A DNA stretch of 64,000 bases, from NCBI RefSeq assembly GCF_000299395.1, contig NC_018656.1, positions 744,001 to 808,000 on the forward strand, given 5' to 3'. A model generated the notes under the pieces. The model worked only from the letters and a program-made list of their open reading frames with translations. It was not told the origin of the DNA and made no database searches. This DNA is from Candidatus Nitrosopumilus sediminis. Its GTDB lineage: Archaea; Thermoproteota; Nitrososphaeria; Nitrososphaerales; Nitrosopumilaceae. The translations under genes and the position numbers were made by a program. This document shows, piece by piece, positions 1 through 64,000 of the stretch (within the stretch, counting starts at the first letter, position 1; the number at the start of each line of letters is the position of its first letter).

Positions 1-253
1 TAACATCATTTTCATTGTTAATGTCTAATAGTGTATTTTTTACTTCATTAATTTTAAATGAAATTTTACTCATCATTAATTCATTAAATTCTGCATCGAT
101 GTTGTTCAAATCAGATAGTTTTTTGTCCACTTGAATCATCTTTTCTATGATTGCACTGTGTTCCATTGCGGATGCATTTTGGGTACCATATGTTGATGCT
201 GCCATAATGGAACCTAATATCAGGGCAAATGCTATAGCTTGTAAATATTTCAT
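1..253 (-). CDS. Secreted/lipid-anchored hypothetical protein, C-terminus cut by window edge
   Basis: The reading frame opens at ATG 253 and runs off the left end of the window, giving 84 visible residues. The N-terminus is a clear signal peptide: MKYLQ followed by a hydrophobic stretch (AIAFALILGSIMAAS), then an NASA-type processing region near residue 28. The mature part is helical and charged (DKKLSDLNN, SKISFKINE), as in short coiled-coil secreted proteins. I do not recognise the family. It is the first of a leftward set of short genes (618-743, 796-1107, 1158-1346). The competing rightward frame at 147-374 is antisense to the signal peptide and was discarded. Confidence 0.6.
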   Translation of the reverse strand, partial: MKYLQAIAFALILGSIMAASTYGTQNASAMEHSAIIEKMIQVDKKLSDLNNIDAEFNELMMSKISFKINEVKNTLLDINNENDV

Positions 254-503
254 TTTACAATACTATTACACACCTGTTTCCCATATTCAAGATGGAAAAA
301 CTATGTTTTACCTAGATCCATTCAGGTATAATTTTCCATGTGTTGTTGTTTTTTTGGAATCGAAAATTGGCTAATTTTTTATCCGTAATGGAACCTATCA
401 TAATGAAAAAAATTCCAAATAGGATCAATCAAATTTCTCAGCCTGGACTCGCATTGTTTTAAAATTAAGGAAAAGCCTAGCCACAATTACCAAAATTCAA
501 TGT

Positions 504-575
504 TTAAAGGGTGACAAACACTATGATGAATGCGATTGTTACAATAGCAATAGATATTTTCATGAATGAAGACAT
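504..575 (-). CDS. Possible 23-residue single-span membrane peptide
   Basis: Frame ATG 575 to TAA 504 encodes MSSFMK followed by a continuous hydrophobic segment (ISIAIVTIAFIIVFVTL) to the stop. The layout fits a tiny type II membrane peptide. There is no homology evidence and the frame is short enough to arise by chance in A+T-rich DNA. It is listed because the sequence is hydrophobic from residue 7 to the end and the space between neighbours is otherwise empty. Confidence 0.25.
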   Translation of the reverse strand: MSSFMKISIAIVTIAFIIVFVTL

Positions 576-617
576 GTTAATGCACTAACTGTTACAATTA
601 TAATGATTTTTGTATGT

Positions 618-743
618 CTATATCTTTGGCAAGTTACCTGTTTTATCTAAATTAGATTTGCATACTTTACAATAAAGTCTAACTTCTTTTGATGGAAACT
701 CTGAACCACAATTTTTACAAATAAAGAATTTTTCATCATCCAT
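618..743 (-). CDS. Zinc-ribbon microprotein (41 aa)
   Basis: ATG 743 to TAG 618. The 41-residue product has two CxxC knuckles: CKNC at residues 9-12 and CKVC at 26-29, separated by GSEFPSKEVRLY. This is the usual zinc-ribbon spacing, so a structural zinc is expected. No catalytic part is present. Function is unknown; such proteins may bind nucleic acid or act as small protein adaptors. It sits alone between two other short leftward genes. Confidence 0.6.
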   Translation of the reverse strand: MDDEKFFICKNCGSEFPSKEVRLYCKVCKSNLDKTGNLPKI

Positions 744-795
744 AAATAATTTGAAATTGTGATGAACTTAAGAGTATTGTTTAATTTTAGTATTA

Positions 796-1107
796 TTATC
801 TGCCAGGCCTTTTAAATTCTGGTTTTATTATGCAGTTTGAAACAGAGGATTTTTGAAATTTTTTACCAGATGATCTATTTTTTGATTTTTCTGAATCCTG
901 TTTTTTATCAACTTTAAAAATTCTTTTATCTATTTGCTCATCAGTTATTTTATCTGAATATATGATGTTTGTTGGAGAAATCTTTTTTGATTTCTTTTTG
1001 TTTTTTGATTTTTCAGGTTCATTAGGGTTTTTTTGTGTCCATTTGATGTTTTTTGTATCTGCTGAGGATGACTTTTCTTTATTATAGTCTCCTAATGATT
1101 TTACCAT
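796..1107 (-). CDS. Lysine/serine-rich hypothetical protein
   Basis: The 103-residue product is extremely rich in Lys, Ser and Asn (KKQDSEKSKNRSSGKK, KNKKKSKKIS) and has no membrane segment, cysteine pair or recognisable fold. The composition suggests a disordered, basic protein that could bind nucleic acid, but that is inference. It starts at ATG 1107 and ends TAA 796. Local A-rich composition could inflate a spurious frame; however the frame is the only sizeable one between 744 and 1157. Confidence 0.5.
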   Translation of the reverse strand: MVKSLGDYNKEKSSSADTKNIKWTQKNPNEPEKSKNKKKSKKISPTNIIYSDKITDEQIDKRIFKVDKKQDSEKSKNRSSGKKFQKSSVSNCIIKPEFKRPGR

Positions 1108-1157
1108 GACTGATTACAGTAGATAATCAACTTAAGGGTGTTGACCAAATTTTGAAT

Positions 1158-1346
1158 TTATTTCCTCTTTTCATCAACTTTGTTTTTGATTGATTGCATA
1201 CAGTCATGACAAATTATGGATTTGTTGGACATTTTTTGTATTTGTTCATCATTTTGAAATTCTGAATCGTATGTAGCTGCTATTACTGTTTTGTTATGCC
1301 ATACTTCAAAATCTTTTTTCTTCTTTGAACATACAAAACAATTCAT
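1158..1346 (-). CDS. Small two-CxxC protein (62 aa)
   Basis: Product of 62 residues beginning MNCFVCSKKKKDFEVW, with CFVC at residues 3-6 and CHDC at 46-49, the pattern of a split zinc-binding knuckle. The middle part (KTVIAATYDSEFQND) looks like a small beta-rich insert. No family name can be given. It is transcribed away from the gapdh gene starting at 1426, leaving an 80-bp divergent region that carries TATA-like A+T tracts. Confidence 0.6.
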   Translation of the reverse strand: MNCFVCSKKKKDFEVWHNKTVIAATYDSEFQNDEQIQKMSNKSIICHDCMQSIKNKVDEKRK

Positions 1347-1425
1347 ATTTTTTTCTGAAATTGTGCAAAAATAAGCGTGTTTATTCTAAACTAATCTAAA
1401 TAAATGGGTTCATAATATCAATTTT

Positions 1426-2471
1426 ATGAAGCGTGTATTTGTTAATGGATATGGCTCCATTGGCAGTAGAATAGTTTCTTTTCTAAAAGATGATCCAGAA
1501 ATCACAGTTGTTGGAGTTGGAAAGTATTCTCCAGATGAAAAAGTTGAAGAGGCAATATCTAAAGGACTTGATGTTTATGTTCCAGAATCAAAATTCGATG
1601 CTTTCTCAAATTATAAAATTTCAGGTTCTATTGAATCTGCATTAGATAAATCAGATTTAGTAATAGATGCTGCTCCTGGAGGACAAGGTTATAAAAATAA
1701 AAAAAATCTCTATGAACCAAAAAACATACCTGCAATTTATCAAGGAGGTGAGTCCACCATGGGTTCAGAAGCAGTATCAGATTTGTTGTTTAATTCTAGA
1801 GCAAATTATGATCAAGCTTTAGGAAAATATCATGTAATGCAGGGAAGTTGTAATGTTACAGGTATGGGAAGAATTCTTGAACCACTTCGTGACAAATTCG
1901 ATGATCAATTAGTTAGATTTGATGTAACACTTGTCAGACGATGGGCAGATATTGAACAAACAGAAAAAAAATAACTGATACAATTGAGATGACTGAGAAA
2001 CCTCATCATGGTGATGATGTTAAACTGTATTTTGGAAAAGATGCTCCCCTATACGTCCGTGCAATCAAAGTTCCAACTAGACAAATGCATTTGCATATTA
2101 TGGACATTAGATTCAATGATGTTGCCCCCAAACCCTCTGAAATTCATGACATATTTACAAATGAATTTGGAGTTGCAACTTTGTGGACTGCAAAGGGAAC
2201 AAAGGATATCCGAGATTTTGCTCAGAACATGGGCTTCAATTTTACTGATACTAACATGATACACATTCATGCAAACATGACCGCATCTATTGGAGATACT
2301 GTACAAATGATGTATTCTGATGACCAAACAGGTATCGTGATTCCTGAAAATCATATGTTAATGCAAGCAATGCTGTTTGGAAAATCCTATTCTGAAGCAT
2401 TTGCACATACGGAATCTATTTTTCACATGAAAGAGAAAAAAGAAAAATTACAAAAGCATTTTGCAAAATAA
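1426..2471 (+). CDS. gap: Archaeal (type II) glyceraldehyde-3-phosphate dehydrogenase, interrupted by one-base frameshift
   Basis: This is the archaeal-type phosphorylating GAPDH of glycolysis/gluconeogenesis. Residues 7-15 hold the NAD(P)-binding NGYGSIGSR, and the catalytic cysteine is in QGSCNVTGMGR (Cys142). The first frame (1426-1974) stops after ADIEQTEKK. The rest of the protein continues without a gap in the frame that contains 1989-2471 (MTEKPHHGDD to the C-terminus). The break is at a run of eight A (1964-1971) followed directly by TAA. Adding one A gives a continuous product of about 348 residues, the normal family length. All parts of the enzyme are preserved, so I regard it as either a homopolymer error or a -1 slip site rather than a decayed gene. 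Confidence 0.85.
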
Positions 2472-2472
2472 T

Positions 2473-3726
2473 TTACTTTTTAATTCGTTCAATTCTTATT
2501 TTCACTGGTAGGTTCTTTACGACTTTCTCAACAACTATTCTTAGTTTTTCTAATTCTAATTTATCTCCTTCTTGAGGGATGTCTTGTAATTTTTCATGTA
2601 ACAACCCATTTAGCGTACTATAATCATCCCCTTCTGGTAATTCTGATTTAAAAATTTCATTAATTTCTTCAATTTCAATATCGCCTGTTGTAATAATCGT
2701 ATCTTTATCTATTGAATGATACTTGATGGATTGAGGAGAGTCTGTTTCGTCTTCAATGTCTCCAAGAATCTCTTCGATAAGATCTTCTAATGTTACTAAT
2801 CCCTCAACTCCTCCATGCTCATCTATCACGATTGCCATGTGTGTTTTTCTACCTTTCATTTCTCTTAGTAATGAAGTAACCCTTTTTTCTTGAGATACAA
2901 AAACAGGGGTTCTCGAAATTTGCTCTAATGTCTTCATCCGGTTATCTGATTCAAGCTCTCTGAGCACATCTCTTACATGAATAAATCCTACTATGTCGTC
3001 ATGTGTTTCATCATAAATTGGAATTCTAGAATGTGAGTTTTGATTAATTATTGGAAGTGCCTCAAACAACAACATCTTAGCCGGAAGTGTTTGCATTTTT
3101 ATTCTTGGAGTCATTACTGCACGAATTACGGTATCATCAAATTCTAATGCTCTGTGTAATAGATCTCGTTCTTGGCTTTCTAATGCTTCATCTCTATGTC
3201 CTTGATCAATAATCCCCCTGATTTCATTTTCAGTTAATGCTGGTGGATAATAATCACTTCCAGTTATTTTGATCATTACACGGGTGATCCTCTCCAATAT
3301 CCACACTATCGGGTAAGTAGCATAACTGAACATTAGTAGAATACCACTTGAACGAAGTGCAACTTTAGTTGCATTAGCATTACAATATGTTTTGGGAGTT
3401 ACTTCTCCAAAAATTATTATCAAAAAGGTCATAATTCCAATGGCAATTCCAAGCCCATTATCACCAAATAGTTTAATTGCAACTACCGTAGCTAACGCAG
3501 ATGAACCAATATTCACTAGGTTGTTGCCCAGGTTTACTGCTGACATCATCCAACCTGGATTTGATTTGAGTTTTTGAAGTGCTTTAGCTCCACGTCTTTT
3601 CTCTTTTACTAGTTGTTCTACAGTGGCTTGACTTGTACCAACCAATGAAACTTCTAATCCACTAAAAAAACCAGATAGCCCAATTAACGATGCTAATGCA
3701 GTAAGCTCTAACCACAATTCTACCAA
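2473..3726 (-). CDS. CorC/HlyC-type (CNNM-like) membrane protein with CBS pair
   Basis: The 417-residue protein has the three-part layout of the CorC/HlyC (CNNM/CorB) family: an N-terminal DUF21 transmembrane domain (hydrophobic spans around residues 8-25, 55-75, 85-108 and 125-148), a tandem CBS pair (about 195-320, including RIPIYDETHDDIVGF and VIDEHGGVEGLVTLEDL), and a C-terminal CorC_HlyC domain (about 330-410). Family members are linked to Mg2+/Co2+ export or magnesium homeostasis; the exact substrate here is unknown. The gene converges on gapdh with one base between the stops. No frame damage. Confidence 0.9.
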   Translation of the reverse strand: MVELWLELTALASLIGLSGFFSGLEVSLVGTSQATVEQLVKEKRRGAKALQKLKSNPGWMMSAVNLGNNLVNIGSSALATVVAIKLFGDNGLGIAIGIMTFLIIIFGEVTPKTYCNANATKVALRSSGILLMFSYATYPIVWILERITRVMIKITGSDYYPPALTENEIRGIIDQGHRDEALESQERDLLHRALEFDDTVIRAVMTPRIKMQTLPAKMLLFEALPIINQNSHSRIPIYDETHDDIVGFIHVRDVLRELESDNRMKTLEQISRTPVFVSQEKRVTSLLREMKGRKTHMAIVIDEHGGVEGLVTLEDLIEEILGDIEDETDSPQSIKYHSIDKDTIITTGDIEIEEINEIFKSELPEGDDYSTLNGLLHEKLQDIPQEGDKLELEKLRIVVEKVVKNLPVKIRIERIKK

Positions 3727-3861
3727 GCTACTACCCTCACAAACCTCTTAGAAACACATCTACTCATTTAGTTATTTTGCACCATCTTTTGGTTGTATTT
3801 GTTTTATAAAACATGGATTTAACTCTTAAGATGTAAAAATTTCCCGAGCTCAAAAACAAGG

Positions 3862-5199
3862 CTAATTTTTAGGTGGAATTGCAAATCTGTTCTCAGGATT
3901 CCTATGATAGTCTACTGGGATCATGGCGTCTTTTTGTCTACCTGTCAGAATCCCTACGACTACATCGTCTTTTTTAATGACGTCTGCTTCGATTAATTTC
4001 TTAATTCCTACTACTGATGCTCCTGATGCCATCTCACAATCAAATCCATTTAGACCTACTACTGACATACCGTCTAACATTTCAGAATCTGAAACTGTAG
4101 TTACAACACCATTTGTAAATTCCAATGCCCGTAAACCTTTCAAAATATTTGCAGGCCTTCCAATTTGTATTGCGGTTGCCTTAGTTTTTGGTTTTAGTCC
4201 TTCTTTATCCAAATGATCATAGTATCTAGTAATTAGTTCAGTATTTGGGTTTCCTTTATTCCATCTTAGTTCTTCCCCTTCAAATTTACCATTATACAAA
4301 TCAGATAACGTACTTGCACCTTCTGAATTAACTACTGCAATTCTTGGAATTTTTTTAATCCATCCCCATTCATATAATTCCATTAATGCTTTACCGCAAC
4401 TGGATGTGTTTCCTAATGCCCCTCCTGGATAAACGATCCAATCAGGAACTTCCCAATGTAAATATTCTAATGCTCTAAACGGTATTGTTTTTTGTCCTTC
4501 AATTCTAAATGGGTTAATAGAGTTTACAGTATATCCATCATGATTTTGTGCATCCTCTAGAGATTGTTTTAATGCATCATCAAAATTTCCATCAACTTCT
4601 ACGATTTGTGCTCCAAATTGATATGCTTGACTAAGTTTTCCTGGAGCTATTTGCCCTGCAGGAATATACACATCACAATTCATTCCCTCATTTGCCGCAA
4701 ACATTCCTGCTGATGCAGATGTATTTCCTGTAGATGCACAAACAATTTTCTTTGCACCAATCATTTTTGCATGAGTTACAGCTGTTGCCATACCATTATC
4801 TTTGAACGAACCACTTGGATTGTATCCTTCAGGTTGTAACCATAAATTATTATTTGAAATCCCCACAAATTCTGCAGCTTTTGACATGTGATATGGTTTT
4901 GATTGTCTGCCTTCTGCTCCATCAAGAGATACAAGATATTTTGAACATTCTTCCATATCTTCTGTATTTATTTGACAAAAATTTAGCAAGTCTCTAAATC
5001 TCCAAACCCCACTTTCATTGAAAATACTACCTTCATAATCCCTTCTTTTGTAAAAAACTTCTTTGAGTGATGATGGGGGTTTGTTTTTGTATTTTACATC
5101 TAACATGTGCCCTTTCTCACATTGAACATTTGCGTTTTCAATTGGATACTCTAAACCACACTGTGGATCAATACATTTGAGATAAGCATCACCTTGCAT
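3862..5199 (-). CDS. thrC: Threonine synthase
   Basis: PLP enzyme converting O-phospho-homoserine to threonine. The PLP lysine is Lys133 in NPSGSFKDNG; the phosphate-binding loop is seen in ASTGNTSASAG (about residues 155-165). An N-terminal extension carries cysteines at 9, 14 and 27, as in longer archaeal members that begin with a small metal-ribbon-like segment. Length of 445 residues is normal for this form. ATG 5199 sits about 26 bp after a TATA-like TTTAAATTAT (5221-5230, reverse strand), so the mRNA is probably leaderless. A perfect palindrome lies between TATA and start (5211-5225). Confidence 0.92.
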   Translation of the reverse strand: MQGDAYLKCIDPQCGLEYPIENANVQCEKGHMLDVKYKNKPPSSLKEVFYKRRDYEGSIFNESGVWRFRDLLNFCQINTEDMEECSKYLVSLDGAEGRQSKPYHMSKAAEFVGISNNNLWLQPEGYNPSGSFKDNGMATAVTHAKMIGAKKIVCASTGNTSASAGMFAANEGMNCDVYIPAGQIAPGKLSQAYQFGAQIVEVDGNFDDALKQSLEDAQNHDGYTVNSINPFRIEGQKTIPFRALEYLHWEVPDWIVYPGGALGNTSSCGKALMELYEWGWIKKIPRIAVVNSEGASTLSDLYNGKFEGEELRWNKGNPNTELITRYYDHLDKEGLKPKTKATAIQIGRPANILKGLRALEFTNGVVTTVSDSEMLDGMSVVGLNGFDCEMASGASVVGIKKLIEADVIKKDDVVVGILTGRQKDAMIPVDYHRNPENRFAIPPKN

Positions 5200-5210
5200 C
5201 GTAATTACAG

Positions 5211-5225
5211 ATTATCAGTGATAAT
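5211..5225. promoter_or_regulatory. Perfect palindrome at the thrC promoter
   Basis: ATTATCA-G-TGATAAT is a perfect 7+1+7 palindrome. It overlaps the TATA box of the leftward thrC gene and ends 12 bp before its start codon. That position would let a bound dimer block initiation, so a repressor site is plausible. The regulator is unknown. Confidence 0.4.
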
Positions 5226-5304
5226 TTAAAGGAAATCCTGTAAAAATTGTTCTAGTTAAGCTATTTTTGCTAAACTTTAGATTGGATATATCTTAACTGA
5301 AATT

Positions 5305-5679
5305 ATGGTCTCTTATAGTGAACATTTGAAGAAAATCCTTTCACAAACGGTAGAATCATACTATTTTCTCAAGGAACTTCAAGACAAACCCGGGGATCTT
5401 GAAAATATCAAGAAAGAAATGCTAAAAATTAATGGATTCATAAAAGTAGCCACAAATAATATTGATGAATACAAGATCCCATTATCTGATTTCAAAAAAT
5501 TAAAATCCAAATTAAATCACTATTTGGAAAATTATTTCTTTGAAAAAGAGATTGAAACTATGGCTCCTTTATACTCTGATGATGTTTATCGAATAAAAAA
5601 TATGAGATTTATAATAATTGAAGCACTAGAAGACAACAAGATGATTGAAAGCATGGAGGCTTTAATAGAGCAATTATGA
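5305..5679 (+). CDS. Hypothetical helical protein (124 aa)
   Basis: The 124-residue product is almost entirely predicted helix with heptad-like leucines (LKKILSQTVESYYFLKEL) and has no cysteine, signal peptide or membrane span. I do not recognise the family. The ATG at 5305 is the first in frame. Its stop overlaps the start of the next gene (ATGA at 5676-5679), implying translational coupling with the cysteine-rich microprotein that follows. Confidence 0.65.
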   Translation: MVSYSEHLKKILSQTVESYYFLKELQDKPGDLENIKKEMLKINGFIKVATNNIDEYKIPLSDFKKLKSKLNHYLENYFFEKEIETMAPLYSDDVYRIKNMRFIIIEALEDNKMIESMEALIEQL

Positions 5680-5780
5680 CTGATGGAAAAAAATGTATTA
5701 TTTGTGGATGTCGTGATCATAAAATTTTTGGATGTAATAGACATATGACAAAAAAATGCAGTTGTTATGATGATAATTAG
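5676..5780 (+). CDS. Cysteine-rich microprotein (34 aa)
   Basis: Starts at the ATG of an ATGA overlap with the preceding gene and ends TAG 5778-5780. The 34 residues contain six cysteines (CIICGC at 7-12, C20, CSC at 28-30) and two histidines, suggesting a small metal-binding knuckle. It resembles the leftward microprotein at 5793-5909 in size and Cys/His content, and the two genes converge tail to tail with only 12 bp between them. Function unknown. Confidence 0.5.
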   Translation: MTDGKKCIICGCRDHKIFGCNRHMTKKCSCYDDN

Positions 5781-5792
5781 GTTTTAAAATAA

Positions 5793-5909
5793 TTATTTTC
5801 GTTTAGGACCAGATCTTTCATGAAAATTTAAACAGCATTTGCATTCTTTTTGCAAGCATTCTGATTCATTATGATGGCCACAAATTCCACATTCACAGCT
5901 TTTTGACAT
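5793..5909 (-). CDS. Cysteine/histidine-rich microprotein (38 aa)
   Basis: ATG 5909 to TAA 5793. The product begins MSKSCECGICGHHNESEC and carries seven cysteines and three histidines, including CECGIC (5-10), C18 and CKCC (23-26), with a basic tail (RSGPKRK). The residue density indicates metal binding. Translation of the opposite strand gives no comparable frame, so this is the likely coding strand. Function unknown. Confidence 0.5.
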   Translation of the reverse strand: MSKSCECGICGHHNESECLQKECKCCLNFHERSGPKRK

Positions 5910-5978
5910 GATATGGGTTGTTTGATTTAGAATATAATTTATCCACCAATTTTTTATGAGTTTAAGGTCAAAATGAGA

Positions 5979-6290
5979 TTATTTTTTAGATTTTGACTTT
6001 TTTGCAGGTTTACCCTCTAGTTCTTTTTTGATTTCTTCTGCTTTATTATCCACTGCTTTAATTATTTCTTGGATGAGTCCATCCAAATCGCTGTCTTCAG
6101 GCTCTGGTTCAACAGTACTTGCAATTTCATTAATTGTGGTTGAAATTTCAGAACTAACATCTTCAAAACTTTCAGGATCTTCGTATGCTGCATTGTATAG
6201 ATTTTTCAAGTTGTTTACGTGGCCAATTACCTGTTCAGTTATTACAATTTTGTAATCCGTTCCGTTGACATCAAATTCTTTTGAACTCAT
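5979..6290 (-). CDS. Hypothetical acidic protein with Lys-rich tail
   Basis: About 103 residues. The frame can be opened at TTG 6302, but ATG 6290 (MSSKEFDVNG) is preferred. The N-terminal half looks like a small beta/alpha fold (FDVNGTDYKIVITEQVIGHV). The centre is acidic (EPEPEDSDLDG) and the C-terminus ends in a lysine/serine tail (KPAKKSKSKK). No membrane span. Family not recognised; the charged tail may contact nucleic acid. Confidence 0.6.
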   Translation of the reverse strand: MSSKEFDVNGTDYKIVITEQVIGHVNNLKNLYNAAYEDPESFEDVSSEISTTINEIASTVEPEPEDSDLDGLIQEIIKAVDNKAEEIKKELEGKPAKKSKSKK

Positions 6291-6361
6291 GATATTTTTC
6301 AATATCTTTTGTTTATAATGTTTTCAGGTAAAAATTAATCATGTTGGATGTAATTTATGAT

Positions 6362-6811
6362 CTAAAATACGATATAGTCAAGTGCTGAAGCGTCACTGAT
6401 TAATCTGGTATGTTTTGAACCTACCACATAACCATTTTTGATATCATCTGCTGGGATCCACCTGTTGGTGGAGGAGTAATGACGCTTTTCAGCTAATTCT
6501 CTTTCAATGGATTCAATATCAAATTCTGCTTCTTCCACCTGTTGAGTTGTAAGGTGTTTTATTGTAACCAAAATTTTTGTTACTTTAACACGATCTCCGA
6601 ACTTCCATTTTAATACTGGATTTTCATCAGAAACTTCTAAGACTTTGATCTTCATTTGTTTTTTCCCAAATGCATCATGACTGATCAAAATTCTCTCATC
6701 TGTAAACTCTTCAAAACTTATTCTTGAATTTACTTCCGCATCAGAGACTGTCTCTAACAGAGATTCTGTAATTTTTTCAGTAGATTCAATATTAGTTCTG
6801 TCTTCAGACAT
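6362..6811 (-). CDS. Hypothetical protein (149 aa)
   Basis: Start chosen at ATG 6811 (MSEDRTNIES) because a TATA-like TTTTTAAGG lies about 26 bp upstream, which would give a leaderless message; ATG 6826 is an in-frame alternative. The protein has a disordered acidic N-terminus and then a beta-rich domain (ERILISHDAFGKKQMKIKVLEV, KVTKILVTIKHL). No cysteines or membrane spans. I do not recognise it. It lies 50 bp downstream of the Hjc-like gene in the same direction. Confidence 0.6.
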   Translation of the reverse strand: MSEDRTNIESTEKITESLLETVSDAEVNSRISFEEFTDERILISHDAFGKKQMKIKVLEVSDENPVLKWKFGDRVKVTKILVTIKHLTTQQVEEAEFDIESIERELAEKRHYSSTNRWIPADDIKNGYVVGSKHTRLISDASALDYIVF

Positions 6812-6861
6812 ACTGTTACATGACATCTTATCCTTAAAAACGATTTGAAGATGCTTTCAAG

Positions 6862-7431
6862 TTAGGCACTAGTTCGTTGTTTTGTTTTAAATGGCATTTT
6901 GCATTCTTTGAGGAAAATTTCCTTTCGAACCCCTTCAATTTTTGTAAAAAATTTGCCTTCATATGTACAAACACAGTCTGTTATGGCTAGGGATTCATCC
7001 CATATTTTGAAATATTCTCGTAATTCCCTATTTTCATATTCTCCAACACCAATTCGTTTTTTTGATAAAAATTTGAATGCCAACAGAACTTTTCTTTTTT
7101 TGTAAATGTCAAAAGTCTTAATCCATTCTAAGCAACGCTCAATTTGATCTGCAGGCACAGGCAATGATGTACTAGTTCCAGATTTTGCCTCAATTGTAAA
7201 TATGGTGCTATTTTCTGTATTTACAGCTAGAACATCAGGTAAGGCAATACTGGGTGAACCTAATCTGAATGCTTTCCAATTTTCTGCACTGTTGAATCTT
7301 TTCACTATTGTGTCCTCCCATTGATACCCTCTCTGTCTACGTGTTCTCGCTACTTTTTGATTTAGTATTGATTTTTCATAATTCTTTTGTTTTGTAAGGG
7401 TTAATGATTGTAATTTCCTTCTCAATGGCAT
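6862..7431 (-). CDS. Hjc-like archaeal Holliday junction resolvase/nuclease
   Basis: The 189-residue protein has the PD-(D/E)xK nuclease core of the archaeal Hjc family: Glu39 in RGYQWED, Asp66 in ALPDVLAV and the Glu81-x-Lys83 pair in TIEAKSGTS. Hjc resolves four-way DNA junctions during recombination and fork repair. The protein is longer than classical Hjc (about 125-140 aa), with a basic N-terminal extension of about 30 residues (LRRKLQSL, ARTRRQRG) and a longer C-terminus. It could be a divergent resolvase or a related repair nuclease. Confidence 0.75.
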   Translation of the reverse strand: MPLRRKLQSLTLTKQKNYEKSILNQKVARTRRQRGYQWEDTIVKRFNSAENWKAFRLGSPSIALPDVLAVNTENSTIFTIEAKSGTSTSLPVPADQIERCLEWIKTFDIYKKRKVLLAFKFLSKKRIGVGEYENRELREYFKIWDESLAITDCVCTYEGKFFTKIEGVRKEIFLKECKMPFKTKQRTSA

Positions 7432-7546
7432 TTTGTTCTTCTATTACATATAGTAAAGTAGGTAATTATACAATAACTCAACAAAATAACATGTACAAGT
7501 CATTTTCATCTTAACATTTTAAAATCTAAAAACGATGTATTTTTTG

Positions 7547-8617
7547 ATGTCTTCAAATGAATTAATCCTTGAAAATCTTCTGGAACGACGAGATTTGAAT
7601 TTGACTATGTTGAAACATTTGGATTTTGAATTGATGATGGATCCTACTGAAAAAGAAATACTGGATATCAAAATCCTTCAAACTGACACAGTTAACCAAT
7701 TAAAAAAAATAGAGCAAGAAATTGCTTTTTTGACCTCAAAAAAATCCCAAAATAAACGAGTTTATCAAACCCCATTCATAGAAAATACCATGCAAGATGA
7801 ACTTGGAAAGAATTTAATTCATGTTAAACAGATATTTGCAAAATCATATGAGGGAAATTCCCATATTCAAGAGGTAATACCAACAGAAATTTCAAAAAAA
7901 TTTCAAATTGATCTTAAAGATTTAAAACATCTTCATGATTTTGCACTTAAAAATCCAATTTATCATAACCATTACGAGCAAGAAATTGATGGAATTTTAT
8001 GCACAGTCTATGAGGGGGACATTAATGATTACTGGTTAAACAGCATAAAACACGGTTCAAGCTGTCAACCATTTTACCCAACATGGATTATGTCTGCATT
8101 TATCATGACTTTGTTAGCTAAAAAATTAGGTTATTCTGAATTAGTTGATATTGGCTCAGGAGATGGACGTATAGCATATTGTGGAAATATTGTTGGACTA
8201 AACTCCCACAGTATTGAAATTGATGATGTGTTAGTTGAATTACAAAATATTATTTGCACGTCTACAAAACAAAATTTTAATCCTATATGTTATGATGCCC
8301 TGGAATTTGATTACTCTTCTTTGAATCTCAAAAACCCAATATTTTTTATCGGAGGACTAGCACAAATGGGGGGAGATGTTTTAGCTACAAGCATTATTGA
8401 TAAGATTAATTCAATTGAAAATCTGAAAAAAGATACGGGAATTGTATTTGCAGGAACCAATACAAAACGTCAGCTATCTGAGAATTTAGAAAATGGTGGA
8501 TGGAGTTCATTAATTGAAAAACATGATCTAAAAGTAATTGACACTGTATCATTACCTACAATCTGGACATTTGATCAAGATGTTGAAACACCCTACATCT
8601 ATACAGAATTCAAATAA
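7547..8617 (+). CDS. Class I methyltransferase-like protein with coiled-coil N-terminus
   Basis: A SAM-binding motif I is visible at about residues 199-208 (VDIGSGDGR), followed by an acidic motif II (HSIEIDD), so the C-terminal two-thirds is a Rossmann-type methyltransferase fold. The first 60 residues form a helical coiled coil (LLERRDLNLTMLKHLDFEL). ATG 7547 is preferred to ATG 7535 because TTTTAAAA at 7517-7524 is centred 26 bp upstream. The substrate is unknown. The 3' end overlaps the convergent DUF35 gene by 8 bp. Confidence 0.65.
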   Translation: MSSNELILENLLERRDLNLTMLKHLDFELMMDPTEKEILDIKILQTDTVNQLKKIEQEIAFLTSKKSQNKRVYQTPFIENTMQDELGKNLIHVKQIFAKSYEGNSHIQEVIPTEISKKFQIDLKDLKHLHDFALKNPIYHNHYEQEIDGILCTVYEGDINDYWLNSIKHGSSCQPFYPTWIMSAFIMTLLAKKLGYSELVDIGSGDGRIAYCGNIVGLNSHSIEIDDVLVELQNIICTSTKQNFNPICYDALEFDYSSLNLKNPIFFIGGLAQMGGDVLATSIIDKINSIENLKKDTGIVFAGTNTKRQLSENLENGGWSSLIEKHDLKVIDTVSLPTIWTFDQDVETPYIYTEFK

Positions 8618-8918
8618 CATGAAAAAAGTAATTTCCATTACTAATGCCGCATTTTGATATTTCCACTGATTGTCCTATGTTGGGAATTTTAGGGATTTTT
8701 GCCATGATCCTAATTGCATCTTCAAATTCCACCAAACAGAAGTACTCTTCATTTTGTCGTGAAAATTCTATAATTTTACCCACAAAAGGTCCTTTTTTTA
8801 ACAAAACTTTTCCAAAACAATGGTTACAAAGTTCTGATGGAGGCCATACAATTTTTTTACATTCTGCACATTCTGGAATGCAAAATAGTCCTTCATTTAA
8901 TTTTGATTCAAAATTCAT
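8610..8918 (-). CDS. DUF35 OB-fold/Zn-ribbon acyl-CoA-associated protein
   Basis: The 102-residue protein has the DUF35 layout: a rubredoxin-like zinc ribbon with Cys17/Cys20 (CAEC) and Cys31/Cys34 (CNHC), then an OB-fold (FVGKIIEFSRQ, YFCLVEFEDAIRIMAKI). In archaea such proteins pair with thiolases and HMG-CoA synthases and bridge acyl-CoA transfer between the active sites. Here its start overlaps the stop of the thiolase-like gene by 4 bp, supporting a two-protein complex. Confidence 0.85.
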   Translation of the reverse strand: MNFESKLNEGLFCIPECAECKKIVWPPSELCNHCFGKVLLKKGPFVGKIIEFSRQNEEYFCLVEFEDAIRIMAKIPKIPNIGQSVEISKCGISNGNYFFHVI

Positions 8919-10033
8919 GTCTCTAAAACCAATACTGTCGAAGATGTCGCCGCAGCAGACATGTTGTGAACTAATCCTGTTTTAGGCTTATCAACTTGTC
9001 TTTTACCTGCATTTCCTTGGAGTTGTTGTGTGATTTCTATTGTTTGTGCTATTCCAGTTGCTCCTAATGGATGACCTGAACCAATCAATCCTCCTCGGGG
9101 ATTTATTTTAAAATTATTTGTATTGTGTAATTCTTCAATCATTTTCATCCCATATCCTTCTGCTGAAAATCCTAATGACTCTAATGCCATAGGTTCGCAA
9201 ACAGAAAATGCGTCATGAATTTCTGCAACATCTACATCTATGGGGTTTTTATTTGACATTTTCAGTGCTGTTTGACCTGCAAGTTTAGTTGACTCCATTG
9301 AACTAAATGAACTATTCTTAGTAAAACCTGCAGAAGTAGTTTTTTGACCAATCCCCGTAATCCATATTGGTTTGTCTGTTACTTGTATTGCTTTTTCTTC
9401 TGATGCTAAAATTATGGATGCACTTCCCGTACAGGGTCTTGAACAATCTAATAATCTGAGATCTTCTGTAAGTTTTCTGGAATTTACTACCTCTTCAATT
9501 GTGTATGTCTTTTTTGATAAAGCATTTGGATTTTCTTTTGCTTGTTTGTGATTTTTTACAGAAACAATTGCTAACTGTTCATCAGAAATTGAAAATTTTC
9601 GCTTGTATGATTTTGAAAATATTGATGCCCAAAAAACAGGATGCTTGTATTCTCCACGAGAATTATCCCATTCTAATATCTGTCCAGGACTGTCGTACCT
9701 TTCAGCCCCTGTAACGAGTATCATGTCTGCCAAACCTGACGCAATGTAAGAATATGCTGATACTATGGAATTTGTGCCTGAATTACATAGACTCTCAATT
9801 GTATGGGCTATTTTGGGTTGAATGCCTGCCATTTCAGAGAGAATAGGGGACAGGTATTTTGAATTGTTATTTGTTGATACTAATACTGCATCTATCTCAT
9901 CCCGATTAATTTCAGAATTGTTTCTAAAAAGTTCTTTTGCAGAATCTAACAAAACTGACTCAATTTTTTGATCTTCTTTAGAAAAAGGTGTAATGCCATG
10001 TCCTACTATTCCTACTTTGTTCATATTACTCAT
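8915..10033 (-). CDS. Thiolase-family protein (acetyl-CoA acetyltransferase / SCP-x-like)
   Basis: The 372-residue protein has the thiolase fold with nucleophile Cys83 (TIESLCNSGTNS), the HDAF motif near residue 278, and the C-terminal GSGHPLGATG loop near 323. The size and the adjacent DUF35 partner match the archaeal SCP-x-like thiolase group. It is likely to act on acetoacetyl-CoA or a longer 3-ketoacyl-CoA; a role in the mevalonate route or the 3-hydroxypropionate/4-hydroxybutyrate cycle cannot be settled here. Start ATG 10033 overlaps the upstream LLM gene by 8 bp (ATG 10024 is an alternative). Confidence 0.85.
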   Translation of the reverse strand: MSNMNKVGIVGHGITPFSKEDQKIESVLLDSAKELFRNNSEINRDEIDAVLVSTNNNSKYLSPILSEMAGIQPKIAHTIESLCNSGTNSIVSAYSYIASGLADMILVTGAERYDSPGQILEWDNSRGEYKHPVFWASIFSKSYKRKFSISDEQLAIVSVKNHKQAKENPNALSKKTYTIEEVVNSRKLTEDLRLLDCSRPCTGSASIILASEEKAIQVTDKPIWITGIGQKTTSAGFTKNSSFSSMESTKLAGQTALKMSNKNPIDVDVAEIHDAFSVCEPMALESLGFSAEGYGMKMIEELHNTNNFKINPRGGLIGSGHPLGATGIAQTIEITQQLQGNAGKRQVDKPKTGLVHNMSAAATSSTVLVLET

Positions 10034-10991
10034 CCAAAAATGTTTTTTTAAATAATTTGAAAGAATCCATTGTATCTCCTATGGGATTAAATTGCAAGAT
10101 GGGCTGGTTAATTCCGGCATTTACAAAATCTGTCAATTGATTTTTGCATTCATCAGATGTTCCAGATATTGCCAGAGATCGAAGCATAGAATCTGTCACT
10201 AATTCATGGTTTGATTTGAATCCTGACTTTTTGAATTCACCATAAATATCAGACGTTTCATTTTGAAATCCATTTTTTGCTAAAAATTCTCTATAGATGT
10301 CTCCTACTGAAATATAAAATGCAATTGTCTTTTTAGCACGTTCAATTGCTTTTTCTGAATCTTCAGAAACGCAAGTGATCAATTGGCATGTGACATCAAT
10401 TTTTTTCTTTGATTGCATTTTGGAAATTGTTTGTTTCATTTCATTTAATGGTCTTAGATAAAAAATCACACCATCTCCAACACCCCATGCCAAATCTACC
10501 ATTTTTTGATTTATTGCAGCAAGATAAATTGGGATTTTATCTCTTTGTGGTTTTATCAGTAATGTAAAATTATTTAACTTGAAAATTTTTCCATCATAAT
10601 TTACTTGTTTTCCAGACAGTATTAGCCGAATTATTTCCACATATTCTTTCATTCTCTGTAAAGGTCTTTCAAATTTGTAACCATGAAAGAATTCTACAAT
10701 AGGTATGCTGCTAGTTCCGAGTCCTATGATCAATCTTCCATTAGATAATGAATCCACAGTTGCTGCACCCATGGCAATAGTGGATGGACTTCTGGAAAAG
10801 ATGTTGATGATTGATGAGCCTATTTTTTGTTTGGTCGTCTTTGCCGAAACTGCTCCTAATATTGAAAAATTCTCCATCCCCCAGGTTTCAGGTACCCAAA
10901 TGGTGTCTGTATTTGTTTTTGAGATAATTTCTGAGCATTGTAATACCTCATTTATTGAAAGTAAAGAGCCTAAACTACATGCTATACGCAT
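10026..10991 (-). CDS. LLM-class F420-dependent oxidoreductase (Mer-like)
   Basis: The 321-residue protein is a luciferase-like TIM barrel. Recognisable family segments include DTIWVPETWG (about residue 30), the AxxTVDxLSNGRxxxGLGTS loop (about 75-95) and the later IPIYLAAIN. Relatives use coenzyme F420 to reduce methylene-tetrahydromethanopterin or other substrates. The operon with thiolase and DUF35 suggests a role in acyl or redox metabolism, but the substrate is unknown. Confidence 0.8.
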   Translation of the reverse strand: MRIACSLGSLLSINEVLQCSEIISKTNTDTIWVPETWGMENFSILGAVSAKTTKQKIGSSIINIFSRSPSTIAMGAATVDSLSNGRLIIGLGTSSIPIVEFFHGYKFERPLQRMKEYVEIIRLILSGKQVNYDGKIFKLNNFTLLIKPQRDKIPIYLAAINQKMVDLAWGVGDGVIFYLRPLNEMKQTISKMQSKKKIDVTCQLITCVSEDSEKAIERAKKTIAFYISVGDIYREFLAKNGFQNETSDIYGEFKKSGFKSNHELVTDSMLRSLAISGTSDECKNQLTDFVNAGINQPILQFNPIGDTMDSFKLFKKTFLDE

Positions 10992-11078
10992 GAAAATAGT
11001 ATGTCTTTTGGATATTCTAGTGTATCTGTTTGATATATCATGGCAATATGCTTAAGTTAACACAGAATTTAGAAAGAC

Positions 11079-11237
11079 ATGATTCCAAAAGGAGACATAC
11101 CTGGCGTGTGTATAGATTGTGGAGAACATATCACGTATTCTAAAAAATCTATTCAAACTCATACGGAATTATTAAAAAAACATAGATGTCCAAAGTGTGG
11201 AAATTTTGCATTGAAAACATTAAGTACAGATTTATAA
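11079..11237 (+). CDS. Zinc-ribbon microprotein (52 aa)
   Basis: ATG 11079 to TAA 11237. Two CxxC knuckles, CIDC (11-14) and CPKC (37-40), flank a basic helix (KKSIQTHTELLKKHR). This is the spacing of a classic zinc ribbon, similar to small transcription-associated or ribosome-associated ribbons. It diverges from the LLM oxidoreductase gene; TATA-like A+T tracts lie in between. Confidence 0.65.
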   Translation: MIPKGDIPGVCIDCGEHITYSKKSIQTHTELLKKHRCPKCGNFALKTLSTDL

Positions 11238-11324
11238 TTGTAAGTAGAAATTCTAAACTTTTTGGAGAATAAACAATACTCTTAAGTTCAATATTCTAAT
11301 TTAAACAACAGTAGTTGAATATCT

Positions 11325-11543
11325 ATGAATTTTATCACAAAAAAGGTCTTGGAATTTCAATACAAAAAATTAGATGATTCTAAAAAGAGATTAAATCAAC
11401 ATTTAGAAAAAAGAGAGTCTTTGATTAACACTAATTCTGATTCTAAAGAGCTTGAAAAAATAGAAAAATATATTGGAATTTGGAACAAGAATATCCAAAA
11501 AATAGAAAAAGAAATCAAAAAAATTGAAGAAAAGGAATCTTAG
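11325..11543 (+). CDS. Small coiled-coil protein (72 aa)
   Basis: The product is a single long amphipathic helix with heptads (LEFQYKKLDDSKKRLNQHLEKR, IWNKNIQKIEKEIKKIEEK). No cysteine or membrane segment. Function unknown. The high Lys/Glu content and continuous helix suggest a dimeric coiled coil. The preceding region (11280-11320) has TATA-like TTCTAATTTAAAC about 25 bp from the start. Confidence 0.6.
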   Translation: MNFITKKVLEFQYKKLDDSKKRLNQHLEKRESLINTNSDSKELEKIEKYIGIWNKNIQKIEKEIKKIEEKES

Positions 11544-11578
11544 ATTCTAAAATCAAATATCATGCCAAAAACTATAAC

Positions 11579-11647
11579 ATGAATGAGCCTAGGAATGGGC
11601 ATTTAGCGACTAGTATTGTTGGTATAACTGTTTTAGTAATAGGTTAA
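11579..11647 (+). CDS. Possible 22-residue hydrophobic peptide
   Basis: ATG 11579 to TAA 11647 encodes MNEPRNGHLA followed by TSIVGITVLVIG, a short hydrophobic tail. It could be a tiny membrane-anchored peptide resembling the one at 504-575, or a chance frame. No further support. Confidence 0.2.
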   Translation: MNEPRNGHLATSIVGITVLVIG

Positions 11648-11649
11648 TT

Positions 11650-11841
11650 TTGATTGAGGCGGAAGATTATCAGATGATATGGGAATCAAAATCATTGAGC
11701 CAACATACATTCTCAGAAAAACAAGAGGAAAAGACAACCTTTTGGAATGATGCAACAAAATATGCTTCTATCAGCAAGGATGAATCTTTTGTAGAAGAAT
11801 TGGCGTATTGTATGGTCACCTTACATAGAACTGGTGCATAA
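11650..11841 (+). CDS. Hypothetical protein (63 aa)
   Basis: Opens at TTG 11650 (ATG 11674 is the first ATG) and ends at TAA 11841, converging on the sugar nucleotidyltransferase gene with 11 bp between. The sequence is polar and probably helical (IWESKSLSQHTFSEKQEEK, SFVEELAYCMVTLHR). I do not recognise it. Confidence 0.5.
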   Translation: MIEAEDYQMIWESKSLSQHTFSEKQEEKTTFWNDATKYASISKDESFVEELAYCMVTLHRTGA

Positions 11842-11852
11842 AAATCTAAACT

Positions 11853-12521
11853 TCATTTGATTATTTTATCTACTTCTAAAGCACATTCTTCCATATCTTT
11901 AAAAGAATCCACAGAATACCATTTTACATCTTTAAATTTTACAATGTGTAGTTTTCCTTTTTTTGCATAATCTGGGAAAACAGTTTTTTCAATATCTCCT
12001 TTAGCAGGTAAATCCAAAAGTATGTTTTTTTGTAGATGGTAAATTCCGGCATTCATCCATAGATTAGAAATTTCTTTTTTCTCTTTAAATTTTATAATTT
12101 TATCGTCTTTTGTTTCTAAAACACCAAAGTTTGTTCTTAATTCTACTGATGCAATTGAATTCAATTGAGTAGATAATTTTCTCAAATCAATGTTAGTTAT
12201 TGTATCTCCATTAATCACAAAAAATGATTTGTCTTTGATCAGTTTACCAGCTTTTTTGATTGCACCTCCTGTCCCCAATGGCGTATTTTCAATGGAATAT
12301 TTTATTTTGATTCCAATTTTTTTTGCATTCAAATGACTTTCAATCATTTCTTGTTTGTATCCTGTGCAGATAATTACTTCATCAATTCCAAATTTTTTAA
12401 GATATTTTAATTGCCATTCAATTATAGGTATATTTTTTATTGGAATAAGGGGTTTTGGAACATAATCTGTAATTGGTCTTAATCTTTTACCTCGTCCTCC
12501 TGCTAAAATAATTGCTTTCAT
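11853..12521 (-). CDS. NDP-sugar nucleotidyltransferase (mannose-1-phosphate guanylyltransferase-like)
   Basis: The 222-residue protein is a single GT-A-like nucleotidyltransferase domain. The signature LAGGRGKRLRP is at 6-16, VPKPLIPI at 20-27, and a catalytic/metal Asp is in VINGDTI (about 117-123). It should activate a sugar-1-phosphate (glucose, mannose or N-acetylglucosamine) for glycan synthesis, such as S-layer N-glycosylation. It lacks the C-terminal left-handed beta-helix found in larger GlmU/GCD1-type enzymes. The 3' neighbour starts only at 11841 on the other strand; the gene follows 12522-12770 with no gap. Confidence 0.85.
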   Translation of the reverse strand: MKAIILAGGRGKRLRPITDYVPKPLIPIKNIPIIEWQLKYLKKFGIDEVIICTGYKQEMIESHLNAKKIGIKIKYSIENTPLGTGGAIKKAGKLIKDKSFFVINGDTITNIDLRKLSTQLNSIASVELRTNFGVLETKDDKIIKFKEKKEISNLWMNAGIYHLQKNILLDLPAKGDIEKTVFPDYAKKGKLHIVKFKDVKWYSVDSFKDMEECALEVDKIIK

Positions 12522-12770
12522 CTAACTTGTTGAAGGTTTTTCAGGTTTTATGTTTTCAGAATTTACGAGATCTTCCATCTTTTTTGCAAATTCATTATAG
12601 ATCTTTTCTAGCTCTTTTAATGGCATCTCAATGCCTAATAGTTTCATTGTTTTGTTCCAGGATTCAATATATTTTTCGTCATCTAGCCCCTTTCCCAGCG
12701 TTTCAGCTATGGAATGAACCCCTTCAGTTTTTCCTAAAGCGTAAATTGCAATATCTTTATCAGTCAACAT
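12522..12770 (-). CDS. Hypothetical helical protein (82 aa)
   Basis: Start set at ATG 12770 (MLTDKDIAIYALG); a GTG at 12782 would add four residues and overlap the upstream gene. The protein is helical (GVHSIAETLGKGL, PLKELEKIYNEFAKKMEDLV) with a short Pro/Ser tail. It abuts the nucleotidyltransferase directly, so it is translated from the same message. Function unknown. Confidence 0.65.
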   Translation of the reverse strand: MLTDKDIAIYALGKTEGVHSIAETLGKGLDDEKYIESWNKTMKLLGIEMPLKELEKIYNEFAKKMEDLVNSENIKPEKPSTS

Positions 12771-12774
12771 GAGA

Positions 12775-12900
12775 TTATTCACTCTCCGTCAAGTAATAAT
12801 GTAATTCTGTATAACATTCTACACAGTATTCTTCAAAATCTGTGTGATCACAATCATAAACTTTGTTCACATCATTTTCACATTTTGCACAAGTTGGCAT
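12775..12900 (-). CDS. Cysteine-rich microprotein (41 aa)
   Basis: ATG 12900 to TAA 12775. The 41 residues hold CAKC (4-7), C18, and CVEC (26-29), plus His19 and His35, giving two CxxC knuckles of zinc-ribbon type. It lies between the small membrane protein and 12522-12770 in one leftward run of genes. Function unknown. Confidence 0.6.
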   Translation of the reverse strand: MPTCAKCENDVNKVYDCDHTDFEEYCVECYTELHYYLTESE

Positions 12901-12910
12901 GTTTAATCTT

Positions 12911-13321
12911 TTAGGATTTTTTGATTTTAAGTATGCCTAATCCAATTTGAACTAGACCTGCTATGATTAATGGTATTGTTTCAGAGAGTATGCTTCGACC
13001 AGATGTTTCTTCCATTGCGTCTGCGTTTCCAATTACAACTGCCCCTCCTATTAGTATCAAAATACCTGCAATAATTATCATAATTCCAAGAGATTTTGAT
13101 GATTCCTTTCTTGAAATGAAATATGCAATAATTGGTAAAATTAATGCAGGAAGCCCAAGTCCCATGCCTCTTACTTTATGATCAAATGGAATGAATCCTT
13201 CACCGGTATCTGTACTATATCCTACAATGACATCCATTCCATAGATTACCAGTAATGCAATAGCAATTCCTGTAATTATCAATGCAGGTGTTAAAGCCAT
13301 AAACAGTTTCTTTCTCCTCAA
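12911..13321 (-). CDS. Four-span membrane protein, unknown function
   Basis: The 136-residue protein has four hydrophobic spans (about 8-28, 55-70, 77-100 and 115-132) separated by short loops, with a Lys-rich C-terminus. The frame opens at TTG 13321, nine bases after the purK stop. ATG 13300 is an alternative, with a GGAG tract about 10 bp upstream. The layout is typical of small archaeal membrane proteins. I do not recognise the family. Confidence 0.65.
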   Translation of the reverse strand: MRRKKLFMALTPALIITGIAIALLVIYGMDVIVGYSTDTGEGFIPFDHKVRGMGLGLPALILPIIAYFISRKESSKSLGIMIIIAGILILIGGAVVIGNADAMEETSGRSILSETIPLIIAGLVQIGLGILKIKKS

Positions 13322-13330
13322 TTAATAAAT

Positions 13331-14476
13331 CTAATTGGATGGCTTAACAATCATTTTGGGTTTTAGCGATTGTAATTTCTCTAATAACTCGTCAATAGTT
13401 TCACCATTAATCCCTACAATATTGACATGCCCCAATTTGCGCAAAGGTTTTGAGATCTTTTTACCATACATTTTCAAATATACTCCTGAATCAGTAATGT
13501 TTGGAGGCAAATATTCTCCCGTAAAACTTTCATCACCCAAAATATTGTACATCACTGAATTATGAATTAGTTTTGTACTTCCTAATTCTAATCCTAAAAT
13601 TGCTCTTAAATGCTGTTCAAATTGAGATGTGTCACTAGATTGTAAGGTATGATGGCCCGAATTATGAACTCTTGGGGCTATTTCATTAATTACAACATCC
13701 TCATTTTTAGTAACAAACATCTCTATTCCAAAAATCCCTGCACCTTTTAGTACAGACATTGTCTTTTCTGCTATCTGTTCAGCTTTGTTTGATATATTTT
13801 TAGAAACTCTAGCCGGGGCAATTGTTTCTCTCAAAATACTTTCATGATGAATATTTTCTACTAGGGGATATGTTTTGATTTGACCCTTTGTGTTCCTTGA
13901 AGCAATCACTGAGACTTCCTTGATGAATGGAACAAATTTTTCTAAAAGAAGCGGTTGCCCTTTGAAATATTCATATGCTATATTGACTTCCTCTTCAGAA
14001 TTAATTTTAAAATTTCCTCTACCGTCATATGCATCACGACGTGCTTTTAGCATTGCAGGGATGCCAAATTTTCCTAACCCCTTTCTAACATCCTCAATAT
14101 TTTGTATTTCAATAAATTCTGGAACAGGGATATTATGTTTTGACAAGAATGATTTTTGTAATAATTTATCTTGAATAATTTTTAATGTCTCAGGTGAAGG
14201 ATTAATTTCAGCTTTATCTTCAACAGATTTTAAAACATCACTATCTCCTGATTCGATTTCATATGTTATGATATCAGATTTGTTTGCGAGTTCGATTATT
14301 GCATTCTTGTCCTTAAAATCTGCAAGAATTTGTGTTGCCCCAACCTGTGCTGCAGGACAATTTTCAGTAGGATCTAATACAATTATTTCAGATATATCAT
14401 TTGGCATATTTTTTGCAGCTTCGGCAATCATCATTCCTAACTGACCGCCGCCAATAATTCCAAGAATCCTTGACAT
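13331..14476 (-). CDS. purK: N5-carboxyaminoimidazole ribonucleotide synthase
   Basis: ATP-grasp enzyme that carboxylates AIR with bicarbonate in purine synthesis. The N-terminal nucleotide-binding motif GIIGGGQLGMM is at residues 6-16; the ATP-grasp core includes PAMLKARRDAYDGRGN (about 145-160) and the metal site FVTKNEDVVINEIAPRVHNSGH (about 258-280). Length of 381 is normal. The gene faces purE divergently; the 106 bp between them holds a 9-bp inverted repeat (14493-14524). Confidence 0.93.
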   Translation of the reverse strand: MSRILGIIGGGQLGMMIAEAAKNMPNDISEIIVLDPTENCPAAQVGATQILADFKDKNAIIELANKSDIITYEIESGDSDVLKSVEDKAEINPSPETLKIIQDKLLQKSFLSKHNIPVPEFIEIQNIEDVRKGLGKFGIPAMLKARRDAYDGRGNFKINSEEEVNIAYEYFKGQPLLLEKFVPFIKEVSVIASRNTKGQIKTYPLVENIHHESILRETIAPARVSKNISNKAEQIAEKTMSVLKGAGIFGIEMFVTKNEDVVINEIAPRVHNSGHHTLQSSDTSQFEQHLRAILGLELGSTKLIHNSVMYNILGDESFTGEYLPPNITDSGVYLKMYGKKISKPLRKLGHVNIVGINGETIDELLEKLQSLKPKMIVKPSN

Positions 14477-14492
14477 TACAAGAACGCTAATT

Positions 14493-14524
14493 TTTGGATT
14501 AAAAATATCTAATGATAATCCAAA
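14493..14524. promoter_or_regulatory. Inverted repeat between purK and purE
   Basis: TTTGGATTA (14493-14501) and TAATCCAAA (14516-14524) are perfect 9-bp inverted arms with a 14-bp spacer. The site lies 17 bp from the purK start and 59 bp from the purE start, in the only promoter region these genes share. It is a candidate operator for purine control. The factor is not known. Confidence 0.4.
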
Positions 14525-14582
14525 TTACTTATCTGATTTTTGTAATAGAATTGTTAATTACTCGCTAGTTTTTTCTAATATC

Positions 14583-15155
14583 ATGGCATATTCCAAAAAA
14601 CCTCTGGTTGGGATCATCATGGGATCTAGTTCAGATAGCAGGATTATGCAAGGTGCAGCTGAAATTTTAGATGAGTATAAAATTAAACATGAAGATCAAA
14701 TTGTCTCTGCACATAGAACTCCTGCAAGATTGGCAGAATATGCAAAACATGCAGAAAAAATGGGATTTAAAATAATTATAGCCGGCGCAGGAGGAGCTGC
14801 ACATCTACCCGGAATGATTGCATCTCATACAACAATACCTGTAATTGGAGTTCCGATACTTGTTTACAATGATAAACATCCAAAAAAATCTGATACAAAA
14901 TTTTCTGCATTTGGAGGATTAGATTCGTTACTATCCATTACTGAAATGCCATCTGGTTCACCTGTTGTGGCTGTTGGCATAAACAAGGCAGGTAATGCAG
15001 GAATTTATGCAATGAAGATGCTTGCAAATGAATTCCCTGATTTAAAAAATAAACTTCAACAACACAAATCTAATCAACATGATTCAGTAGTGAAAGAATC
15101 TGATCAGTTGAAAAAACAAGGTCTTTCAAAATTTACAAAAAACAAATTCAAGTAA
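14583..15155 (+). CDS. purE: N5-carboxyaminoimidazole ribonucleotide mutase
   Basis: Class I PurE converts N5-CAIR to CAIR, the step after PurK. Family motifs are the substrate loop GIIMGSSSDSRIM (10-22), SAHRTP (43-48) and AGAGGAAHLPG (about 66-76). The 190-residue protein has about 25 extra basic residues at the C-terminus (KKQGLSKFTKNKFK) relative to bacterial PurE. Divergent with purK, and the pair supports the PurK/PurE route. Confidence 0.93.
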   Translation: MAYSKKPLVGIIMGSSSDSRIMQGAAEILDEYKIKHEDQIVSAHRTPARLAEYAKHAEKMGFKIIIAGAGGAAHLPGMIASHTTIPVIGVPILVYNDKHPKKSDTKFSAFGGLDSLLSITEMPSGSPVVAVGINKAGNAGIYAMKMLANEFPDLKNKLQQHKSNQHDSVVKESDQLKKQGLSKFTKNKFK

Positions 15156-15156
15156 T

Positions 15157-16365
15157 TTAAGTTAGTAAAGTAAACTGGATGTTTTTTTCCTTTAAAGCAT
15201 CAATCAATGATTGAGCTTGCTCCCTTCCTTGTGTTTCTAAACTTAATGTTACTCCTGCAGAACCTGCATTAATTGCAGAACTCAGTCTGTCATGAACCAC
15301 TTCTACGATATTTGCATTAGCCAAAGTAATTTCATCAACTATTTCTTTAAATGCCCCTGGTCTATCAGGCAGCATAATTGATAATTTGAGCAAGCGACCC
15401 ATGGCTGCAAGACCCTTGTCTACAATTTGTCCTAATAGATACATGTCTACATTTCCTCCTGCCAATACTGCAACAACTTTTTTTCCGATAGATGGTTTTT
15501 TAGAAATCAGATATGCCAAGCTTGCAGCCCCTGCTGGCTCTACTACAAATTTCATTCGTTCCATCAACAGAAACATTGCTTTTGTTATTTCTACATCATC
15601 AACTAGGACTATTTCATCAATGAGTTCTTTGATAATTGAAAATGTCAATTGCCCTGGCACTTTCACTGAAATGCCGTCTGCTATTGTTCTCTCTCCACCA
15701 CTGGCAGTAATTGATCCTTGTTTTACTGAATCATACATTGCTGGAAATGACTTTGACTGAACCCCTATTACTTTGATTTGGGGATTTTTTTCTTTAATTG
15801 CAATTAACGCTCCGGCTGCCAACCCTCCTCCCCCTATAGGTAGATAAATTTCATCTACATCTTTCAAATCTTCTAAAATCTCAAGACCAATAACACCCTG
15901 TGCTGCTATAACTTGAGGATCATCAAATGCATGTATCATAGTAGCACCAGTTTCTTTTGCAATTTCTTTTGCTTTGGATGAGGACTCGTCATAATTCACC
16001 CCTTCAAGTATTACTTTGGCACCATATCCTCGTGTTGCAGCCACTTTAGCTGGTGAAGCGTTTTTTGGCATTACAATGGTACACGGAATTTTCTCTAATG
16101 CAGAAGCAAATGCAACTCCTTGTGCATGATTACCTGCAGATGCTGCAACAACCCCGTGTTTTTTTTCTTCATTAGATAACGATTTAATTTTAAAATATGC
16201 TCCTCGAATTTTAAATGAACCTGTTTTTTGTTGAAATTCTGCTTTTAGATAAATGTCAGAACCTGTCATCTCGCTGAATGTTGGAGAATGTATGAGAGGT
16301 GTTTTTCTTATTTCATGCCCTCGTAATGAATTTGCTGCAAGTATATCATCATATGATGGGTCCAT
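15157..16365 (-). CDS. ilvA: Threonine dehydratase (threonine ammonia-lyase) with ACT domain
   Basis: PLP enzyme deaminating threonine to 2-oxobutyrate, the first committed step to isoleucine. The PLP lysine is Lys52 in KTGSFKIRGAY; the glycine loop PIGGGGLAAG and a C-terminal ACT domain (about 325-402) are present. The frame is open up to 16527, but the extra 54 residues are of low-complexity character and lie across a hairpin. ATG 16365 (MDPSYDDILAAN) gives the usual length of 402. Together with ilvD (61167) it belongs to isoleucine synthesis. Confidence 0.88.
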   Translation of the reverse strand: MDPSYDDILAANSLRGHEIRKTPLIHSPTFSEMTGSDIYLKAEFQQKTGSFKIRGAYFKIKSLSNEEKKHGVVAASAGNHAQGVAFASALEKIPCTIVMPKNASPAKVAATRGYGAKVILEGVNYDESSSKAKEIAKETGATMIHAFDDPQVIAAQGVIGLEILEDLKDVDEIYLPIGGGGLAAGALIAIKEKNPQIKVIGVQSKSFPAMYDSVKQGSITASGGERTIADGISVKVPGQLTFSIIKELIDEIVLVDDVEITKAMFLLMERMKFVVEPAGAASLAYLISKKPSIGKKVVAVLAGGNVDMYLLGQIVDKGLAAMGRLLKLSIMLPDRPGAFKEIVDEITLANANIVEVVHDRLSSAINAGSAGVTLSLETQGREQAQSLIDALKEKNIQFTLLT

Positions 16366-16490
16366 TGGAAATGATGCTATTGATTTACTGTATTTGACTT
16401 CTTCTATACAAAATTTGCATCTTTGGTCAAATTTTATGCGTAAATTATCAGGAATGGCTAAATAGTCAAATATTATCGTTAAAAACATAT

Positions 16491-16542
16491 CCAGGAACCG
16501 GATCTCCCCTTTGAGATAATATCTCATTATCCGGTTTCTTGG
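16491..16542 (-). other. Two-stem hairpin upstream of ilvA
   Basis: On the leftward transcript, ACCGGAT and ATCCGGT arms (8 bp including AACCGGAT/ATCCGGTT) are flanked by CCA/TGG and enclose a second stem GAGAT-ATT-ATCTC. A TTTTT run follows within 10 bases. It lies 8 bp after the stop of 16550-17389 and 126 bp before the ilvA start. It could terminate the first gene or form a leader structure for ilvA. Confidence 0.4.
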
Positions 16543-16549
16543 TTTATCA

Positions 16550-17389
16550 TTAAGATTGAATAACGGTTTCTAATTCGGATAATCGTTTCAAAATATTTTC
16601 TTTTACAGAATCAGACATCTTTCTTGGATCAAACACCCCCTCACGGTTACCGTTTTTGATAAATTCTAAATCGAGTGTCAGCAAACATCCTTCTTCCCCT
16701 GCAACTAATCTAGGATCATCTATTAACACATTTGATGTTTGATATGTTTCAACTAACAGTGAATCTAGTTCAGAAAAAAGTTTGGATTTTTTTTCTGACA
16801 TTTCTTGAAAATCAACACCTGCATCTTTTTGAATTTCTTCAAAAACTTTTTCTCTAAATTCATCATTTTCATAGAACACCTCAAATAATTTCTGGTGATC
16901 AAAATCTTTGTAACCCATCTCTTTTAATTTGTCTAAAACAATTTGATCACTATTATCTGAAAATTGTTCTTGTTTATTTTTTGCCACATCTACAATTTCA
17001 GACAGTTCTTTTTGACAATCAATTACTCTCTGAACTGGTTTGTAGTATAATAAAACATGGAACTGTAATGACAAATGCCCTGACAGCAAGTAACTTCCTT
17101 CTTTAATCTCAAATTTTGTGAAAATTCTTCGGACATCTTGATTGTTGGTAATTGATACATCTTGTACAGACCATTCTTTAAGAGAATCATTAATTTTTTG
17201 AAAATAATTTGAAACCAATTTTGGATCAAATGTTTTCTGCTCAATGATCGTAGAATCCCCCATCATGACTTTGACATTGATCATTTTTGTAAAATCAATC
17301 ATTTTTGGAAGGTATGCTTTTTGAATTGATTCATTTTTTTTATTTAATAGTTGAATGAATTCATTAGATGATCTTGAACCTAATCTCAC
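16550..17389 (-). CDS. Hypothetical protein (279 aa)
   Basis: The start is GTG 17389. The first half has a mixed alpha/beta region (EWSVQDVSITNNQDVRRIF, LLSGHLSLQFHVLLYYK), the middle is acidic and helical (NKQEQFSDNSDQIVLDKLKEM), and the C-terminus resembles a second compact domain (GCLLTLDLEF). No signal peptide, cysteine motif or membrane span. I do not recognise the family. It is followed by the hairpin at 16491-16542. Confidence 0.6.
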   Translation of the reverse strand: MRLGSRSSNEFIQLLNKKNESIQKAYLPKMIDFTKMINVKVMMGDSTIIEQKTFDPKLVSNYFQKINDSLKEWSVQDVSITNNQDVRRIFTKFEIKEGSYLLSGHLSLQFHVLLYYKPVQRVIDCQKELSEIVDVAKNKQEQFSDNSDQIVLDKLKEMGYKDFDHQKLFEVFYENDEFREKVFEEIQKDAGVDFQEMSEKKSKLFSELDSLLVETYQTSNVLIDDPRLVAGEEGCLLTLDLEFIKNGNREGVFDPRKMSDSVKENILKRLSELETVIQS

Positions 17390-17462
17390 AATGAATAGAA
17401 AATAATCACACTCCTTAAACCTTCATCATTATATCTAAATAGATTGGATGGGAATCATAGGT

Positions 17463-17585
17463 ATGAATACATCAGATATTGTCTGTGATAATTGTGATGA
17501 GATCATCATAGAATATTATCATGATGGCTACAGAGGAAGAAGGGGCAAATGTTCTAAATGTAATACAGATTTTCCCCTAGAATGA
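17463..17585 (+). CDS. Zinc-ribbon microprotein (40 aa)
   Basis: ATG 17463 to TGA 17585. Two CxxC knuckles, CDNC (8-11) and CSKC (30-33), flank a basic loop (YHDGYRGRRGK). It ends 9 bp before the cyclase gene start and may share its transcript. Function unknown; the basic loop suggests RNA or DNA contact. Confidence 0.6.
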   Translation: MNTSDIVCDNCDEIIIEYYHDGYRGRRGKCSKCNTDFPLE

Positions 17586-17594
17586 GATGAAAAT

Positions 17595-18392
17595 ATGACT
17601 GAAAAAGAGATTGAAGGTAAACAAGAATCAAAAAATGCAGATCCAGGAATTAATGTTGTAGATATGCTACTTAGCAAAAATCAGACTCAAACATTGGATT
17701 CTGAAACTATGATTTTAGAAACTCAGAAACGGGTTTGGGCTGCTCTCAAAAAAGGCTATGAGTATAGTGGATTAATTGATGAGTCTGATGCATTTTTGAG
17801 AAAGAATGTTTTTTCAAAATTAGATATGGTGGTACTCTATGTGGATTTGGTAGGTTCCACCACCATGACATTAGAAATGCCTGCCGAAAAAATTGCAATT
17901 ATTGTAAGTTCATTTTCTCAAGAAATGGCAGCAGTTATCCGACAGCATCACGGCTATGTTTTAAAATTTGTAGGTGATGCAGTAATTGGGTATTTTGTTG
18001 GGGAGGGAATGCTTGCATCAGACAATGCTGTAAACTGTGCAAAGTCCATGATATCTGTCATTCAAAAAGGAATCAATCCTATTTTAGATCAATATGATTA
18101 TCCTGATTTGATGGTGAAAATAGGAATGGATTTTGGCAAAAACATTGTTGTACGATATGGTTCTGATGTGGAAAATTCTCATGTTGATTTGATGGGACCA
18201 GCTATGAACATTGCAGCAAAAATTCAAAACATGGCAAGACCCAACCAAATCTTAATTGGAAATGATGTTTATCAAAGGTTACATCCAAAAACACAAAAAA
18301 AATTTTCATTAATAGTGTGGAAAAAAGAAGAATGGAAATATCGTTCTAGAATAACGGGTGAAATTTACAACGTCTATGAATTTAAAGGATGA
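17595..18392 (+). CDS. Class III adenylate/guanylate cyclase-domain protein
   Basis: The 265-residue protein contains one class III nucleotide cyclase domain (about residues 75-235). The two metal-binding aspartates are Asp84 (LYVDLVGST) and Asp128 (KFVGDAVIGYF). The later GPAMNIAAKIQ and PNQILIGNDVY segments are typical of the fold's C-terminal part. The N-terminus is polar with no sensor domain or membrane span, so it may be soluble. It should act as a homodimer. Whether the product is cAMP or cGMP cannot be told from the sequence. Confidence 0.85.
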   Translation: MTEKEIEGKQESKNADPGINVVDMLLSKNQTQTLDSETMILETQKRVWAALKKGYEYSGLIDESDAFLRKNVFSKLDMVVLYVDLVGSTTMTLEMPAEKIAIIVSSFSQEMAAVIRQHHGYVLKFVGDAVIGYFVGEGMLASDNAVNCAKSMISVIQKGINPILDQYDYPDLMVKIGMDFGKNIVVRYGSDVENSHVDLMGPAMNIAAKIQNMARPNQILIGNDVYQRLHPKTQKKFSLIVWKKEEWKYRSRITGEIYNVYEFKG

Positions 18393-18405
18393 TTTAATTT
18401 TTTAA

Positions 18406-18552
18406 TTATACTGTGAATTTGTCAGGGCATTCTACATGTTCATAATGATGTTCAGTGAATTTTTCTTGAACTACGTAAATTACAATTTTATGCAAATCTT
18501 GTTCTTTGATATCTTTTTTACATTTTAGACATGCTTTCTTTGATTTATCCAT
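18406..18552 (-). CDS. Cysteine-containing microprotein (48 aa)
   Basis: ATG 18552 to TAA 18406. One CLKC knuckle (8-11), with a further Cys42 and His38/His41 (HYEHVEC), so a CxxC...H..H/C metal site is plausible. The centre is amphipathic (KEQDLHKIVIYVVQEKF). It converges on the cyclase gene with 13 bp between. Function unknown. Confidence 0.5.
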   Translation of the reverse strand: MDKSKKACLKCKKDIKEQDLHKIVIYVVQEKFTEHHYEHVECPDKFTV

Positions 18553-18678
18553 TTATCAGCGATCCAAACTGGGAATCTATAAGGATCTGCGATCAACTCA
18601 ATTTGAGCTAAAACGCCTGAAGTTTAACTAAAGAGTATATCAAATGACTAAAGTAAGCCACAAATATAGCAAATATTG

Positions 18679-19059
18679 ATGTTCATTATGGATAGTTTGG
18701 CAATTAATCACCTTCGTGACCTTTATGGATTAAATCCAAACATTCCTCATTTAGCATTTCAATTTCCAAGATTGCCACCAGGTCTATCAAATCCTATCTT
18801 CAAAATTCATGGGAATCCTATGAAAGAACAATTTTTACAAAATGCTGATACGATGGCTCAAAAACTACAAGGATTCCAGCATATGTATCAACAATATGCA
18901 TCAGGGTTGCTTAGTATGAATTCAACAGTGATTCCACCAGGACATCCAGCATATACTAGACAGAATTCTATTGAAACACTCCAAACTGAAAACGACAAAC
19001 TCTTAAAAGAAAATTTGGAATTAAAGAAAAAGCTAGAAAAAGAGACTAATTCAAAATAA
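18679..19059 (+). CDS. Hypothetical protein with C-terminal leucine zipper
   Basis: About 126 residues. The start may be ATG 18679 or ATG 18688 (MDSLAINHLRD); TTG 18676 also precedes. The N-terminal half is rich in Pro and aromatic residues (PNIPHLAFQFPRLPPGLSNP). The C-terminal 30 residues form a clear coiled coil (ETLQTENDKLLKENLELKKK) that should dimerise. No enzymatic motif. Family not recognised. Confidence 0.6.
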   Translation: MFIMDSLAINHLRDLYGLNPNIPHLAFQFPRLPPGLSNPIFKIHGNPMKEQFLQNADTMAQKLQGFQHMYQQYASGLLSMNSTVIPPGHPAYTRQNSIETLQTENDKLLKENLELKKKLEKETNSK

Positions 19060-19121
19060 ATCCTAGTTCCAAAATTTGTAACTAGTCAATAGGCTTATTA
19101 ATTTCAAAAATTAGTTTGATC

Positions 19122-19508
19122 ATGGTTAAAACCCCTGCAGAAAAATGGAAAGATGCAGTTGTAAAATACAGAAAACAATGTCAAAAAATTTTAGAAATAT
19201 CAGATAGTGTAAGATATGCAGGTATTGTCAATACATATGGTAGAACTTTAACTGGTATGATAAAACCAAATCTTAAACCTCTTTTACAGTCAGAAGATTT
19301 CAAAAATGAATTATTTGTTATATCCACATTGATTTCATTGAGAAAAAATTCTGTCAGTTCTATTGGAAAATTAGAATATGTTGTGTTACAACATCAAAAA
19401 ATTACGATTTTGGTTTTACAAAAAAATGATGTTACATTCTATGTCTCAATTAATAGAAAAGAAAAAGGCTTAGAGAAGATTATCTCTTCAATTAAAAAGA
19501 CAATCTAA
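19122..19508 (+). CDS. Hypothetical roadblock/LC7-like protein
   Basis: The 128-residue protein runs from ATG 19122 (TTG 19116 also in frame). The pattern of a helix followed by antiparallel strands (ISDSVRYAGIVNTYGRTLTG, LEYVVLQHQKITILVLQK, VTFYVSINR) resembles the roadblock/longin-like fold widely found in archaea near small GTPases or sensors. There is no GTPase nearby. The assignment rests on pattern only; function unknown. Confidence 0.5.
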   Translation: MVKTPAEKWKDAVVKYRKQCQKILEISDSVRYAGIVNTYGRTLTGMIKPNLKPLLQSEDFKNELFVISTLISLRKNSVSSIGKLEYVVLQHQKITILVLQKNDVTFYVSINRKEKGLEKIISSIKKTI

Positions 19509-19918
19509 GCTGGTGTAAATCCTCGATATCCGCCTGTTTGTTGATCTTTATCCTCAAAGCTAGGTTCGAATAATGAAATAAGATACTCATCAGGATCTAA
19601 AATTACTGCATTTTTTCCTGCATCTTTTTCAACAATATCACGATGAATTGTGACGCCCTTTGCTTTTAATTCATCAACAGCAGATTGTACATCGCCAACA
19701 AGAAAGCCGATGGTAATCCCATTTTCAATTGAACTTCCAATATGTTTTTCTGTCAATGATGCTGGATGTAAACTCAATAAAGCACCAGATGTGCCCAAAT
19801 CAACCCAAGATCTTCTTTGATTTCTAATAGGAAGACCTATGATTTCATGGTAAAATTGTAGGGATTTGTCAATGTCTTTAACAGCTAAAATGACATTACC
19901 TACTTTTTTGATGTTCAC
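19505..19918 (-). CDS. VOC-superfamily (glyoxalase/dioxygenase-like) protein
   Basis: The 137-residue protein has the vicinal-oxygen-chelate pattern: an N-terminal strand VGNVILAVKDIDKSLQFYHEIIGLP, then a repeat of beta-alpha-beta units ending FEPSF. A metal-ligand Glu is expected in the final strand (LISLFEP). Function cannot be fixed; possible roles are a small-molecule isomerase, resistance protein or binding protein. It overlaps the convergent gene 19122-19508 by 4 bp. Confidence 0.75.
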   Translation of the reverse strand: MNIKKVGNVILAVKDIDKSLQFYHEIIGLPIRNQRRSWVDLGTSGALLSLHPASLTEKHIGSSIENGITIGFLVGDVQSAVDELKAKGVTIHRDIVEKDAGKNAVILDPDEYLISLFEPSFEDKDQQTGGYRGFTPA

Positions 19919-19954
19919 AGATATACTAACTAGAAGTTCTTTAAATCCATTGCG

Positions 19955-20173
19955 TCATTGGACTTCAACCATGGTTTCAGTTCTATCTACGCCACTAATT
20001 TTCTGTATTTGATTTGCAACTTCTTTAATCTGAATTAACTGTTTTACATCAATTATGGCAACTGCATCAAATTGTCCGCTTGTTGGAAATGAATCTGCAA
20101 CTGAGGGGATTTTTTTCAATCTTGCAGCAATCAATTTTTTTGGAGATTTAACTAAAATTATTGCTCTTACCAT
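19955..20173 (-). CDS. Lrp/AsnC ligand-binding (RAM) domain protein
   Basis: The 72-residue protein is a stand-alone RAM domain: AIILVKSPKKLIAARLKKIPSV and AVAIIDVKQLIQIKEVANQI, with no helix-turn-helix. Such domains bind amino acids and form oligomeric rings with Lrp-type regulators. Its start overlaps the end of the next RAM gene (20167-20406) by 7 bp, so they are translated together and probably co-assemble. Confidence 0.8.
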   Translation of the reverse strand: MVRAIILVKSPKKLIAARLKKIPSVADSFPTSGQFDAVAIIDVKQLIQIKEVANQIQKISGVDRTETMVEVQ

Positions 20174-20406
20174 CCCATGTTAACCTCCACTTCAATTAGT
20201 GTTTCAGTTGTAACAATATCTTTGATTTTTTTAAAATCAATAACCATATTGTTAATTTCATCAATATTTCCTTGTAAAAGAACACTGATGTCTGCTCTTC
20301 CTGCAACGACCATGATTTGTTTGATGATCTTTCTTTTTTTCTTTAGAATTGCAACAACTGCATCTACTTTTCCAGGTTTTACTGTGATTAAGCAAAGAGC
20401 GCGCAT
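20167..20406 (-). CDS. Second Lrp/AsnC ligand-binding (RAM) domain protein
   Basis: The 79-residue protein is a stand-alone RAM domain (ALCLITVKPGKVDAVVAILK, AGRADISVLLQGNIDEIN). It lacks a DNA-binding helix-turn-helix and overlaps the first RAM gene. Two tandem RAM proteins could form a hetero-oligomer sensing an amino acid. Partner regulators are not visible nearby. Confidence 0.8.
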   Translation of the reverse strand: MRALCLITVKPGKVDAVVAILKKKRKIIKQIMVVAGRADISVLLQGNIDEINNMVIDFKKIKDIVTTETLIEVEVNMGW

Positions 20407-20440
20407 AACTAGTGTATGTCACCGGATCGGATAAAGATTC

Positions 20441-20710
20441 CTAGTCAAATGCCTCTTGAGAGCGAGCTTCTTCAAGATAAGCTCTTCTTTCCTCATTGAC
20501 TTTTTCTTGATCAATTTCAATATCATCATCAACTATGACAATACCTAGATCTTCGGATGGTTCATCAACAATTTTCTTAGTTTTAGCTTTGGTTGCTTTA
20601 GCTTTGGTTGCTTTAGCTTTGGTTGCTTTAGCTTTGGTTGCTTTAGCTTTGGTTGCTTTTTTTTCTGGTGTTTTTTTAGTTGTTTTCTTTACTGTCTTTT
20701 TTTCAGCCAT
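20441..20710 (-). CDS. Lys/Ala-rich protein with tandem KATKA repeats
   Basis: The first 50 residues are basic: KKTVKKTTKKTPEKK followed by KATKA-type units, the DNA of which is five perfect 15-bp copies (20582-20656). The C-terminus is acidic (EDLGIVIVDDDIEIDQEKV, RRAYLEEARSQEAFD). The basic tail resembles histone H1-like or disordered DNA-binding tails. I do not recognise the acidic part. The repeats are in frame, so copy-number change would not break the reading frame. Confidence 0.6.
   Translation of the reverse strand: MAEKKTVKKTTKKTPEKKATKAKATKAKATKAKATKAKATKAKTKKIVDEPSEDLGIVIVDDDIEIDQEKVNEERRAYLEEARSQEAFD
20582..20656 (-). repeat. Five perfect 15-bp tandem repeats within a CDS
   Basis: The plus-strand unit TTTAGCTTTGGTTGC occurs five times in a row with no mismatch. 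It encodes the KATKA repeats of 20441-20710. The lack of synonymous differences suggests recent expansion by slippage. Confidence 0.9.
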
Positions 20711-20865
20711 GAATGTCGAAAATCAAGAGGTGGGGTGGCTTTTAAAGATTATGCAAAATAAAGATGCCTTAAAAATAATCAAAATCAATCGATCAAGTAG
20801 TACATCGAGGTCAATAATTAACTCATGATTGACTTTATCATTAATTGATCTGTGTAATTTCTATT

Positions 20866-20873
20866 GGAGGTGA
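20866..20873 (+). promoter_or_regulatory. Strong Shine-Dalgarno site before an ATA start
   Basis: GGAGGTGA is a full-strength ribosome binding site, 6 bp before ATA 20880. The frame downstream of this ATA is open (ATA GCA ACA TTA GCA GAT) while the first conventional start in that frame is TTG 20925, 52 bp away. The spacing supports initiation at ATA or at a position whose ATG was altered. Confidence 0.55.
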
Positions 20874-20879
20874 ATAGAT

Positions 20880-21215
20880 ATAGCAACATTAGCAGATTAC
20901 CAAACAATTGGAGATAGTGCATCATTGGCAAAAATAGGTGATCAATCATTTACAATTACATTTGTAGAAGATTCAGATTATACTCAGGGTGAAATCGTTA
21001 CTAAAGGTGTAAAAATAACAACTAAAGAAATGTTTGAAATAGATGGAAATCATTTTAATAAATTCCACACTACACGTGTAGCAATAGTTAACAGATTCAA
21101 AAATGAGAAATTACGTGAAGACATCAACATCAAACAAATTCCACTGGGTCCAGTAAAATGCATCTCTGAAAAATCAGCATCAGGAAAAAGTTTCTTTAAC
21201 TTAGTAGATGCATAA
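20880..21215 (+). CDS. Conserved-looking hypothetical protein, apparent ATA start (111 aa)
   Basis: The coding frame reads M/I-ATLADYQTIGDSASLAKIG and continues to TAA 21215 without a break. The protein is beta-rich (DQSFTITFVEDSDYTQGEIV, KGVKITTKEMFEIDG) with no cysteine pair or membrane span, and would suit an OB-like fold. A perfect Shine-Dalgarno site precedes ATA 20880, so translation probably begins there. TTG 20925 would remove 15 residues that look like part of the fold. I do not recognise the family; the unusual start is the main point of interest. Confidence 0.6.
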   Translation: MATLADYQTIGDSASLAKIGDQSFTITFVEDSDYTQGEIVTKGVKITTKEMFEIDGNHFNKFHTTRVAIVNRFKNEKLREDINIKQIPLGPVKCISEKSASGKSFFNLVDA

Positions 21216-21240
21216 TGAAAAATCATGAAAAGGTATTCCA

Positions 21241-21266
21241 CCTTTTCTTTATTTCTAAAGAAAAGG
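21241..21266 (+). terminator. Stem-loop downstream of 20880-21215
   Basis: CCTTTTCTTTA and TAAAGAAAAGG form a perfect 11-bp stem with a TTTC loop, 25 bp after the stop codon. No T run follows on this strand, so it may stabilise the 3' end rather than terminate. Confidence 0.4.
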
Positions 21267-21442
21267 GAATAAAATGAAAACCAATAACAGTACAACAAAT
21301 ATCTACTTAATACTATTGTAATTTTCAAAAAATACTAACAATTTAGGGAAATCTAATCCCCCCACATTCTAAATCGTCGATCAAAACTCTAATCAAATTA
21401 TATAGAAATTTTCATCCAAAAATAATTCTATGATTGAAACAG

Positions 21443-21516
21443 TGCCGCGGGCGGGATTTGAACGCGCGACAGCCCGGTCTTCAGCCGAGTGCTCTCCCAG
21501 GCTGAGCTACCACGGC
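21443..21516 (-). tRNA. tRNA-Phe (GAA)
   Basis: The 74-nt cloverleaf, read on the minus strand from 21516: acceptor GCCGTGG with CCGCGGC, D arm GCTC-GAGC, anticodon stem CTCGG/CCGGG with loop CTGAAGA (anticodon GAA, phenylalanine), and T loop TTCAAAT. No CCA is encoded and there is no intron. The T stem GCGCG/CCCGC has a C52-C62 mismatch, which is unusual. A TTTAATT box lies about 30 bp upstream. Confidence 0.93.
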
Positions 21517-21560
21517 ACTTAGAAAAAAAGGATTATGTTGAGGAATTAAAGTTTGTCTTT

Positions 21561-22097
21561 TTAGATCTTCCAGGGTATATCTTCCCTGTTTTTTCTTTTA
21601 TTGATTAAACGACCCATTACAAAAAATAAATCAGATAGTCGATTTAGGTATTTGATACAATTGGAGTTTATTTCATCTTTTTCACTCAGCTGAACAGTTT
21701 GAGATTCTGCTCGTCTAACGACTGTTCTTACATAATGCAATTGTGCTGCCGCTGTGTCTCCGCCAGGTAAAATAAAATTTTTCAGTGGAGGTAATTCTAA
21801 TTCGAATTTATCAACATATTGTTCCAATTTTTTAATCATGTCTAAGGATACTCTATTTTTGACATCATTGAGGTTGGGGTTTGAAAGATCTGCCCCAACC
21901 AAGAAAAGGTCATTTTGAATTTCAGTCAAAATCTGACGTACATCATCATCTAATGAATTTGTTAAAACAACTCCAAGAGAAGCATTTGCTTCATCAACAG
22001 TACCATAGGAAATTATTCTTGGGTGGGATTTTGATATTCGGTAGTTTCCCTGCAATCCGGTATTTCCATCATCTCCTGTTTTGGTGTATATTTTCAT
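21561..22097 (-). CDS. Cob(I)yrinic acid a,c-diamide adenosyltransferase, PduO type
   Basis: The 178-residue ATP:cob(I)alamin adenosyltransferase makes coenzyme B12 from cob(I)alamin. The N-terminal ATP-binding signature TKTGDDGNTGL is at residues 5-15, and the later RRAESQTVQL and LNRLSDLFFVMGR motifs are typical. Length is standard. It is transcribed toward the tRNA-Phe gene. Confidence 0.9.
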   Translation of the reverse strand: MKIYTKTGDDGNTGLQGNYRISKSHPRIISYGTVDEANASLGVVLTNSLDDDVRQILTEIQNDLFLVGADLSNPNLNDVKNRVSLDMIKKLEQYVDKFELELPPLKNFILPGGDTAAAQLHYVRTVVRRAESQTVQLSEKDEINSNCIKYLNRLSDLFFVMGRLINKRKNREDIPWKI

Positions 22098-22188
22098 AAT
22101 TTACTATTTTAGAAATAACTATTATGTGATTCGAAATTGAAGAATATGAAAATTCATTAGTAGAAAATATCTTCCAAATAACAATATA

Positions 22189-22722
22189 ATGATAATTAAT
22201 TTTTTTAAGACTGCTGCTAACCTAAAGAAAATACAAAGACAGGGATGGATAGACAAATTATCAATTGACAACCCTGAATCCGTAGCTGATCATTCATACT
22301 CTATGGCAGTAATGGGTATGGTATTATCAGATTTGGAAAACTATGATTCTGAGAAAATACTGAAAATGATTCTGCTTCATGATTTGGCAGAATCAGAAAT
22401 AGGAGACTATGTTCCAGGGCAAATCACACATGAAAAGAAACTAGAATTGGAGAATGACACATTTTACAAAATTTTAGAAAATTTGCCTTCTGAAATAAAA
22501 TCACAATACATGAAAATCTGGCAAGAATATCAAGACAGCAACTCCCCAGAATCCAGACTAGTCCATCAAATTGATAGATTGGAGATGGTCCTACAAGCAA
22601 AAGTGTACGAAAAAGAAGGACATTCTAAAGAGAGCTTGTCTTCTTTTATTGAATCAGCTAAAAAGGATATCGTTCATCCAAGATTAAAAGAATTATTTAG
22701 AATAATCATAGAAGATGATTAA
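22189..22722 (+). CDS. HD-domain phosphohydrolase (YfbR/HDDC2-like)
   Basis: The 177-residue protein has the HD-domain metal ligands: His35 (SVADHSYSM), the His64-Asp65 pair (LLHDLAESEIGD) and a distal Asp in LVHQIDRLEM (near 128). Relatives are 5'-deoxyribonucleotidases that dephosphorylate dNMPs. Length is usual. The stop overlaps the start of the next gene by 8 bp. Confidence 0.85.
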   Translation: MIINFFKTAANLKKIQRQGWIDKLSIDNPESVADHSYSMAVMGMVLSDLENYDSEKILKMILLHDLAESEIGDYVPGQITHEKKLELENDTFYKILENLPSEIKSQYMKIWQEYQDSNSPESRLVHQIDRLEMVLQAKVYEKEGHSKESLSSFIESAKKDIVHPRLKELFRIIIEDD

Positions 22723-22945
22723 AGAAATGTCAGACAAAGATGAACTAATTGATGCACAAAAACAAGTGATTGGAATATTGTTTGAAGTAATCAAAAGACT
22801 ACAGGCAAATAATGATCTTGATGAAGAATATTTTCAAATTATATCAAAAGAACAGAAAGATGAGATCAGAATTAAAGAGATTCAAAACGAAAGAAAAGAG
22901 AATGCAAAAATTGTTGGCAGATTATTAGAGCAATTAGAGACCTAG
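22715..22945 (+). CDS. Hypothetical small helical protein (76 aa)
   Basis: Starts at ATG 22715 inside the end of the HD gene (ATG 22727 is an alternative). The product is almost all helix with heptads (LIDAQKQVIGILFEVIKRLQ, KEIQNERKENAKIVGRLLEQ). Translational coupling with the HD-domain gene suggests a partner. Function unknown. Confidence 0.6.
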   Translation: MIKEMSDKDELIDAQKQVIGILFEVIKRLQANNDLDEEYFQIISKEQKDEIRIKEIQNERKENAKIVGRLLEQLET

Positions 22946-23241
22946 TTTCCACAACCACAATCATCATCAGATATGATTCTTAAATGAGCTGTTTGTTGAT
23001 ATTTGTCTTGAATGTAATTTGCAAGATTCACTATTCGTATTCTTGGCTCTCGTGTTGTCCAATTGCCTTCATTTTCAAACCAAAATTCAATTTCGTCAAG
23101 ATCATATCTTTCATTTTGCTCAACAAGACCTTTGAAGATTAGCTTAATCTCCTCTATTTCAGATTCAGTTAATTTTGATTTATCCTCAACCAAGGTAGTA
23201 ATTTCGTTTAATTTTATTATTACATTGTTTGTTAGTGGCAT
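22942..23241 (-). CDS. Hypothetical protein with C-terminal CGCGN
   Basis: ATG 23241 (MPLTNNVIIKL) gives about 99 residues. The frame is open to 23307 but that would overlap the divergent gene start. The centre carries a beta-hairpin-like WFENEGNWTTREPRIR, and the protein ends with DDCGCGN, a compact Cys-Gly-Cys tail that could bind metal or form a disulfide. It overlaps the convergent gene 22715-22945 by 4 bp. Family not recognised. Confidence 0.6.
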   Translation of the reverse strand: MPLTNNVIIKLNEITTLVEDKSKLTESEIEEIKLIFKGLVEQNERYDLDEIEFWFENEGNWTTREPRIRIVNLANYIQDKYQQTAHLRIISDDDCGCGN

Positions 23242-23315
23242 GTATTTTCTGATTTGAATTTCTATAACAATCTTTAGAAGAAAAATTGTTATAGCAACCA
23301 GATCCATTGGAATTT

Positions 23316-23663
23316 ATGCAATATTTTCAGGCTTTAAAACTAGGCCAAAAAAGAGTTGCAGAGGCAAGAGAGTACCTCAACACTTTGACTAACGGTAAAG
23401 CAATGCCTGCATTAGCTCTTACAGATACTAAATCTAATGTATGGTCTCCAGTTGGAGAAGAAAACCTGTATGCATTTGTAGATGAATCTGCAGGTTTTGT
23501 ATTGACTGACAATAGTGGCTACATTCTGGCTCTTGTTGACAAGACGGGAGCATCTAAAACAATAGTTCAGGGTATAACAAAACAACAAAAAGAGATTTTG
23601 GAAAAAGCATTTGAAAACGACAATATTCCAAAATTTGAGGGCAAAGTTATCTTACCAGTATAG
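23316..23663 (+). CDS. Hypothetical protein (115 aa)
   Basis: Start set at ATG 23316 (MQYFQALKLGQ); TTG 23307 lies upstream in frame. The protein has a helical N-terminus, then a beta-rich segment (SNVWSPVGEENLYAFVDESAG, FVLTDNSGYILALVDK). No motif, signal peptide or membrane span. It is 51 bp upstream of the TIGR00300 gene and likely on its transcript. Confidence 0.6.
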   Translation: MQYFQALKLGQKRVAEAREYLNTLTNGKAMPALALTDTKSNVWSPVGEENLYAFVDESAGFVLTDNSGYILALVDKTGASKTIVQGITKQQKEILEKAFENDNIPKFEGKVILPV

Positions 23664-23714
23664 CCTCAAGAAAAAAACGTAAGCTTTAGTTATGATATAA
23701 TATCCAATAATAAA

Positions 23715-24938
23715 ATGGGCAAATTTTCTCAAGAAATCGAAGTTGGGGGTCATTTGATTGACTCTTCAATATTGACTAAGATTTTTGACAAGATCATGGA
23801 TCTTCATGGAGAATTTCAAGTTGAAGAAATCGATATTGGAAAAAAGAAAGGAGATCACTCTTTTGCACGATTGTTAGTTACAGGAAAGAATCAAAAACAC
23901 TTAGACGAAATTTTAGAAACCGTTTATCGACTAGGTGCTGTATCTAAAATTCAAAAACAAATCAAACTAAAAAAATCACCAAAAAATTATGTGATGCCAG
24001 ATGACTTTTACAGTACAACAAATAATCATACAAGTGTTTTCCATAAAGGCAAATGGATTCAAGTGGAAAATATGATGATGGATAAATGCATAGTTGTAAA
24101 AGGAAACAGGGCATTTTGTGTTCCAGTAAGAGATGTAAAAAAAGGGGATGCCATAATTGTTGGAGAAGACGGAATTAAAATTACACCACCAGAACGTCCA
24201 AGAGAAGGAGTTAATGTTTTTGAATTTATGGGAAGTTCCAGTTCTAGTGAAAGACCAACCCAACACATAGCAAAAAAAGTTGCAGATGATATTTACAATA
24301 CAAAAAAGAAAGGGGGAAAGATTGTGATTGTAGGCGGTCCTGCAATTGTTCACACTGGTGCAGATGATGCAGTATCTTATTTGATCAAATCAGGATACAT
24401 TGATGGAGTATTGGCAGGCAATGCCTTGGCAGTTCACGATATAGAATATGCTACTTTGGGAACATCGCTTGGGATGAATGTTCATGATGCCACACTAGCT
24501 TACCATGGACATAGAAATCACATGGATACCATTAATGCAGTTTTCAAAGCAGGCTCTATTGCAAACATGGTAAAAAGTAAGAAATTAACCAAAGGAATTA
24601 TGTATGAATGTGTAAAAAACAATGTCCCATTTGTTTTGGCAGGATCAATCAGGGATGACGGGCCTTTACCAGATGTAATTACAGATGTAGCACAAGCGCA
24701 GCGAGAGTATAAAAAAATCCTAAAGGATGCTAGCATGGTAATTATGATTTCAACAATGTTGCATTCCATTGCAACAGGGAATATGCTTCCTGCAAATGTC
24801 AAAGTAATTGTAGTTGATATCAGTCAACCAACAGTTACAAAACTAATGGATAGGGGAACATGGCAAGCATTGGGAATTGTATCTGATGTTGGAGCATTTT
24901 TGCCAATGGTTGCAGAACAAATTAAGAAAAAGAAATAA
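23715..24938 (+). CDS. TIGR00300-family (LOR/SDH domain) protein, ornithine cyclodeaminase-like
   Basis: The 407-residue protein matches the archaeal TIGR00300/LOR-SDH type: an N-terminal domain (GHLIDSSILTKIFDKIMD, KKGDHSFARLLVTG), the TTNNHTSVFHKGKW segment, and a C-terminal NAD-binding-like part with IVIVGGPAIVHTGADDAV and DGVLAGNALAVHDIEYA. Members have been linked to ornithine cyclodeaminase activity (ornithine to proline). Length and order are standard. It converges on the KaiC-like gene with no gap. I am confident of the family, less so of the reaction. Confidence 0.78.
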   Translation: MGKFSQEIEVGGHLIDSSILTKIFDKIMDLHGEFQVEEIDIGKKKGDHSFARLLVTGKNQKHLDEILETVYRLGAVSKIQKQIKLKKSPKNYVMPDDFYSTTNNHTSVFHKGKWIQVENMMMDKCIVVKGNRAFCVPVRDVKKGDAIIVGEDGIKITPPERPREGVNVFEFMGSSSSSERPTQHIAKKVADDIYNTKKKGGKIVIVGGPAIVHTGADDAVSYLIKSGYIDGVLAGNALAVHDIEYATLGTSLGMNVHDATLAYHGHRNHMDTINAVFKAGSIANMVKSKKLTKGIMYECVKNNVPFVLAGSIRDDGPLPDVITDVAQAQREYKKILKDASMVIMISTMLHSIATGNMLPANVKVIVVDISQPTVTKLMDRGTWQALGIVSDVGAFLPMVAEQIKKKK

Positions 24939-25676
24939 TCAAGGAGACAATCTTGGATGGCGTAAAATTAAACCATCTGGGCCAAGCTCGATTGGATGTA
25001 TTTGCTCACTGTGTTTTATTCCACGCATTTTTGTTACCTGAATTGTTCTCTCCATGGTATCCTCTACTCTCATATGATGTAGTTGAATAATTCCAGATGT
25101 GACAAACCATTCTAATGGTATTTCATCATTTTCAGAATATTCTGATAAAATCAAAGTTGTAACTCCAAAGTTCTCCAAAGCCTGAACCATTCCCTGAAGT
25201 CCCTGTCTCATGTAAAATTTATCAGAATATTGCATGGCAAGAATTGTCACAGAATCAATGACTACTCTCTTTGCCTCTATTCTTTTTACACTACTTAGAA
25301 TCAGTTTTGTTAAATGCTCAAACGGTAATTGTTCTCCTCTGTATAAAGAATCATCTTTTCCTATCAGACCATCTTCGATTTTGAAAGGTCTTGCATCAAT
25401 CATCAAAATTTTATCTTGAGATATCAGATCATCAAAATCCCATCCAAATGACTTGCAGTCATTTCTTACTTCGTCTAGATTCTGAGAAAGTGTGATGTAT
25501 ACCCCCGGTTCATCAAAGTCTTTAGCACCTGAATAGAGGTATTGCAGACCAAATGTAGTCTTTCCACTACCTGGAGGCCCAGATATTGTCACTGTACGAT
25601 TTTTCTTCAATCCCCCAGATATTACAGAATCTAATCCAGGAATTCCTGTCTTTACTTTGGAATATGTAGAATCCAT
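24939..25676 (-). CDS. KaiC-like RecA-superfamily ATPase
   Basis: The 245-residue protein is one KaiC/RadA-type RecA domain. Walker A is GPPGSGKTT (33-41), with Walker B at RVVIDSVTIL (about 140). It begins with the KaiC-like TGIPGLDSVISGGL. Relatives include archaellum motor regulator ArlH (FlaH) and GvpD. There is one domain only. It starts the surface-structure island and lies 72 bp downstream of the TrmB regulator in the same direction. The exact partner is unknown. Confidence 0.8.
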   Translation of the reverse strand: MDSTYSKVKTGIPGLDSVISGGLKKNRTVTISGPPGSGKTTFGLQYLYSGAKDFDEPGVYITLSQNLDEVRNDCKSFGWDFDDLISQDKILMIDARPFKIEDGLIGKDDSLYRGEQLPFEHLTKLILSSVKRIEAKRVVIDSVTILAMQYSDKFYMRQGLQGMVQALENFGVTTLILSEYSENDEIPLEWFVTSGIIQLHHMRVEDTMERTIQVTKMRGIKHSEQIHPIELGPDGLILRHPRLSP

Positions 25677-25748
25677 TTCTAAAAGAATTTACTGGAATTT
25701 TCTATATAAATACGGAGACTGTTTTGATTCTAACAAAAATACATTTGA

Positions 25749-26600
25749 TTACAAATGAGTATTTTTGGAATTTTTCCAAAGTGATTCAAAAAGCAATTTC
25801 ATTGAGTATACCATGGATTTTGAGTTGGTCCACATGGCAAACATCTCTTCAGTAGAATTTGCGTTTTTAGTAAAGAAGAGCATCTCTCCTCCGTCTTTGA
25901 TTATAAAACATAGATGATTCTCAATATCTTTGCCTAATTTTTTGACATTCTTTCTATCCAGATCATCAAAGATGTATGTTGTTTTGTCAGTACATGCACT
26001 GAGCAATCTAAAGTCTTGCTTTGATTTGACAAAGGATTCTAGAAAATCTCCGTGATATAATTTTAGGTAATCTTTTTCGGATCCTAAAATTAAAAATTCA
26101 TCATTGTAACTGTCAGTCATTTCTGTGATTTTTGAATGGATTTGGTTTGATCCTTGAAGCATCTGGAATTTTTCTTCAGCCTCTTCTTGTACTGCATCAA
26201 AGGCAGGGATGTCATCCCATAGTTCAGACAATCCTTTCTCCATCTGCTCTAGAGATTTCACGCGTTCTTTTTCAGAATTTACCAATATCCAAATTGCTTT
26301 GCTTAATGGTAATGCAGTAAACTGTATAGGATGCTGAAATGTTGCAGAAACAATTCCCTTGTTTTGTAAAGCAGATAACAGATGATATGTTTCAGTTCTT
26401 GGTAATTTTAATGCCTTGCAAACTTCTGGAGCAGTCTTTGCACCATACTTTCCAAGATAAATAAACACCTTACTTTGGTTAGATGTCAAACCATATTGAG
26501 ATAATTCTGTCTGAACTTTTTCAACAGATAGTTTGTATTCATACATTTGTGAATCGGGTGTAGAGTCAAATACGGATGTTTGTGTTGTTTCTTTTGCCAT
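25749..26600 (-). CDS. TrmB-family transcriptional regulator
   Basis: The 283-residue protein has an N-terminal winged helix (ELSQYGLTSNQSKVFIYLGKYG, APEVCKALKLPRTETYHLLS, LQNKGIV) and a C-terminal TrmB-like sensor part. TrmB regulators in archaea bind DNA near promoters and often respond to sugars. It precedes the KaiC-like gene in the same direction, and it is a candidate regulator of the neighbouring surface-structure genes. Target unproved. Confidence 0.82.
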   Translation of the reverse strand: MAKETTQTSVFDSTPDSQMYEYKLSVEKVQTELSQYGLTSNQSKVFIYLGKYGAKTAPEVCKALKLPRTETYHLLSALQNKGIVSATFQHPIQFTALPLSKAIWILVNSEKERVKSLEQMEKGLSELWDDIPAFDAVQEEAEEKFQMLQGSNQIHSKITEMTDSYNDEFLILGSEKDYLKLYHGDFLESFVKSKQDFRLLSACTDKTTYIFDDLDRKNVKKLGKDIENHLCFIIKDGGEMLFFTKNANSTEEMFAMWTNSKSMVYSMKLLFESLWKNSKNTHL

Positions 26601-26729
26601 GTTTTTTCAGGATCATCCAATAGAAAACAGTAGATAATATTGTGATATAGCTAATTTTGTTAGATCGATTTGATCGTTTTCGTCAATTTTTTGATATTCA
26701 TTAATGGTAAAACCAGGCATGGAAAATTA

Positions 26730-27380
26730 CTATACGCCTATTTTTATGATGTTTTCAACAGGTTCTGCTTTTCCTGTGTAGATCGATTTATGGCTGAATT
26801 TTTTGCGAACCCCTGCAGATTTCAAAAATGCCAGCTCCAAAATACCTTCAGCCCCTCTAAACACAATACAACCCATATCTTCTTTGAGCCCCTTCTCAAT
26901 GACATTGTTGAGAGTAGCAAGTGTCCTTTTCAGATTCTCTAATCTTGCTTTTAGCTCCTCAATTGCTTTAAAATACAATTCAAGCTCACCTTTCAGACCA
27001 ATTCCGTTATACACAAGAATCATCTCATCAAGATTGTACCATTTATCGCTAGTTTTTCGTTTTGATTTCTTTTTCTTTTCACGGGGTTTCTTTTCATCAG
27101 TCTTTTTTCCATCCATAGTTTCATCCGATTCTTCATCAATGGTTTCATCCGATTTTACATCTGTTTTCTTTTTTGATGGTTTTTCATTTAGTTCTACTCC
27201 GAGTTTTTCTTTAAGAGCCAAAAATTCAGGATCATCTGCTGATTCTTCTTCATTAATTCTTATTTTTTCTCCAAGTAGATTAGAGTATTCTGCAATAGTG
27301 TTTTCTGTTTCTTCAATCTCTTTCTCTAAATTTCTTTTAACAGCATTGACAGAATTGAATCTCTCAACTAAATTTTTCAT
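26730..27380 (-). CDS. Coiled-coil protein of the surface-structure island
   Basis: The 216-residue protein has an N-terminal coiled coil (LVERFNSVNAVKRNLEKEIEE), an acidic/Lys-rich linker (KKKTDVKSDETIDEESDE, EKKKKSKRKTS) and a C-terminal compact segment (GCIVFRGAEGILELAFLKSAG). No membrane span or signal peptide. It is 5 bp downstream of 27386-27931, so they are co-transcribed. I do not recognise it. Position suggests a cytoplasmic partner of the pilus-like system. Confidence 0.6.
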   Translation of the reverse strand: MKNLVERFNSVNAVKRNLEKEIEETENTIAEYSNLLGEKIRINEEESADDPEFLALKEKLGVELNEKPSKKKTDVKSDETIDEESDETMDGKKTDEKKPREKKKKSKRKTSDKWYNLDEMILVYNGIGLKGELELYFKAIEELKARLENLKRTLATLNNVIEKGLKEDMGCIVFRGAEGILELAFLKSAGVRKKFSHKSIYTGKAEPVENIIKIGV

Positions 27381-27385
27381 AATAG

Positions 27386-27931
27386 CTATTCCTCTTTAGA
27401 GTCAGATATTGTTGGAATGTTTTCTTTTAATTGGCTGATTGTACTGAGTTGTTTTGTGGCAGTACGCAAGAAGGTGATCTTTTCTGCAAGGTATGCTTTT
27501 TGTGCAGATATTAACTCTAAGAGTTGCGGAGTAACATATTCGACAATTTGTGTGATAATTTCAGGAGAATAATCTGTGAATTTTTTGATTTCAGTTTTTC
27601 CATTTGATAGTTTGATTATTAGTTTTAAATCTGGAAGCATTGTTACTGTAGAGTCTGATGGTAGATTGAAAATTCCCGGATGTACTGGAGTTGAAAAAGA
27701 CAAGAAACTAGTTATTACTTTTAGTGCATTATGCAAATCTCCAATTACAGTATCTTTTTGGTCTTCGAGTTCGTAAATTTGCAGGGATTCCTCCATCAGA
27801 GTGTTAAGCTGTGTGAGAGTTTTTGCATTGATATCAGCAGGATCTACTGGAACTTGTGGTTCAGAAACTGTGGTTGTTTCTGGAGCCTGTGCATCAGATG
27901 GTGTAGTGTCTGAAGATTCCGCCGATTGCAT
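27386..27931 (-). CDS. Helical protein of the surface-structure island
   Basis: The 181-residue protein starts with a Pro/Thr/Ser-rich stretch (SSDTTPSDAQAPETTTVSEP), followed by helical regions (LTQLNTLMEESLQIYELEDQ, EIITQIVEYVTPQLLELISAQ). No membrane span. A GTATGTA heptamer lies 35 bp upstream (27966-27972). Together with 26730-27380 it forms a leftward operon opposite the pilin-like genes. Function unknown. Confidence 0.6.
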   Translation of the reverse strand: MQSAESSDTTPSDAQAPETTTVSEPQVPVDPADINAKTLTQLNTLMEESLQIYELEDQKDTVIGDLHNALKVITSFLSFSTPVHPGIFNLPSDSTVTMLPDLKLIIKLSNGKTEIKKFTDYSPEIITQIVEYVTPQLLELISAQKAYLAEKITFLRTATKQLSTISQLKENIPTISDSKEE

Positions 27932-27965
27932 GATAAAATGAGATCAAAAAATTACATTAAAAGTT

Positions 27966-27972
27966 GTATGTA
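27966..27972. promoter_or_regulatory. GTATGTA heptamer upstream of the 27931 gene
   Basis: GTATGTA lies 35 bp upstream of the leftward gene 27386-27931. The same heptamer (either strand) appears in the other promoter regions of this island (28163, 31490, 34252, 35043). Confidence 0.35.
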
Positions 27973-28145
27973 CCTTAATGTTACAGATCTTGAAATCATA
28001 TCAAATGGAATTTTTTATGCCTAAATTTGACTTGTTTTAACGGATTAAGGTTACAATGAAGGAAAAATATGACAGTTTATTCGGTATGAGTAACAAATTT
28101 GAGATCGAATAAAATTATACATTATTTGTTTTTGTTAGGCGTTAA

Positions 28146-28160
28146 TGTAAGTAATTTACA
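28146..28160. promoter_or_regulatory. TGTAA-N5-TTACA inverted repeat at the pilin promoter
   Basis: TGTAA (28146-28150) and TTACA (28156-28160) form a perfect inverted repeat with a 5-bp spacer, 46 bp before ATG 28206. It lies next to the TACATAC heptamer at 28163-28169. A looser TGTAA-N10-TTACA is found before the major pilin gene near 34236-34255. Confidence 0.4.
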
Positions 28161-28162
28161 CA

Positions 28163-28169
28163 TACATAC
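28163..28169. promoter_or_regulatory. TACATAC heptamer at the pilin-pair promoter
   Basis: TACATAC (reverse complement of GTATGTA) lies 37-43 bp before ATG 28206. The same spacing holds for the copy before the major pilin (34252-34258, 41-47 bp before ATG 34299). Confidence 0.35.
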
Positions 28170-28205
28170 GGGTTGATAATAGCAAATTTGATTAGATTTA
28201 GAGGT

Positions 28206-28661
28206 ATGTTCAAGGCTAAAAAGAGACGTGCGTTAAGTGCTGTTGTTACGGGTGCAATATTACTCTCTGCCGTATCAGTTATGGGAATTACAATCGTTGC
28301 GTGGGCAAATTCCAATTTACAAACACATCAAGCAGAATTAGATCAGATATTTGCAGATAATCACAATAAAATTAATGAAAGAATCACTATAGAACATATA
28401 TGGTTTGGAACGGATGGTACAAAATTCTATAATGTCACATTAGGAAATACAGGAACGTTGGGTCTTAATGTAACTGAAATCAAAATCCATGATATAGATT
28501 TTGGACAAATACAACCCACACCTTATTCTAATGCAGGAATTCTTAAAGATGAGAGTATGTCATTTCAAGAATATTTTCCATGGGTTTCAGATCGTCTATA
28601 TGAAATTTCAATCACTACTAACAGAGAAAATATTTTCCAAACAGAGGTTCTAGCACCATGA
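28206..28661 (+). CDS. Small pilin-like protein, class III signal peptide
   Basis: Start ATG 28206 is chosen because it gives a proper class III (prepilin) leader: MFKAKKRRA then a hydrophobic stretch (LSAVVTGAILLSAVSVMG), cleavable by a PibD/FlaK-type peptidase after the Ala. An upstream TTG (28173) would spoil it. The mature part is beta-rich (IEHIWFGTDGTKFYNVTLGN). It is the small partner in a pair with 28658-30313, mirroring the pair 47359-47820/46030-47322. It ends 4 bp into the next gene (ATGA). Probably a minor pilin or adaptor of a type IV pilus-like structure. Confidence 0.8.
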   Translation: MFKAKKRRALSAVVTGAILLSAVSVMGITIVAWANSNLQTHQAELDQIFADNHNKINERITIEHIWFGTDGTKFYNVTLGNTGTLGLNVTEIKIHDIDFGQIQPTPYSNAGILKDESMSFQEYFPWVSDRLYEISITTNRENIFQTEVLAP

Positions 28662-30313
28662 AAAGTAGAAGAGGTCTAAGTACAGTAGTAGGTGCAGTAT
28701 TTTTTGTGATTGCTGCAACAACTGTAATTACATACATTTCATACAGTATGAATTCTATTGATGAATTTGCACAATCTGTGATTGTTTCAGAAGCCGAAAA
28801 CATTAATCGAGGAATGGAAGAAATTTCAATTTCTCAAGCTAGAATAGTCGACAGTAAATTTAATGCAACGGTGATCAATACAGGTTCTTTACCAGTCAAA
28901 CTTACTCGCTTGTGGGTTGTCGATGAAGATTCAGGATTAAACAGCAAAGAGGATCTTGATATTACCATCAACCCGGGAAATTTGGATTATATTGATGAAT
29001 CCAGCATTCCCGCTGATTCTACTAAAAGTTATACGCTCAAAGCAGTTACAAGTAGAGGGAATATTGCAACATTTTCAGTATCTCCAGACGTTTCAACTCA
29101 AATACAATTAATTGTCCCTGCTGAAATTCAGCCATTAGAAAATTTTAGAGTAGTGTCCATGATTACTAATAATAGCACATTACCAAATAACATTGCAAAT
29201 CTAGTCCCCACAATTGCAAGTAATGTAACATTGACAGAAATTGATGGTCCATTACCTCCAGCTATCCAAAGTTTACCACAAGGAAATACAGCAACGTTTA
29301 CCTACACATATACTGCACCTGAAACAACTCAAGGATTATTATTTAACGCATCATATACAGGAGCTCCCACAGGATCTTTTGTAATATCCAATACTACGGT
29401 TGCTCTAAGTGGTGAAGCAGAAGCCGCAACTTCATCCCAATGGTCTCAAGCTGCAAGCCGTGTAGGTATTTTGATCAGTGGAATTCCAAATCCCATGAGT
29501 TCTGCTACGAATACAGATAATTTTGGGAAATGGGGAATTGGAATAATCAATCCCCTTGACCGAAATGTAGAGGTGTATTCCGTAGGAATTTTAATTCCAG
29601 ATACTTCTTTGATGGATGGTTTTAACCCGATAGAGCCAAGTACAGGATGGTCATCTAGGGTTTCTGGTGACTATGAATTGTTAATATGGGAGGGCGGAAC
29701 ATCGCCTGTAACTATTGGTCAAAAAAGTGTAGGTCAATTTAGAGTGGAAACTACTTTTTCTCAAAATGCTTTACAAACATATCCTTACATAATTCAAGCT
29801 TTAACAAGTGAAGGGAAGCTTAGTGTTGAGTATACAGTTACATCCAATTCAAATTTTCCGCTAGTTAATACATTTTACACAGGAACACCATCGGATCCTC
29901 TAAATAATTGGACATACATAATCAGTAATATTCCATCAGGCAAGAATGAGCAAATCTTTAATGCAACAATCCATAATGGTGGAAGTACAATGGCCTCTAA
30001 AGTGATATTATTGATTTTGGTACCGGCAGATTTTAAAGATGTAGTAGATGAAAGTGCTGGTACTGGGGGATGGAATGAAGCGGAGATAGTCAAAAATCCG
30101 GATGGTAGCCATATAATTAAGGTTGAAACATCTAACATATCATTTGCATCGGATGATGTTTGGACATATCAATTTAATGCAACCAACCCAACGGTATCTG
30201 ATGATAAATTATTTGTATTTCAGACAACCACAATATATCCTAGTTTCACAGGAGTTGGAAAATCTCAACTCATATCAGCACTCTCCGAAGCAGGCGTAGA
30301 AGTTGTCCCCTGA
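28658..30313 (+). CDS. Large pilin-like surface protein with class III signal peptide
   Basis: The 551-residue protein begins MKSRRG followed by LSTVVGAVFFVIAATTVITYIS, a class III signal peptide. The mature region is long and beta-rich, with Thr/Ser/Asn repeats (PEIQPLENFRVVSM, NNSTLPNNIANLVPT) like CARDB/Ig-type surface domains. It overlaps the small pilin-like gene by 4 bp, so both are made from one message. Its counterpart is 46030-47322. Probably a surface-exposed pilus or adhesin subunit. Confidence 0.75.
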   Translation: MKSRRGLSTVVGAVFFVIAATTVITYISYSMNSIDEFAQSVIVSEAENINRGMEEISISQARIVDSKFNATVINTGSLPVKLTRLWVVDEDSGLNSKEDLDITINPGNLDYIDESSIPADSTKSYTLKAVTSRGNIATFSVSPDVSTQIQLIVPAEIQPLENFRVVSMITNNSTLPNNIANLVPTIASNVTLTEIDGPLPPAIQSLPQGNTATFTYTYTAPETTQGLLFNASYTGAPTGSFVISNTTVALSGEAEAATSSQWSQAASRVGILISGIPNPMSSATNTDNFGKWGIGIINPLDRNVEVYSVGILIPDTSLMDGFNPIEPSTGWSSRVSGDYELLIWEGGTSPVTIGQKSVGQFRVETTFSQNALQTYPYIIQALTSEGKLSVEYTVTSNSNFPLVNTFYTGTPSDPLNNWTYIISNIPSGKNEQIFNATIHNGGSTMASKVILLILVPADFKDVVDESAGTGGWNEAEIVKNPDGSHIIKVETSNISFASDDVWTYQFNATNPTVSDDKLFVFQTTTIYPSFTGVGKSQLISALSEAGVEVVP

Positions 30314-30429
30314 TCGGGTATTTGAAAATTTATTTTATAGATAAACCTAATTTTATACGATCATGTCAAAAATTAGTGTATTATACCAAAATTACAAGCA
30401 GTTATCTATATAGCTGTTCTATATGTAGT

Positions 30430-30876
30430 ATGTCTAAAACACATTTGGTATTGTTTGCTATTATTGCAATTACTTCATTGATGATGGTATCTGTGCAATA
30501 TTCAGATGCTGCAAAAAATAGTAAAGTAGTTGTAGATATTATTGATGAAAGAATATGGGACAACACTGAAACTGGTGCTAGTAAGATATGTGAAGAAAAA
30601 AGTGTATCCACCAAAAAAACAGGATATCTAACCATCACACTATATGCTGATGGACATTTATCGTTAGAAGAAGAAAGTGTAAAAGATCATTATGATGCAG
30701 AGGGGAATTTAATTGGCAGTCTTCAAACATCTATCCGTGGCGACATAACGATTGATGAAGATGGAAAACAAAAAGCTCACGGCAAATTCAAGGTCAATTG
30801 CTTTAACGGTGAAAAAGGTCTAACTGGAAATACAGTGTTCATCATTCATAAAAATGGCAAAATAACACAAAATTAA
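30430..30876 (+). CDS. Secreted hypothetical protein
   Basis: ATG 30430 (MSKTHLVLFAIIAITSLM) gives a clean signal peptide, with TTATCTATATA about 27 bp upstream; the longer frame from 30322 would place 36 residues before it. The mature protein (about 125 aa) has a beta-rich pattern (KVVVDIIDERIWDNTETGAS, GYLTITLYADGHLSLEEE) and one Cys pair (C58, C127). Located within the surface-structure island. Family not recognised. Confidence 0.65.
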   Translation: MSKTHLVLFAIIAITSLMMVSVQYSDAAKNSKVVVDIIDERIWDNTETGASKICEEKSVSTKKTGYLTITLYADGHLSLEEESVKDHYDAEGNLIGSLQTSIRGDITIDEDGKQKAHGKFKVNCFNGEKGLTGNTVFIIHKNGKITQN

Positions 30877-30968
30877 AACTATTTTTATTTATTTTAAATA
30901 TTTTTTGAGAACGTGCTCAAGAATTTATTTAATATAATAATAACGAAATGAGTTTTAAATCTTTAAGA

Positions 30969-31451
30969 TTATACATTTGGTTGAGTCATATCCGGATTTT
31001 CAACTGAATCAGTTTCAGACTCTGCTTCAACTGGAACATCTATGGATTCATTTTCAACCGCCACTTCCTCAGATAATTCATTATCCACTCCTGCACCCAT
31101 TTGACCTATTTTGTGAGGGGGACAAGAAACATTCAGAGTCTTTGACAACAAAAAGAATGTAGGAAATAACTCTTGATAAATTACAGTTAAAATTTTTGGA
31201 ATGCCTTCATCGTCATTTTCTAAAATCTCATCTCGTTCCATAGTGTCACCAGAAATTTTAGCAGTTCCAGCAATTGACAATCTTACATTTTTAGGATTCG
31301 ATAATGCAGTAAATTTGTAGGTAAATACAGATATCTCGTCATCACTTTGAACCTCGTCAATATTGGCATCAACATCATACTTTTCTAATTGAGTAAGTTT
31401 TGGATCATTTTTACTCATAGATATCGAATTCAAGTCGATCTGGGCTTTCAT
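30969..31451 (-). CDS. Hypothetical protein, SecB-like pattern
   Basis: ATG 31451 (MKAQIDLNSIS) is preferred to TTG 31460. The 160-residue protein has a beta-rich core (SVFTYKFTALSNPKNVRLSI) and a later ILTVIYQELFPTFFLLSKTL, which loosely recalls SecB-like chaperone folds. The C-terminus is acidic and disordered. Resemblance is weak and not proof. It diverges from the MoxR gene at 31551, with an inverted repeat between them. Confidence 0.5.
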   Translation of the reverse strand: MKAQIDLNSISMSKNDPKLTQLEKYDVDANIDEVQSDDEISVFTYKFTALSNPKNVRLSIAGTAKISGDTMERDEILENDDEGIPKILTVIYQELFPTFFLLSKTLNVSCPPHKIGQMGAGVDNELSEEVAVENESIDVPVEAESETDSVENPDMTQPNV

Positions 31452-31485
31452 TGTAACCAATTTAGTCTGAAATATTCATTAAACG

Positions 31486-31510
31486 ATGTGTATGTAACAT
31501 TCCTACACAT
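31486..31510. promoter_or_regulatory. ATGTGTA-N11-TACACAT inverted repeat, divergent promoter
   Basis: Perfect 7-bp arms (31486-31492 and 31504-31510) with an 11-bp spacer, containing a GTATGTA heptamer at 31490-31496. It lies 35 bp upstream of the leftward 31451 start and 41 bp upstream of the MoxR gene start (31551). Candidate operator for the island. Confidence 0.45.
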
Positions 31511-31550
31511 ATAACAGCATTAAGTATCCGATACAGCATAATTATTCATC

Positions 31551-32573
31551 TTGGAGCAGAAAAACGAGTTCATAAAGGGCACAAATCGTTCTAAAATTAA
31601 ATCAGATAAAGTAAATCTTTCAGTTTCTATTTCAAAGCTCAAAAAAGATACTCACAAATTATCCAAAATGTATGATTTTAAAAAATACATGGATTCGGGC
31701 GATATGGTATTCCCTGAAGACATGCAGGAGATGATTCCAAAAGACACACCACCATACCTTGACAACGGGGAGCATTATGTGGAGAGAATTGGAAGGGCAC
31801 TCAAATTCTTCAAACAATGCGCATTGATTGGTCCGAGTGGAACAGGAAAGACACACATTGTATATCTTGTTGCAGAATTGGCAGGACTTCCAATGTGGGA
31901 AATCAACTGTGGTTTGGCAACATCTGTCTTTGATTTGTTTGGCAGATATGTTGGATTGGGAAAGGAAAATTGGATTGACGGATTAATTACTGGATGGTGT
32001 AGAAAAGGCGGAATATTATACCTGGATGAGGCAAACATGATGAAACAAGATGTTGCAACAAAACTCAACCCACTACTTGACCAGAGAGGTCACATGGTAC
32101 TAACAGAAAAAGACAGTGAGATTATTCATAGACATAAACATGCATACATGATAATTAGTATGAACCCAGTATCTTCAGAATTTGCAGGTACAAAACCAAT
32201 CAACGCTGCTATGAGAAGAAGAATGAGTGTTTGGCTTAATTTCGATTACATGAGTGTTGGAGACAATGTTGATGACAAAGAAATCCAGATGGTAAAAGAG
32301 AAAGGAGGAGTCTCCGCAATAGATGCTGAAAGCATAGTTAGAGTTGGTGCCAAACTAAGACAAGAATACAAAATGGGAGATATCCCATATGGACCTTCGG
32401 TCGGAGATTTGGTTAACTGGGCAAAGATATGTGCAGATGGAGCATCAGTTCCAGAAGGAGCAGACGAGACCCTTGTACCAATGACAAGCGATGATCCAGA
32501 AGTTCAAGACGAAGTAAGGCACATTATCAAAAAAGTTCTAGAGAGTCAAGCAGCATCAAGAAAGAAGGTGTAA
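31551..32573 (+). CDS. MoxR-type AAA+ ATPase
   Basis: The 340-residue protein has an AAA+ core: Walker A GPSGTGKTH (94-102), Walker B YLDEANM (about 157-163), and a sensor/arginine region in the C-terminal part. The pattern belongs to the MoxR/CbbQ/NorQ/GvpN family, usually partnered with a VWA protein. Start is TTG 31551; ATG 31668 is the first in-frame ATG. It lies 26 bp upstream of the VWA gene. In MoxR-VWA pairs the ATPase helps assemble or activate metal enzymes or surface structures. The substrate here is unknown. Confidence 0.82.
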   Translation: MEQKNEFIKGTNRSKIKSDKVNLSVSISKLKKDTHKLSKMYDFKKYMDSGDMVFPEDMQEMIPKDTPPYLDNGEHYVERIGRALKFFKQCALIGPSGTGKTHIVYLVAELAGLPMWEINCGLATSVFDLFGRYVGLGKENWIDGLITGWCRKGGILYLDEANMMKQDVATKLNPLLDQRGHMVLTEKDSEIIHRHKHAYMIISMNPVSSEFAGTKPINAAMRRRMSVWLNFDYMSVGDNVDDKEIQMVKEKGGVSAIDAESIVRVGAKLRQEYKMGDIPYGPSVGDLVNWAKICADGASVPEGADETLVPMTSDDPEVQDEVRHIIKKVLESQAASRKKV

Positions 32574-32598
32574 GAAACTGAAAGACACCATACAGGTT

Positions 32599-34149
32599 AT
32601 GGCATCACAGATATTTTTTGATATCTGCGAAAAAAAACCAATTGATGTAGATTTGTTTTTCTCAAATGAAATCCATTTTCCTAAAATAGAATATGAGCCA
32701 AGAATTACAGCCCATTTTCCAATACCTAGAGAGTATAAAGGAATGCAGATAATTCAAAACAGCATATTTTCAAATCTTGAGCAGTATCAGAATACAATTT
32801 TTACATTGTTTTTTGCATCTGTTTGTCATCTAGCAGGGCATGCAAAAGTGACTGATTTTAAAAAATACAAAGAGTGGATAAAAGGCAAAAACAAAAGCAG
32901 AGCATATGAGACCATAGAGTTCATCGAAGACATCAGGGTAGATAATTTTTTAAAAAATAACTTTCCAGAATATTATTCAGAGATTGCAAAGATTGAAAAA
33001 TTTTTTGATATTATTAATGAAAAAAATGAATTAGAAGATTTTAGAAAGGTTGCAAAAAAGACATTTGTGAATAAATTCCTTCAAAACATTGCAAAAGAGA
33101 AAAAAGAGATTACTGAAAAAATAATCAATTTAGAGCCGGAAGATGACGAGAAATTCCTTGAAATTGCAGAAACAATTTATGAGTCATTGAATATTCTATC
33201 TGATCAAACATATCCTTTTACTGACAAGCATTCCCATCCAGAAAAGATTACAAATTGGAATCAAAACATATCACTAAAAACTGAAGGAAGATTTCAGGAT
33301 GTTGTAGAAAGGTTTGGAGACATTTGGTATGGACAAATAAAACGTAGAGCTAAGGTAAGCAAAAAATATGATAAAATGGTAGAAGGGTTAGAGTTTGATA
33401 AAATAGATTTTGCACCTGAAAATATTGGCGAATACCTAAGATTGAAAAATGTAACTCATTTGTTTTTGAAAAAAATGTCTAACCAAATGAAGATGATGGC
33501 AAATGTTCAAGATGAAGGGGTTGCAGATGACATGGGTATGTTGGAGATGCAAGCTGCAATTCAATCTGTTGCAGCAGAAAATCCAAGAATACAGATTTTT
33601 GAGCAAGATGATATAAGAAGAGTTGAAGAAGCATGGTCAATCATTGTAGATACCAGTAGCAGTATGAAATTAAAATTTGAAGAGATGAAAAAATTTACAA
33701 TGTGTCTTGGTGAAGCAGCTGATGCAGTAAACGCAAAAAATGGCAGGTGGGGATTTTTTACATTTAACAATAATTTCAGCATTATCAAAGACCATGATCA
33801 AAACTTTGATCAGAGTGCCAAGGCACGTGTTGGTGGAATTGAAATCAAAGGATTATCGTTTATTGCAGATGCAATAAAATTATCCATGAGAGTTTTAGAA
33901 AAAGAAATTATTGAAAGAAAATACATTTTTCTAATAACAGATGGACAAGCATTAGGAACAATTGACGCAGATACAAAAATGATGAGTGCCGTAGAAGAAG
34001 CAAGAAAAAAAGGCATCAATATTGTTGCAATTGGAATACAAGATGGCAACACAAAGATCTTCTCAAGATGCATTCCATATGAGGGATTGAGGAAAACAAT
34101 AGCAAAGTTCCTTAACGCATATCAAATGCTTGCTCAAGATGAAATGTAG
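32599..34149 (+). CDS. VWA-domain (MoxR partner) protein
   Basis: The 516-residue protein has a long helical N-terminal part (about 1-340) and a C-terminal von Willebrand A domain (about 345-505). The MIDAS motif is DTSSSM (about 352-357), with LITDGQA later. It follows the MoxR ATPase by 26 bp, which is the standard two-gene arrangement of the family. No signal peptide, so cytoplasmic. Likely remodels or loads a partner. Confidence 0.82.
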   Translation: MASQIFFDICEKKPIDVDLFFSNEIHFPKIEYEPRITAHFPIPREYKGMQIIQNSIFSNLEQYQNTIFTLFFASVCHLAGHAKVTDFKKYKEWIKGKNKSRAYETIEFIEDIRVDNFLKNNFPEYYSEIAKIEKFFDIINEKNELEDFRKVAKKTFVNKFLQNIAKEKKEITEKIINLEPEDDEKFLEIAETIYESLNILSDQTYPFTDKHSHPEKITNWNQNISLKTEGRFQDVVERFGDIWYGQIKRRAKVSKKYDKMVEGLEFDKIDFAPENIGEYLRLKNVTHLFLKKMSNQMKMMANVQDEGVADDMGMLEMQAAIQSVAAENPRIQIFEQDDIRRVEEAWSIIVDTSSSMKLKFEEMKKFTMCLGEAADAVNAKNGRWGFFTFNNNFSIIKDHDQNFDQSAKARVGGIEIKGLSFIADAIKLSMRVLEKEIIERKYIFLITDGQALGTIDADTKMMSAVEEARKKGINIVAIGIQDGNTKIFSRCIPYEGLRKTIAKFLNAYQMLAQDEM

Positions 34150-34251
34150 AGTGTGAAACATCATATTTTACTCATATTATAAAAATTAGCCATAATAAAA
34201 TAATCCTAGGCGTAATAGTGTAAAAATTACTTATCTGTAATTCAAAAAAAT

Positions 34252-34258
34252 TACATAC
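34252..34258. promoter_or_regulatory. TACATAC heptamer before the major pilin gene
   Basis: TACATAC lies 41-47 bp before ATG 34299, the same spacing as at 28163-28169. It is the reverse complement of GTATGTA. Confidence 0.35.
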
Positions 34259-34298
34259 GCGACTAGATAACATATGAAGTAAAAACACGATTAATAAA

Positions 34299-34976
34299 AT
34301 GAAAACCACGCTAACCAAAAAACGTGCAATCAGTACTATCCTAACTACAGTCATCATCTTGGTGGCATCAGTGGTACTTGGTTCTGGTGTTGTTCTGTAT
34401 GGTACTAGTCTTTTCCAAGGCAGTACATTGACTGAACAACTAACAGTATCTGGAGCTAAAGTTTGGGTAGATCCTACTGACACAAATGGTCTTGCATGGG
34501 GTGCAGCAGGTCTAAGAAACAGTGGAGATAAAGCAATTTCTGTAGACAAAATATCTGTAAGAGGAATAGACGTACCATTTACTAGTTGGTACGCAACTAC
34601 TGATCAAACAGAAGCATCTGTAGCAAATACACAAGCATCTTTCCCACATACCGGTTCATATGAAGCCGGTACTGGTGGTGAAATGGCAGATAGTGCCACA
34701 TTTACTTCCAATACTGGAGGTTCTGCACTTTGTACAAATGCAGCAACTGCAGATGAAATACGAATCGATGTAGATGGCAGTGCAGGTTCTCAAGAGACAA
34801 TGTGTCTTCAGAAACTCACCGGTCCAATTTCACTAGATCCAGGTGTAAGAGCAGTAGTATACTTCCAAGTAATCAATGGAACATTAAATCCAATTGATTC
34901 TGGTGCAAGTACCTCAGTTAACATCTTTGCAGGTAAAACTGGAGCCCCATTAAGCTTGACAGTGCAAAACCCATAG
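34299..34976 (+). CDS. Probable major pilin/archaellin-like protein, class III signal peptide
   Basis: The 225-residue protein begins MKTTLTKKRA and then ISTILTTVIILVASVVLGSG, an archaellin/pilin class III signal. The mature part is Gly/Ser/Thr-rich (TFTSNTGGSALCTNAATAD) with few charged residues, as in filament subunits. Two cysteines (about 148 and 171) may form a disulfide. It sits 131 bp before the FlaI-type ATPase and is followed by a T-rich terminator. I take it as the main filament subunit. Confidence 0.8.
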   Translation: MKTTLTKKRAISTILTTVIILVASVVLGSGVVLYGTSLFQGSTLTEQLTVSGAKVWVDPTDTNGLAWGAAGLRNSGDKAISVDKISVRGIDVPFTSWYATTDQTEASVANTQASFPHTGSYEAGTGGEMADSATFTSNTGGSALCTNAATADEIRIDVDGSAGSQETMCLQKLTGPISLDPGVRAVVYFQVINGTLNPIDSGASTSVNIFAGKTGAPLSLTVQNP

Positions 34977-35015
34977 GCAAGTATTTTTTTTATTATCTTG
35001 CATCTTTTTATCTTA
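34977..35015 (+). terminator. Hairpin/T-run terminator after pilin gene
   Basis: GCAAG (34977-34981) and CTTGC (34997-35001) form a short stem, enclosing and followed by T runs (TTTTTTTT, CTTTTTATCTT). It lies directly after the stop codon of a gene that is probably highly expressed. Archaeal terminators are typically T-rich, so this fits. Confidence 0.5.
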
Positions 35016-35042
35016 TTTTAAAACCCAGACCAGGTGTGAATT

Positions 35043-35049
35043 GTATGTA
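35043..35049. promoter_or_regulatory. GTATGTA heptamer before the secretion ATPase gene
   Basis: GTATGTA is 58-64 bp before ATG 35107, in the promoter region of the FlaI/GspE-type gene. Part of the set listed at 27966. Confidence 0.3.
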
Positions 35050-35106
35050 TTGTGATGTTTCATACTGTTCAATATATCCAAAAAATCAAGATAATTATCG
35101 TATATC

Positions 35107-36642
35107 ATGGGTAAAAAAGACAAAGAACAAGGATTGGAGACATTTCTTAAAAGTGAATTTTTAGGAGAATTAAAGAATGAAACACCTATTGGTTCAATCC
35201 TGGTAGAGAAATACCCACTAAAAGCACCATTTAGTTATGCAAATATCATTCAAAATCAAGAGACAGGCAGTCTATCATATCAAATAGATGAAACCAAACT
35301 ATCTCAATCAGAACAAGTAATTTACAATCAGCTCTATCAATTAATTGAGGAAAATATTGACTCTCCAGAAAACATTGAACAGAATTTTGGGTTCATGTCG
35401 TTTGTAAACAAAATACTAAAAGAAAATGAAAAATTATTCCTAGACCAACCAAAAGGAAGCATTGAGAAAGTAAAGTATTATCTTGAAAGGGATATTGACG
35501 GATTTGGCGAGATTGATCCAATCATGCAAGACCCAAACATAGAGGACGTCAGTTGTAGTGGAATTAACTCTCCAATCTATGTCTGGCACAGAAAATACGA
35601 CAGTATTCCATGTAATGTATCATATCAGGATGAAAAATTAAACTCATTTGTGTCAAGAATTGTTTTCAGAGCAGGAAAACACATCAGTTCTGCTTACCCA
35701 ATTTCAGATTTAGCATTACAAGGCAATCACAGAATTTCAGTCCTATATCAAAAAGAAGTGACTCCTAAAGGAACCAGTTTTACAATCAGGAAATTCAAGC
35801 AAGACCCATACTCTATTGTAGATTTGATAACATTTGGTACAATTAGTGTGGAGATTGCAGCATACATGTGGCTACTCATGGAATCAAAAATGTCAATAAT
35901 GGTTATTGGTTCTACAGGTAGTGGTAAAACAACAATTCTTAATGCAATTACTGGATTGATCAATCCAGATTACAAAATTTTTTCAGTAGAAGACGTTTCA
36001 GAAATTAACATTAAACATGAAAACTGGTTTAGCCTTATCTCCAGAACGGGATTTGGTAGCGAGGGAGAAGGCGAAATTGGATTATATGATTTGATTAAAT
36101 CAGGTGTAAGACATAGACCTGACTATATCATCGTAGGGGAAATCAGAGGCTCTGAAGCATATGTAATGTTTCAGGCCATGGCCACAGGCCACGGAGGACT
36201 GTGTACCATGCACGCAGATAGTTTGGAATCTGCAAGTAAAAGATTGCAACAAAAACCAATGGACATACCTGCATCATATATGGCATTGATGAATTGTGCA
36301 ATAGTAATTAGAAGAGTAAAGGGTCCAGATGGAAAAGGAGTTAGAAAAGCAATTTCCATTCAAGAGATCAAAGACGCCAACACATACTATGATGCTTTCA
36401 AATGGAATCCAAAATCAGACTATTTCAATCCTGCATTAGAAGATAGTGAAATGCTACATAGAATATCTGAACAATCTGGAAGAGACATGGAAGAGATTTT
36501 TGCAGAATTAAAACGAAGGGAAACCGTTTTGAAATGGCTTGTACAAAGAGGAATTAGAAGATATGATAAAGTGGCAGAGACTGTAGGAAAATATTACAGA
36601 GATCCCGATGCATTGATGAAAGAGATAGAGTTCGGGGTATAG
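35107..36642 (+). CDS. Type II/IV secretion-system ATPase (FlaI/GspE type)
   Basis: The 511-residue hexameric ATPase has Walker A GSTGSGKTT (about 269-277), the Walker B/Asp box YIIVGEIRGSEA (about 340-351) and a downstream His box GHGGLCTMHAD. The N-terminal domain is large (about 200 aa), as in FlaI/PilB. It powers assembly of archaella or type IV pili. The neighbouring pilin-like and two-component genes support this. The expected platform protein (FlaJ/TadC) is absent nearby. The stop TAG is followed two bases later by the response regulator start. Confidence 0.9.
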   Translation: MGKKDKEQGLETFLKSEFLGELKNETPIGSILVEKYPLKAPFSYANIIQNQETGSLSYQIDETKLSQSEQVIYNQLYQLIEENIDSPENIEQNFGFMSFVNKILKENEKLFLDQPKGSIEKVKYYLERDIDGFGEIDPIMQDPNIEDVSCSGINSPIYVWHRKYDSIPCNVSYQDEKLNSFVSRIVFRAGKHISSAYPISDLALQGNHRISVLYQKEVTPKGTSFTIRKFKQDPYSIVDLITFGTISVEIAAYMWLLMESKMSIMVIGSTGSGKTTILNAITGLINPDYKIFSVEDVSEINIKHENWFSLISRTGFGSEGEGEIGLYDLIKSGVRHRPDYIIVGEIRGSEAYVMFQAMATGHGGLCTMHADSLESASKRLQQKPMDIPASYMALMNCAIVIRRVKGPDGKGVRKAISIQEIKDANTYYDAFKWNPKSDYFNPALEDSEMLHRISEQSGRDMEEIFAELKRRETVLKWLVQRGIRRYDKVAETVGKYYRDPDALMKEIEFGV

Positions 36643-36643
36643 T

Positions 36644-37056
36644 ATGTCATTTATCAAAAAACACGAAGAAGAAGACAAGAAGAAGAAAAATTAAAAATTT
36701 TGATTATAGATGATAATGAACAGATAACAAAAATGTTAACCACGTTTTTAGAATTAAATGAACACGATTGTACAGTTGCAAACGATGGTAGTGAAGGATT
36801 AAAAAGAATCAAAGAAAATAACTATGATGTAATACTGTTAGATTTGGCAATGCCTGAATTTGATGGGTATTCCGTAATCAAAGATTTAGAAGATAACAAT
36901 ATGCTAAAAGATCAGAAAATCATAGTCTTTACCGCATCAACTATTACACAAGATGAATTGGATGGTCTTGTGAAAAGAGGTGTTTCAGCATATATTCTAA
37001 AACCAATAGACATCGATATCCTACATTCAAAATTAAAAGAAATTGCACAATTGTGA
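36644..37056 (+). CDS. Response regulator (receiver domain), apparent one-base frameshift near start
   Basis: CheY-like receiver: Asp-Asp near residue 4 (IIDDNEQ), phosphoacceptor in VILLDLAMP, and Lys-Pro (ILKPIDID) near the end. In its own frame the first possible start is TTG 36700, which clips the first strand. ATG 36644 opens a different frame (MSFIKKHEEEDKKKKN) that stops at 36694. Adding one A to the AAAAA run at 36686-36690 joins them to give MSFIKKHEEEDKKKKKLKILIIDD, the natural start of a receiver. So the intact gene probably begins at 36644. It is followed 16 bp later by the histidine kinase, its likely partner. Confidence 0.82.
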
Positions 37057-37072
37057 TAGGAAACGCAATTAA

Positions 37073-38185
37073 ATGCTATCAATCAAAATAACATTATTTT
37101 TGGTTTCAGGTGTATCAAGTTTTATTATATTTTACATGGGGATAGTAAATTTTTTGACATCTGTGGAAGAAACAACAGGACTAATTATGTTAATATTTTC
37201 AATTTTTGTGGCAACAGGGACATTACTTGCAACAGTAAACATTTCTAGAAACATCACGCAACCCATAGAAAAATTAACACAAGACATGAAGCAATTTTCA
37301 GCAACCAACAAAGCATCAAAAAGAACACCGCTTAAAACAAACGTATCAGAAATATTTCAATTAAACGAGGACTTTAAAATCATGGAGCAGAGAGTCGAAA
37401 AAACAATTGAACTTACAAATGATTATGTCGAGAAATTAAAAGAGATGGACAGGAAAAAAATTGAATTTTCTTCAATGGTTTCACATGAACTAAAAACACC
37501 ACTAGTTCCAATATTGGGCTATGTTCAAATGCTTCAGAAAAAGAATTTTCTCGGAGAATTAAATGAAAAACAATCAGATGCAGTAAATGAAATCCATGCA
37601 GCAACAATAAGACTGCAAAGACTAGTAGGAGACATACTTACAACTCAAAAATTAGATTTAGGAAAACTAGATTTCAATAAAGAAGAAACAAATGTTTTAG
37701 AATTACTAAATTCAGTCATCAAAGAATTTCAGCCAATTGCAGAAGAAAAAAAGGTCATTTTAGAGATGAATTTTAATGAAGATATATGCATTTTTACAGA
37801 TAAAGATAGAATCAGTCAAGTGTTTTCGAATTTGATTAAAAATTCGATTGATTTTGTACCGAAAAGTAGAGGGATCATTACAATTGGGGCAAAAGATTGT
37901 GGGGATTTTGTGGAATTTTTAGTTCGAGATAACGGTTCAGGCATGTCCATTGAAAATCAAAAAGATATTTTCAAAAAATTCTACCAGATCGATACGTCTA
38001 CCAGCAGAAAACGTAGTGGTAGCGGGTTGGGATTGGCAATATGTAAAGGAATTGTGGAAGGATTGGGTGGAAAAATATGGGTTGAAAGTAAAGTTAATGA
38101 GCAAACAACATTCTATTTCACCATTCCAAAAAAACCAATAGACTCATCAGCAAAAAATGAATTAAATAATAAGATTTCAAATTAG
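37073..38185 (+). CDS. Membrane histidine kinase (HAMP-HisKA-HATPase)
   Basis: The 370-residue protein has two membrane spans (about 5-25 and 35-60), a HAMP domain (NISRNITQPIEKLTQDM), the phosphoacceptor His138 in MVSHELKTP, and an ATPase domain with FSNLIKNSIDFV (N box), DNGSGMSIENQ (G1) and SGLGLAICK (G2). No large extracellular sensor is present, so it may sense the membrane or act through another protein. It follows the response regulator by 16 bp. Together they form a two-component module attached to the pilus-like locus. Confidence 0.88.
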   Translation: MLSIKITLFLVSGVSSFIIFYMGIVNFLTSVEETTGLIMLIFSIFVATGTLLATVNISRNITQPIEKLTQDMKQFSATNKASKRTPLKTNVSEIFQLNEDFKIMEQRVEKTIELTNDYVEKLKEMDRKKIEFSSMVSHELKTPLVPILGYVQMLQKKNFLGELNEKQSDAVNEIHAATIRLQRLVGDILTTQKLDLGKLDFNKEETNVLELLNSVIKEFQPIAEEKKVILEMNFNEDICIFTDKDRISQVFSNLIKNSIDFVPKSRGIITIGAKDCGDFVEFLVRDNGSGMSIENQKDIFKKFYQIDTSTSRKRSGSGLGLAICKGIVEGLGGKIWVESKVNEQTTFYFTIPKKPIDSSAKNELNNKISN

Positions 38186-38214
38186 AATTTAACAATTACT
38201 CATTACTAATCTGG

Positions 38215-39231
38215 ATGAATTCTACGCTTATCTTAAATCAAAAAAAATCAAAAATGACATTATTGGATAAAAAGTACTGGGCATATTCTCTATTAGTATT
38301 ATTTTCAGGATTACTAGTAAATCCAGCATTTGGAGAATTGACTAGTTTTCATACAAATAATAATTCATTTATGATGGGGGATGAAATTGAATTTTCAGGC
38401 ACGGTAGAAAAAGAATCCAGAGGACTAGTGACAATTGTAATTCGAGATCAAAATAATGAATTTGTATTATTAACACAAGCAACAATAAACCCCGATGATA
38501 CTTTTGAAAAGAGTATTGTTATAGAAAATAAATTCACAGAAAGCGGGATTTACAATGCAACAGGTTTTATTCTTAACATGACACGGGGGATTACATCAGA
38601 ATTTGATGTATCATTAAATGAAAGCAAAATGATTGTTGAGCCTATCGTTGAAACAGCAGAGAGTGAAATTAACAATACTCAACAAAATAATCATTTAGAA
38701 ACTGAAAAAAATAATGAATCAATAGAAAAACCTAAGATCATCAATAGGGATTTTGTAGATCCAAATAAAGTTCCATCTTATTATATTCAAAGATATTATT
38801 CTGAACCTGCATACAAGAGTTGGTTTGATAGTAATTATCCGAGTCAGACAATTGAAGAGACAGTAGGATATACAGATAATGTTGAAAAAACAAAATCCAC
38901 AGTTCAAGACATCATGGATAAAGAAATTCTTCCTCAAGCACAAGCATCATCCATTGCCGAATCTACTCAAAACGAGGTTAACAATTCAGAAATTGCACAA
39001 ACATCATTAGTTTTAGCAGCAATAGGAATATTGTTTGGAGCAGTATACGGAGTCAAAAGACAAGCAGATAGTAATTCAAGACAAATTTTAATTAACAGAA
39101 ATAGCATTAGAATTCCAAAAATTAGCAACCCAATAACAGGTTCAAACCCTAACGAAATTCTCCAGAAAAGACTGGCCAAGGGAGAAATTACTTTGGGAGA
39201 ATATGAAAGACTAAAGTCAAAAATAGACTAA
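38215..39231 (+). CDS. Secreted protein with C-terminal membrane span and SHOCT segment
   Basis: The 338-residue protein has an N-terminal signal (WAYSLLVLFSGLLVNPAFGE, near residue 22-41), a beta-rich extracellular domain (about 45-130), a Gln/Glu-rich linker, then a membrane span (SLVLAAIGILFGAVYGVKRQ, about 263-282) and a C-terminal SHOCT-like helix pair (EILQKRLAKGEITLGEYERL). SHOCT segments are short and linked to oligomerisation. It follows the histidine kinase by 29 bp and may be its membrane sensor partner. Confidence 0.65.
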   Translation: MNSTLILNQKKSKMTLLDKKYWAYSLLVLFSGLLVNPAFGELTSFHTNNNSFMMGDEIEFSGTVEKESRGLVTIVIRDQNNEFVLLTQATINPDDTFEKSIVIENKFTESGIYNATGFILNMTRGITSEFDVSLNESKMIVEPIVETAESEINNTQQNNHLETEKNNESIEKPKIINRDFVDPNKVPSYYIQRYYSEPAYKSWFDSNYPSQTIEETVGYTDNVEKTKSTVQDIMDKEILPQAQASSIAESTQNEVNNSEIAQTSLVLAAIGILFGAVYGVKRQADSNSRQILINRNSIRIPKISNPITGSNPNEILQKRLAKGEITLGEYERLKSKID

Positions 39232-40584
39232 TCAGGGAACTACGACAGAACTGGAGGATTCTGTATCATACAAGGCATCTTTTCTGAGTTTTCCAAAGAA
39301 ATCTGCAATCATATCAAGACCTGCAACTACTTTGGGAGCATTCTTTTTTACAAATTCAATTTTTTCAGCATTTGATTTTGGCTTATTTTCCAAATAATTT
39401 TGATAAACCATTGCCCCATCATAATCCACATATGCAATCCTTGCACTAAAATCAGTTCTTTCTAAAACCAGACTATCTCCACCGACTATAGCAGTATGAA
39501 AAGGATGAACAATTAATGCTTCAGACAATTTTTGAGATGTTAAAATGTGTGCTTTTTGTAAGTCAGGAGCAAATGAATTAAAATCAGCTAGAAGATAAAA
39601 AGTAGCGTCAGGCTTTGTGGCCTTTACGCCTTCAATTGAAGAAAGGGCATGAAAAGTATATTCGCCCATTATTTGATGTATATTTCTTGTAACTTCAAAA
39701 TATTCATTCATCTCGTTACTTATTTCAAATCCCGCAACCGCGGCATGCTGTATTGGAGTTGAAACCGCAGTATACTCTGTAGCAAGGATTTTTTTGAACT
39801 GAGTCTTTAGATCTACTGCATGCTGTGGAAAAATCACATAGCCCAATCTATAACCTCCAGCTGCATGAGACTTTGACAAACCATTTGTGACAAATGTCCC
39901 TTCAGGGTAGATTTTTGCCATACTAACAAATTTTGAAAAATCATATGTTGTAAGTGCATAAATTTCATCAGAGATTACTGTAATGTTTTGTTCTTTACAA
40001 ACATCAGCAATTTCCTCTAGCTCTAATCTGTCGTATAACAGTCCTGTAGGATTATTGGGATTATTTAATATCAATATCTTTTGTCTGTCTTGTAATCTAA
40101 GTGCTAACTTTCTAAGATCACTGGGGGATATTTTTTTGTTAGCACGAGTAGGCAACATGTGATAATTTTTTTTAAGAAATCTGATTTGTGGAAGATAGCC
40201 AAGCCATGCAGGGGTTGGCAAGATGACTGTTCCATGTAATATCTCCAAAAGATTAAAGATCAGCTCCTTTGTTCCAGGGCCGACATAGATTCTATTAGGA
40301 GCAATATCCATATCAAAATAATGTTTATTATATTTGGAAATTGCATTTCGCAATTCAGGGATTCCAGGAACCGCGGCATATGCTCCCTTATCTGCATTTT
40401 TGATTAAAGCATTCTGGATTAATTTAGGTACAGGAAATGGGGATTGGCCAAATGCAAATCCATAAAATCCAAAATTACATTCAGGATGAGGGCAATCTGA
40501 ATGAAATTCTTGCAAAAATGTGTTTAATTTGAGGTTTTCAGGCATCTCAATATCTTCTACCTGCTGATCAACTACGAATTTCAA
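39232..40584 (-). CDS. Class I/II aminotransferase
   Basis: The 450-residue PLP aminotransferase has the nucleotide-binding SDEIYAL, the PLP Lys in NGLSKSHAAGGYRLG (about residue 235), and the NNPNNPTGLLYD segment (about 173-184). Length and motifs match fold-type I aspartate-type aminotransferases. Specific substrate unknown. It is convergent with 38215-39231 and adjoins it without a gap. Confidence 0.85.
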   Translation of the reverse strand: MKFVVDQQVEDIEMPENLKLNTFLQEFHSDCPHPECNFGFYGFAFGQSPFPVPKLIQNALIKNADKGAYAAVPGIPELRNAISKYNKHYFDMDIAPNRIYVGPGTKELIFNLLEILHGTVILPTPAWLGYLPQIRFLKKNYHMLPTRANKKISPSDLRKLALRLQDRQKILILNNPNNPTGLLYDRLELEEIADVCKEQNITVISDEIYALTTYDFSKFVSMAKIYPEGTFVTNGLSKSHAAGGYRLGYVIFPQHAVDLKTQFKKILATEYTAVSTPIQHAAVAGFEISNEMNEYFEVTRNIHQIMGEYTFHALSSIEGVKATKPDATFYLLADFNSFAPDLQKAHILTSQKLSEALIVHPFHTAIVGGDSLVLERTDFSARIAYVDYDGAMVYQNYLENKPKSNAEKIEFVKKNAPKVVAGLDMIADFFGKLRKDALYDTESSSSVVVP

Positions 40585-40654
40585 TGATGTAACTTATTGC
40601 AGTTGAAATTATAAATTAATCGTAAAATAGTCAATATCAAAGAGTTAGATTTTA

Positions 40655-42578
40655 TCAACTCAATTTTTCAATTTCATCTAAAACATCAGGATTCTCCAAG
40701 GAAGACAAGTCCCCAAGATCATCGCCGAGTAATTTTGATTTCAACAGTCGACGCATGATTTTTCCTGTTCTAGTTTTTGGAAGATCAGATAGTTGGAAAA
40801 GAAGTTTGGGTCTTGCCAATTTGCCAATTTTTTCAGCCACATAATCAGAAATTTCAGATACAGGTAATTTTTCAGATACATCAGATACAAAAAACACTAC
40901 AATTGCTTCACCAGTTATATCATCAGGGATTGCGATTGATGCAGCATCTGATATTTTTTTATTGAGATATGACAGCATGTTCAATTTCAGCAGTAGACAT
41001 TCGATGACCAGATACGTTAATCACATCATCTGTTCGTCCACGCATATACCAAAGATTGTCATCATCCACATACACATAATCTCCATGAAACCAAACATCT
41101 TTGAATCTAGACCAGTATGTTTGCAAATATCTTTCATCATCATTTAACAAACCACGTGTCATTGCAGGCCAAGGAGACTTTATTATCAAAAAACCATTTT
41201 TCCCTCTAACAGGACTTTGATTCTCATCAACTACATCCAAATTCATTCCCGGTACAGGAATTCCTACAGTCGATGGTTTTAATTTCATTCCAGGGAAAAC
41301 AGATAACATTGCACCTCCAATTTCAGTACCTCCAGAAAGATTCATGATTGGGATTTTTTTATTTCCGACTTTTTCATATAGCCACCACCATGAATCCTCA
41401 TCAAGGGGTTCACCGGTGGTAGGAATGTTTTTTATTTTTTCCAATGAAAATAATTTTGCAGGTTCAACATTATTTTTCTTAAACAATCTTACGGCAGTTG
41501 GAGATATTCCAAAAATTGTTGCATCGTATTCTGATAACATCCTCCAAACTCTATCAGATGAGGGAAAGTCCAACCCTCCATCATAAATCACAGCAGATGC
41601 ACCCATCATCAAAAGACCATAAACATTCCACACCAGACCTGTAATCCACCCAATATCTGCAGGCCAAAATAGTGTGTCTTGTGCCTGCATATCAATAAGA
41701 TATGCCGCCTGATGCCCTGCAAACACTGAAAATCCCCCATGAGTGTGAATCACACCTTTTGGCTTGCCAGTGGTTCCCGAAGTGTATAAAATAAACAAAG
41801 GATCCTCAGAATCCAAAATTTCAGTGTCACAGAAATCATTTTGAACAGAAACAAGTTTATCATAAAAAATAATTTTTTTAGATTCAGTGTATTGATCAAT
41901 TTTTTTGTAAGGAACCAATATTGTTTTTTCTACAAATGTGTCATTAACTGCAATCTCTATAGATTTTTTTTGAGAAACAGGTTTTCCTTTGCGATAAAAC
42001 CCATCAGAAATTATTAGAAACTTAGCATTACAATCTTTTAATCGTATGTGTAATGATTCTGCACTATATCCAGAAAAAATCACTGTTTGTATCGCACCTA
42101 TTTTTGCTGCTGCAAGTATTGACAAAATTGCCTCTTCAATCATAGGCAGATAAATTGCAACTACGTCACCTTTTTTGACTCCGAGAGATTTTAACCCATT
42201 TGCAAGTTTAGATACTTTTGAATTTAATTCTGAATATGAAATCTTTGATTGTTTTCCATCTTCTGATTCAAAATAATATGCAATTTTTTCAGGGGATGTT
42301 TTATTGAATTTCTCAACTGAGGATTTGTAAATATTTGTTTTACCGTTAACAAACCATTTAGACCATGCAATTCCTTTAGAGTCATCTAATACTTTTGTAT
42401 ACGGCTCATCCCAAACAACTCCGATATCTTCGTCTACTGATTTCCAGTACCACTCCAAATCATTCTTAGCTTTTTCAGACAATTCATCTATTGTTAAGAC
42501 ATTGTGTTTTTTCATAAATTTGTAAATATTGGATTCTTGAATTTGTTTGTCTGTTGGAATAAATTCAAAATTAGACAA
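40655..42578 (-). CDS. AMP-forming acyl-CoA (acetyl/propionyl-CoA) synthetase, frameshifted
   Basis: ANL-family acyl-CoA synthetase. The first frame (to 40959) has the ATP motif LYTSGTTGKPKGVIH, the A5-type NLSGGTEIGG and the hinge RGRTDDVINVSGHRM. It stops right after TAEIEHAVISQ. The second frame (40984-40655) continues with KKISDAASIAIPDDITGEAI and the catalytic-Lys region KTRTGKIMRRLL. Removing one base near 40954-40964 (TCTCAATAAAAAAATATC, reverse strand) gives a continuous EHAVISHKKISDAAS. The total would be about 640 residues, the normal family length. Every active-site part is preserved, so an indel error is more likely than decay. Confidence 0.85.
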
Positions 42579-42621
42579 GATTTGATTTTTTTAGATTCGG
42601 ACGTCGTAAAAAGATTTTTTC

Positions 42622-42888
42622 TTATGAAATATCTATTCCAAGACGTCGGGCACATGCAATTGCAGATTTGCCTGCATCTTCGTCAATTCCAAATTGTAGT
42701 AATTTCTCAGTCCACCCAGTTTGGATCCCCATTGTATTTTCACGGTAATATTCTCTTAAAATTACGCCTATTTCATCATCTAATTTCTGTCTAGTAGCCT
42801 CATTCATGCCTGCTTGAAGGATTGTCGCATCAGATACAGCCAAGATTTTGATAAATTCTATATTTTCAAGAGACAGATCCGGCATCAT
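42622..42888 (-). CDS. Hypothetical protein next to gatB (88 aa)
   Basis: The 88-residue helical protein overlaps the gatB stop by 4 bp, so it is translated from the same message. It has no metal motif or membrane span. Sequence features: SLENIEFIKILAVSDATIL, KLDDEIGVILREYY, KLLQFGIDEDAGKSAIACARRLG. Not a known part of the amidotransferase. Function unknown. Confidence 0.65.
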   Translation of the reverse strand: MMPDLSLENIEFIKILAVSDATILQAGMNEATRQKLDDEIGVILREYYRENTMGIQTGWTEKLLQFGIDEDAGKSAIACARRLGIDIS

Positions 42889-44292
42889 ACACCAATCTGT
42901 TTTTTTAGCAAGTTCAAAGTTAATGCAGGATCTGCTTTTCCCTTTGTTTTTTGCATAACTTTGCCTACCAAATAATTTATTGTTTGAGGGTTTGATTTTG
43001 CTTGCTCAACAGCTTGTGCTTCTTCAGAGACTACTTGTGTTATAATTCCAGATAATTCAGATTCGTCAGACACATTTCCAAGATCTAGTTCTTTGATAAC
43101 AGTTGACAAATCTTTTCCAGTTTTTAAAATTTCATGCAATGCATTTTTAGAAGAATTCCTAGATATTTTACCTGATTGTATAGAGTCTGCTAATTCTTTT
43201 AGATGGACAGATGTCAGTTTTGAGGCTTCACGTTTTTCTCTTGTATCTACTAGCCCCATCAAATCAGTTGTAATTATATTTGCAATTTCTTTTGCATTTG
43301 ATTCAGTGTGAGACTCCTCAAATAAATCAGAATAATATTTGTCTGATGATAGCACATCAGCTACTTGTGCAGGTATGTTATATTTTGAAATATATCTTTC
43401 TTTTTTAGAACTGATGCTTTCAGGCATTTCAGAAATTAATTTAATTTTGATTTCAGGATCAATCTTAACCCATGGAATGTCACCTTCCAAGAAATAACGA
43501 TAATCCAATTCCTCTTCTTTAGAACGAGATGATATCGTAATCTTTCTTCTGTCATCCCAATGTCGTGTTTCTTGAATAATTTCAATTTCACGAGAATGCA
43601 GACTTTCTTGTCGTGTGATCTCAAAATGAACTGCTTTTTCTAAATCATGAAATGAACCGATATTTTTTATTTCGACTTTTTTTCCACCTTCAATTGAAAC
43701 GTTGGCGTCAGCTCTCATTGCACCCTCTAAACTAGGATCTGCAACTCCTAGATTTTCAAGAATATCTGATAGAATGTTTAGAAAGTCGCGTACTTCCTTA
43801 GGGGTCTCAAAATCAGGCTCTGTAACAATTTCTACCAGAGGAGTACCTGCACGATTATAATCTACAAGAGTTATCTGATTTTTAGAAGAACTTCCTTCGT
43901 AAATCAATCTCCCAGGATCTTCTTCTAGCTGTATCCTAGTGATATTGATTTTTTTATCACCTATCATTACTGAGCCCTTTCCCCCCACACTAGTATCACC
44001 GTAGATGTTGAGTTGAGTGATTTGAAAATTTTTTGGAGAATCAGGATAAAAATAATTTTTCCTAAAGAACGCAATTTTTTCCGGAGTTGAACAATTTAGT
44101 GCCATTGCAATTATTGTTGCTTTTTTTAACAGCTTCTTGATTTAATCGAGGCAAGCTTCCAGGTAACCCCATACAGATTGGGCAGATATTTTCATTGATT
44201 TTAAAACCACGATAATTTGCTTTGCATGGACAAAATAATTTGCTGTTAAGGTTTGTTAGCTGACAGTGAATCTCCAAACCAATCATAGTCAT
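42885..44292 (-). CDS. gatB: Aspartyl/glutamyl-tRNA amidotransferase subunit B, frameshifted
   Basis: GatB forms Gln-tRNA or Asn-tRNA together with GatA and GatC. The N-terminal piece (44292-44062) has MIGLEIHCQLTNLNSKLFCPC and ICPICMGLPGSLPRLNQEAVKK, then drifts. The remainder (frame 44105-42885) picks up at MALNCSTPEKIAFFRKNYFYPD. The two meet at a run of seven A (plus-strand T run, 44121-44127); removing one A gives KKATIIAMALNC, the natural GatB sequence. The gene is normally essential, so an extra base or slippage is expected rather than a null allele. C-terminal GatB/Yqey domain is complete. Confidence 0.88.
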
Positions 44293-45734
44293 AGTGGAAC
44301 CTCCGGCAAACTGACAGTTTGCTCTAATGCATATGCTGCTTGAAGTAGTTGTCTATCCTGTGATGAATTTGCCATCAATTGAATTCCAATTGGCAGACCA
44401 TTTGAAATAGCAAATGGAATAGAGATTGCAGGTTTTCCTGTAAGATTTGCAGTTACTGTATTTATGTCAACTAAAAACAGAGAAATAGGATCATTAATTT
44501 TTTCACCTAATCTGAAAGGAGGTACAGGGACGGTAGGAGAGAGCAATAGGTCAAATTTTTTGAATGCATCATTGATTTCATTTGTGAGTTTACTTTTTAC
44601 TTTTAATGCCTTTAAGAAATATTTTCCAGCATGACCTGCAGAGGGAACAAATCCTCCAAGGATCATTCTTCTAGTTACCTCCGGACCAAAATTACGTCTA
44701 GCCTTTGAAATATAGGAATTAAACTCGTAACCTTCCAGTGGAAAATCATAACCATATCTTAGATTGTCATATCTTGCAAGATTACTGCCAGCCTCTGTTG
44801 CAGTAATTGTATAATAAGCAGCAACAGAATATTTTACCATATCCAGAGATATTTCTTCGCATATTGCACCCAAACTTTCAAGTTTAGAAATGGCATCTTT
44901 TGTTGCAGATAATACTACAGGATCTATGCCTTCTCCAATCATTTCTTTTATTATTCCAATTTTTTTGCCTGCAATGCCAGAATCTATTCCTGTTAGATAA
45001 TCTTCATTTTTGTTATCAATCGTAGTGTTGTCATTAGGATCAATTCCCGAAATCATATTTAGCATAAAGGCTGTGTCTTTTACTGTTCTAGTCAAAGGAC
45101 CAATCTGTTCAATGCTGTTAGCATAAGAAATTAAACCAAATCTGCTAATCAACCCATAAGTTGGCTTGTACCCAACTGTAGAGCAAAAACTAGCAGGATT
45201 TCTTACAGAACCACCAGTGTCAGAACCAAGTGATGCAACGCACTCAAATGCGCTGACTGATACAGCACTCCCACCAGATGAACCTCCAGGGACACAATCA
45301 GTATTCCAAGGATTTTTGCTCGGACCAAATGCACTAAACTCAGTAGTCAAACCCATTGCAAATTCATCCATATTTACTTTGCCGATAAATATTGCATCTT
45401 GTTGTTTTAGTTTTGTAATTACTGTTGCATCATATGGGGCAACAAAATTTTCAAGCATTTTTGATGCACATGTAGTTTTAGAATCTTTGATGCATATGTT
45501 ATCCTTAATGGAAATTGGCATTCCAAAACAGTCACCAACTTTTTGACCTGACTTTATTTTTTTATCAATATCTCTGGCCTGATCAACTGCATTTTTATTT
45601 ACAGACAAAAATGCGTGGAGGTTGTCATCCACGCTGTGAATTTGCTCCAAAGTTTTTGCAACAAAATCTTCTGCAGATATATTTCCAGATTTTACTTCTT
45701 GAATGTAATCAAGGGCAGATATTTTTAGGTTCAT
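44289..45734 (-). CDS. gatA: Aspartyl/glutamyl-tRNA amidotransferase subunit A
   Basis: Amidase-signature protein of 481 residues. The Ser-cisSer-Lys triad is visible in SIKDNIC (Lys near 78), and PGGSSGGSA (Ser near 153-154) with the Gly-rich GSDTGGSVRNPA. It hydrolyses glutamine for transamidation. Overlaps gatB and gatC by 4 bp each, giving a tight gatC-gatA-gatB operon. Confidence 0.93.
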   Translation of the reverse strand: MNLKISALDYIQEVKSGNISAEDFVAKTLEQIHSVDDNLHAFLSVNKNAVDQARDIDKKIKSGQKVGDCFGMPISIKDNICIKDSKTTCASKMLENFVAPYDATVITKLKQQDAIFIGKVNMDEFAMGLTTEFSAFGPSKNPWNTDCVPGGSSGGSAVSVSAFECVASLGSDTGGSVRNPASFCSTVGYKPTYGLISRFGLISYANSIEQIGPLTRTVKDTAFMLNMISGIDPNDNTTIDNKNEDYLTGIDSGIAGKKIGIIKEMIGEGIDPVVLSATKDAISKLESLGAICEEISLDMVKYSVAAYYTITATEAGSNLARYDNLRYGYDFPLEGYEFNSYISKARRNFGPEVTRRMILGGFVPSAGHAGKYFLKALKVKSKLTNEINDAFKKFDLLLSPTVPVPPFRLGEKINDPISLFLVDINTVTANLTGKPAISIPFAISNGLPIGIQLMANSSQDRQLLQAAYALEQTVSLPEVPL

Positions 45735-46000
45735 GAAGACATCTTTGGTGCACGAACATATGTTCCCTTGTAGTGGTTTAGTTTTTCAATCAATTTATCA
45801 TCAAATGGAATGTACTCATCTTTTCGCAAATTTGAAATGGAAATTTCAGGCATAGAGATTTCTTCTGATTCGACTCCTGCAGAATCCAAAATATCAAAAT
45901 AATCAATCATTGCATGTACTTTTTCAACATGTTCTTTATGATTATCAATGTCTATTCTCATTAATTTTGAGACTAGTTCAATTTCTTCTTCGGATACCAT
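45731..46000 (-). CDS. gatC: Aspartyl/glutamyl-tRNA amidotransferase subunit C
   Basis: The 89-residue GatC wraps GatA and assembles the complex. Family pattern: EIELVSKLMRIDI near the start, MIDYFDILDSAGVE in the middle, and the C-terminal LRKDEYIPFDDKLIEKLN. It overlaps gatA by 4 bp and starts the operon. Confidence 0.88.
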   Translation of the reverse strand: MVSEEEIELVSKLMRIDIDNHKEHVEKVHAMIDYFDILDSAGVESEEISMPEISISNLRKDEYIPFDDKLIEKLNHYKGTYVRAPKMSS

Positions 46001-46029
46001 AATGCTTCAAAATATCAATCCATATTATA

Positions 46030-47322
46030 TTATTCTAATAGTATTCCCAGAAATGGAATAGTTTGACCATACTTCGTACCAGACCCAGGACAACTTCCCC
46101 CAGAACACATCTCTCCAAACATTAGGATTGGAGATTCATTAATCCCTTTATTTGCTGGAGTCTTAGCTTCACTTATGCCTCCAGGTGTTGTTGCACCAAA
46201 ATAAACACGTAATTCATCGCCAGGAGATATACTGTAAGCAAGATCCGTATATGCAGTAATAGTTGGGGGATTTGTAGTAGCACTATCCACAACGTAGAAT
46301 GTATTTGCAGATCCACCTACTGGTGTTAGTAATAATGCAGAATCTTCTCCAATATAGAATGTGTTAGACAGATCATTATTTGTGATATTTATTCTCCATA
46401 CAGTGTCTGAATTAGTATTTAAATTCCATCCAGAGGTCCAATCACTTGTACCTTGTATCCATTCAAGGGATGCATAGTCAACTTGAAGTACACCTGCATT
46501 TTGGGCAGATACAGAATCTGCATCGATGTTAAAAAATTCAACACTCTCTTGCACATAGTTTCCTTGTTTTGCATTGTTAATAGTGGCATTGAATATTATT
46601 GAATCATTAGAATTACCTGTAACTGTGTAAATCCATTTGAAGAATGCAGTATCACCAGGTGACAAACTTTCTTTTGATGATGGGATTGGTCCTTCTTTGT
46701 ATGTTGCAGTCGCACCGCCAGTTGTATCTGGAGGATCTTCTATTTGAGGAGTAAGTAACTGTAATACACTGCCATCAGTAACATTGTTAGTAACACCAAA
46801 CCAGAGTGTCACATTTTGTCCTGTGAGAACAGATTTTGAAGTGGAAAATAAATTCATTTCAAGACTTTCATCTTGAGGTGATGTTATTTGTACATCAAAG
46901 AGATTCCCTCTCTCAGTTACTAATCTCAAGTCATACGACTGAGATTCTAGTGCATAAAGATTTAGGTTTTGACCCACATTGTAAATAGTCTGACCAGGCG
47001 AAGAGATTTCATTTAGAGTAAAATTCTGTAGAGGCCATGAAGAATCAGTAACGTTATTGACCCATAATCGTGTAAAGTGAATAGGAAGTTGGCCTGTGTT
47101 TTTGATTGCAAGATCAAATTTCCCATCAGTAATACCGACATTAATAATTTCAAAAGTTTCTTTAGATTTGTCTATACTTTCAATACCCTTTACAATTACC
47201 TCATCGTTTACTCGTTCAATCAGATTAATTCCATATGTGAAATAACCAATTACTGAGCTAAGAACAATCACAAGAAAGATCATTCCAATAACATTGCTGA
47301 GTCCTCGTCGTTTTTTTATCAA
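46030..47322 (-). CDS. Large pilin-like surface protein (second pair)
   Basis: The 430-residue protein begins MIKKRRG followed by LSNVIGMIFLVIVLSSVIGYF, a class III signal peptide. The mature part is beta-rich and low in charge (LNEISSPGQTIYNVGQNLN), like its paralogue 28658-30313. It sits 36 bp downstream of the small pilin-like gene 47359-47820, mirroring the first pair. Probable surface subunit. It is separated from the pilus ATPase locus by about 10 kb. Confidence 0.75.
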   Translation of the reverse strand: MIKKRRGLSNVIGMIFLVIVLSSVIGYFTYGINLIERVNDEVIVKGIESIDKSKETFEIINVGITDGKFDLAIKNTGQLPIHFTRLWVNNVTDSSWPLQNFTLNEISSPGQTIYNVGQNLNLYALESQSYDLRLVTERGNLFDVQITSPQDESLEMNLFSTSKSVLTGQNVTLWFGVTNNVTDGSVLQLLTPQIEDPPDTTGGATATYKEGPIPSSKESLSPGDTAFFKWIYTVTGNSNDSIIFNATINNAKQGNYVQESVEFFNIDADSVSAQNAGVLQVDYASLEWIQGTSDWTSGWNLNTNSDTVWRINITNNDLSNTFYIGEDSALLLTPVGGSANTFYVVDSATTNPPTITAYTDLAYSISPGDELRVYFGATTPGGISEAKTPANKGINESPILMFGEMCSGGSCPGSGTKYGQTIPFLGILLE

Positions 47323-47358
47323 AGTATACCCAACAAAATTCTAATGAGGTAAAAAGTA

Positions 47359-47820
47359 TTATGTGTGAATTTGTGTTTGTATGATATTTCCTCTAGTAGT
47401 AGAAGCAGAGACATCTAATACATCATAGAATTGAAATGATGTATCATCAACAACTACAGAGATGCTACCATCAGGCATTATCTGTCCCTTGGATAGTGAT
47501 TGAACTTTACTGAAACCCGATACCTTGTCATAGAATTTAATTTCAGATATATCCACGCCAAGATTACCAACATTTGTTATTACAACTATTATTGTTTCAC
47601 AGGGATCAGAATTACAATAAACGTATTCAAACATCATTGATTCGTTAATTTTGTTAAGATAATCATCTACAGTGTCATTCATTTCAATTTGCTGAGAATT
47701 CAAAGAAGTTTGGCTCCAAACAACTCCGGCACCACCCATTACAGTAACTGCAGTCATCATAATTGCAGAAGTAATTACTGTGGCCAAAGCTCGTCTTTTC
47801 CTTGCTTGTTTTAAATTCAT
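47359..47820 (-). CDS. Small pilin-like protein, class III signal peptide (second pair)
   Basis: The 153-residue protein begins MNLKQARKRRA then LATVITSAIMMTAVTVMG, a prepilin signal. The mature part is similar in size and pattern to 28206-28661 (small, beta-rich, with ESMMFEYVYCNSDPCETI). Two cysteines are close together and may form a disulfide. Promoter: ATATATT near 47844-47850 about 27 bp before ATG, and two direct copies of AAATAACATAC (47866-47901). Confidence 0.78.
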   Translation of the reverse strand: MNLKQARKRRALATVITSAIMMTAVTVMGGAGVVWSQTSLNSQQIEMNDTVDDYLNKINESMMFEYVYCNSDPCETIIVVITNVGNLGVDISEIKFYDKVSGFSKVQSLSKGQIMPDGSISVVVDDTSFQFYDVLDVSASTTRGNIIQTQIHT

Positions 47821-47865
47821 ACCTTATTCCCACAATTGGGAAATATATCAAATAGTTTGTATTCC

Positions 47866-47901
47866 AAATAACATACAATTCAGATTTTGGAAATAACATA
47901 C
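47866..47901. promoter_or_regulatory. Two direct copies of AAATAACATAC upstream of the pilin pair
   Basis: AAATAACATAC at 47866-47876 and 47891-47901, spaced 25 bp start to start. Read on the transcribed strand they give GTATGTTATTT, close to the GTATGTA heptamers in the other surface-structure locus. Candidate binding site for a shared regulator. Confidence 0.4.
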
Positions 47902-48016
47902 TGAGCCTAATTATTGAGGCTATAGTTGAGTAATTACAAAACTGTTTGAAATGGTGAAAAAAGTGTATCTTTGAAAACAAACATGTGGTTATTTATTTCT
48001 CTGTAGAACAATAAAC

Positions 48017-48112
48017 ATGTCTAAAGAAATGACCAATCATAGCATCAAAGATTTGGAAAATATGACTGAAGAAATAATATCAAAAATTAAACAAATTTCT
48101 CAAACATTATAG
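48017..48112 (+). CDS. Possible 31-residue helical peptide
   Basis: ATG 48017 to TAG 48112, product MSKEMTNHSIKDLENMTEE and IISKIKQISQTL. An amphipathic helix. Short and without homology evidence; it converges on aspS with 23 bp between. Listed as a possible small gene. Confidence 0.3.
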   Translation: MSKEMTNHSIKDLENMTEEIISKIKQISQTL

Positions 48113-48135
48113 AAGAAAATGAATTTTGGTGTAGA

Positions 48136-49446
48136 TTAAGGAGTGAGTCTATCTACATCTCTTGGATAAAATGTAGTATCACGGATATTTTCAGTTCCAG
48201 TTAAAACCATGATCAATCTTTCTAGTCCAATTCCACAACCAGCATGAGGAGGTACGCCGTAATCAAAAGATCCAAGATGATATTCAAATGCATCTGTTTT
48301 CATCCCTTTGTTTTTCATTCGCTCAGCTAGCTCATCACGTTTTTCAATTCTTGTACTGCCAGATGATAATTCCAAATCTCCATACATTAAATCAAAAGAT
48401 TCAGAAACCTTTGGATTTGATTTACTGTCCTTTACATAGAATGGTTTTGGTGCAAGAGGCCAATCAGTGATAAAGTAAAATCCATTAAGACCTATTTTCT
48501 TAAGATTTGAAGGATACAAGTCATCACCCCATTCAGTTTTTGCACCAGCCTTTTGCATCCTATCAACTAGTTCATCGTAAGTATATCTTGGAATATTATC
48601 AGGAACTTTAATTTCAGGAAATCCAGAATCAGCGTGGTCTTTTGTGTAATAATTCACAGTTTGAATTGATATTTTGACAATCTCCTCAATTCTATTCATC
48701 ACATCATTGTAATCTACAAATGCCTCTTCCAGATCAATTGAAATTGCTTCTGCCAAGTGACGATTTGTTCTTGATGGCTCTGCTCTAAAGATAGGAGCTA
48801 TCTCAAAAACTTTTTCAAAACTCATTGTTAATTGTTCTTTGTACAATTGCGGACTCTGAGCTAAGAATGCTTCTTTGTTATAGTAAAATATTGGAAATAA
48901 AGCTGCTCCACCTTCAGTGGCAGTTGCAATCATTTTTGGAGTATTGATTTCAACAAAATTTTGACTACTAAAATAATCCCTAATTGATTTTAGAACCAAA
49001 CTTCTTGTTTTGAAAATATGCTGTAATGTGTCACGTCTCAGATCAATTGGCCTCACTTCTAGTCGAGTATCTATATTTTTGACAGTTTTTACAGTAGGCT
49101 CAAAAGGAGGAATTTTTTGAACATCTGAGAAAACTCGTAATTCTGTAGGTATAATTTCAAAACCACTTGGCGCTTTTTCTGATGCTTTCACATTACCTGT
49201 AACAGCAATAGAAGAATGGGCTTTCAATGAAGAAATTTTTTCACGTATTTCATCAGGACAGTCTCCTTTTTTTGCCACAATAGATAGATCGCCATTTTTG
49301 TCACGGATTGTAGCAAAACTGATGTTTCCATGTCCACGGACGGTCAATACCCATCCCATTACAGTAACCTGACTCCCATCCATAGAGGAGTTTATTTCAT
49401 TTGAATAGTGAGATCTTCGTAAAGTTCCCAATTCTGTTTCAATCAT
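48136..49446 (-). CDS. aspS: Aspartyl/asparaginyl-tRNA synthetase (probably non-discriminating)
   Basis: Class IIb synthetase of 436 residues with an N-terminal OB-fold anticodon domain (about 20-110) and the class II core: FRAEPSRTNRHLAE (motif 2, about 218-231) and GCGIGLERLIMVLTG (motif 3, about 406-420). Archaeal AspRS of this length often charges both tRNA-Asp and tRNA-Asn. The nearby GatCAB operon then converts Asp-tRNA-Asn to Asn-tRNA-Asn. No other AsnRS is seen in this window. Confidence 0.9.
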   Translation of the reverse strand: MIETELGTLRRSHYSNEINSSMDGSQVTVMGWVLTVRGHGNISFATIRDKNGDLSIVAKKGDCPDEIREKISSLKAHSSIAVTGNVKASEKAPSGFEIIPTELRVFSDVQKIPPFEPTVKTVKNIDTRLEVRPIDLRRDTLQHIFKTRSLVLKSIRDYFSSQNFVEINTPKMIATATEGGAALFPIFYYNKEAFLAQSPQLYKEQLTMSFEKVFEIAPIFRAEPSRTNRHLAEAISIDLEEAFVDYNDVMNRIEEIVKISIQTVNYYTKDHADSGFPEIKVPDNIPRYTYDELVDRMQKAGAKTEWGDDLYPSNLKKIGLNGFYFITDWPLAPKPFYVKDSKSNPKVSESFDLMYGDLELSSGSTRIEKRDELAERMKNKGMKTDAFEYHLGSFDYGVPPHAGCGIGLERLIMVLTGTENIRDTTFYPRDVDRLTP

Positions 49447-49558
49447 AATTTACATTATTGCTGATTTCATGGTGTAATTAATTTTTATACAAAATAGTGA
49501 ACAATTACATTAATTTTCATAATGCTTATAGCCAGTAAAAATTCCACAACAAAATAAG

Positions 49559-49747
49559 ATGAATATCCTAATGGCTCTAGTAATTGCAATGTTTATCATT
49601 GTAGGAGTATACGTTGGGTATCATGCATCACAACAAGTTCCTGAAGCAGAGGAACACAATATCAGCATAGAATTAGAAATGCTAAATGAAAGTTCAGGAT
49701 TTGTCCAAATTTTACAAAACCCAGAACTTAGAAAAACAATCCTGTAG
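49559..49747 (+). CDS. Small single-span membrane protein (62 aa)
   Basis: The 62-residue protein has one N-terminal membrane span (ILMALVIAMFIIVGVYVGY, about 3-21) then a polar helical tail (EMLNESSGFVQILQNPELRK). It is divergent from aspS. The upstream region contains a TATA-like TTTTTATAC box. Function unknown. Confidence 0.6.
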   Translation: MNILMALVIAMFIIVGVYVGYHASQQVPEAEEHNISIELEMLNESSGFVQILQNPELRKTIL

Positions 49748-49795
49748 AAACTCCAAAGTCGGATTTATATTAAATTGTATCAATTATTGAAAAAC

Positions 49796-50008
49796 ATGGT
49801 ACTTTCAGACAAAGAAAAAATGATTGCAATTATTTCAAATGGAATAGCGGTATTTTCATTATTACAGGAACGAGAAGAATTACCAAAAAATACAACAATG
49901 TATGATTTTGTGCTAAAGGTAATTCCAGAAAATATCAAGTCAGAATTGAATGTAGAGTTAATTGACGAAGTATTTCAATATGTCACATCTGCACATAATA
50001 GTTCATAA
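49796..50008 (+). CDS. Hypothetical helical protein (70 aa)
   Basis: Start ATG 49796 (MVLSDKEKMIAIISNGIAVF); the longer frame to TTG 49775 is less likely. Helical with a moderately hydrophobic N-terminus and a polar C-terminus (ELPKNTTMYDFVLKVI). It lies 23 bp upstream of purP on the same strand. No family assigned. Confidence 0.5.
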   Translation: MVLSDKEKMIAIISNGIAVFSLLQEREELPKNTTMYDFVLKVIPENIKSELNVELIDEVFQYVTSAHNSS

Positions 50009-50031
50009 AGTACAAAATACTCACAATAATA

Positions 50032-51057
50032 GTGACATCCATAGCAACACTAGGTTCCCATTGTTCTTTACAAGTACTAAAAGGGGCAAAAGATGAAGGT
50101 CTCAAAACTATCCTAATATGCGAAAAAAAACGTGAAAAATTATACAGACGATTTCCATTTATTGATGAATTGATCATGGTAGATTCTTTCAAAGAAGTAC
50201 TCGATCAAAAATGTCAATCAATTCTTGAAGAAAACAAATCTGTTCTAATCCCACATGGAACACTAATCGCACAAATGAATTCTGAAGAAATAGAATCAAT
50301 CAAAACGCCAGTATTTGGAAACAAGTGGATTCTAAGGTGGGAGTCAGACAGAGAAATGAAAGAAAAGCTAATGAGAGAGGCAAAACTCCCAATGCCAAAA
50401 CCAGTGACAGAACCCAAAGATATTGAAAAATTAGTAATTGTGAAAAGACAGGGTGCTGCAGGAGGTAAAGGATATTTCATGGCCGCAAATGAAGACGATT
50501 ACAATAAAAAAAGAAATCAATTGATTTCAGAAGGTACAATTTCCAAAGATGAAACATTGTACATTCAAGAGTATGCAGCAGGGGTTTTAGCTTATTTGAC
50601 ATTTTTCTATTCTCCATTAAGAGATGAATTGGAATTCTTTGGGGTTGATCAAAGACATGAATCAGATATTGAAGGATTGGGAAGAATACCTGCAGAACAG
50701 CAACTAAAATCAAACAAAGTTCCATCATTCAATGTTATTGGTAATAGTCCTCTGGTTTTACGAGAGTCATTATTAGAGGAGGTGTATGCAATGGGGGAAA
50801 ATTTTGTCGAGGCATCTAAAAGAGTAGTACCACCTGGAATGAATGGACCATTTTGTATTGAAGGAGTTTATGATGAAAATGCCAAATTCACATCTTTTGA
50901 ATTTTCAGCAAGAATTGTTGCAGGCTCAAACATATACATGGACGGCTCACCTTACTATTCTCTATTATTCAATGAAACAATGAGCATGGGAAAAAGAATT
51001 GCCCGAGAAGTAAAAACTGCAACTGAATCCAATCAATTAGACAAAATTACAACCTAA
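50032..51057 (+). CDS. purP: FAICAR synthetase (5-formaminoimidazole-4-carboxamide ribonucleotide synthetase)
   Basis: ATP-grasp enzyme forming FAICAR from AICAR and formate, the archaeal route in purine synthesis. The 341-residue protein begins VTSIATLGSHCSLQVLKGAKDE and has the ATP-grasp segment KRQGAAGGKGYF (near 145-155) and the metal site FCIEGVYDENAKFTSFEFSARI (near 282-303). The start is GTG 50032, since no ATG lies upstream in frame. With purK and purE in this window it completes part of the purine pathway. Confidence 0.88.
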   Translation: MTSIATLGSHCSLQVLKGAKDEGLKTILICEKKREKLYRRFPFIDELIMVDSFKEVLDQKCQSILEENKSVLIPHGTLIAQMNSEEIESIKTPVFGNKWILRWESDREMKEKLMREAKLPMPKPVTEPKDIEKLVIVKRQGAAGGKGYFMAANEDDYNKKRNQLISEGTISKDETLYIQEYAAGVLAYLTFFYSPLRDELEFFGVDQRHESDIEGLGRIPAEQQLKSNKVPSFNVIGNSPLVLRESLLEEVYAMGENFVEASKRVVPPGMNGPFCIEGVYDENAKFTSFEFSARIVAGSNIYMDGSPYYSLLFNETMSMGKRIAREVKTATESNQLDKITT

Positions 51058-51073
51058 AATTTTAATCGATAAT

Positions 51074-51859
51074 TTACTTTATGGTTACTTCCATTCCGTG
51101 TTGTGATTTTATGATGTACTTGTCTCGGATTTTTACACTAGCCCAATCAATGAACAATACTGTTACTAATACCACCAACATGAAGATTGCTGCTTTTCCA
51201 TACTCAAAGAATTTAATGTAATTGATTATGTAAAATCCAATTCCTCCTGCACCTACTAATCCAAGTATGCTAGTCTGACGAACGTTGTAATCAAACATGT
51301 ACAATATTTGACTCAGCAGGTGTGATGCAGATTCAGGGATTACAACATAACGAATGAGTTGCCATTTTGAAACACCAATAGAGCTTACAGCATCCATAGG
51401 ATCAGAATCAATTGTCTCAATTGCTTCATATTGTAATTTTGCAACAAATCCAACGGTATACATGACAATTGCTAAAACTCCGGCAAATGTTCCCAGCCCA
51501 ACCATAATTACAAATAAGATTGCCCATAGAATGGAAGGGAAGGTTCGAATTGCAGCCAACAATGCACGTACTGGGGCATAAACATACTTGCTGTTTAGAT
51601 TTCGTGCTGCAAACATACTAAGAGGTAATGCTATTGCAGTTCCCACCACAGTTCCAATGAAAGCCATTTGGATTGTTTCAAACATTGCCCAAAGTGCTGT
51701 TGGAATATACTTGGGTTCTACAAGAAGCATCTCTTCTACTACAATTGCAAGATTAGGCAACCCTTCAACAAATTCTATAGGACTTGCATCTACATTGTAT
51801 GATGCAACTACAACTAATGCCACAATAATTCCAATCACGATGTTATTTTTTGGCGTCAT
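51074..51859 (-). CDS. phnE: Phosphonate ABC transporter permease
   Basis: The 261-residue permease has six membrane spans and the cytoplasmic EAA-type loop (SIGVSKWQLIRYVVIPESAS, about 165-185) that contacts the ATPase. Order phnD-phnC-phnE matches phosphonate/phosphite uptake systems. It overlaps phnC by 17 bp. No membrane gaps or frameshift. Confidence 0.85.
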   Translation of the reverse strand: MTPKNNIVIGIIVALVVVASYNVDASPIEFVEGLPNLAIVVEEMLLVEPKYIPTALWAMFETIQMAFIGTVVGTAIALPLSMFAARNLNSKYVYAPVRALLAAIRTFPSILWAILFVIMVGLGTFAGVLAIVMYTVGFVAKLQYEAIETIDSDPMDAVSSIGVSKWQLIRYVVIPESASHLLSQILYMFDYNVRQTSILGLVGAGGIGFYIINYIKFFEYGKAAIFMLVVLVTVLFIDWASVKIRDKYIIKSQHGMEVTIK

Positions 51860-52673
51860 CAGAATACATCTCCATAATTTCTTCAGTGTTCAAATCACCT
51901 GTTTGAAAATCAACTATAGTGTCACCTTCAACACCAATTTCTAGAATTTTCCTACCTTCTTTGATAACTGCCACCCTATTTGCATATTCTAATGCCAATT
52001 GCATATCATGGTGAACCATGATGGCAGTCAAATTCATTCGCTTTTGAGCATCAGCAATCAAATTCATTATTTCACGAGCAGTCACATGATCTAGTTCTGA
52101 AACAATCTCATCAGCTAGTAGTATGGTTGGTTTTTGCATTAATGCTCGAGCAATAGCTACTCGACGTTTTTCACCACCACTTAACATGTAGGCTTTTCTA
52201 TCTTCTTTTCCAGACAAACCAACAAGAGACATTATTCTCTTGGCTTCTTGGATTTCAGATTCGGGAAATTTTTTAAGTAGTGATTGAATTGCATTCAATC
52301 TTGGCAATGCACCAATCAGTATATTTTCAAGTACAGTGATATTTTTTACCAATCCAAGACTTTGAGGAATATAGCCTATAGTATGCATCATTTTTTTAAA
52401 TTTTTTATCATTCATGTTAGGTGTGACATAATCAATTTTGATTGTACCCTTACTTGGAATCATCATACCATTCATCAGTTTCAGCAGAGTGGATTTTCCA
52501 GAACCTGATTGTCCAACAATAGCATAGTTCGTTCCTCTATCTATAGAGAGATTAATGCCCTCTAATGCAAAATTTTTGGAATCATACGAAGTCCATACAT
52601 CATTCATTTGGATAATTTTATTTGTTGAAATTAATGAAAAAGAAGGGTTTTGGGTCATCTGAATTTGTTTCAT
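51843..52673 (-). CDS. phnC: Phosphonate ABC transporter ATP-binding protein
   Basis: The 276-residue ABC ATPase has Walker A GQSGSGKST (about 54-62), the LSGGEKRRVAIARAL signature (about 164-178), Walker B ILLADEIVSELD (about 185-196) and the H-loop MVHHD. Start MKQIQ at 52673. Sits 17 bp after the phnD stop and overlaps phnE by 17 bp, so a three-gene operon. Confidence 0.87.
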   Translation of the reverse strand: MKQIQMTQNPSFSLISTNKIIQMNDVWTSYDSKNFALEGINLSIDRGTNYAIVGQSGSGKSTLLKLMNGMMIPSKGTIKIDYVTPNMNDKKFKKMMHTIGYIPQSLGLVKNITVLENILIGALPRLNAIQSLLKKFPESEIQEAKRIMSLVGLSGKEDRKAYMLSGGEKRRVAIARALMQKPTILLADEIVSELDHVTAREIMNLIADAQKRMNLTAIMVHHDMQLALEYANRVAVIKEGRKILEIGVEGDTIVDFQTGDLNTEEIMEMYSDDAKK

Positions 52674-52690
52674 TTCAAGAATCCCGGGTT

Positions 52691-53785
52691 TTATTTGCTC
52701 TTGTCATAGTTTGACTTGTCAAGAATCAACTGATCAAGGCCTGTCAAAGCATCAATAAAATCACCAAATTCACCAATATGCATAGAGGTGGTAGTTGGAA
52801 CTAGGGCTTCTGCACCGTACAAATCTTTCAAAATATGATTATTTTGATCATAATTGAGCTCAATCATTGCATCAACTAGTGCGTTTTTGGTGGAATCTGA
52901 TATGTCAGAACTTACCATAAACACATGAGATGGTACAGGTCCAATTGTAGTAACTGGTCTTAATTTTACTTGATCTTCCAAGTCAAGATATTTTTGCGGA
53001 GCAATATCTGAACCAAATGCAACATCTACATTACCATTAAGAAGTAATTGTAATGCAGCTTTGTATCCACCTGCAAAAGTATAACTTTCAAAGTTATTTG
53101 CCAATGCAGATTCTAAAGCTACTATATCATCACCTTCTATGGTAACATAACCATCAGTAACTAAAGTTCCCATAGGTCTGACAAAACCAGATGAACCAGT
53201 AATGCTAGTAAATGCTACTTTTTTGCCAACTGTATCTTCCAATGAATTAATTGAGTCATTTTCAGCAAGGGTCCAAACTGTTGCTTGATAGTTTACCTTT
53301 CCTGCAACAAGTTCAGCCATTACTGCCTCAGCACCAGTTCTTTGATGGGTAATCCATGCAGGACCAGTATCCATAAAGGCAGCATCAATATGACCGAATC
53401 TCATTCCTTCAATGATTGTCTCATAATTTGTTGGGATTACGAACTCGACATCTACACCAAGTTCAGCCTCAAGAAATTTTTCTAATTCTTGAGCCTTCGG
53501 AGTTAATTCATCAGCTTTTTCAACCGGAATAAATCCAATGGTAAGAGTGTCAACATCTACAGTGTCAGATTCAGATGAAACATTGATGATGTTATTTTCT
53601 AACAGAAAGGTAATTCCATTTAGAAAAGTTTCATCATCTAAAGTACCATCAGCCCACCAACCAGCATTTGTTTTAATCCATTCAGGGACTAAACTTTCTG
53701 CTTGAGCAGGTTGAGTTAATGATACAGACAATACACCAACCACTGCAAAAACAGCAATCAATGCCAATGTAATTTGTCGTTTCAT
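52691..53785 (-). CDS. phnD: Phosphonate-binding protein with thaumarchaeal WIKTNAGWW module
   Basis: Start ATG 53785 gives a signal peptide (MKRQITLALIAVFAVVG) with a TATA-like CTTTAAATAA at 53811-53820, about 26 bp upstream, so leaderless. Residues about 32-75 carry PEWIKTNAGWWADGTLDDE and FLNGITFLLENNII, a module common in Nitrosopumilaceae secreted proteins, absent from bacterial PhnD. After it comes the type I/II periplasmic-binding domain (TLTIGFIPVEKADELTPKAQE onward; GAEAVMAELVAGKVNYQATV in the middle). It binds phosphonate or phosphite. An operator-like repeat lies just upstream of TATA (53841-53862). Confidence 0.85.
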   Translation of the reverse strand: MKRQITLALIAVFAVVGVLSVSLTQPAQAESLVPEWIKTNAGWWADGTLDDETFLNGITFLLENNIINVSSESDTVDVDTLTIGFIPVEKADELTPKAQELEKFLEAELGVDVEFVIPTNYETIIEGMRFGHIDAAFMDTGPAWITHQRTGAEAVMAELVAGKVNYQATVWTLAENDSINSLEDTVGKKVAFTSITGSSGFVRPMGTLVTDGYVTIEGDDIVALESALANNFESYTFAGGYKAALQLLLNGNVDVAFGSDIAPQKYLDLEDQVKLRPVTTIGPVPSHVFMVSSDISDSTKNALVDAMIELNYDQNNHILKDLYGAEALVPTTTSMHIGEFGDFIDALTGLDQLILDKSNYDKSK

Positions 53786-53810
53786 GATTAACAAATTAGG
53801 ATAAGCTAAA

Positions 53811-53820
53811 TTATTTAAAG
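53811..53820 (-). promoter_or_regulatory. TATA box of phnD
   Basis: TTATTTAAAG (plus strand) reads CTTTAAATAA in the direction of phnD and ends 26 bp before its ATG 53785. This spacing is standard for a leaderless archaeal message. An operator-like TCATTC-N10-GAATGA is 21 bp further upstream. Confidence 0.5.
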
Positions 53821-53840
53821 CAAAACATCATTCCAAATAA

Positions 53841-53862
53841 TCATTCCAAGTCTATAGAATGA
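53841..53862. promoter_or_regulatory. TCATTC-N10-GAATGA inverted repeat upstream of phnD
   Basis: Arms TCATTC (53841-53846) and GAATGA (53857-53862) are perfect with a 10-bp spacer (CAAGTCTATA). It is upstream of the phnD TATA box. An identical-arm, same-spacing repeat lies upstream of the tandem regulator genes at 54632-54653, and 28 bp around the two show close similarity in opposite orientation (TCTATAGAATGAGAAT core). Strong candidate operator. Confidence 0.6.
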
Positions 53863-53895
53863 GAATAAGATAAACAATGATTTGAAAATATTCGA

Positions 53896-54252
53896 TTATG
53901 AAGATTTAGGGTTTACAGTGTTTGAATACAGATTAAGGCTAGGTTCCAAATCATCCAAAGTTATTTCGACTTTTCCTATTCTACTTCTGTACAATTTTAT
54001 TTTTTTACCTTCTGGAGATATAACAAATTTATCAACTTCAGCCAAGGCAAGATCTTCTAATGTGGACAATGTTTTGTATACTGTGGAAAGTGAAATTTTC
54101 AATTCATCTGCAATTTGAGTTGCATCTTTTGATTGTGTTTTCACTGAAAACAAGACAGATCTAGTACAAACATTGCTTAATGATTCAATGATTTTTTGCG
54201 TAATATCAAATTCAGACAATTGAATTATGGTAGGTTTTTGCAATTTTATCAC
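53896..54252 (-). CDS. Winged-helix regulator, paralogue 1
   Basis: The 118-residue protein (start GTG 54252) has a winged helix: FDITQKIIESLSN, TRSVLFSVKTQSKDATQIAD, ELKISLSTVYKTLSTLEDLAL, then a wing KFVISPEGKKIKLYRSRIGKVEI. It is a close paralogue of 54253-54582 (DITQK..E.L, YK.L..LE.L.L.EV, KLYRSRI), and the two are adjacent with no gap. The position upstream of phnD on the same strand, and the shared repeat, make it the candidate regulator of the phosphonate operon. Confidence 0.75.
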   Translation of the reverse strand: MIKLQKPTIIQLSEFDITQKIIESLSNVCTRSVLFSVKTQSKDATQIADELKISLSTVYKTLSTLEDLALAEVDKFVISPEGKKIKLYRSRIGKVEITLDDLEPSLNLYSNTVNPKSS

Positions 54253-54582
54253 TCAGTTTGGGATCAGCGTAAGAACAGGTTCAGGTTTTCTGATAGAAAT
54301 ATCTGCTTTGCTGATTCGGCTTCTATACACCTTGTACTTTCTACCCTTATCAGATAGCATCCATTTTTCAACTTCAATTAATGTCAGTTCTTCAAGATCA
54401 GTTAATTTTTTGTATACAGAGCTGAGAGGAATTTTTAGTTTATCTGAGAGCTCTGCAGCAGTGTTTCCTTTTTTAATTATTGAAAACAAAATTGCTCGAG
54501 ATTCAGAATCAGCTAAAGCTTCTATTACTTTTTGGGTAATGTCATATTTTTTTAATTGTGGTAAAGTTAATTTCCGCGACAT
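54253..54582 (-). CDS. Winged-helix regulator, paralogue 2
   Basis: ATG 54582 (MSRKLTLPQLKK) is preferred to 54606 because the TATA-like TTTAAATATATG lies about 26 bp upstream. The 109-residue protein has the same winged-helix layout as its neighbour: YDITQKVIEALADSESRAIL, AELSDKLKIPLSSVYKKLTDLEEL, wing MLSDKGRKYKVYRSRISKADI. The stop TGA abuts the GTG start of 53896-54252. Its promoter carries the same TCATTC-N10-GAATGA repeat, suggesting autoregulation. Confidence 0.75.
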   Translation of the reverse strand: MSRKLTLPQLKKYDITQKVIEALADSESRAILFSIIKKGNTAAELSDKLKIPLSSVYKKLTDLEELTLIEVEKWMLSDKGRKYKVYRSRISKADISIRKPEPVLTLIPN

Positions 54583-54603
54583 GCAAATAACAAAAATATC
54601 AGT

Positions 54604-54616
54604 CATATATTTAAAC
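54604..54616 (-). promoter_or_regulatory. TATA box of the tandem regulator genes
   Basis: CATATATTTAAAC (plus strand) gives TTTAAATATATG in the transcribed direction, centred about 28 bp before ATG 54582. The operator-like repeat (54632-54653) is 16 bp further upstream, as in the phnD promoter. Confidence 0.5.
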
Positions 54617-54631
54617 GAGATGTTACAATTC

Positions 54632-54653
54632 TCATTCTATAGAGTCAGAATGA
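54632..54653. promoter_or_regulatory. TCATTC-N10-GAATGA inverted repeat upstream of the tandem regulators
   Basis: Arms TCATTC (54632-54637) and GAATGA (54648-54653) with a 10-bp spacer (TATAGAGTCA). Extended arms TCATTCT/AGAATGA match for 7 bp. It lies directly after the cbtA stop and upstream of the TATA box of the regulators. It has the same arms and spacer as 53841-53862. Confidence 0.6.
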
Positions 54654-55382
54654 TTATGAATATTGTTCAGTTTTCTGATCAGATTTAAAGCGATTCCAAA
54701 ATAATCCCAAAATTATGCCTACAGATATCCAAAATGAACTTACCCCAAGCATAGACATTAATCGGAATTCATTTACTAGACTCATTGGCGCAGTTATCTC
54801 ATCAGGGTTTTCAGGCATGATAAAGAAAACTGCAGATATGAAAACACCATAGCCAACTAGCGAGAGGAGTTTTTTATTATTTTCAAATTTCTTCGATAAT
54901 TTGTAAAAAGCAAGTGCGCCAATTCCCGAGATTGCAATAAATGACAGATATAGAATTGCCCTTAATACAACAGTTTCACCATCACCCACAGTTGGAGGAT
55001 TTGCAGGATATTTGAGAAAAGGTATCAAGTACAAAGTAAACCACATTATGGCTGCCAATAATAGAGATTTTTTTACATCATGATTGCCTGGAAGCGAATT
55101 TCTAGATAAAGCAAATACAACACCAAACAATGAACCGATAGAAACCCCTAAAATTATACCAGCTAAAATTTGACCACTTTTTTGCCAGATTCGATATCCT
55201 TCATATTCTACCCAAAACTCTGGTGAATTTTCTGCTTCACCAGATGCAAAGAGATTTTGATTTTCAATTCCAATTGCCTGATCAAGATATGGTTCTACAA
55301 TGGCAAAATTAACAGTTCCATGAATTAACCCTGCAAAAGCACCAGAGATCAACACAATTACAATAAATTGAATGGTTTTCAT
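54654..55382 (-). CDS. cbtA: Cobalt transporter subunit CbtA
   Basis: The 242-residue membrane protein has about six spans (MKTIQFIVIVLISGAFAGLIHG at the start, GQILAGIILGVSIGSLFGVVFAL, LLLAAIMWFTLYLIPFL, then AILYLSFIAISGIGALAFY). It matches the CbtA family, proposed as a B12-linked cobalt transporter with CbtB. It follows cbtB (55392-55607) by 9 bp. Fits an organism that makes cobalamin. Confidence 0.85.
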   Translation of the reverse strand: MKTIQFIVIVLISGAFAGLIHGTVNFAIVEPYLDQAIGIENQNLFASGEAENSPEFWVEYEGYRIWQKSGQILAGIILGVSIGSLFGVVFALSRNSLPGNHDVKKSLLLAAIMWFTLYLIPFLKYPANPPTVGDGETVVLRAILYLSFIAISGIGALAFYKLSKKFENNKKLLSLVGYGVFISAVFFIMPENPDEITAPMSLVNEFRLMSMLGVSSFWISVGIILGLFWNRFKSDQKTEQYS

Positions 55383-55391
55383 TTACATCAC

Positions 55392-55607
55392 TCAATGGCA
55401 AGGAAAGCCTGCTGCATGTCTCATGTCATGAGTTAGTTCATGAATATAGAGGTCAGTAAATGCCTGCTCGCCATAAACTAGACTAAAGATATGACCTTGA
55501 TCAAATCCAACAACAAACAATCCTGCTGCAAATACGATAGCCAATGCAAGAATTGCTAGTTTTGAAACACTTGTTTTTGAGACAGTAATTTGTCTTGGTT
55601 CAGTCAA
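55392..55607 (-). CDS. cbtB: Cobalt transporter subunit CbtB, copy 1
   Basis: The 71-residue protein has one membrane span (LAILALAIVFAAGLFVVGF) and a His-rich C-terminus (HELTHDMRHAAGFPCH) that should bind cobalt. The start is TTG 55607 and the stop TGA. It is identical to copy 2 at 56327-56542 in residues 3-71 and over 210 bp of DNA (55394-55603), while the start codon, first base of codon 2 and stop codon differ. Next to cbtA in a leftward operon. Confidence 0.88.
   Translation of the reverse strand: MTEPRQITVSKTSVSKLAILALAIVFAAGLFVVGFDQGHIFSLVYGEQAFTDLYIHELTHDMRHAAGFPCH
55394..55603 (-). repeat. 210-bp identical repeat, copy A (cbtB copy 1)
   Basis: Identical base for base to 56329-56538. 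The identity begins at the last base of the stop codon and ends at the second base of codon 2, then stops abruptly in both directions. Confidence 0.95.
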
Positions 55608-55640
55608 TGTTTTTTTCGAATTTAAAGATTATTTAAAGCG

Positions 55641-55657
55641 TTGGATGTTTTATCCAA
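55641..55657. promoter_or_regulatory. TTGGAT-N5-ATCCAA inverted repeat between cbtB and its regulator
   Basis: Perfect 6-bp arms (TTGGAT 55641-55646, ATCCAA 55652-55657) with a 5-bp spacer. It sits exactly between two divergent TATA-like boxes: ATTTAAAG (leftward, 55630-55638) and TTTATATATTAAA (rightward, 55658-55670). Bound protein could repress both cbtB and the regulator gene. Confidence 0.55.
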
Positions 55658-55685
55658 TTTATATATTAAAAAAACAATGCTAAAC

Positions 55686-56321
55686 ATGCAACAAGAAATC
55701 AAAACATTGCAAAACATCGTCACAAGAAAGGGGTCTAGCAAAGTATTGACATTTAGTGCACCACATGTTTTAAAATCCATTTTTTGTTTTGCAAATCAAA
55801 AATATGTTAGCAGAGCCACGTTTTGTAAAGAAATCCATTTGGGAGAAGGAGCAGTCAAGACATTGATTTCACATTTAAAAGAATATGGGATTGCATCATC
55901 CATAAAATCAGGAACATTTCTTACAAAAAAAGGAATAAAATTTGCAACAGAATTTTACAATGCTTTACCATCTCAAGGGTTCTTAAAAAAATGCAACATT
56001 ACTAATGGCAAATATAATTATGCAATTTTGTTAAAGAAAAACTATATTTCAAAGATAGGGAATGGGATGCAACAAAGAGATTATGCGATTCTGTATGGAG
56101 CAAGTGATTCATTGACATTGATTTTTAAAAACAATGAATTTATTTTTCCAGTAGATGGTAGGATTTGTTTTGCAGATGAGCATAAAACAAAAAATGCTCT
56201 GATAGACATATTGAAACCTGAAAATGAAGACATAGTAATTATTACATCATCTGATGATAAATTTGTGGCAGAAATATCAGCCATCAATACGGCATTATGG
56301 ACACTAAGAAATGAAAAATAA
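55686..56321 (+). CDS. Transcriptional regulator with DUF4443-like C-terminus
   Basis: ATG 55686 (MQQEIKTLQN) is chosen because the TATA-like TTTATATATTAAA (55658-55670) is about 22-26 bp upstream; ATG 55677 is close. The 211-residue protein has an N-terminal winged helix (VLKSIFCFANQKYVSRATF, GEGAVKTLISHLKEYGIA, SIKSGTFLTKKGIKF) and a C-terminal region (RDYAILYGASDSLTLIFKN, FIFPVDGR) like DUF4443. It lies between the two cbtB copies and diverges from cbtB copy 1. Candidate cobalt or cobalamin-responsive repressor. Confidence 0.75.
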   Translation: MQQEIKTLQNIVTRKGSSKVLTFSAPHVLKSIFCFANQKYVSRATFCKEIHLGEGAVKTLISHLKEYGIASSIKSGTFLTKKGIKFATEFYNALPSQGFLKKCNITNGKYNYAILLKKNYISKIGNGMQQRDYAILYGASDSLTLIFKNNEFIFPVDGRICFADEHKTKNALIDILKPENEDIVIITSSDDKFVAEISAINTALWTLRNEK

Positions 56322-56326
56322 GACTA

Positions 56327-56542
56327 CTAATGGCAAGGAAAGCCTGCTGCATGTCTCATGTCATGAGTTAGTTCATGAATATAGAGGTCAGTAAATGCCT
56401 GCTCGCCATAAACTAGACTAAAGATATGACCTTGATCAAATCCAACAACAAACAATCCTGCTGCAAATACGATAGCCAATGCAAGAATTGCTAGTTTTGA
56501 AACACTTGTTTTTGAGACAGTAATTTGTCTTGGTTCAGACAT
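56327..56542 (-). CDS. cbtB: Cobalt transporter subunit CbtB, copy 2
   Basis: Start ATG 56542 (MSEPRQITVSK), stop TAG. The 71-residue product differs from copy 1 only at residue 2 (Ser for Thr). There is no cbtA next to it. It converges on the regulator gene with 5 bp between. Its own upstream region (56543-56600) is unrelated to that of copy 1, so it is expressed separately. Confidence 0.85.
   Translation of the reverse strand: MSEPRQITVSKTSVSKLAILALAIVFAAGLFVVGFDQGHIFSLVYGEQAFTDLYIHELTHDMRHAAGFPCH
56329..56538 (-). repeat. 210-bp identical repeat, copy B (cbtB copy 2)
   Basis: Identical to 55394-55603, offset 935 bp, same orientation. No terminal inverted repeats, target-site duplications or transposase frames flank it, so a duplication or gene-conversion event is more likely than a mobile element. 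Confidence 0.95.
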
Positions 56543-56686
56543 AAAAAACATGATTCTCTGTTTATATTAAAACTCTTGGGTGCTGTAAAAAATATAAAAA
56601 AGCTAGAATTTAGTCACGAAAATCTGTTATTATAAGATCTTACATACTGTTGTTTTTGATAGATTTTTTCGAAGAAAATTTGTAAA

Positions 56687-57460
56687 ATGAATAATTTAGG
56701 AATAAGAACAGAGGATAAAGAATACAAAAATAAGATTTCAGATATCATACAAGGCGAATTAATTGATCTGTACGGGACAAGTGGATACAAGTCAATCATG
56801 CAAACAATGACAAAAGTTTCTGGAAAAACAGAAAAAGAGATAATTACGAATTTTGAATTGTTTTCAGGATTATCAGAAGGGGTTTTTGGAAAATCATCAG
56901 AATCAAAAATTTTAGATCCAATTAAAATGAAAATAGATGTTATCGGAATGGAAAACATACACCAAGAGAAAAAAATAGAGAAAAAATCTATGAGAATATT
57001 AATTGCAGACGATGAAATAGAAATTCTAGAACTATACAAAGCATTTTTGGAAGGAAAGGGAAAAGAAGTCACCACCGCAACTGATGGTCGTAAATGTATT
57101 GACGCATACAAGAGATTTAATCAAAATAAATCAAGAGATTATTTTGATGTTGTAATACTTGATCAAAAAATGCCATTTATGACAGGACTGCAAGCTGCTG
57201 TCGAAATATTAGAAATAAATCCGCATCAAAGAATTATTTTCGCTTCAGGATATCTTGAAAAGACATTACTCGAAGTATTGACAAAACTAGATAAGGCAAT
57301 TGCTGTAATCGAAAAACCATTTTCACTTGACGTGCTAGACTATATGATAAACAATTCAGAAATATTTGAAAGATTAGATAAAATCAACATCAATCAACAA
57401 GAAAGAGACATCAATGAAAAAATGACAGAAATCATGACAGTATTACAAAACCCCATCTAG
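56687..57460 (+). CDS. Response regulator with N-terminal extension
   Basis: The 257-residue protein has an unassigned helical N-terminal part (1-100; EYKNKISDIIQGELIDLYG, GYKSIMQTMTKVSGKTEKEI) and a receiver domain (102-230): Asp108/Asp109 (LIADDEIEI), phosphoacceptor Asp159 (VVILDQKMP), and a conserved Lys (VIEKPFSL). The N-terminal part could bind a partner kinase or a chemoreceptor. No kinase is adjacent. Confidence 0.8.
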   Translation: MNNLGIRTEDKEYKNKISDIIQGELIDLYGTSGYKSIMQTMTKVSGKTEKEIITNFELFSGLSEGVFGKSSESKILDPIKMKIDVIGMENIHQEKKIEKKSMRILIADDEIEILELYKAFLEGKGKEVTTATDGRKCIDAYKRFNQNKSRDYFDVVILDQKMPFMTGLQAAVEILEINPHQRIIFASGYLEKTLLEVLTKLDKAIAVIEKPFSLDVLDYMINNSEIFERLDKININQQERDINEKMTEIMTVLQNPI

Positions 57461-57520
57461 AGAATCAAGATACAGCAGAAACTAGAGAAGGTATTTACTT
57501 AAAACAAAAAATGTTTCATC

Positions 57521-58165
57521 ATGACAAAATTGTACTTGTTTATACTCCCTATATTGATTGGAATTATTACAGGAATGTTTTTGGCATATTATCCAGAATC
57601 TGAATCAGAATCAAGTCTATTAACAATAACAAAATTAATTGATGGGGGTTCTCCAATAATGGGAAATCCAAATGCACCTATCACAATATTGGAGTGGGGA
57701 GATTATCAATGCACATTTTGTTATAAATTTCATCAGGATACTTTAGATATCATTAATGAAGATTTCATCAAAACTGGAAAAGTAAAACTAGTCTTCAAAG
57801 ATTTTCCATTAAATGGCCCGGATTCACTTTTAGCTGCTGAAGCAGCATATTGTGCAGAAGATCAAAAAAAATATTGGCAATATCACGACGAACTATACAA
57901 GAATTGGGGAGGAGAAAGGACAGGTTGGATTACTAGAGAAAGCTTGGATAGATTTGGAATTACAGTAAATTTGAATTTGGTTGAATTTAACAAATGTCTT
58001 GATGAAAAAAAATATCATGAAAAAGTAACCTCACTTCATGATTTTGGAAAAGAAATAGGAATTGATGCAACACCATCATTTTTGGTCTTCAATAGTGAAA
58101 AAATAATCAAAATTAGAGGAAACCAACCACTAGAAGTATTTCTTAAAACATTTGATGAATTATGA
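57521..58165 (+). CDS. DsbA-family thiol:disulfide protein, membrane-anchored
   Basis: The 214-residue protein has an N-terminal membrane anchor (LYLFILPILIGIITGMFLAY) and a thioredoxin-like DsbA domain. The active-site pair is Cys64/Cys67 in DYQCTFCYKF, and a cis-Pro lies in GIDATPSFLVF. It should catalyse disulfide exchange outside the cell, useful for cysteine-containing surface proteins such as those in the pilin loci. Location in front of the aRF1 gene gives no operon clue. Confidence 0.87.
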   Translation: MTKLYLFILPILIGIITGMFLAYYPESESESSLLTITKLIDGGSPIMGNPNAPITILEWGDYQCTFCYKFHQDTLDIINEDFIKTGKVKLVFKDFPLNGPDSLLAAEAAYCAEDQKKYWQYHDELYKNWGGERTGWITRESLDRFGITVNLNLVEFNKCLDEKKYHEKVTSLHDFGKEIGIDATPSFLVFNSEKIIKIRGNQPLEVFLKTFDEL

Positions 58166-58217
58166 TTTTAAAAAAAATAATCAAAAAGATATATTCGCAA
58201 ATTAAAGACTAGATACA

Positions 58218-59498
58218 ATGCCTAAGATTGACGTTGAAAAACAAGATTCAGTAAAAATCTACAAAATTCGAAAAACACTAGAAGAGTTATCTAAAAAATC
58301 AGGCAGAGGTACTGAATTGATTACCGTGTATATTCCAAAAGGAAAACAATTACACGAAATTATCAGTTCCCTACAGCAAGAACAGGGAACTGCTGATAAC
58401 ATAAAATCAGATTTAACAAGATCACACGTAGTTGATTCTTTGGGAAAAGTTATCCAGAGATTAAAGCTCTACAAAAAAACCCCACCAAAAGGACTAGTAA
58501 TGTTTTGTGGAGCATTGCCTCCAGATGAGGGAGGACCTCTAGGAAGTGAAGTTGTCAAGGTTTGGGAAATAGATCCACCAAAAGATTTGAATCAGTACCT
58601 GTATCGATGTGATGATCATTTCCACGTAGACATTCTAAAAGACATGTTGAAGGACGATAATCTCATAGGATTTTTAGCAATTGATGCAAAAGATGCAGGT
58701 TGGGGATTACTGCATGGAGATAAAATTGAGGTGCTATCACAAACTGGTTCAGGTGTTGCAGGAAAACACAGACAAGGAGGGCAATCTGCAAAGAGATTTC
58801 AGAAACTACGAGAAATGGAATTGAGTTATTTCTATAACAGAGTTGCACAGACTACACGTGAATATTTTATCGATATTTATCCAGTCAAAGGATTAATCAT
58901 ATCGGGGCCAGGACCTACAAAAGAAGATTTCATCAACGGTAATTATCTAGAATACAGATTACAAAATAATATTATCAGCACAATTGATTCATCGTATTCG
59001 GGAGCTGAAGGTATTCGGGAAGCTTTTGCAAAATCATCAGATATCCTAGGCAACTTCAGAATGGTTGAGGAGAAAAAAATGGTAGAAGATTTGTTCAGAG
59101 AGATCAATTCCAATACAGGAAAAGGATCATATGGTTTACAGGAAGTAATTGAATATTTGAAAAATAATGTTGTTCAAACTTTGCTGATCACGGACAACAC
59201 CAATCTCCACAGAGTTGAAGGAAAATGCAAAAGATGCAAACACACCCAAGAAGAAATTGTTGAAAGACCTTTAGTAATTCCTAAAAAAACAGAATTTGCC
59301 AACAATCCATGTCCAGGATGTAAATCAATGGAGGTAGAAGTTAATGAACAAGACATCGTAGACTATTTGGAGATATTAGCATCAAAAACAGGAACTCAAT
59401 TGGAAGTCATTTCAGGAAGCGCAGAACATGGAAACATGCTTTCTAGTTTAGGAAAAGTGGGAGCAATATTGAGATATAATCCAGGGCATGCTAAATAA
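58218..59498 (+). CDS. prf1: Peptide chain release factor aRF1
   Basis: The archaeal eRF1-type release factor, 426 residues. Stop-codon recognition motifs NIKS (TADNIKSDL, about 55-63) and YxCxxxF (YRCDDHF, about 129-135) are in domain 1. The catalytic GGQ is in GKHRQGGQSAKRF (about 188-198). Domain 3 has zinc-like CKRCKHTQ and CPGCKSM. Length is normal. It overlaps the convergent HIT gene by 8 bp. Confidence 0.95.
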   Translation: MPKIDVEKQDSVKIYKIRKTLEELSKKSGRGTELITVYIPKGKQLHEIISSLQQEQGTADNIKSDLTRSHVVDSLGKVIQRLKLYKKTPPKGLVMFCGALPPDEGGPLGSEVVKVWEIDPPKDLNQYLYRCDDHFHVDILKDMLKDDNLIGFLAIDAKDAGWGLLHGDKIEVLSQTGSGVAGKHRQGGQSAKRFQKLREMELSYFYNRVAQTTREYFIDIYPVKGLIISGPGPTKEDFINGNYLEYRLQNNIISTIDSSYSGAEGIREAFAKSSDILGNFRMVEEKKMVEDLFREINSNTGKGSYGLQEVIEYLKNNVVQTLLITDNTNLHRVEGKCKRCKHTQEEIVERPLVIPKKTEFANNPCPGCKSMEVEVNEQDIVDYLEILASKTGTQLEVISGSAEHGNMLSSLGKVGAILRYNPGHAK

Positions 59499-59895
59499 GA
59501 CTGCGAATCTTTTTTGCTAATTCTAAAAGTTCATCACCACTAGAAATTTGTCGTTTAGTCCACACAGTTCCCTTGCTATTGTATCTTGGAATAATGTGTA
59601 TGTGTACATGAGGAATAATTTGTTTTGCAGCTCTTCCATTGTTTTGTCCCAAACTAAATGCATCTGCACCTGTGGCATTAAGAATCGCCTTGGCGATTCT
59701 TGGCACAATTGAAAAAACATTTCCAACATCCTCAGAAGTCATATCAGTAATTCTTTCATGATGTTTTCTTGGAATAACTAGACTATGTCCAACATCTATA
59801 GGATATTTGTCTAAAAATGCGACATGGTGTTCATCTTCATAGAAAAAATAACCATCTTTCTTTCCATCTAAAATATCACAAAAAATACAGCCCAT
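59491..59895 (-). CDS. HIT-family (HINT-like) nucleotide hydrolase
   Basis: The 134-residue protein has the histidine triad HVHIHIIPR (about 96-104) and N-terminal Cys residues CIFCDIL (3-9) that probably bind zinc. HINT-type enzymes hydrolyse AMP-lysine or similar adenylates. Length is usual. Convergent with aRF1. Confidence 0.9.
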   Translation of the reverse strand: MGCIFCDILDGKKDGYFFYEDEHHVAFLDKYPIDVGHSLVIPRKHHERITDMTSEDVGNVFSIVPRIAKAILNATGADAFSLGQNNGRAAKQIIPHVHIHIIPRYNSKGTVWTKRQISSGDELLELAKKIRSLI

Positions 59896-59996
59896 GAGAT
59901 ACAGCCTATTCCGATTTTATTTATTGTTTTTATTGGATTAAACTATATTTCATTCAGGCATGCTTTCATTAATTATAGAAAGTAAATCCCAAGGTT

Positions 59997-60149
59997 CTAG
60001 TTTTCTTCTTTTCCACAATGCATGCATCTTTTTGAGGATAGTATCTCAAACCACACAAAATCATGAATAAACCCTTCTTTGCAAGTCACATGAACTTTAG
60101 ATAGAGCAGCATTACAAAGAGTCTTGTCAAAAACAGTCTCGATCAACAT
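59997..60149 (-). CDS. Small CxxC protein (50 aa)
   Basis: ATG 60149 to TAG 59997, 50 residues. Cys12 and Cys23 are in the N-terminal half (TLCNAALSKVHVTCKEG), and CMHC is at 42-45. A zinc site with C23 and C42/C45 is plausible. Function unknown; it matches the many other zinc microproteins in this window. Confidence 0.45.
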   Translation of the reverse strand: MLIETVFDKTLCNAALSKVHVTCKEGFIHDFVWFEILSSKRCMHCGKEEN

Positions 60150-60268
60150 AAGCTCTTCAGAACAATTTATCAAAAAAATAATACCATCAAAAACAAGACA
60201 TCGATGTTAAATGACATCATTTAGTGACGAATGGTTAATTAGGGCAAATTTTAGAGTGGAATTATCTA

Positions 60269-60865
60269 ATGGGCCGAAAAGAAAGACGAGAACGTGAAGT
60301 AAAACGTGAAAATTATGCTACAAAGCATTCTGCTGAAAAAAAGAAACAGACTCTAATTGCAATCGGAGTTTTATCTATAATTGCAGTAATCGTCGGATAT
60401 GCAGGCTATATGTTTTTGACCATGACTGAAACTGCACCAGGAGGACCAGAAAATGCCGGAGCCTTAGGAAGTGAACACTCACACGCAGCAATTTTAGTAA
60501 AGATTTTTGGCGATACTTTTGAATTTTCAAGTCCAGCATTCCAAATTAAATCAAGTTGGATTCATTTTGAAGGAAGAGATGGCTCAACAATTCATAAACA
60601 CGCCACAGGAGTTAATTTGGGATATCTATTTGAAACGCTTGGAATAGGACTAGATGACCAATGTTATGTATTTCCAGATGGAAAGCAATTCTGTACGAAT
60701 GAAGATTATACGCTAAAGTTCTTCATCAACAGAGAACAAGTATCAGACATTAGAGATTATGAAATCCAAGAAGATGACAGAATATTGATTGTGTTTGGTG
60801 CTGAAACTCCTGAAGAAATTGAAGCATATTTGCTACAACTAGACAATCAAGAATTAATCAAATAA
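60269..60865 (+). CDS. Membrane-anchored extracellular protein, conserved-looking
   Basis: The 198-residue protein has a basic N-terminus (MGRKERREREVKREN), a single membrane span (LIAIGVLSIIAVIVGYAGYMF, about 29-49) and an extracellular domain with HSHAAILVKIFGDTF, IHFEGRDGSTIHKHATG and CYVFPDGKQFC, giving several histidines and one cysteine pair. It may bind a metal. I do not recognise a named family. Confidence 0.65.
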   Translation: MGRKERREREVKRENYATKHSAEKKKQTLIAIGVLSIIAVIVGYAGYMFLTMTETAPGGPENAGALGSEHSHAAILVKIFGDTFEFSSPAFQIKSSWIHFEGRDGSTIHKHATGVNLGYLFETLGIGLDDQCYVFPDGKQFCTNEDYTLKFFINREQVSDIRDYEIQEDDRILIVFGAETPEEIEAYLLQLDNQELIK

Positions 60866-60867
60866 GA

Positions 60868-61068
60868 TCAAGATTCATCTTTTGTTGTAAATGATGATGC
60901 ACTTTTGTCAAACATCATGTAATAACCGCACATACTACATCGTAAAACTGTCAGTTCAGTTGTAAGAAATTCCTTGTCTTCAAATCGCCCGCTAAGCTTT
61001 ACATTGTCACCTGCGATTTCGGCTTTGTTGCTCTTGCATACAGGGCATTCAAGGGCTTTTTGTTCCAT
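60868..61068 (-). CDS. Zinc-ribbon protein (66 aa)
   Basis: Start ATG 61068 (MEQKALECPVCKSN), with TTG 61080 as an upstream alternative. Two CxxC knuckles, CPVC (8-11) and CSMC (about 45-48), separated by a beta-rich span (DNVKLSGRFEDKEFLTTELT) that fits a larger zinc ribbon. It converges on the 60269-60865 gene with two bases between. Function unknown. Confidence 0.6.
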   Translation of the reverse strand: MEQKALECPVCKSNKAEIAGDNVKLSGRFEDKEFLTTELTVLRCSMCGYYMMFDKSASSFTTKDES

Positions 61069-61166
61069 AAAATCATCCAAAATAATTACAATTTAAACTC
61101 AATGAAAGTTTACAATTAGAAAATTTCAACAAAGTCTAAATTATACCAATCTAAAATTGACATGTT

Positions 61167-62840
61167 ATGGAAATATCCAGCAAGAATGTTGTAGATGGAA
61201 CATCACGTTCTCCACAAAGAGCAATGTACAAAGCTATGGGGCTAGATGACGATGATCTTAGTAAACCATTCATCGGAGTTTGTCATACAGGTAATGAAGC
61301 AACTCCTTGTAACATTTTATTGCCAAAATTAGCAGAAGAGGCAAAAAGAGGAGTGTCAGAAAACGGGGCAACCCCAAGGATGTTTTCAACAATAGCAGTA
61401 AGTGATGGAATTGCAATGGGTCATGAAGGGATGAAATCTTCTCTAATTTCTCGTGAAGTTATTGCAGATTCTATTGAATTAATGGTAAGAGCCCATCAGT
61501 ATGATGGAATTGTAGGAATTGCAGGTTGTGACAAAAGCTTACCTGGCACAATGATGGCAATGGCCAGATTGAATTTACCTTCAGTTTTCGTATATGGTGG
61601 AACAATCATGCCAGGAATTCTTGACGGTAAAGAGCTAACAGTAGTTGATGTCTATGAAGCAGTTGGAGCATATGATTCAGGACAGATATCTTTAGAGATG
61701 TTAAAAAATATTGAAAACACAGCATGCCCAAATTCTGGTTCATGTGGAGGAATGTTTACTGCAAACACAATGGCATCAATTTCAGAAGCTATTGGTTTAG
61801 CATTGCCAGGAAGTGCAAGTCCTCCAGCTGAAGACGAACGTAGAAACAAGATGGTGTATGATACAGGTGCAGCATGTGCAAAATTATTAGAATTAAACAT
61901 TAAACCAAGAGACATTATGACGTATGAAGCATTTGAGAATTCAATTGTGATGTTAAATGCAGTGGGAGGATCAACTAATGGAATCTTACATTTATTATCA
62001 ATGGCAAATGAAGCAGGAGTAAAATTAACTTATGATGATTTTGAGAGGATAAGAAAAAAGACACCTCACATTGCAGATATGAAACCAGGCGGAAGCTATG
62101 TCATGAACAGTCTAGACAAAATTGGCGGAATCCCATTTGTTCTAAAAAAGCTAGCTGCTAAAGGATTGCTAAATGGAGATTGTATTACAGTTACAGGTAA
62201 AACCATACAACAAAATCTTGATGCCATGACAATTCCAGAACCAGAACAATCAATCATCAGACCAATTGAGAATCCATTGCACTCAGTAGGAACAGCAGTT
62301 GTTCTCAAAGGAACTCTTGCACCAGAAGGTGCAGTGATTAAAACAGCAGGTGTTGAAATGACAAAATTTACTGGTAAAGCCAAAGTGTATGACAGGGAAG
62401 AATTTGCATTTGATGCAGTTGCTAAAGGAGATGTGGAAGAAGGTGAAGTCGTAGTTATTAGATATGAAGGTCCAAAAGGAGGACCAGGTATGAGAGAAAT
62501 GCTTGCAACTACGGCAGCACTTGTAGGTCAAGGGTTGGGCAAAAAAGTAGCAATGGTAACTGATGGAAGATTCTCAGGAGGTACTAGAGGATTCATGGTA
62601 GGACATGTTGCACCTGAAGCATATGTTGGAGGCCCAATTGCACTAGTCAAAGATGGAGATGAGATTACCATCGATACTGAAACTACAATAATTGATCTTC
62701 ATGTTTCAGAAGAAGAATTAGCAAAAAGAAAACAAGAATGGCGAAAACCTGAACCAAATTACACCTCAGGAGCTCTTGCAAAATATGCAACACTGGTAGG
62801 ATCTGCAGCACAAGGTGCAATTACTACTGCAAATCCATAG
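61167..62840 (+). CDS. ilvD: Dihydroxy-acid dehydratase
   Basis: The 557-residue Fe-S enzyme catalyses the third step of isoleucine/valine synthesis. The cluster cysteines are in [25 protein letters not shown] and [16 protein letters not shown]. Length and C-terminal [21 protein letters not shown] are typical. Its last 75 bp overlap the convergent membrane-protein frame 62766-63038. Confidence 0.95.
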
Positions 62841-63038
62841 ATGAACAATTCCAATAGAGATTAAGACACCACTAAATAATACAACAATAATAGGTTCTGC
62901 ACCCTCCAAAACTGACGTTCCCATTGATGCAGATGAGATAACACCTAAAAATACACCAAACAAAATTGCCAATATTCCAGATATGATTTCTAGAACGGCA
63001 AGAACTGTTACTCCTACTGGCCTTACTTGTGCAGACAT
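62766..63038 (-). CDS. Small membrane protein, C-terminus overlaps ilvD
   Basis: ATG 63038 ([16 protein letters not shown]) is preferred to 63083. Two hydrophobic spans ([26 protein letters not shown] and [21 protein letters not shown]) are followed by a Cys-rich tail ([17 protein letters not shown]) that is encoded opposite the end of ilvD. The tail may be an artefact of the antisense frame: the gene may be truncated or degenerate at its 3' end. Family not recognised. Confidence 0.5.
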
Positions 63039-63107
63039 TAAATTAAATTCAAATCTGTTATCTAAAAATGAATTGTTTTTCATAGTTTTATAATTTATCT
63101 TAGAATC

Positions 63108-64000
63108 TCAAACAAAATAAAGTACAAAAAATATTACAACTGCAACAACAGGTGTAACTATCATCATCTTTCTATCTGTTGCCAACTGTTCCTTTAATTC
63201 ATATTCTTTATGTTCAATACCTACAATGGTATTCATATGACGTTGATGCAACAACAAAGCCAAAAGAGCATTGCCAAAAACAGAATATATTGAAATCATA
63301 ATTTTATCTGCAAGTGTAAGATATCCTAATGGCGGAAGCTCACCTAGCAAAAATACTGCGTGGAAAAATATTGATGCAGTCATTCCAGTTCCAACAATTG
63401 TAATTCTATTTTGTAGAGTAGTTGAAGACATGAAAAGTGTTGCAAAGCCAAAACTAGCAAGCACTAGAGGAGGCAATAGTTTCTTTACAAATATTGAAAA
63501 CGGTTCTGTATCAATTGGAAAAGTTGCCTTGTAGTGTGGAAAGTCTGCCCAAGGGTATGAATCAATACGTGTTTCAAATGTTGGCACATCAATTTCCCAA
63601 CCAGGAACAGTAATGGTACTAAAATTTATACCACTGTTTTCTTCGTTTATTTCAAATACAATATCTTCTGCAGTAAGTGGGAAAAATGGTTCAATGTGTA
63701 CAGTTAACACCATGTTCTCAAAGGGATAATCTTTGTAGTCATTGTCTTCAAAAAATATTCCGTGAATTTGTGTTTTGTGAAAATGCTCAGTAGTGCTAGT
63801 ACCATAGGTGTTAATCACATACCCATTTGTAAAATCCCACTCTTTTGGGGGAGGGCATTCAAGGAAATTAATTTCATCAGATGTTAAAGAAAGCCAGAAA
63901 ATTAATTCATAAGAGCCAGTTGACTTTTTAATCTCTCCAATCGTTTCTAGCTTTAACCCCATCTCGTAAGTGAATGGTTTTTCTGGACAGCCATTAGATT
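63108..64000 (-). CDS. Probable pentameric ligand-gated ion channel (Cys-loop-type) homologue, N-terminus off window
   Basis: The frame is open past ATG 63962 to the window edge, so the true start lies outside. An extracellular beta-domain contains YPFENMVLTVHIEP, matching the PFDxQxxxL loop of prokaryotic pLGICs, and PGWEIDVPTF, matching the later TGWxI strand. Four membrane spans follow: FVKKLLPPLVLASFGFATLFM (M1, with conserved Pro), TIVGTGMTASIFFHAVFLLG (M2), LPPLGYLTLADKIMISIYSV (M3, with the typical LPP..YLT..D turn), and MMIVTPVVAVVIFFVLYF (M4). The visible part is about 297 residues. The assignment rests on motif order and topology and is not tested by alignment. Confidence 0.75.
   Translation of the reverse strand, partial: SNGCPEKPFTYEMGLKLETIGEIKKSTGSYELIFWLSLTSDEINFLECPPPKEWDFTNGYVINTYGTSTTEHFHKTQIHGIFFEDNDYKDYPFENMVLTVHIEPFFPLTAEDIVFEINEENSGINFSTITVPGWEIDVPTFETRIDSYPWADFPHYKATFPIDTEPFSIFVKKLLPPLVLASFGFATLFMSSTTLQNRITIVGTGMTASIFFHAVFLLGELPPLGYLTLADKIMISIYSVFGNALLALLLHQRHMNTIVGIEHKEYELKEQLATDRKMMIVTPVVAVVIFFVLYFV

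Follow-up and report, generated by a model that had tools for sequence, protein, structure and literature searches.

How can two neighbouring genes be identical over 210 bp of coding sequence when nothing around them is alike? The two cbtB genes of Candidatus Nitrosopumilus sediminis raise this question. In the window, by which we mean the whole 64-kb stretch of DNA analysed here, positions 55394-55603 and 56329-56538 match at 210 of 210 bp, as the original prediction had stated; their start-to-start spacing is 935. This 210-mer occurs at exactly two places in the genome (one contig of 1.69 Mb), which contains just two cbtB genes, and no other pair of repeats of at least 50 bp was found in the window (exact seed of 18). 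Such an exact match far exceeds what chance can produce. On the coding strand, the identical tract takes in everything from base 2 of codon 2 up to and including the T that opens the stop codon; its earlier description as beginning at the last base of the stop codon applies to the plus strand only (55394 and 56329). Immediately outside the tract, the predicted differences were all found: the start codons are TTG in copy 1 and ATG in copy 2, codon 2 is ACT versus TCT, and the stop codon is TGA versus TAG. The four flanks around the copies are distinct and without mutual relation, as had also been claimed.

For the locus and its relatives, we use "A" for the resident kind of cbtB and "B" for the kind found in a DUF4443-cbtB-cbtA module. 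The features are:

54654 to 55382, minus strand: cbtA, 242 amino acids, A-type, in the A clade of the cbtA tree (PF09490, 2.8e-56).
55392 to 55607, minus strand: cbtB copy 1, in the B position next to cbtA; 71 amino acids, TTG start, TGA stop (PF09489, 43.1 bits).
55394 to 55603, minus strand: presumed converted tract of copy 1, the probable recipient; identical to 56329-56538.
55641 to 55657, no strand: palindrome TTGGAT-N5-ATCCAA, a proposed operator for DUF4443, in the promoter region between the divergent DUF4443 and cbtB genes.
55641 to 56321, plus strand: DUF4443 gene with a winged-helix-like N-terminus, between the copies (PF14544, 1.6e-25).
56327 to 56542, minus strand: cbtB copy 2, the A-position gene, adjoining the response regulator; 71 codons with ATG at 56542 and TAG stop (PF09489; the 74-aa ORF scores 43.5 bits).
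56329 to 56538, minus strand: presumed converted tract of copy 2, the probable donor; its nearest sequences in other species are mostly A-type residents.
56687 to 57460, plus strand: response-regulator gene flanking copy 2 (PF00072), the same neighbour in many relatives (resident synteny).

On the plus strand, the order is thus cbtA (-), copy 1 (-), DUF4443 (+), copy 2 (-), response regulator (+), a DsbA-like gene (+) and a gene labelled eRF1, the last two labels coming from a reading of the sequences. Both cbtB copies score above the PF09489 cut-off of 27 and below the cut-off of 64.4 for NCBIfam TIGR02459 (28.2 and 33.7 bits). Judging from the family names and the adjacency of cbtA, the product is a putative cobalt-transport subunit. 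The listed ORF of copy 2 starts at 56551; homologues start at the MSE of 56542. The DUF4443 gene is divergent from copy 1 and tail-to-tail with copy 2, and matches PF22167 weakly (26.9 bits, under the cut-off of 30.2); by inspection, an ATG at 55677 or 55686 is a likelier start than the listed TTG, which lies inside the palindrome. Two adjacent HTH genes at 53896-54606 encode proteins about 47% identical to each other, and such a pair adjoins cbtA in most relatives with enough flank; we saw no sign of homogenisation between these two genes. Transposition was considered as a source of the repeat and rejected: the gene between the copies encodes DUF4443 rather than a transposase, and a search of the window gave no inverted repeats of at least 50 bp. 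The original prediction likewise saw no transposon structures.

A search of the genus gave a cbtB match in 80 of 95 genomes, with one genome per species and a few weak or contig-end places left out. In what follows, G numbers denote genomes (G000 is the window genome) and L numbers loci. The resident locus is syntenic in the genus (a phosphonate-type binding protein, two HTH genes, cbtA, cbtB, ..., DsbA, eRF1) and in many genomes includes a response regulator and/or DUF4443 between cbtB and DsbA. Some genomes carry elsewhere a second module, DUF4443 with cbtB and cbtA, with a divergent promoter. Among the matches listed, at least seven species have two cbtB genes 0.9-1.3 kb apart, in one of two layouts. 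Layout 1 (cbtA, cbtB-B, DUF4443, cbtB-A) is found in G000, G054 (presumed contig JAILWG010000001), G076 (JAOULD010000011), G014 (LFLC01000065) and at L078 (RKRY01000147), with remnants in G044 and G071. Layout 2 (DUF4443, cbtB-B, cbtA, cbtB-A) is found in G032 (JABSRD010000004) and G088 (CALBNQ010000222). Since the same two positions, with the same kinds of flank, are present in other species, the duplication predates the identity.

The original prediction had proposed comparing the copies in related strains for concerted evolution, and this comparison bears the idea out: six of the seven linked pairs among the matches listed are homogenised within their own genomes, with position-specific flanks, the exception being L078. 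Over codons 26-71 (138 nt), the two copies show no difference in G000, G054 and G088 and a single difference in G076, G014 and G032. In 25 comparisons of copies that are unlinked in their assemblies, 9-43 nt differ (the lowest values being 9 in G017 and 15 in G236), and between genomes the median is 28 differences over 5640 comparisons, with 0-1 in only three. These statistics cover 107 cbtB genes, the indel-bearing L168, L170, L171, L186 and L188 and the B copy of L078 being left out. Across the same codons, the A copies of the six species differ from one another by 13-23 synonymous and 0-11 other changes, versus 0-1 synonymous differences within genomes. Thus, paralogues are closer than orthologues at synonymous sites, while promoter and post-stop types show the flanks to be orthologous by position.

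The extent of the identity varies on the 5' side. Over codons 2-25, 22-41 of 72 nt differ in five linked pairs, versus 1 in the window. G054 and G014 have their last main difference at nt 73, G076 at 75, G032 at 40, G088 at 49 and the window at 4, with one further single difference kept in each of G076, G014 and G032. In the five relatives, then, the identity reaches the stop codon at one end but breaks off at nt 40-75 at the other, leaving the first ~13-25 codons different in five of the six homogenised species. The statement that identity ends at the reading-frame limits is therefore correct for the window but does not hold as a generality, as in the five relatives it ends inside the gene.

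In a FastTree tree of the C-terminal part, the two copies are sisters in 6 of 6 linked pairs versus 2 of 25 unlinked comparisons; in the N-terminal tree, the window pair alone among the six is sister, and the other five split into A versus B. When the longest matching run of polymorphic columns was permuted, it was equalled in 0 of 20000 permutations for five pairs; the window pair, with two differences in all, gave 25 of 20000. Among the 25 unlinked controls, three reached ≤5 of 2000 (two in G017 and one in G067). The AU tests, on 97 rows (ten further genes of distant genomes left out), have low power with their 138 and 72 columns. For codons 26-71, a single clade of the six B-position copies is rejected (p 0.00048); a clade of the four layout-1 B copies alone is not significantly rejected (p 0.09), in a low-powered test in which the program left identical rows free. 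For the N-terminal block, a clade of the 26 B-type rows without the window copy is not rejected (p 0.545), and forcing copy 1 of the window into it costs 40 log units (p 0.062, again at low power). The p values of 0.09 and 0.062 weigh against the conversion reading.

The flanks suggest which copy was overwritten. The motif TTGGAT-N5-ATCCAA lies upstream of B copies, starting about 50 nt before codon 1; 41 of 42 cbtB promoters that face a divergent DUF4443 gene have it with 0-1 mismatch, versus 12 of 71 others. Right after the stop codon, GTGA, which we take for a putative cbtA ribosome site, follows 14 of 24 unlinked B genes, 1 of 61 unlinked A genes and all four homogenised layout-1 B copies, including copy 1 of the window. 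Copy 1 thus has a promoter and post-stop junction of B type and a coding sequence of A type, so that an A-type gene sits inside B flanks; in copy 2, promoter and coding sequence are both A-type. From this we infer that in the window A sequence replaced B. Layout 2 shows the opposite: there the C-terminal half is B-type in the A-position copies. The distribution of the palindrome makes it probable that DUF4443 binds DNA and regulates cbtBA; our literature search found no paper containing the term DUF4443.

We consider it very probable that the identity of the two copies is the product of gene conversion between old paralogues, with A sequence written over the B gene. This is one of the two options in the original prediction, and within-genome homogenisation between position-specific flanks supports it. 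The resident cbtB (A, copy 2), beside the response regulator, would be one old paralogue, and the B gene (copy 1) would have arrived with a DUF4443-cbtB module that inserted between the resident cbtB and cbtA, with a right junction either within the 5' end of cbtA or close to it. The two genes would then have formed direct repeats about 0.9 kb apart in one replicon, and homologous recombination, the presumed route, could have copied one repeat into the other non-reciprocally. Because the flanks are never homologous, the tract would be confined between the start and stop codons, which is where the identity ends. In the relatives, conversion would usually stop within the diverged N-terminal ~25 codons; this block is probably too diverged for easy conversion, which may explain why most tracts end there. 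In the window, conversion appears to have replaced the N-terminal codons as well, leaving only the start codon, the codon-2 base, the promoter and the post-stop junction as B-type remainder. Among linked pairs, the window is thus the extreme case of conversion. Taken across species, the alignments show what appears to be recurrent overwriting when two copies sit close together.

The histories of the genes around the copies are less simple. In a tree of four flank proteins, the carriers of the layouts are scattered, and G000 and G076 are sisters (support 0.945). The layout-1 DUF4443 genes form two groups, G000, G014, G044 and G071 (0.935) and G054, G076 and L078 (0.973), which conflicts with the flank-protein tree in that the sisters G000 and G076 are split. 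Either the layout is old and has often been lost, or cassettes have moved between species. From the split of G000 from G076 (loci L114, L112, L113 and the window), it may be that the cassette with the regulator was itself exchanged between species, the cbtB repeats on either side serving as homology arms. Direct repeats could also delete the intervening DUF4443 gene, and the remnants in G044 and G071 fit such a loss.

These conflicts also favour the most serious competitor of gene conversion, in which the DUF4443 module entered through a crossover within cbtB, with a sister chromosome as partner, giving identical resident C-terminal halves in one step and without any later conversion. Scattered carriers, the separation of G000 and G076 in the DUF4443 tree and a 5' border of identity that varies as crossover points would are all expected from such an event. 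We nevertheless judge it improbable. All four homogenised B copies of layout 1 have a B-type post-stop junction; with B sequence on either side of an A-like coding block, a second exchange would be needed. The B-type C-terminal half of the A-position copy in layout 2 also speaks against it. Less likely still, and contradicted by the position-specific flanks, is the other option of the original prediction, that the coding region was simply duplicated very recently and then acquired new flanks. It would account for complete identity between unrelated surroundings, but in other species both positions exist with matching flank types, and the TTG start of copy 1 is common to the same position in G054, G014 and L078. 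The duplication is not younger than the split from the relatives, as layout 1 with its position-specific flanks recurs in G054, G076, G014 and L078.

The assembly itself could be suspected, either of duplicating one copy or of merging two near-identical copies into one consensus, the more so as several of the relatives are MAGs. Against this, the window genome is a single contig, the four flanks all differ, and the start and stop codons are specific to each position; the same pattern recurs in six independent assemblies, three of which have one retained difference. We give an artefact no more credit than a recent duplication. Least credible of all is selection alone as the force that keeps the copies identical. 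The C-terminal His-rich segment is indeed strongly conserved in protein sequence, but 13-23 synonymous changes between species versus 0-1 within genomes are not what constraint would produce.

Several loci depart from the general picture. At L078, a layout-1 locus with a spacing of 937, the B copy is diverged (45-47% amino acid identity to the window query) and unconverted; the pair escaped conversion, and the B copy is either decaying or new in function. In this copy (3441-3665), which lies beside a B-type cbtA, parts of the conserved His-rich C-terminus are gone. In G017, the cbtB copies of L123 and L135, on different contigs, have in common an exact 111-bp 3' run; this bin contains two resident-type loci (its third cbtB locus, in L190, is of resident type), and the run may reflect copies that are really linked, long-range conversion, or a mixed bin. 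A rearranged locus in G018 (L164, 2478-2690) has a single cbtB with an A-type N-terminal and a B-type C-terminal half beside a B-type cbtA, and its composition suggests that such an exchange has become fixed there.

Could conversion have a functional direction? In 6 of 6 homogenised pairs, the type of the C-terminal half is that of the local cbtA, A in the four layout-1 pairs and B in the two layout-2 pairs, although the B call for G088 rests on close distances (24-25 against 22-24). One possible reading, which we put forward tentatively and hold to be rather unlikely, is a selected rewriting of domains: the partner-facing half of CbtB would be overwritten time after time to match whichever CbtA type is retained, while a separate N-terminal tail and promoter would provide two regulatory inputs to one transporter. 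With only two layouts, the agreement is suggestive only. Mismatched loci exist, so that the correspondence between C-terminal and cbtA types can serve as a hypothesis only: G048 has a B-type cbtB beside an A-type cbtA, G057, G117, G132 and G134 also depart, and L078 has an intact A-type copy beside a B-type cbtA. If true, this would be recurrent paralogue conversion in archaea outside the methanogens, with its direction set by the partner gene and its rate by distance.

Gene conversion of this kind has precedents. The closest is mtrA-1/mtrA-2 of methanogens, neighbouring archaeal paralogues with conserved synteny in which a terminal or transmembrane part is distinct and, according to PMC4632066, one domain is homogenised per species by recurrent gene conversion. 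As there, one part of cbtB is distinct and one homogenised; the gene and phylum differ, homogenisation in the window extends to the whole gene and not just to a domain, the homology between cbtB copies spans no more than ~140-210 bp, and a regulator-like gene lies between the copies. In the tuf genes of Salmonella, as described in PMC5485169, the conversion tract likewise stops where the repeated gene ends, but these are long, nearly identical housekeeping duplicates whose conversion was measured experimentally, whereas for cbtB it is read from sequence. Wang and Chen (2018) listed 26 recurrently converted prokaryote genes, the seven archaeal ones all from methanogens, and required that paralogues resemble each other more inside a species than across species, in no fewer than five species (PMC6053082); cbtB, with six species, is absent from the tables there. 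Among the papers found on gene conversion in Thaumarchaeota, on concerted evolution in ammonia-oxidising archaea and on CbtA/CbtB in archaea, including Nitrosopumilus, none deals with the present case, by title or abstract start. Given the mtrA precedent, the absence from that list and this literature, we file cbtB as a further case of the same kind as the concerted evolution of mtrA and tuf.

The cbtB pairs thus amount to a small natural experiment on gene conversion in archaea, with several species, two layouts and unlinked pairs as controls, in which tract borders are visible and the flanks record which copy was overwritten. Through the palindrome beside DUF4443, a putative cobalt-uptake operon of ammonia-oxidising archaea also gains a candidate regulator that can be tested. 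The pairs are, in addition, a warning that cbtB trees in this genus mix the history of the gene with conversion.

Follow-up and report, generated by a model that had tools for sequence, protein, structure and literature searches.

The 64,000-nucleotide stretch of the Candidatus Nitrosopumilus sediminis genome analysed here (NC_018656.1, positions 744,001 to 808,000; below, the window) breaks off inside a gene that is a genuine member of the pentameric ligand-gated ion channel (pLGIC) superfamily, as profile, fold and motifs agree. With a probability of roughly three in four, this gene encodes a pLGIC subunit, likely forming a homopentameric channel used for sensing, in which the interface between the domains has been rewired together with the rest of an archaeal sub-branch. 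The host genome (1,690,905 bases, one contig) contains this pLGIC gene in one copy, and a homopentamer is therefore the most likely assembly.

The reading frame occupies window positions 63108-63998 on the minus strand and is open up to the window edge. The full gene has an ATG start, codes for 320 amino acids and lies at L002:7108-8070, corresponding to G000:C1:807108-808070 of the host genome; the genome search placed it at G000:C1:807111-808070. Its start codon at G000:C1:808070 is 70 bases past the window edge. Thus the listed frame end at 64000 is the window edge only, and 24 codons of the gene are outside the window. The full-length frame is intact and begins with the N-terminal signal peptide MMRYLLIVLILLSGVYLNSESFAQ, which ends in SESFAQ. 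The part inside the window is the mature protein, residues 25-320 plus the stop codon. All features below are on the minus strand, and residues are numbered in the full-length protein unless stated otherwise.

Compared as a single sequence with solved structures (phmmer), the protein matched sTeLIC with E 1.1e-6 and ELIC with E 0.0014. An archaeal family profile built from six homologues aligned to GLIC over the full length in the PDB (E about 2e-25, 280 positions, residues 13-314). With a profile built only from the Arg-less branch described below, sTeLIC was matched with E 5.6e-16. Another genome of the genus encodes a homologue with 47% identity (E 4e-91). The AlphaFold2 model of the monomer (32 homologues; pLDDT 92.8, pTM 0.83) contains ten strands and four helices, and its best Foldseek matches were GLIC and GABA-A receptors (E 5.7e-20, TM 0.79, probability 1.00). 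The strands make up a beta-sandwich extracellular domain (63504-63998). The helices are M1 with its kink proline (63432-63503), the pore helix M2 (63339-63425), M3 (63213-63314) and M4 (63114-63197). The four membrane spans and the extracellular beta-sandwich expected in a preliminary description of this DNA are thus both present in the model, with Foldseek in agreement.

The Pfam scan returned 0 families for the protein even at E 10, as would be expected if some other four-helix membrane protein shared a few pLGIC motifs by chance. This possibility is refuted by the full-length profile, the predicted fold and the Foldseek matches, which leave it a negligible probability. Some homologues score 22.9-23.6 bits against a Pfam gathering cut-off of 28.1 (Neur_chan_LBD / Neur_chan_memb), and the empty scan is ascribed to a limit of sensitivity. 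The PHROGs scan was also empty, and NCBIfam yielded LGIC_1 only, far under its cut-off. The profile match proposed earlier as a check was accordingly absent from Pfam and obtained with the family profile against GLIC.

All motifs named in the preliminary description were located: the beta6-beta7 Pro-loop YPFE (63717-63728) with VL downstream of it, PGWEI (from 63605 down), LLPPL with the proline of M1, and LPPLGYLTLADK (from 63338 down). They hold the superfamily's beta9 Trp in PGW (63597-63605; GLIC W160 in the profile alignment), the M1 Pro and the M2-M3 Pro in LPPLGY; the M2 0' Arg is present as well. The Pro-loop conforms to [F/Y]PxD in its Tyr and Pro, with Glu118 for Asp. Glu occupies this position in 3% of pLGICs, and no residue other than the loop Pro is fully conserved across the superfamily (PMC4795631 Table 1). 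The Arg that precedes M1 is replaced by Thr188 (63507-63509), aligned to GLIC R192 by an ungapped column to the M1 proline. This Arg is conserved in 94% of the superfamily (PMC4795631 Table 1), that is, typical and not universal, so its absence is no bar to membership. Position 9' of M2, where Leu (75%) or Phe (13%) is typical without being defining, is Thr (63378-63380).

The earlier term Cys-loop-type channel holds at the level of the superfamily. A Cys-loop receptor in the strict, metazoan sense was rejected: no Cys is found around YPFE, and the mature protein has only two Cys, at positions 28 and 72. Since the Cys-loop cysteines are absent, the exact name is Pro-loop receptor, or prokaryotic pLGIC. 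Cys28 (63987-63989) and Cys72 of the CPPP motif (63855-63857) belong to a pair spaced by 44-45 residues, which the protein has in common only with its nearest relatives (L045, L046 and L047); the rest of the branch has no matched pair. The two probably form a disulfide bond on the extracellular side that has nothing to do with the Cys-loop.

Among known channels, the proton-gated GLIC of Gloeobacter (PDB 3eam/4hfi) resembles the protein in profile and fold at 18% identity and shares with it the prolines of M1 and M2-M3 and the Trp of beta9. GLIC possesses an Asp-Arg-Asp triad at the domain interface, Glu at -2' and Ile at 9', whereas the corresponding residues here are Lys/Thr/Glu, Gln-Asn-Arg at -2' to 0' and Thr at 9'. 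sTeLIC (PDB 6fl9), the best single-sequence match, likewise shows LP.LGY.TL.D after M2, but its M2-M3 stretch is one residue shorter. ELIC (PDB 2vl0) also lacks an acid at the beta1-beta2 position (Thr28) but, unlike the archaeal protein, keeps the pre-M1 Arg (Arg199) and Leu at 9'.

The pre-M1 Arg is absent from 15 of the 52 archaeal pLGIC proteins in the family alignment. Thirteen of the 15, including the one studied here, form one branch spanning several genera (support 100/96; SH-aLRT 97 after the trait columns had been taken out). In this branch the Pro-loop Asp is replaced by Glu, His or Asn, and 12 of 13 members have an additional residue in the M2-M3 stretch. In the present protein the added residue stands just before the loop LPPLGYLT (63315-63338); the Pro, Thr and Asp of the stretch are invariant. 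The tip of the beta1-beta2 turn bears Lys or Arg in all 15 Arg-less proteins against 5 of the 37 that contain the Arg; here it is Lys48-Lys49 (63924-63929), where most of the family has Asp-Leu or Asp-Thr. The association of Arg loss with a basic turn gives a Fisher p of 3e-9, a value that ignores shared descent. The tree needs only about three losses of the Arg, which makes a tree-aware test powerless, and the association is therefore to be read as a pattern only. The Pro-loops of three branch members (L048, L049 and L050) are HPFH or HPFN, so that the usual Asp-Arg salt bridge has neither of its sides there. Most of the Arg-less branch also shares HF[HY]K near loop E (HFHK, residues 72-75 of the mature frame, in the present protein) and a PWG or PWA tip of loop C; these are possible candidates for residues of the binding pocket. 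As far as the open-licence literature searched goes, the Arg-less branch represents a variant not described before.

In front of M2, cation channels usually have Glu-[Arg/Lys] and anion channels Ala-[Arg/Lys] (PMC549065). Glu or Asp was found at -1' in 12 of 13 proteins of the Arg-less branch versus 2 of 37 Arg-containing proteins. By these residues most of the branch has a cation-type pore entrance, a feature that most paralogues outside it lack. The protein studied here is the exception of its branch: residues -2' to 0' are Gln-Asn-Arg (63405-63413), with Asn at -1' and no acidic ring. It is also the only one of the 52 with Thr at 9', a position that is bulky and hydrophobic in all but two; 13' is Phe. 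From the residues at -1' and 9', the pore is expected to be weakly selective and its hydrophobic gate to have moved towards Phe13'. The same two residues could be a sign of relaxed function. At 15' of M2 (63360-63362) a His is conserved in 46 of the 52 proteins, in both archaeal subfamilies, and is a possible pH- or metal-sensitive site.

Within the host's family, 23 of 250 genomes gave a pLGIC match; in samples drawn from the order and from the phylum, the counts were 34 of 400 and 37 of 398 genomes. The loci with a taxon name include Nitrosopumilus, Nitrosocaldus, 'Nitrosomaritimum' and Bathyarchaeota bins. Most carriers have a single pLGIC gene; the genomes G101 and G061 have more than one. 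A search for close relatives on viral contigs returned no pLGICs and thus gives no sign of carriage by phages. The count for the family makes the earlier statement that such channels are rare in archaea a fair one. The novelty claimed for an ammonia oxidiser does not stand, as Thaumarchaeota, including Nitrososphaera viennensis, already appear as a new pLGIC taxon in Jaiteh et al. 2016 (PMC4795631). pLGICs were therefore known in the phylum of the host, and this gene is not the first there. The earliest archaeal pLGICs were those of Methanosarcina, in 2004 (PMC549065). The same paper gives ten thaumarchaeal sequences, possibly including the present one, as a robust clade of the same archaeal group with the same domain plan and a Cys-less Pro-loop. 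The text consulted does not mention an Arg-less sub-branch, a longer M2-M3 stretch or a split at -1'. No functional work on archaeal pLGICs was found in the open-licence literature.

In the mechanism proposed here, the subunit would unite an extracellular sensor domain with four membrane helices, and five subunits would make up the channel. A small solute or protons would act on the beta-sandwich. The Pro-loop and the beta1-beta2 turn would then be pushed against the M2-M3 loop, opening the M2-lined pore to passive ion flow, and the likely use is the sensing of outside conditions. In GLIC and ELIC, activation depends importantly on contact between beta1-beta2, the pre-M1 Arg and the Pro-loop Asp (PMC4778918; PMC5760087). 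This triad, usually an acid on beta1-beta2, Arg before M1 and an acid in the Pro-loop, appears to be rewired in the sub-branch. Without the Arg, Lys or Arg of the beta1-beta2 turn could pair directly with the Pro-loop Glu in a putative salt bridge.

Alternatively, the protein might retain the pLGIC fold but no longer work as a gated channel, either decaying or serving as a subunit with a binding or structural role. Relaxed constraint would then account for the loss of the pre-M1 Arg, of the acid in the turn, of the acid at -1' and of the Leu at 9'. Several gating positions that are nearly universal have indeed changed together, and with Ala in place of the pre-M1 Arg, ELIC is no longer activated and GLIC is not expressed (PMC4778918). 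The patchy spread over 23 of 250 genomes is in line with this as well. Such a loss of channel function is nevertheless judged unlikely, given that the frame is intact with its signal peptide and all structural motifs, and that the M2-M3 stretch keeps its invariant Pro, Thr and Asp. Furthermore, the Arg-less state is held over 13 sequences in several genera, which argues against decay. A gated channel with a rewired interface remains the preferred reading.

The upstream neighbour of the gene (L002:8078-16006, minus strand), beyond the right edge of the window and separated by 7 bp, encodes a secreted protein of 2642 amino acids that has Bact_surface_Ig-like and HYR domains and also matches a lectin family weakly. 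The two genes may be co-transcribed. A functional link to this neighbour as a trait of the family was rejected on two grounds: it is absent beside every other pLGIC locus examined, and its N-terminal 800 residues gave no hit when searched against the 94 other genomes of the genus. At the loci examined, no neighbour gene recurred across the pLGIC subgroups, and gene context gave no support for a role. At window positions 62766-63083 (minus strand) there is a small, possibly truncated membrane-protein frame; its final residues overlap, in antisense, the end of the dihydroxy-acid dehydratase gene.

In one genome (G145), two pLGIC genes, one from each archaeal subfamily, stand in tandem with a gap of 48 bp (L069:6776-8710), and the pair begins 20 bp after another secreted-type reading frame. 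With an Arg-less and a canonical gene in tandem, mixed channels are allowed there, and the pair is a candidate heteromeric receptor. It might be supposed on this basis, and from the genomes with more than one pLGIC gene, that the present protein works in heteromers only, or that its branch evolved as a partner of the canonical Arg-containing subunit. The single gene in the host, as in most carriers, makes this very improbable, and the homopentamer is retained for the protein studied here.

A broader and tentative proposal, which is rather doubtful at present, is that the Nitrosopumilaceae have two pLGIC subfamilies, split like the excitatory and inhibitory receptors of animals. One would be Arg-less and cation-type (Glu/Asp-Arg/Lys at -1'/0'), gating by the beta1-beta2 Lys/Arg and the Pro-loop acid; the other would be canonical, without the -1' acid. 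The two occur in tandem in one genome and could mix, and the present protein would be a further modified form with a polar 9' gate.

Should the gene turn out to be an ordinary pLGIC, it extends the known distribution modestly. A natural Arg-less branch would test how much of the gating chain from beta1-beta2 through the pre-M1 position to the Pro-loop is required. Within the superfamily, archaeal members have received the least study, and such a channel in an abundant marine ammonia oxidiser would represent a new way for the organism to sense its surroundings.
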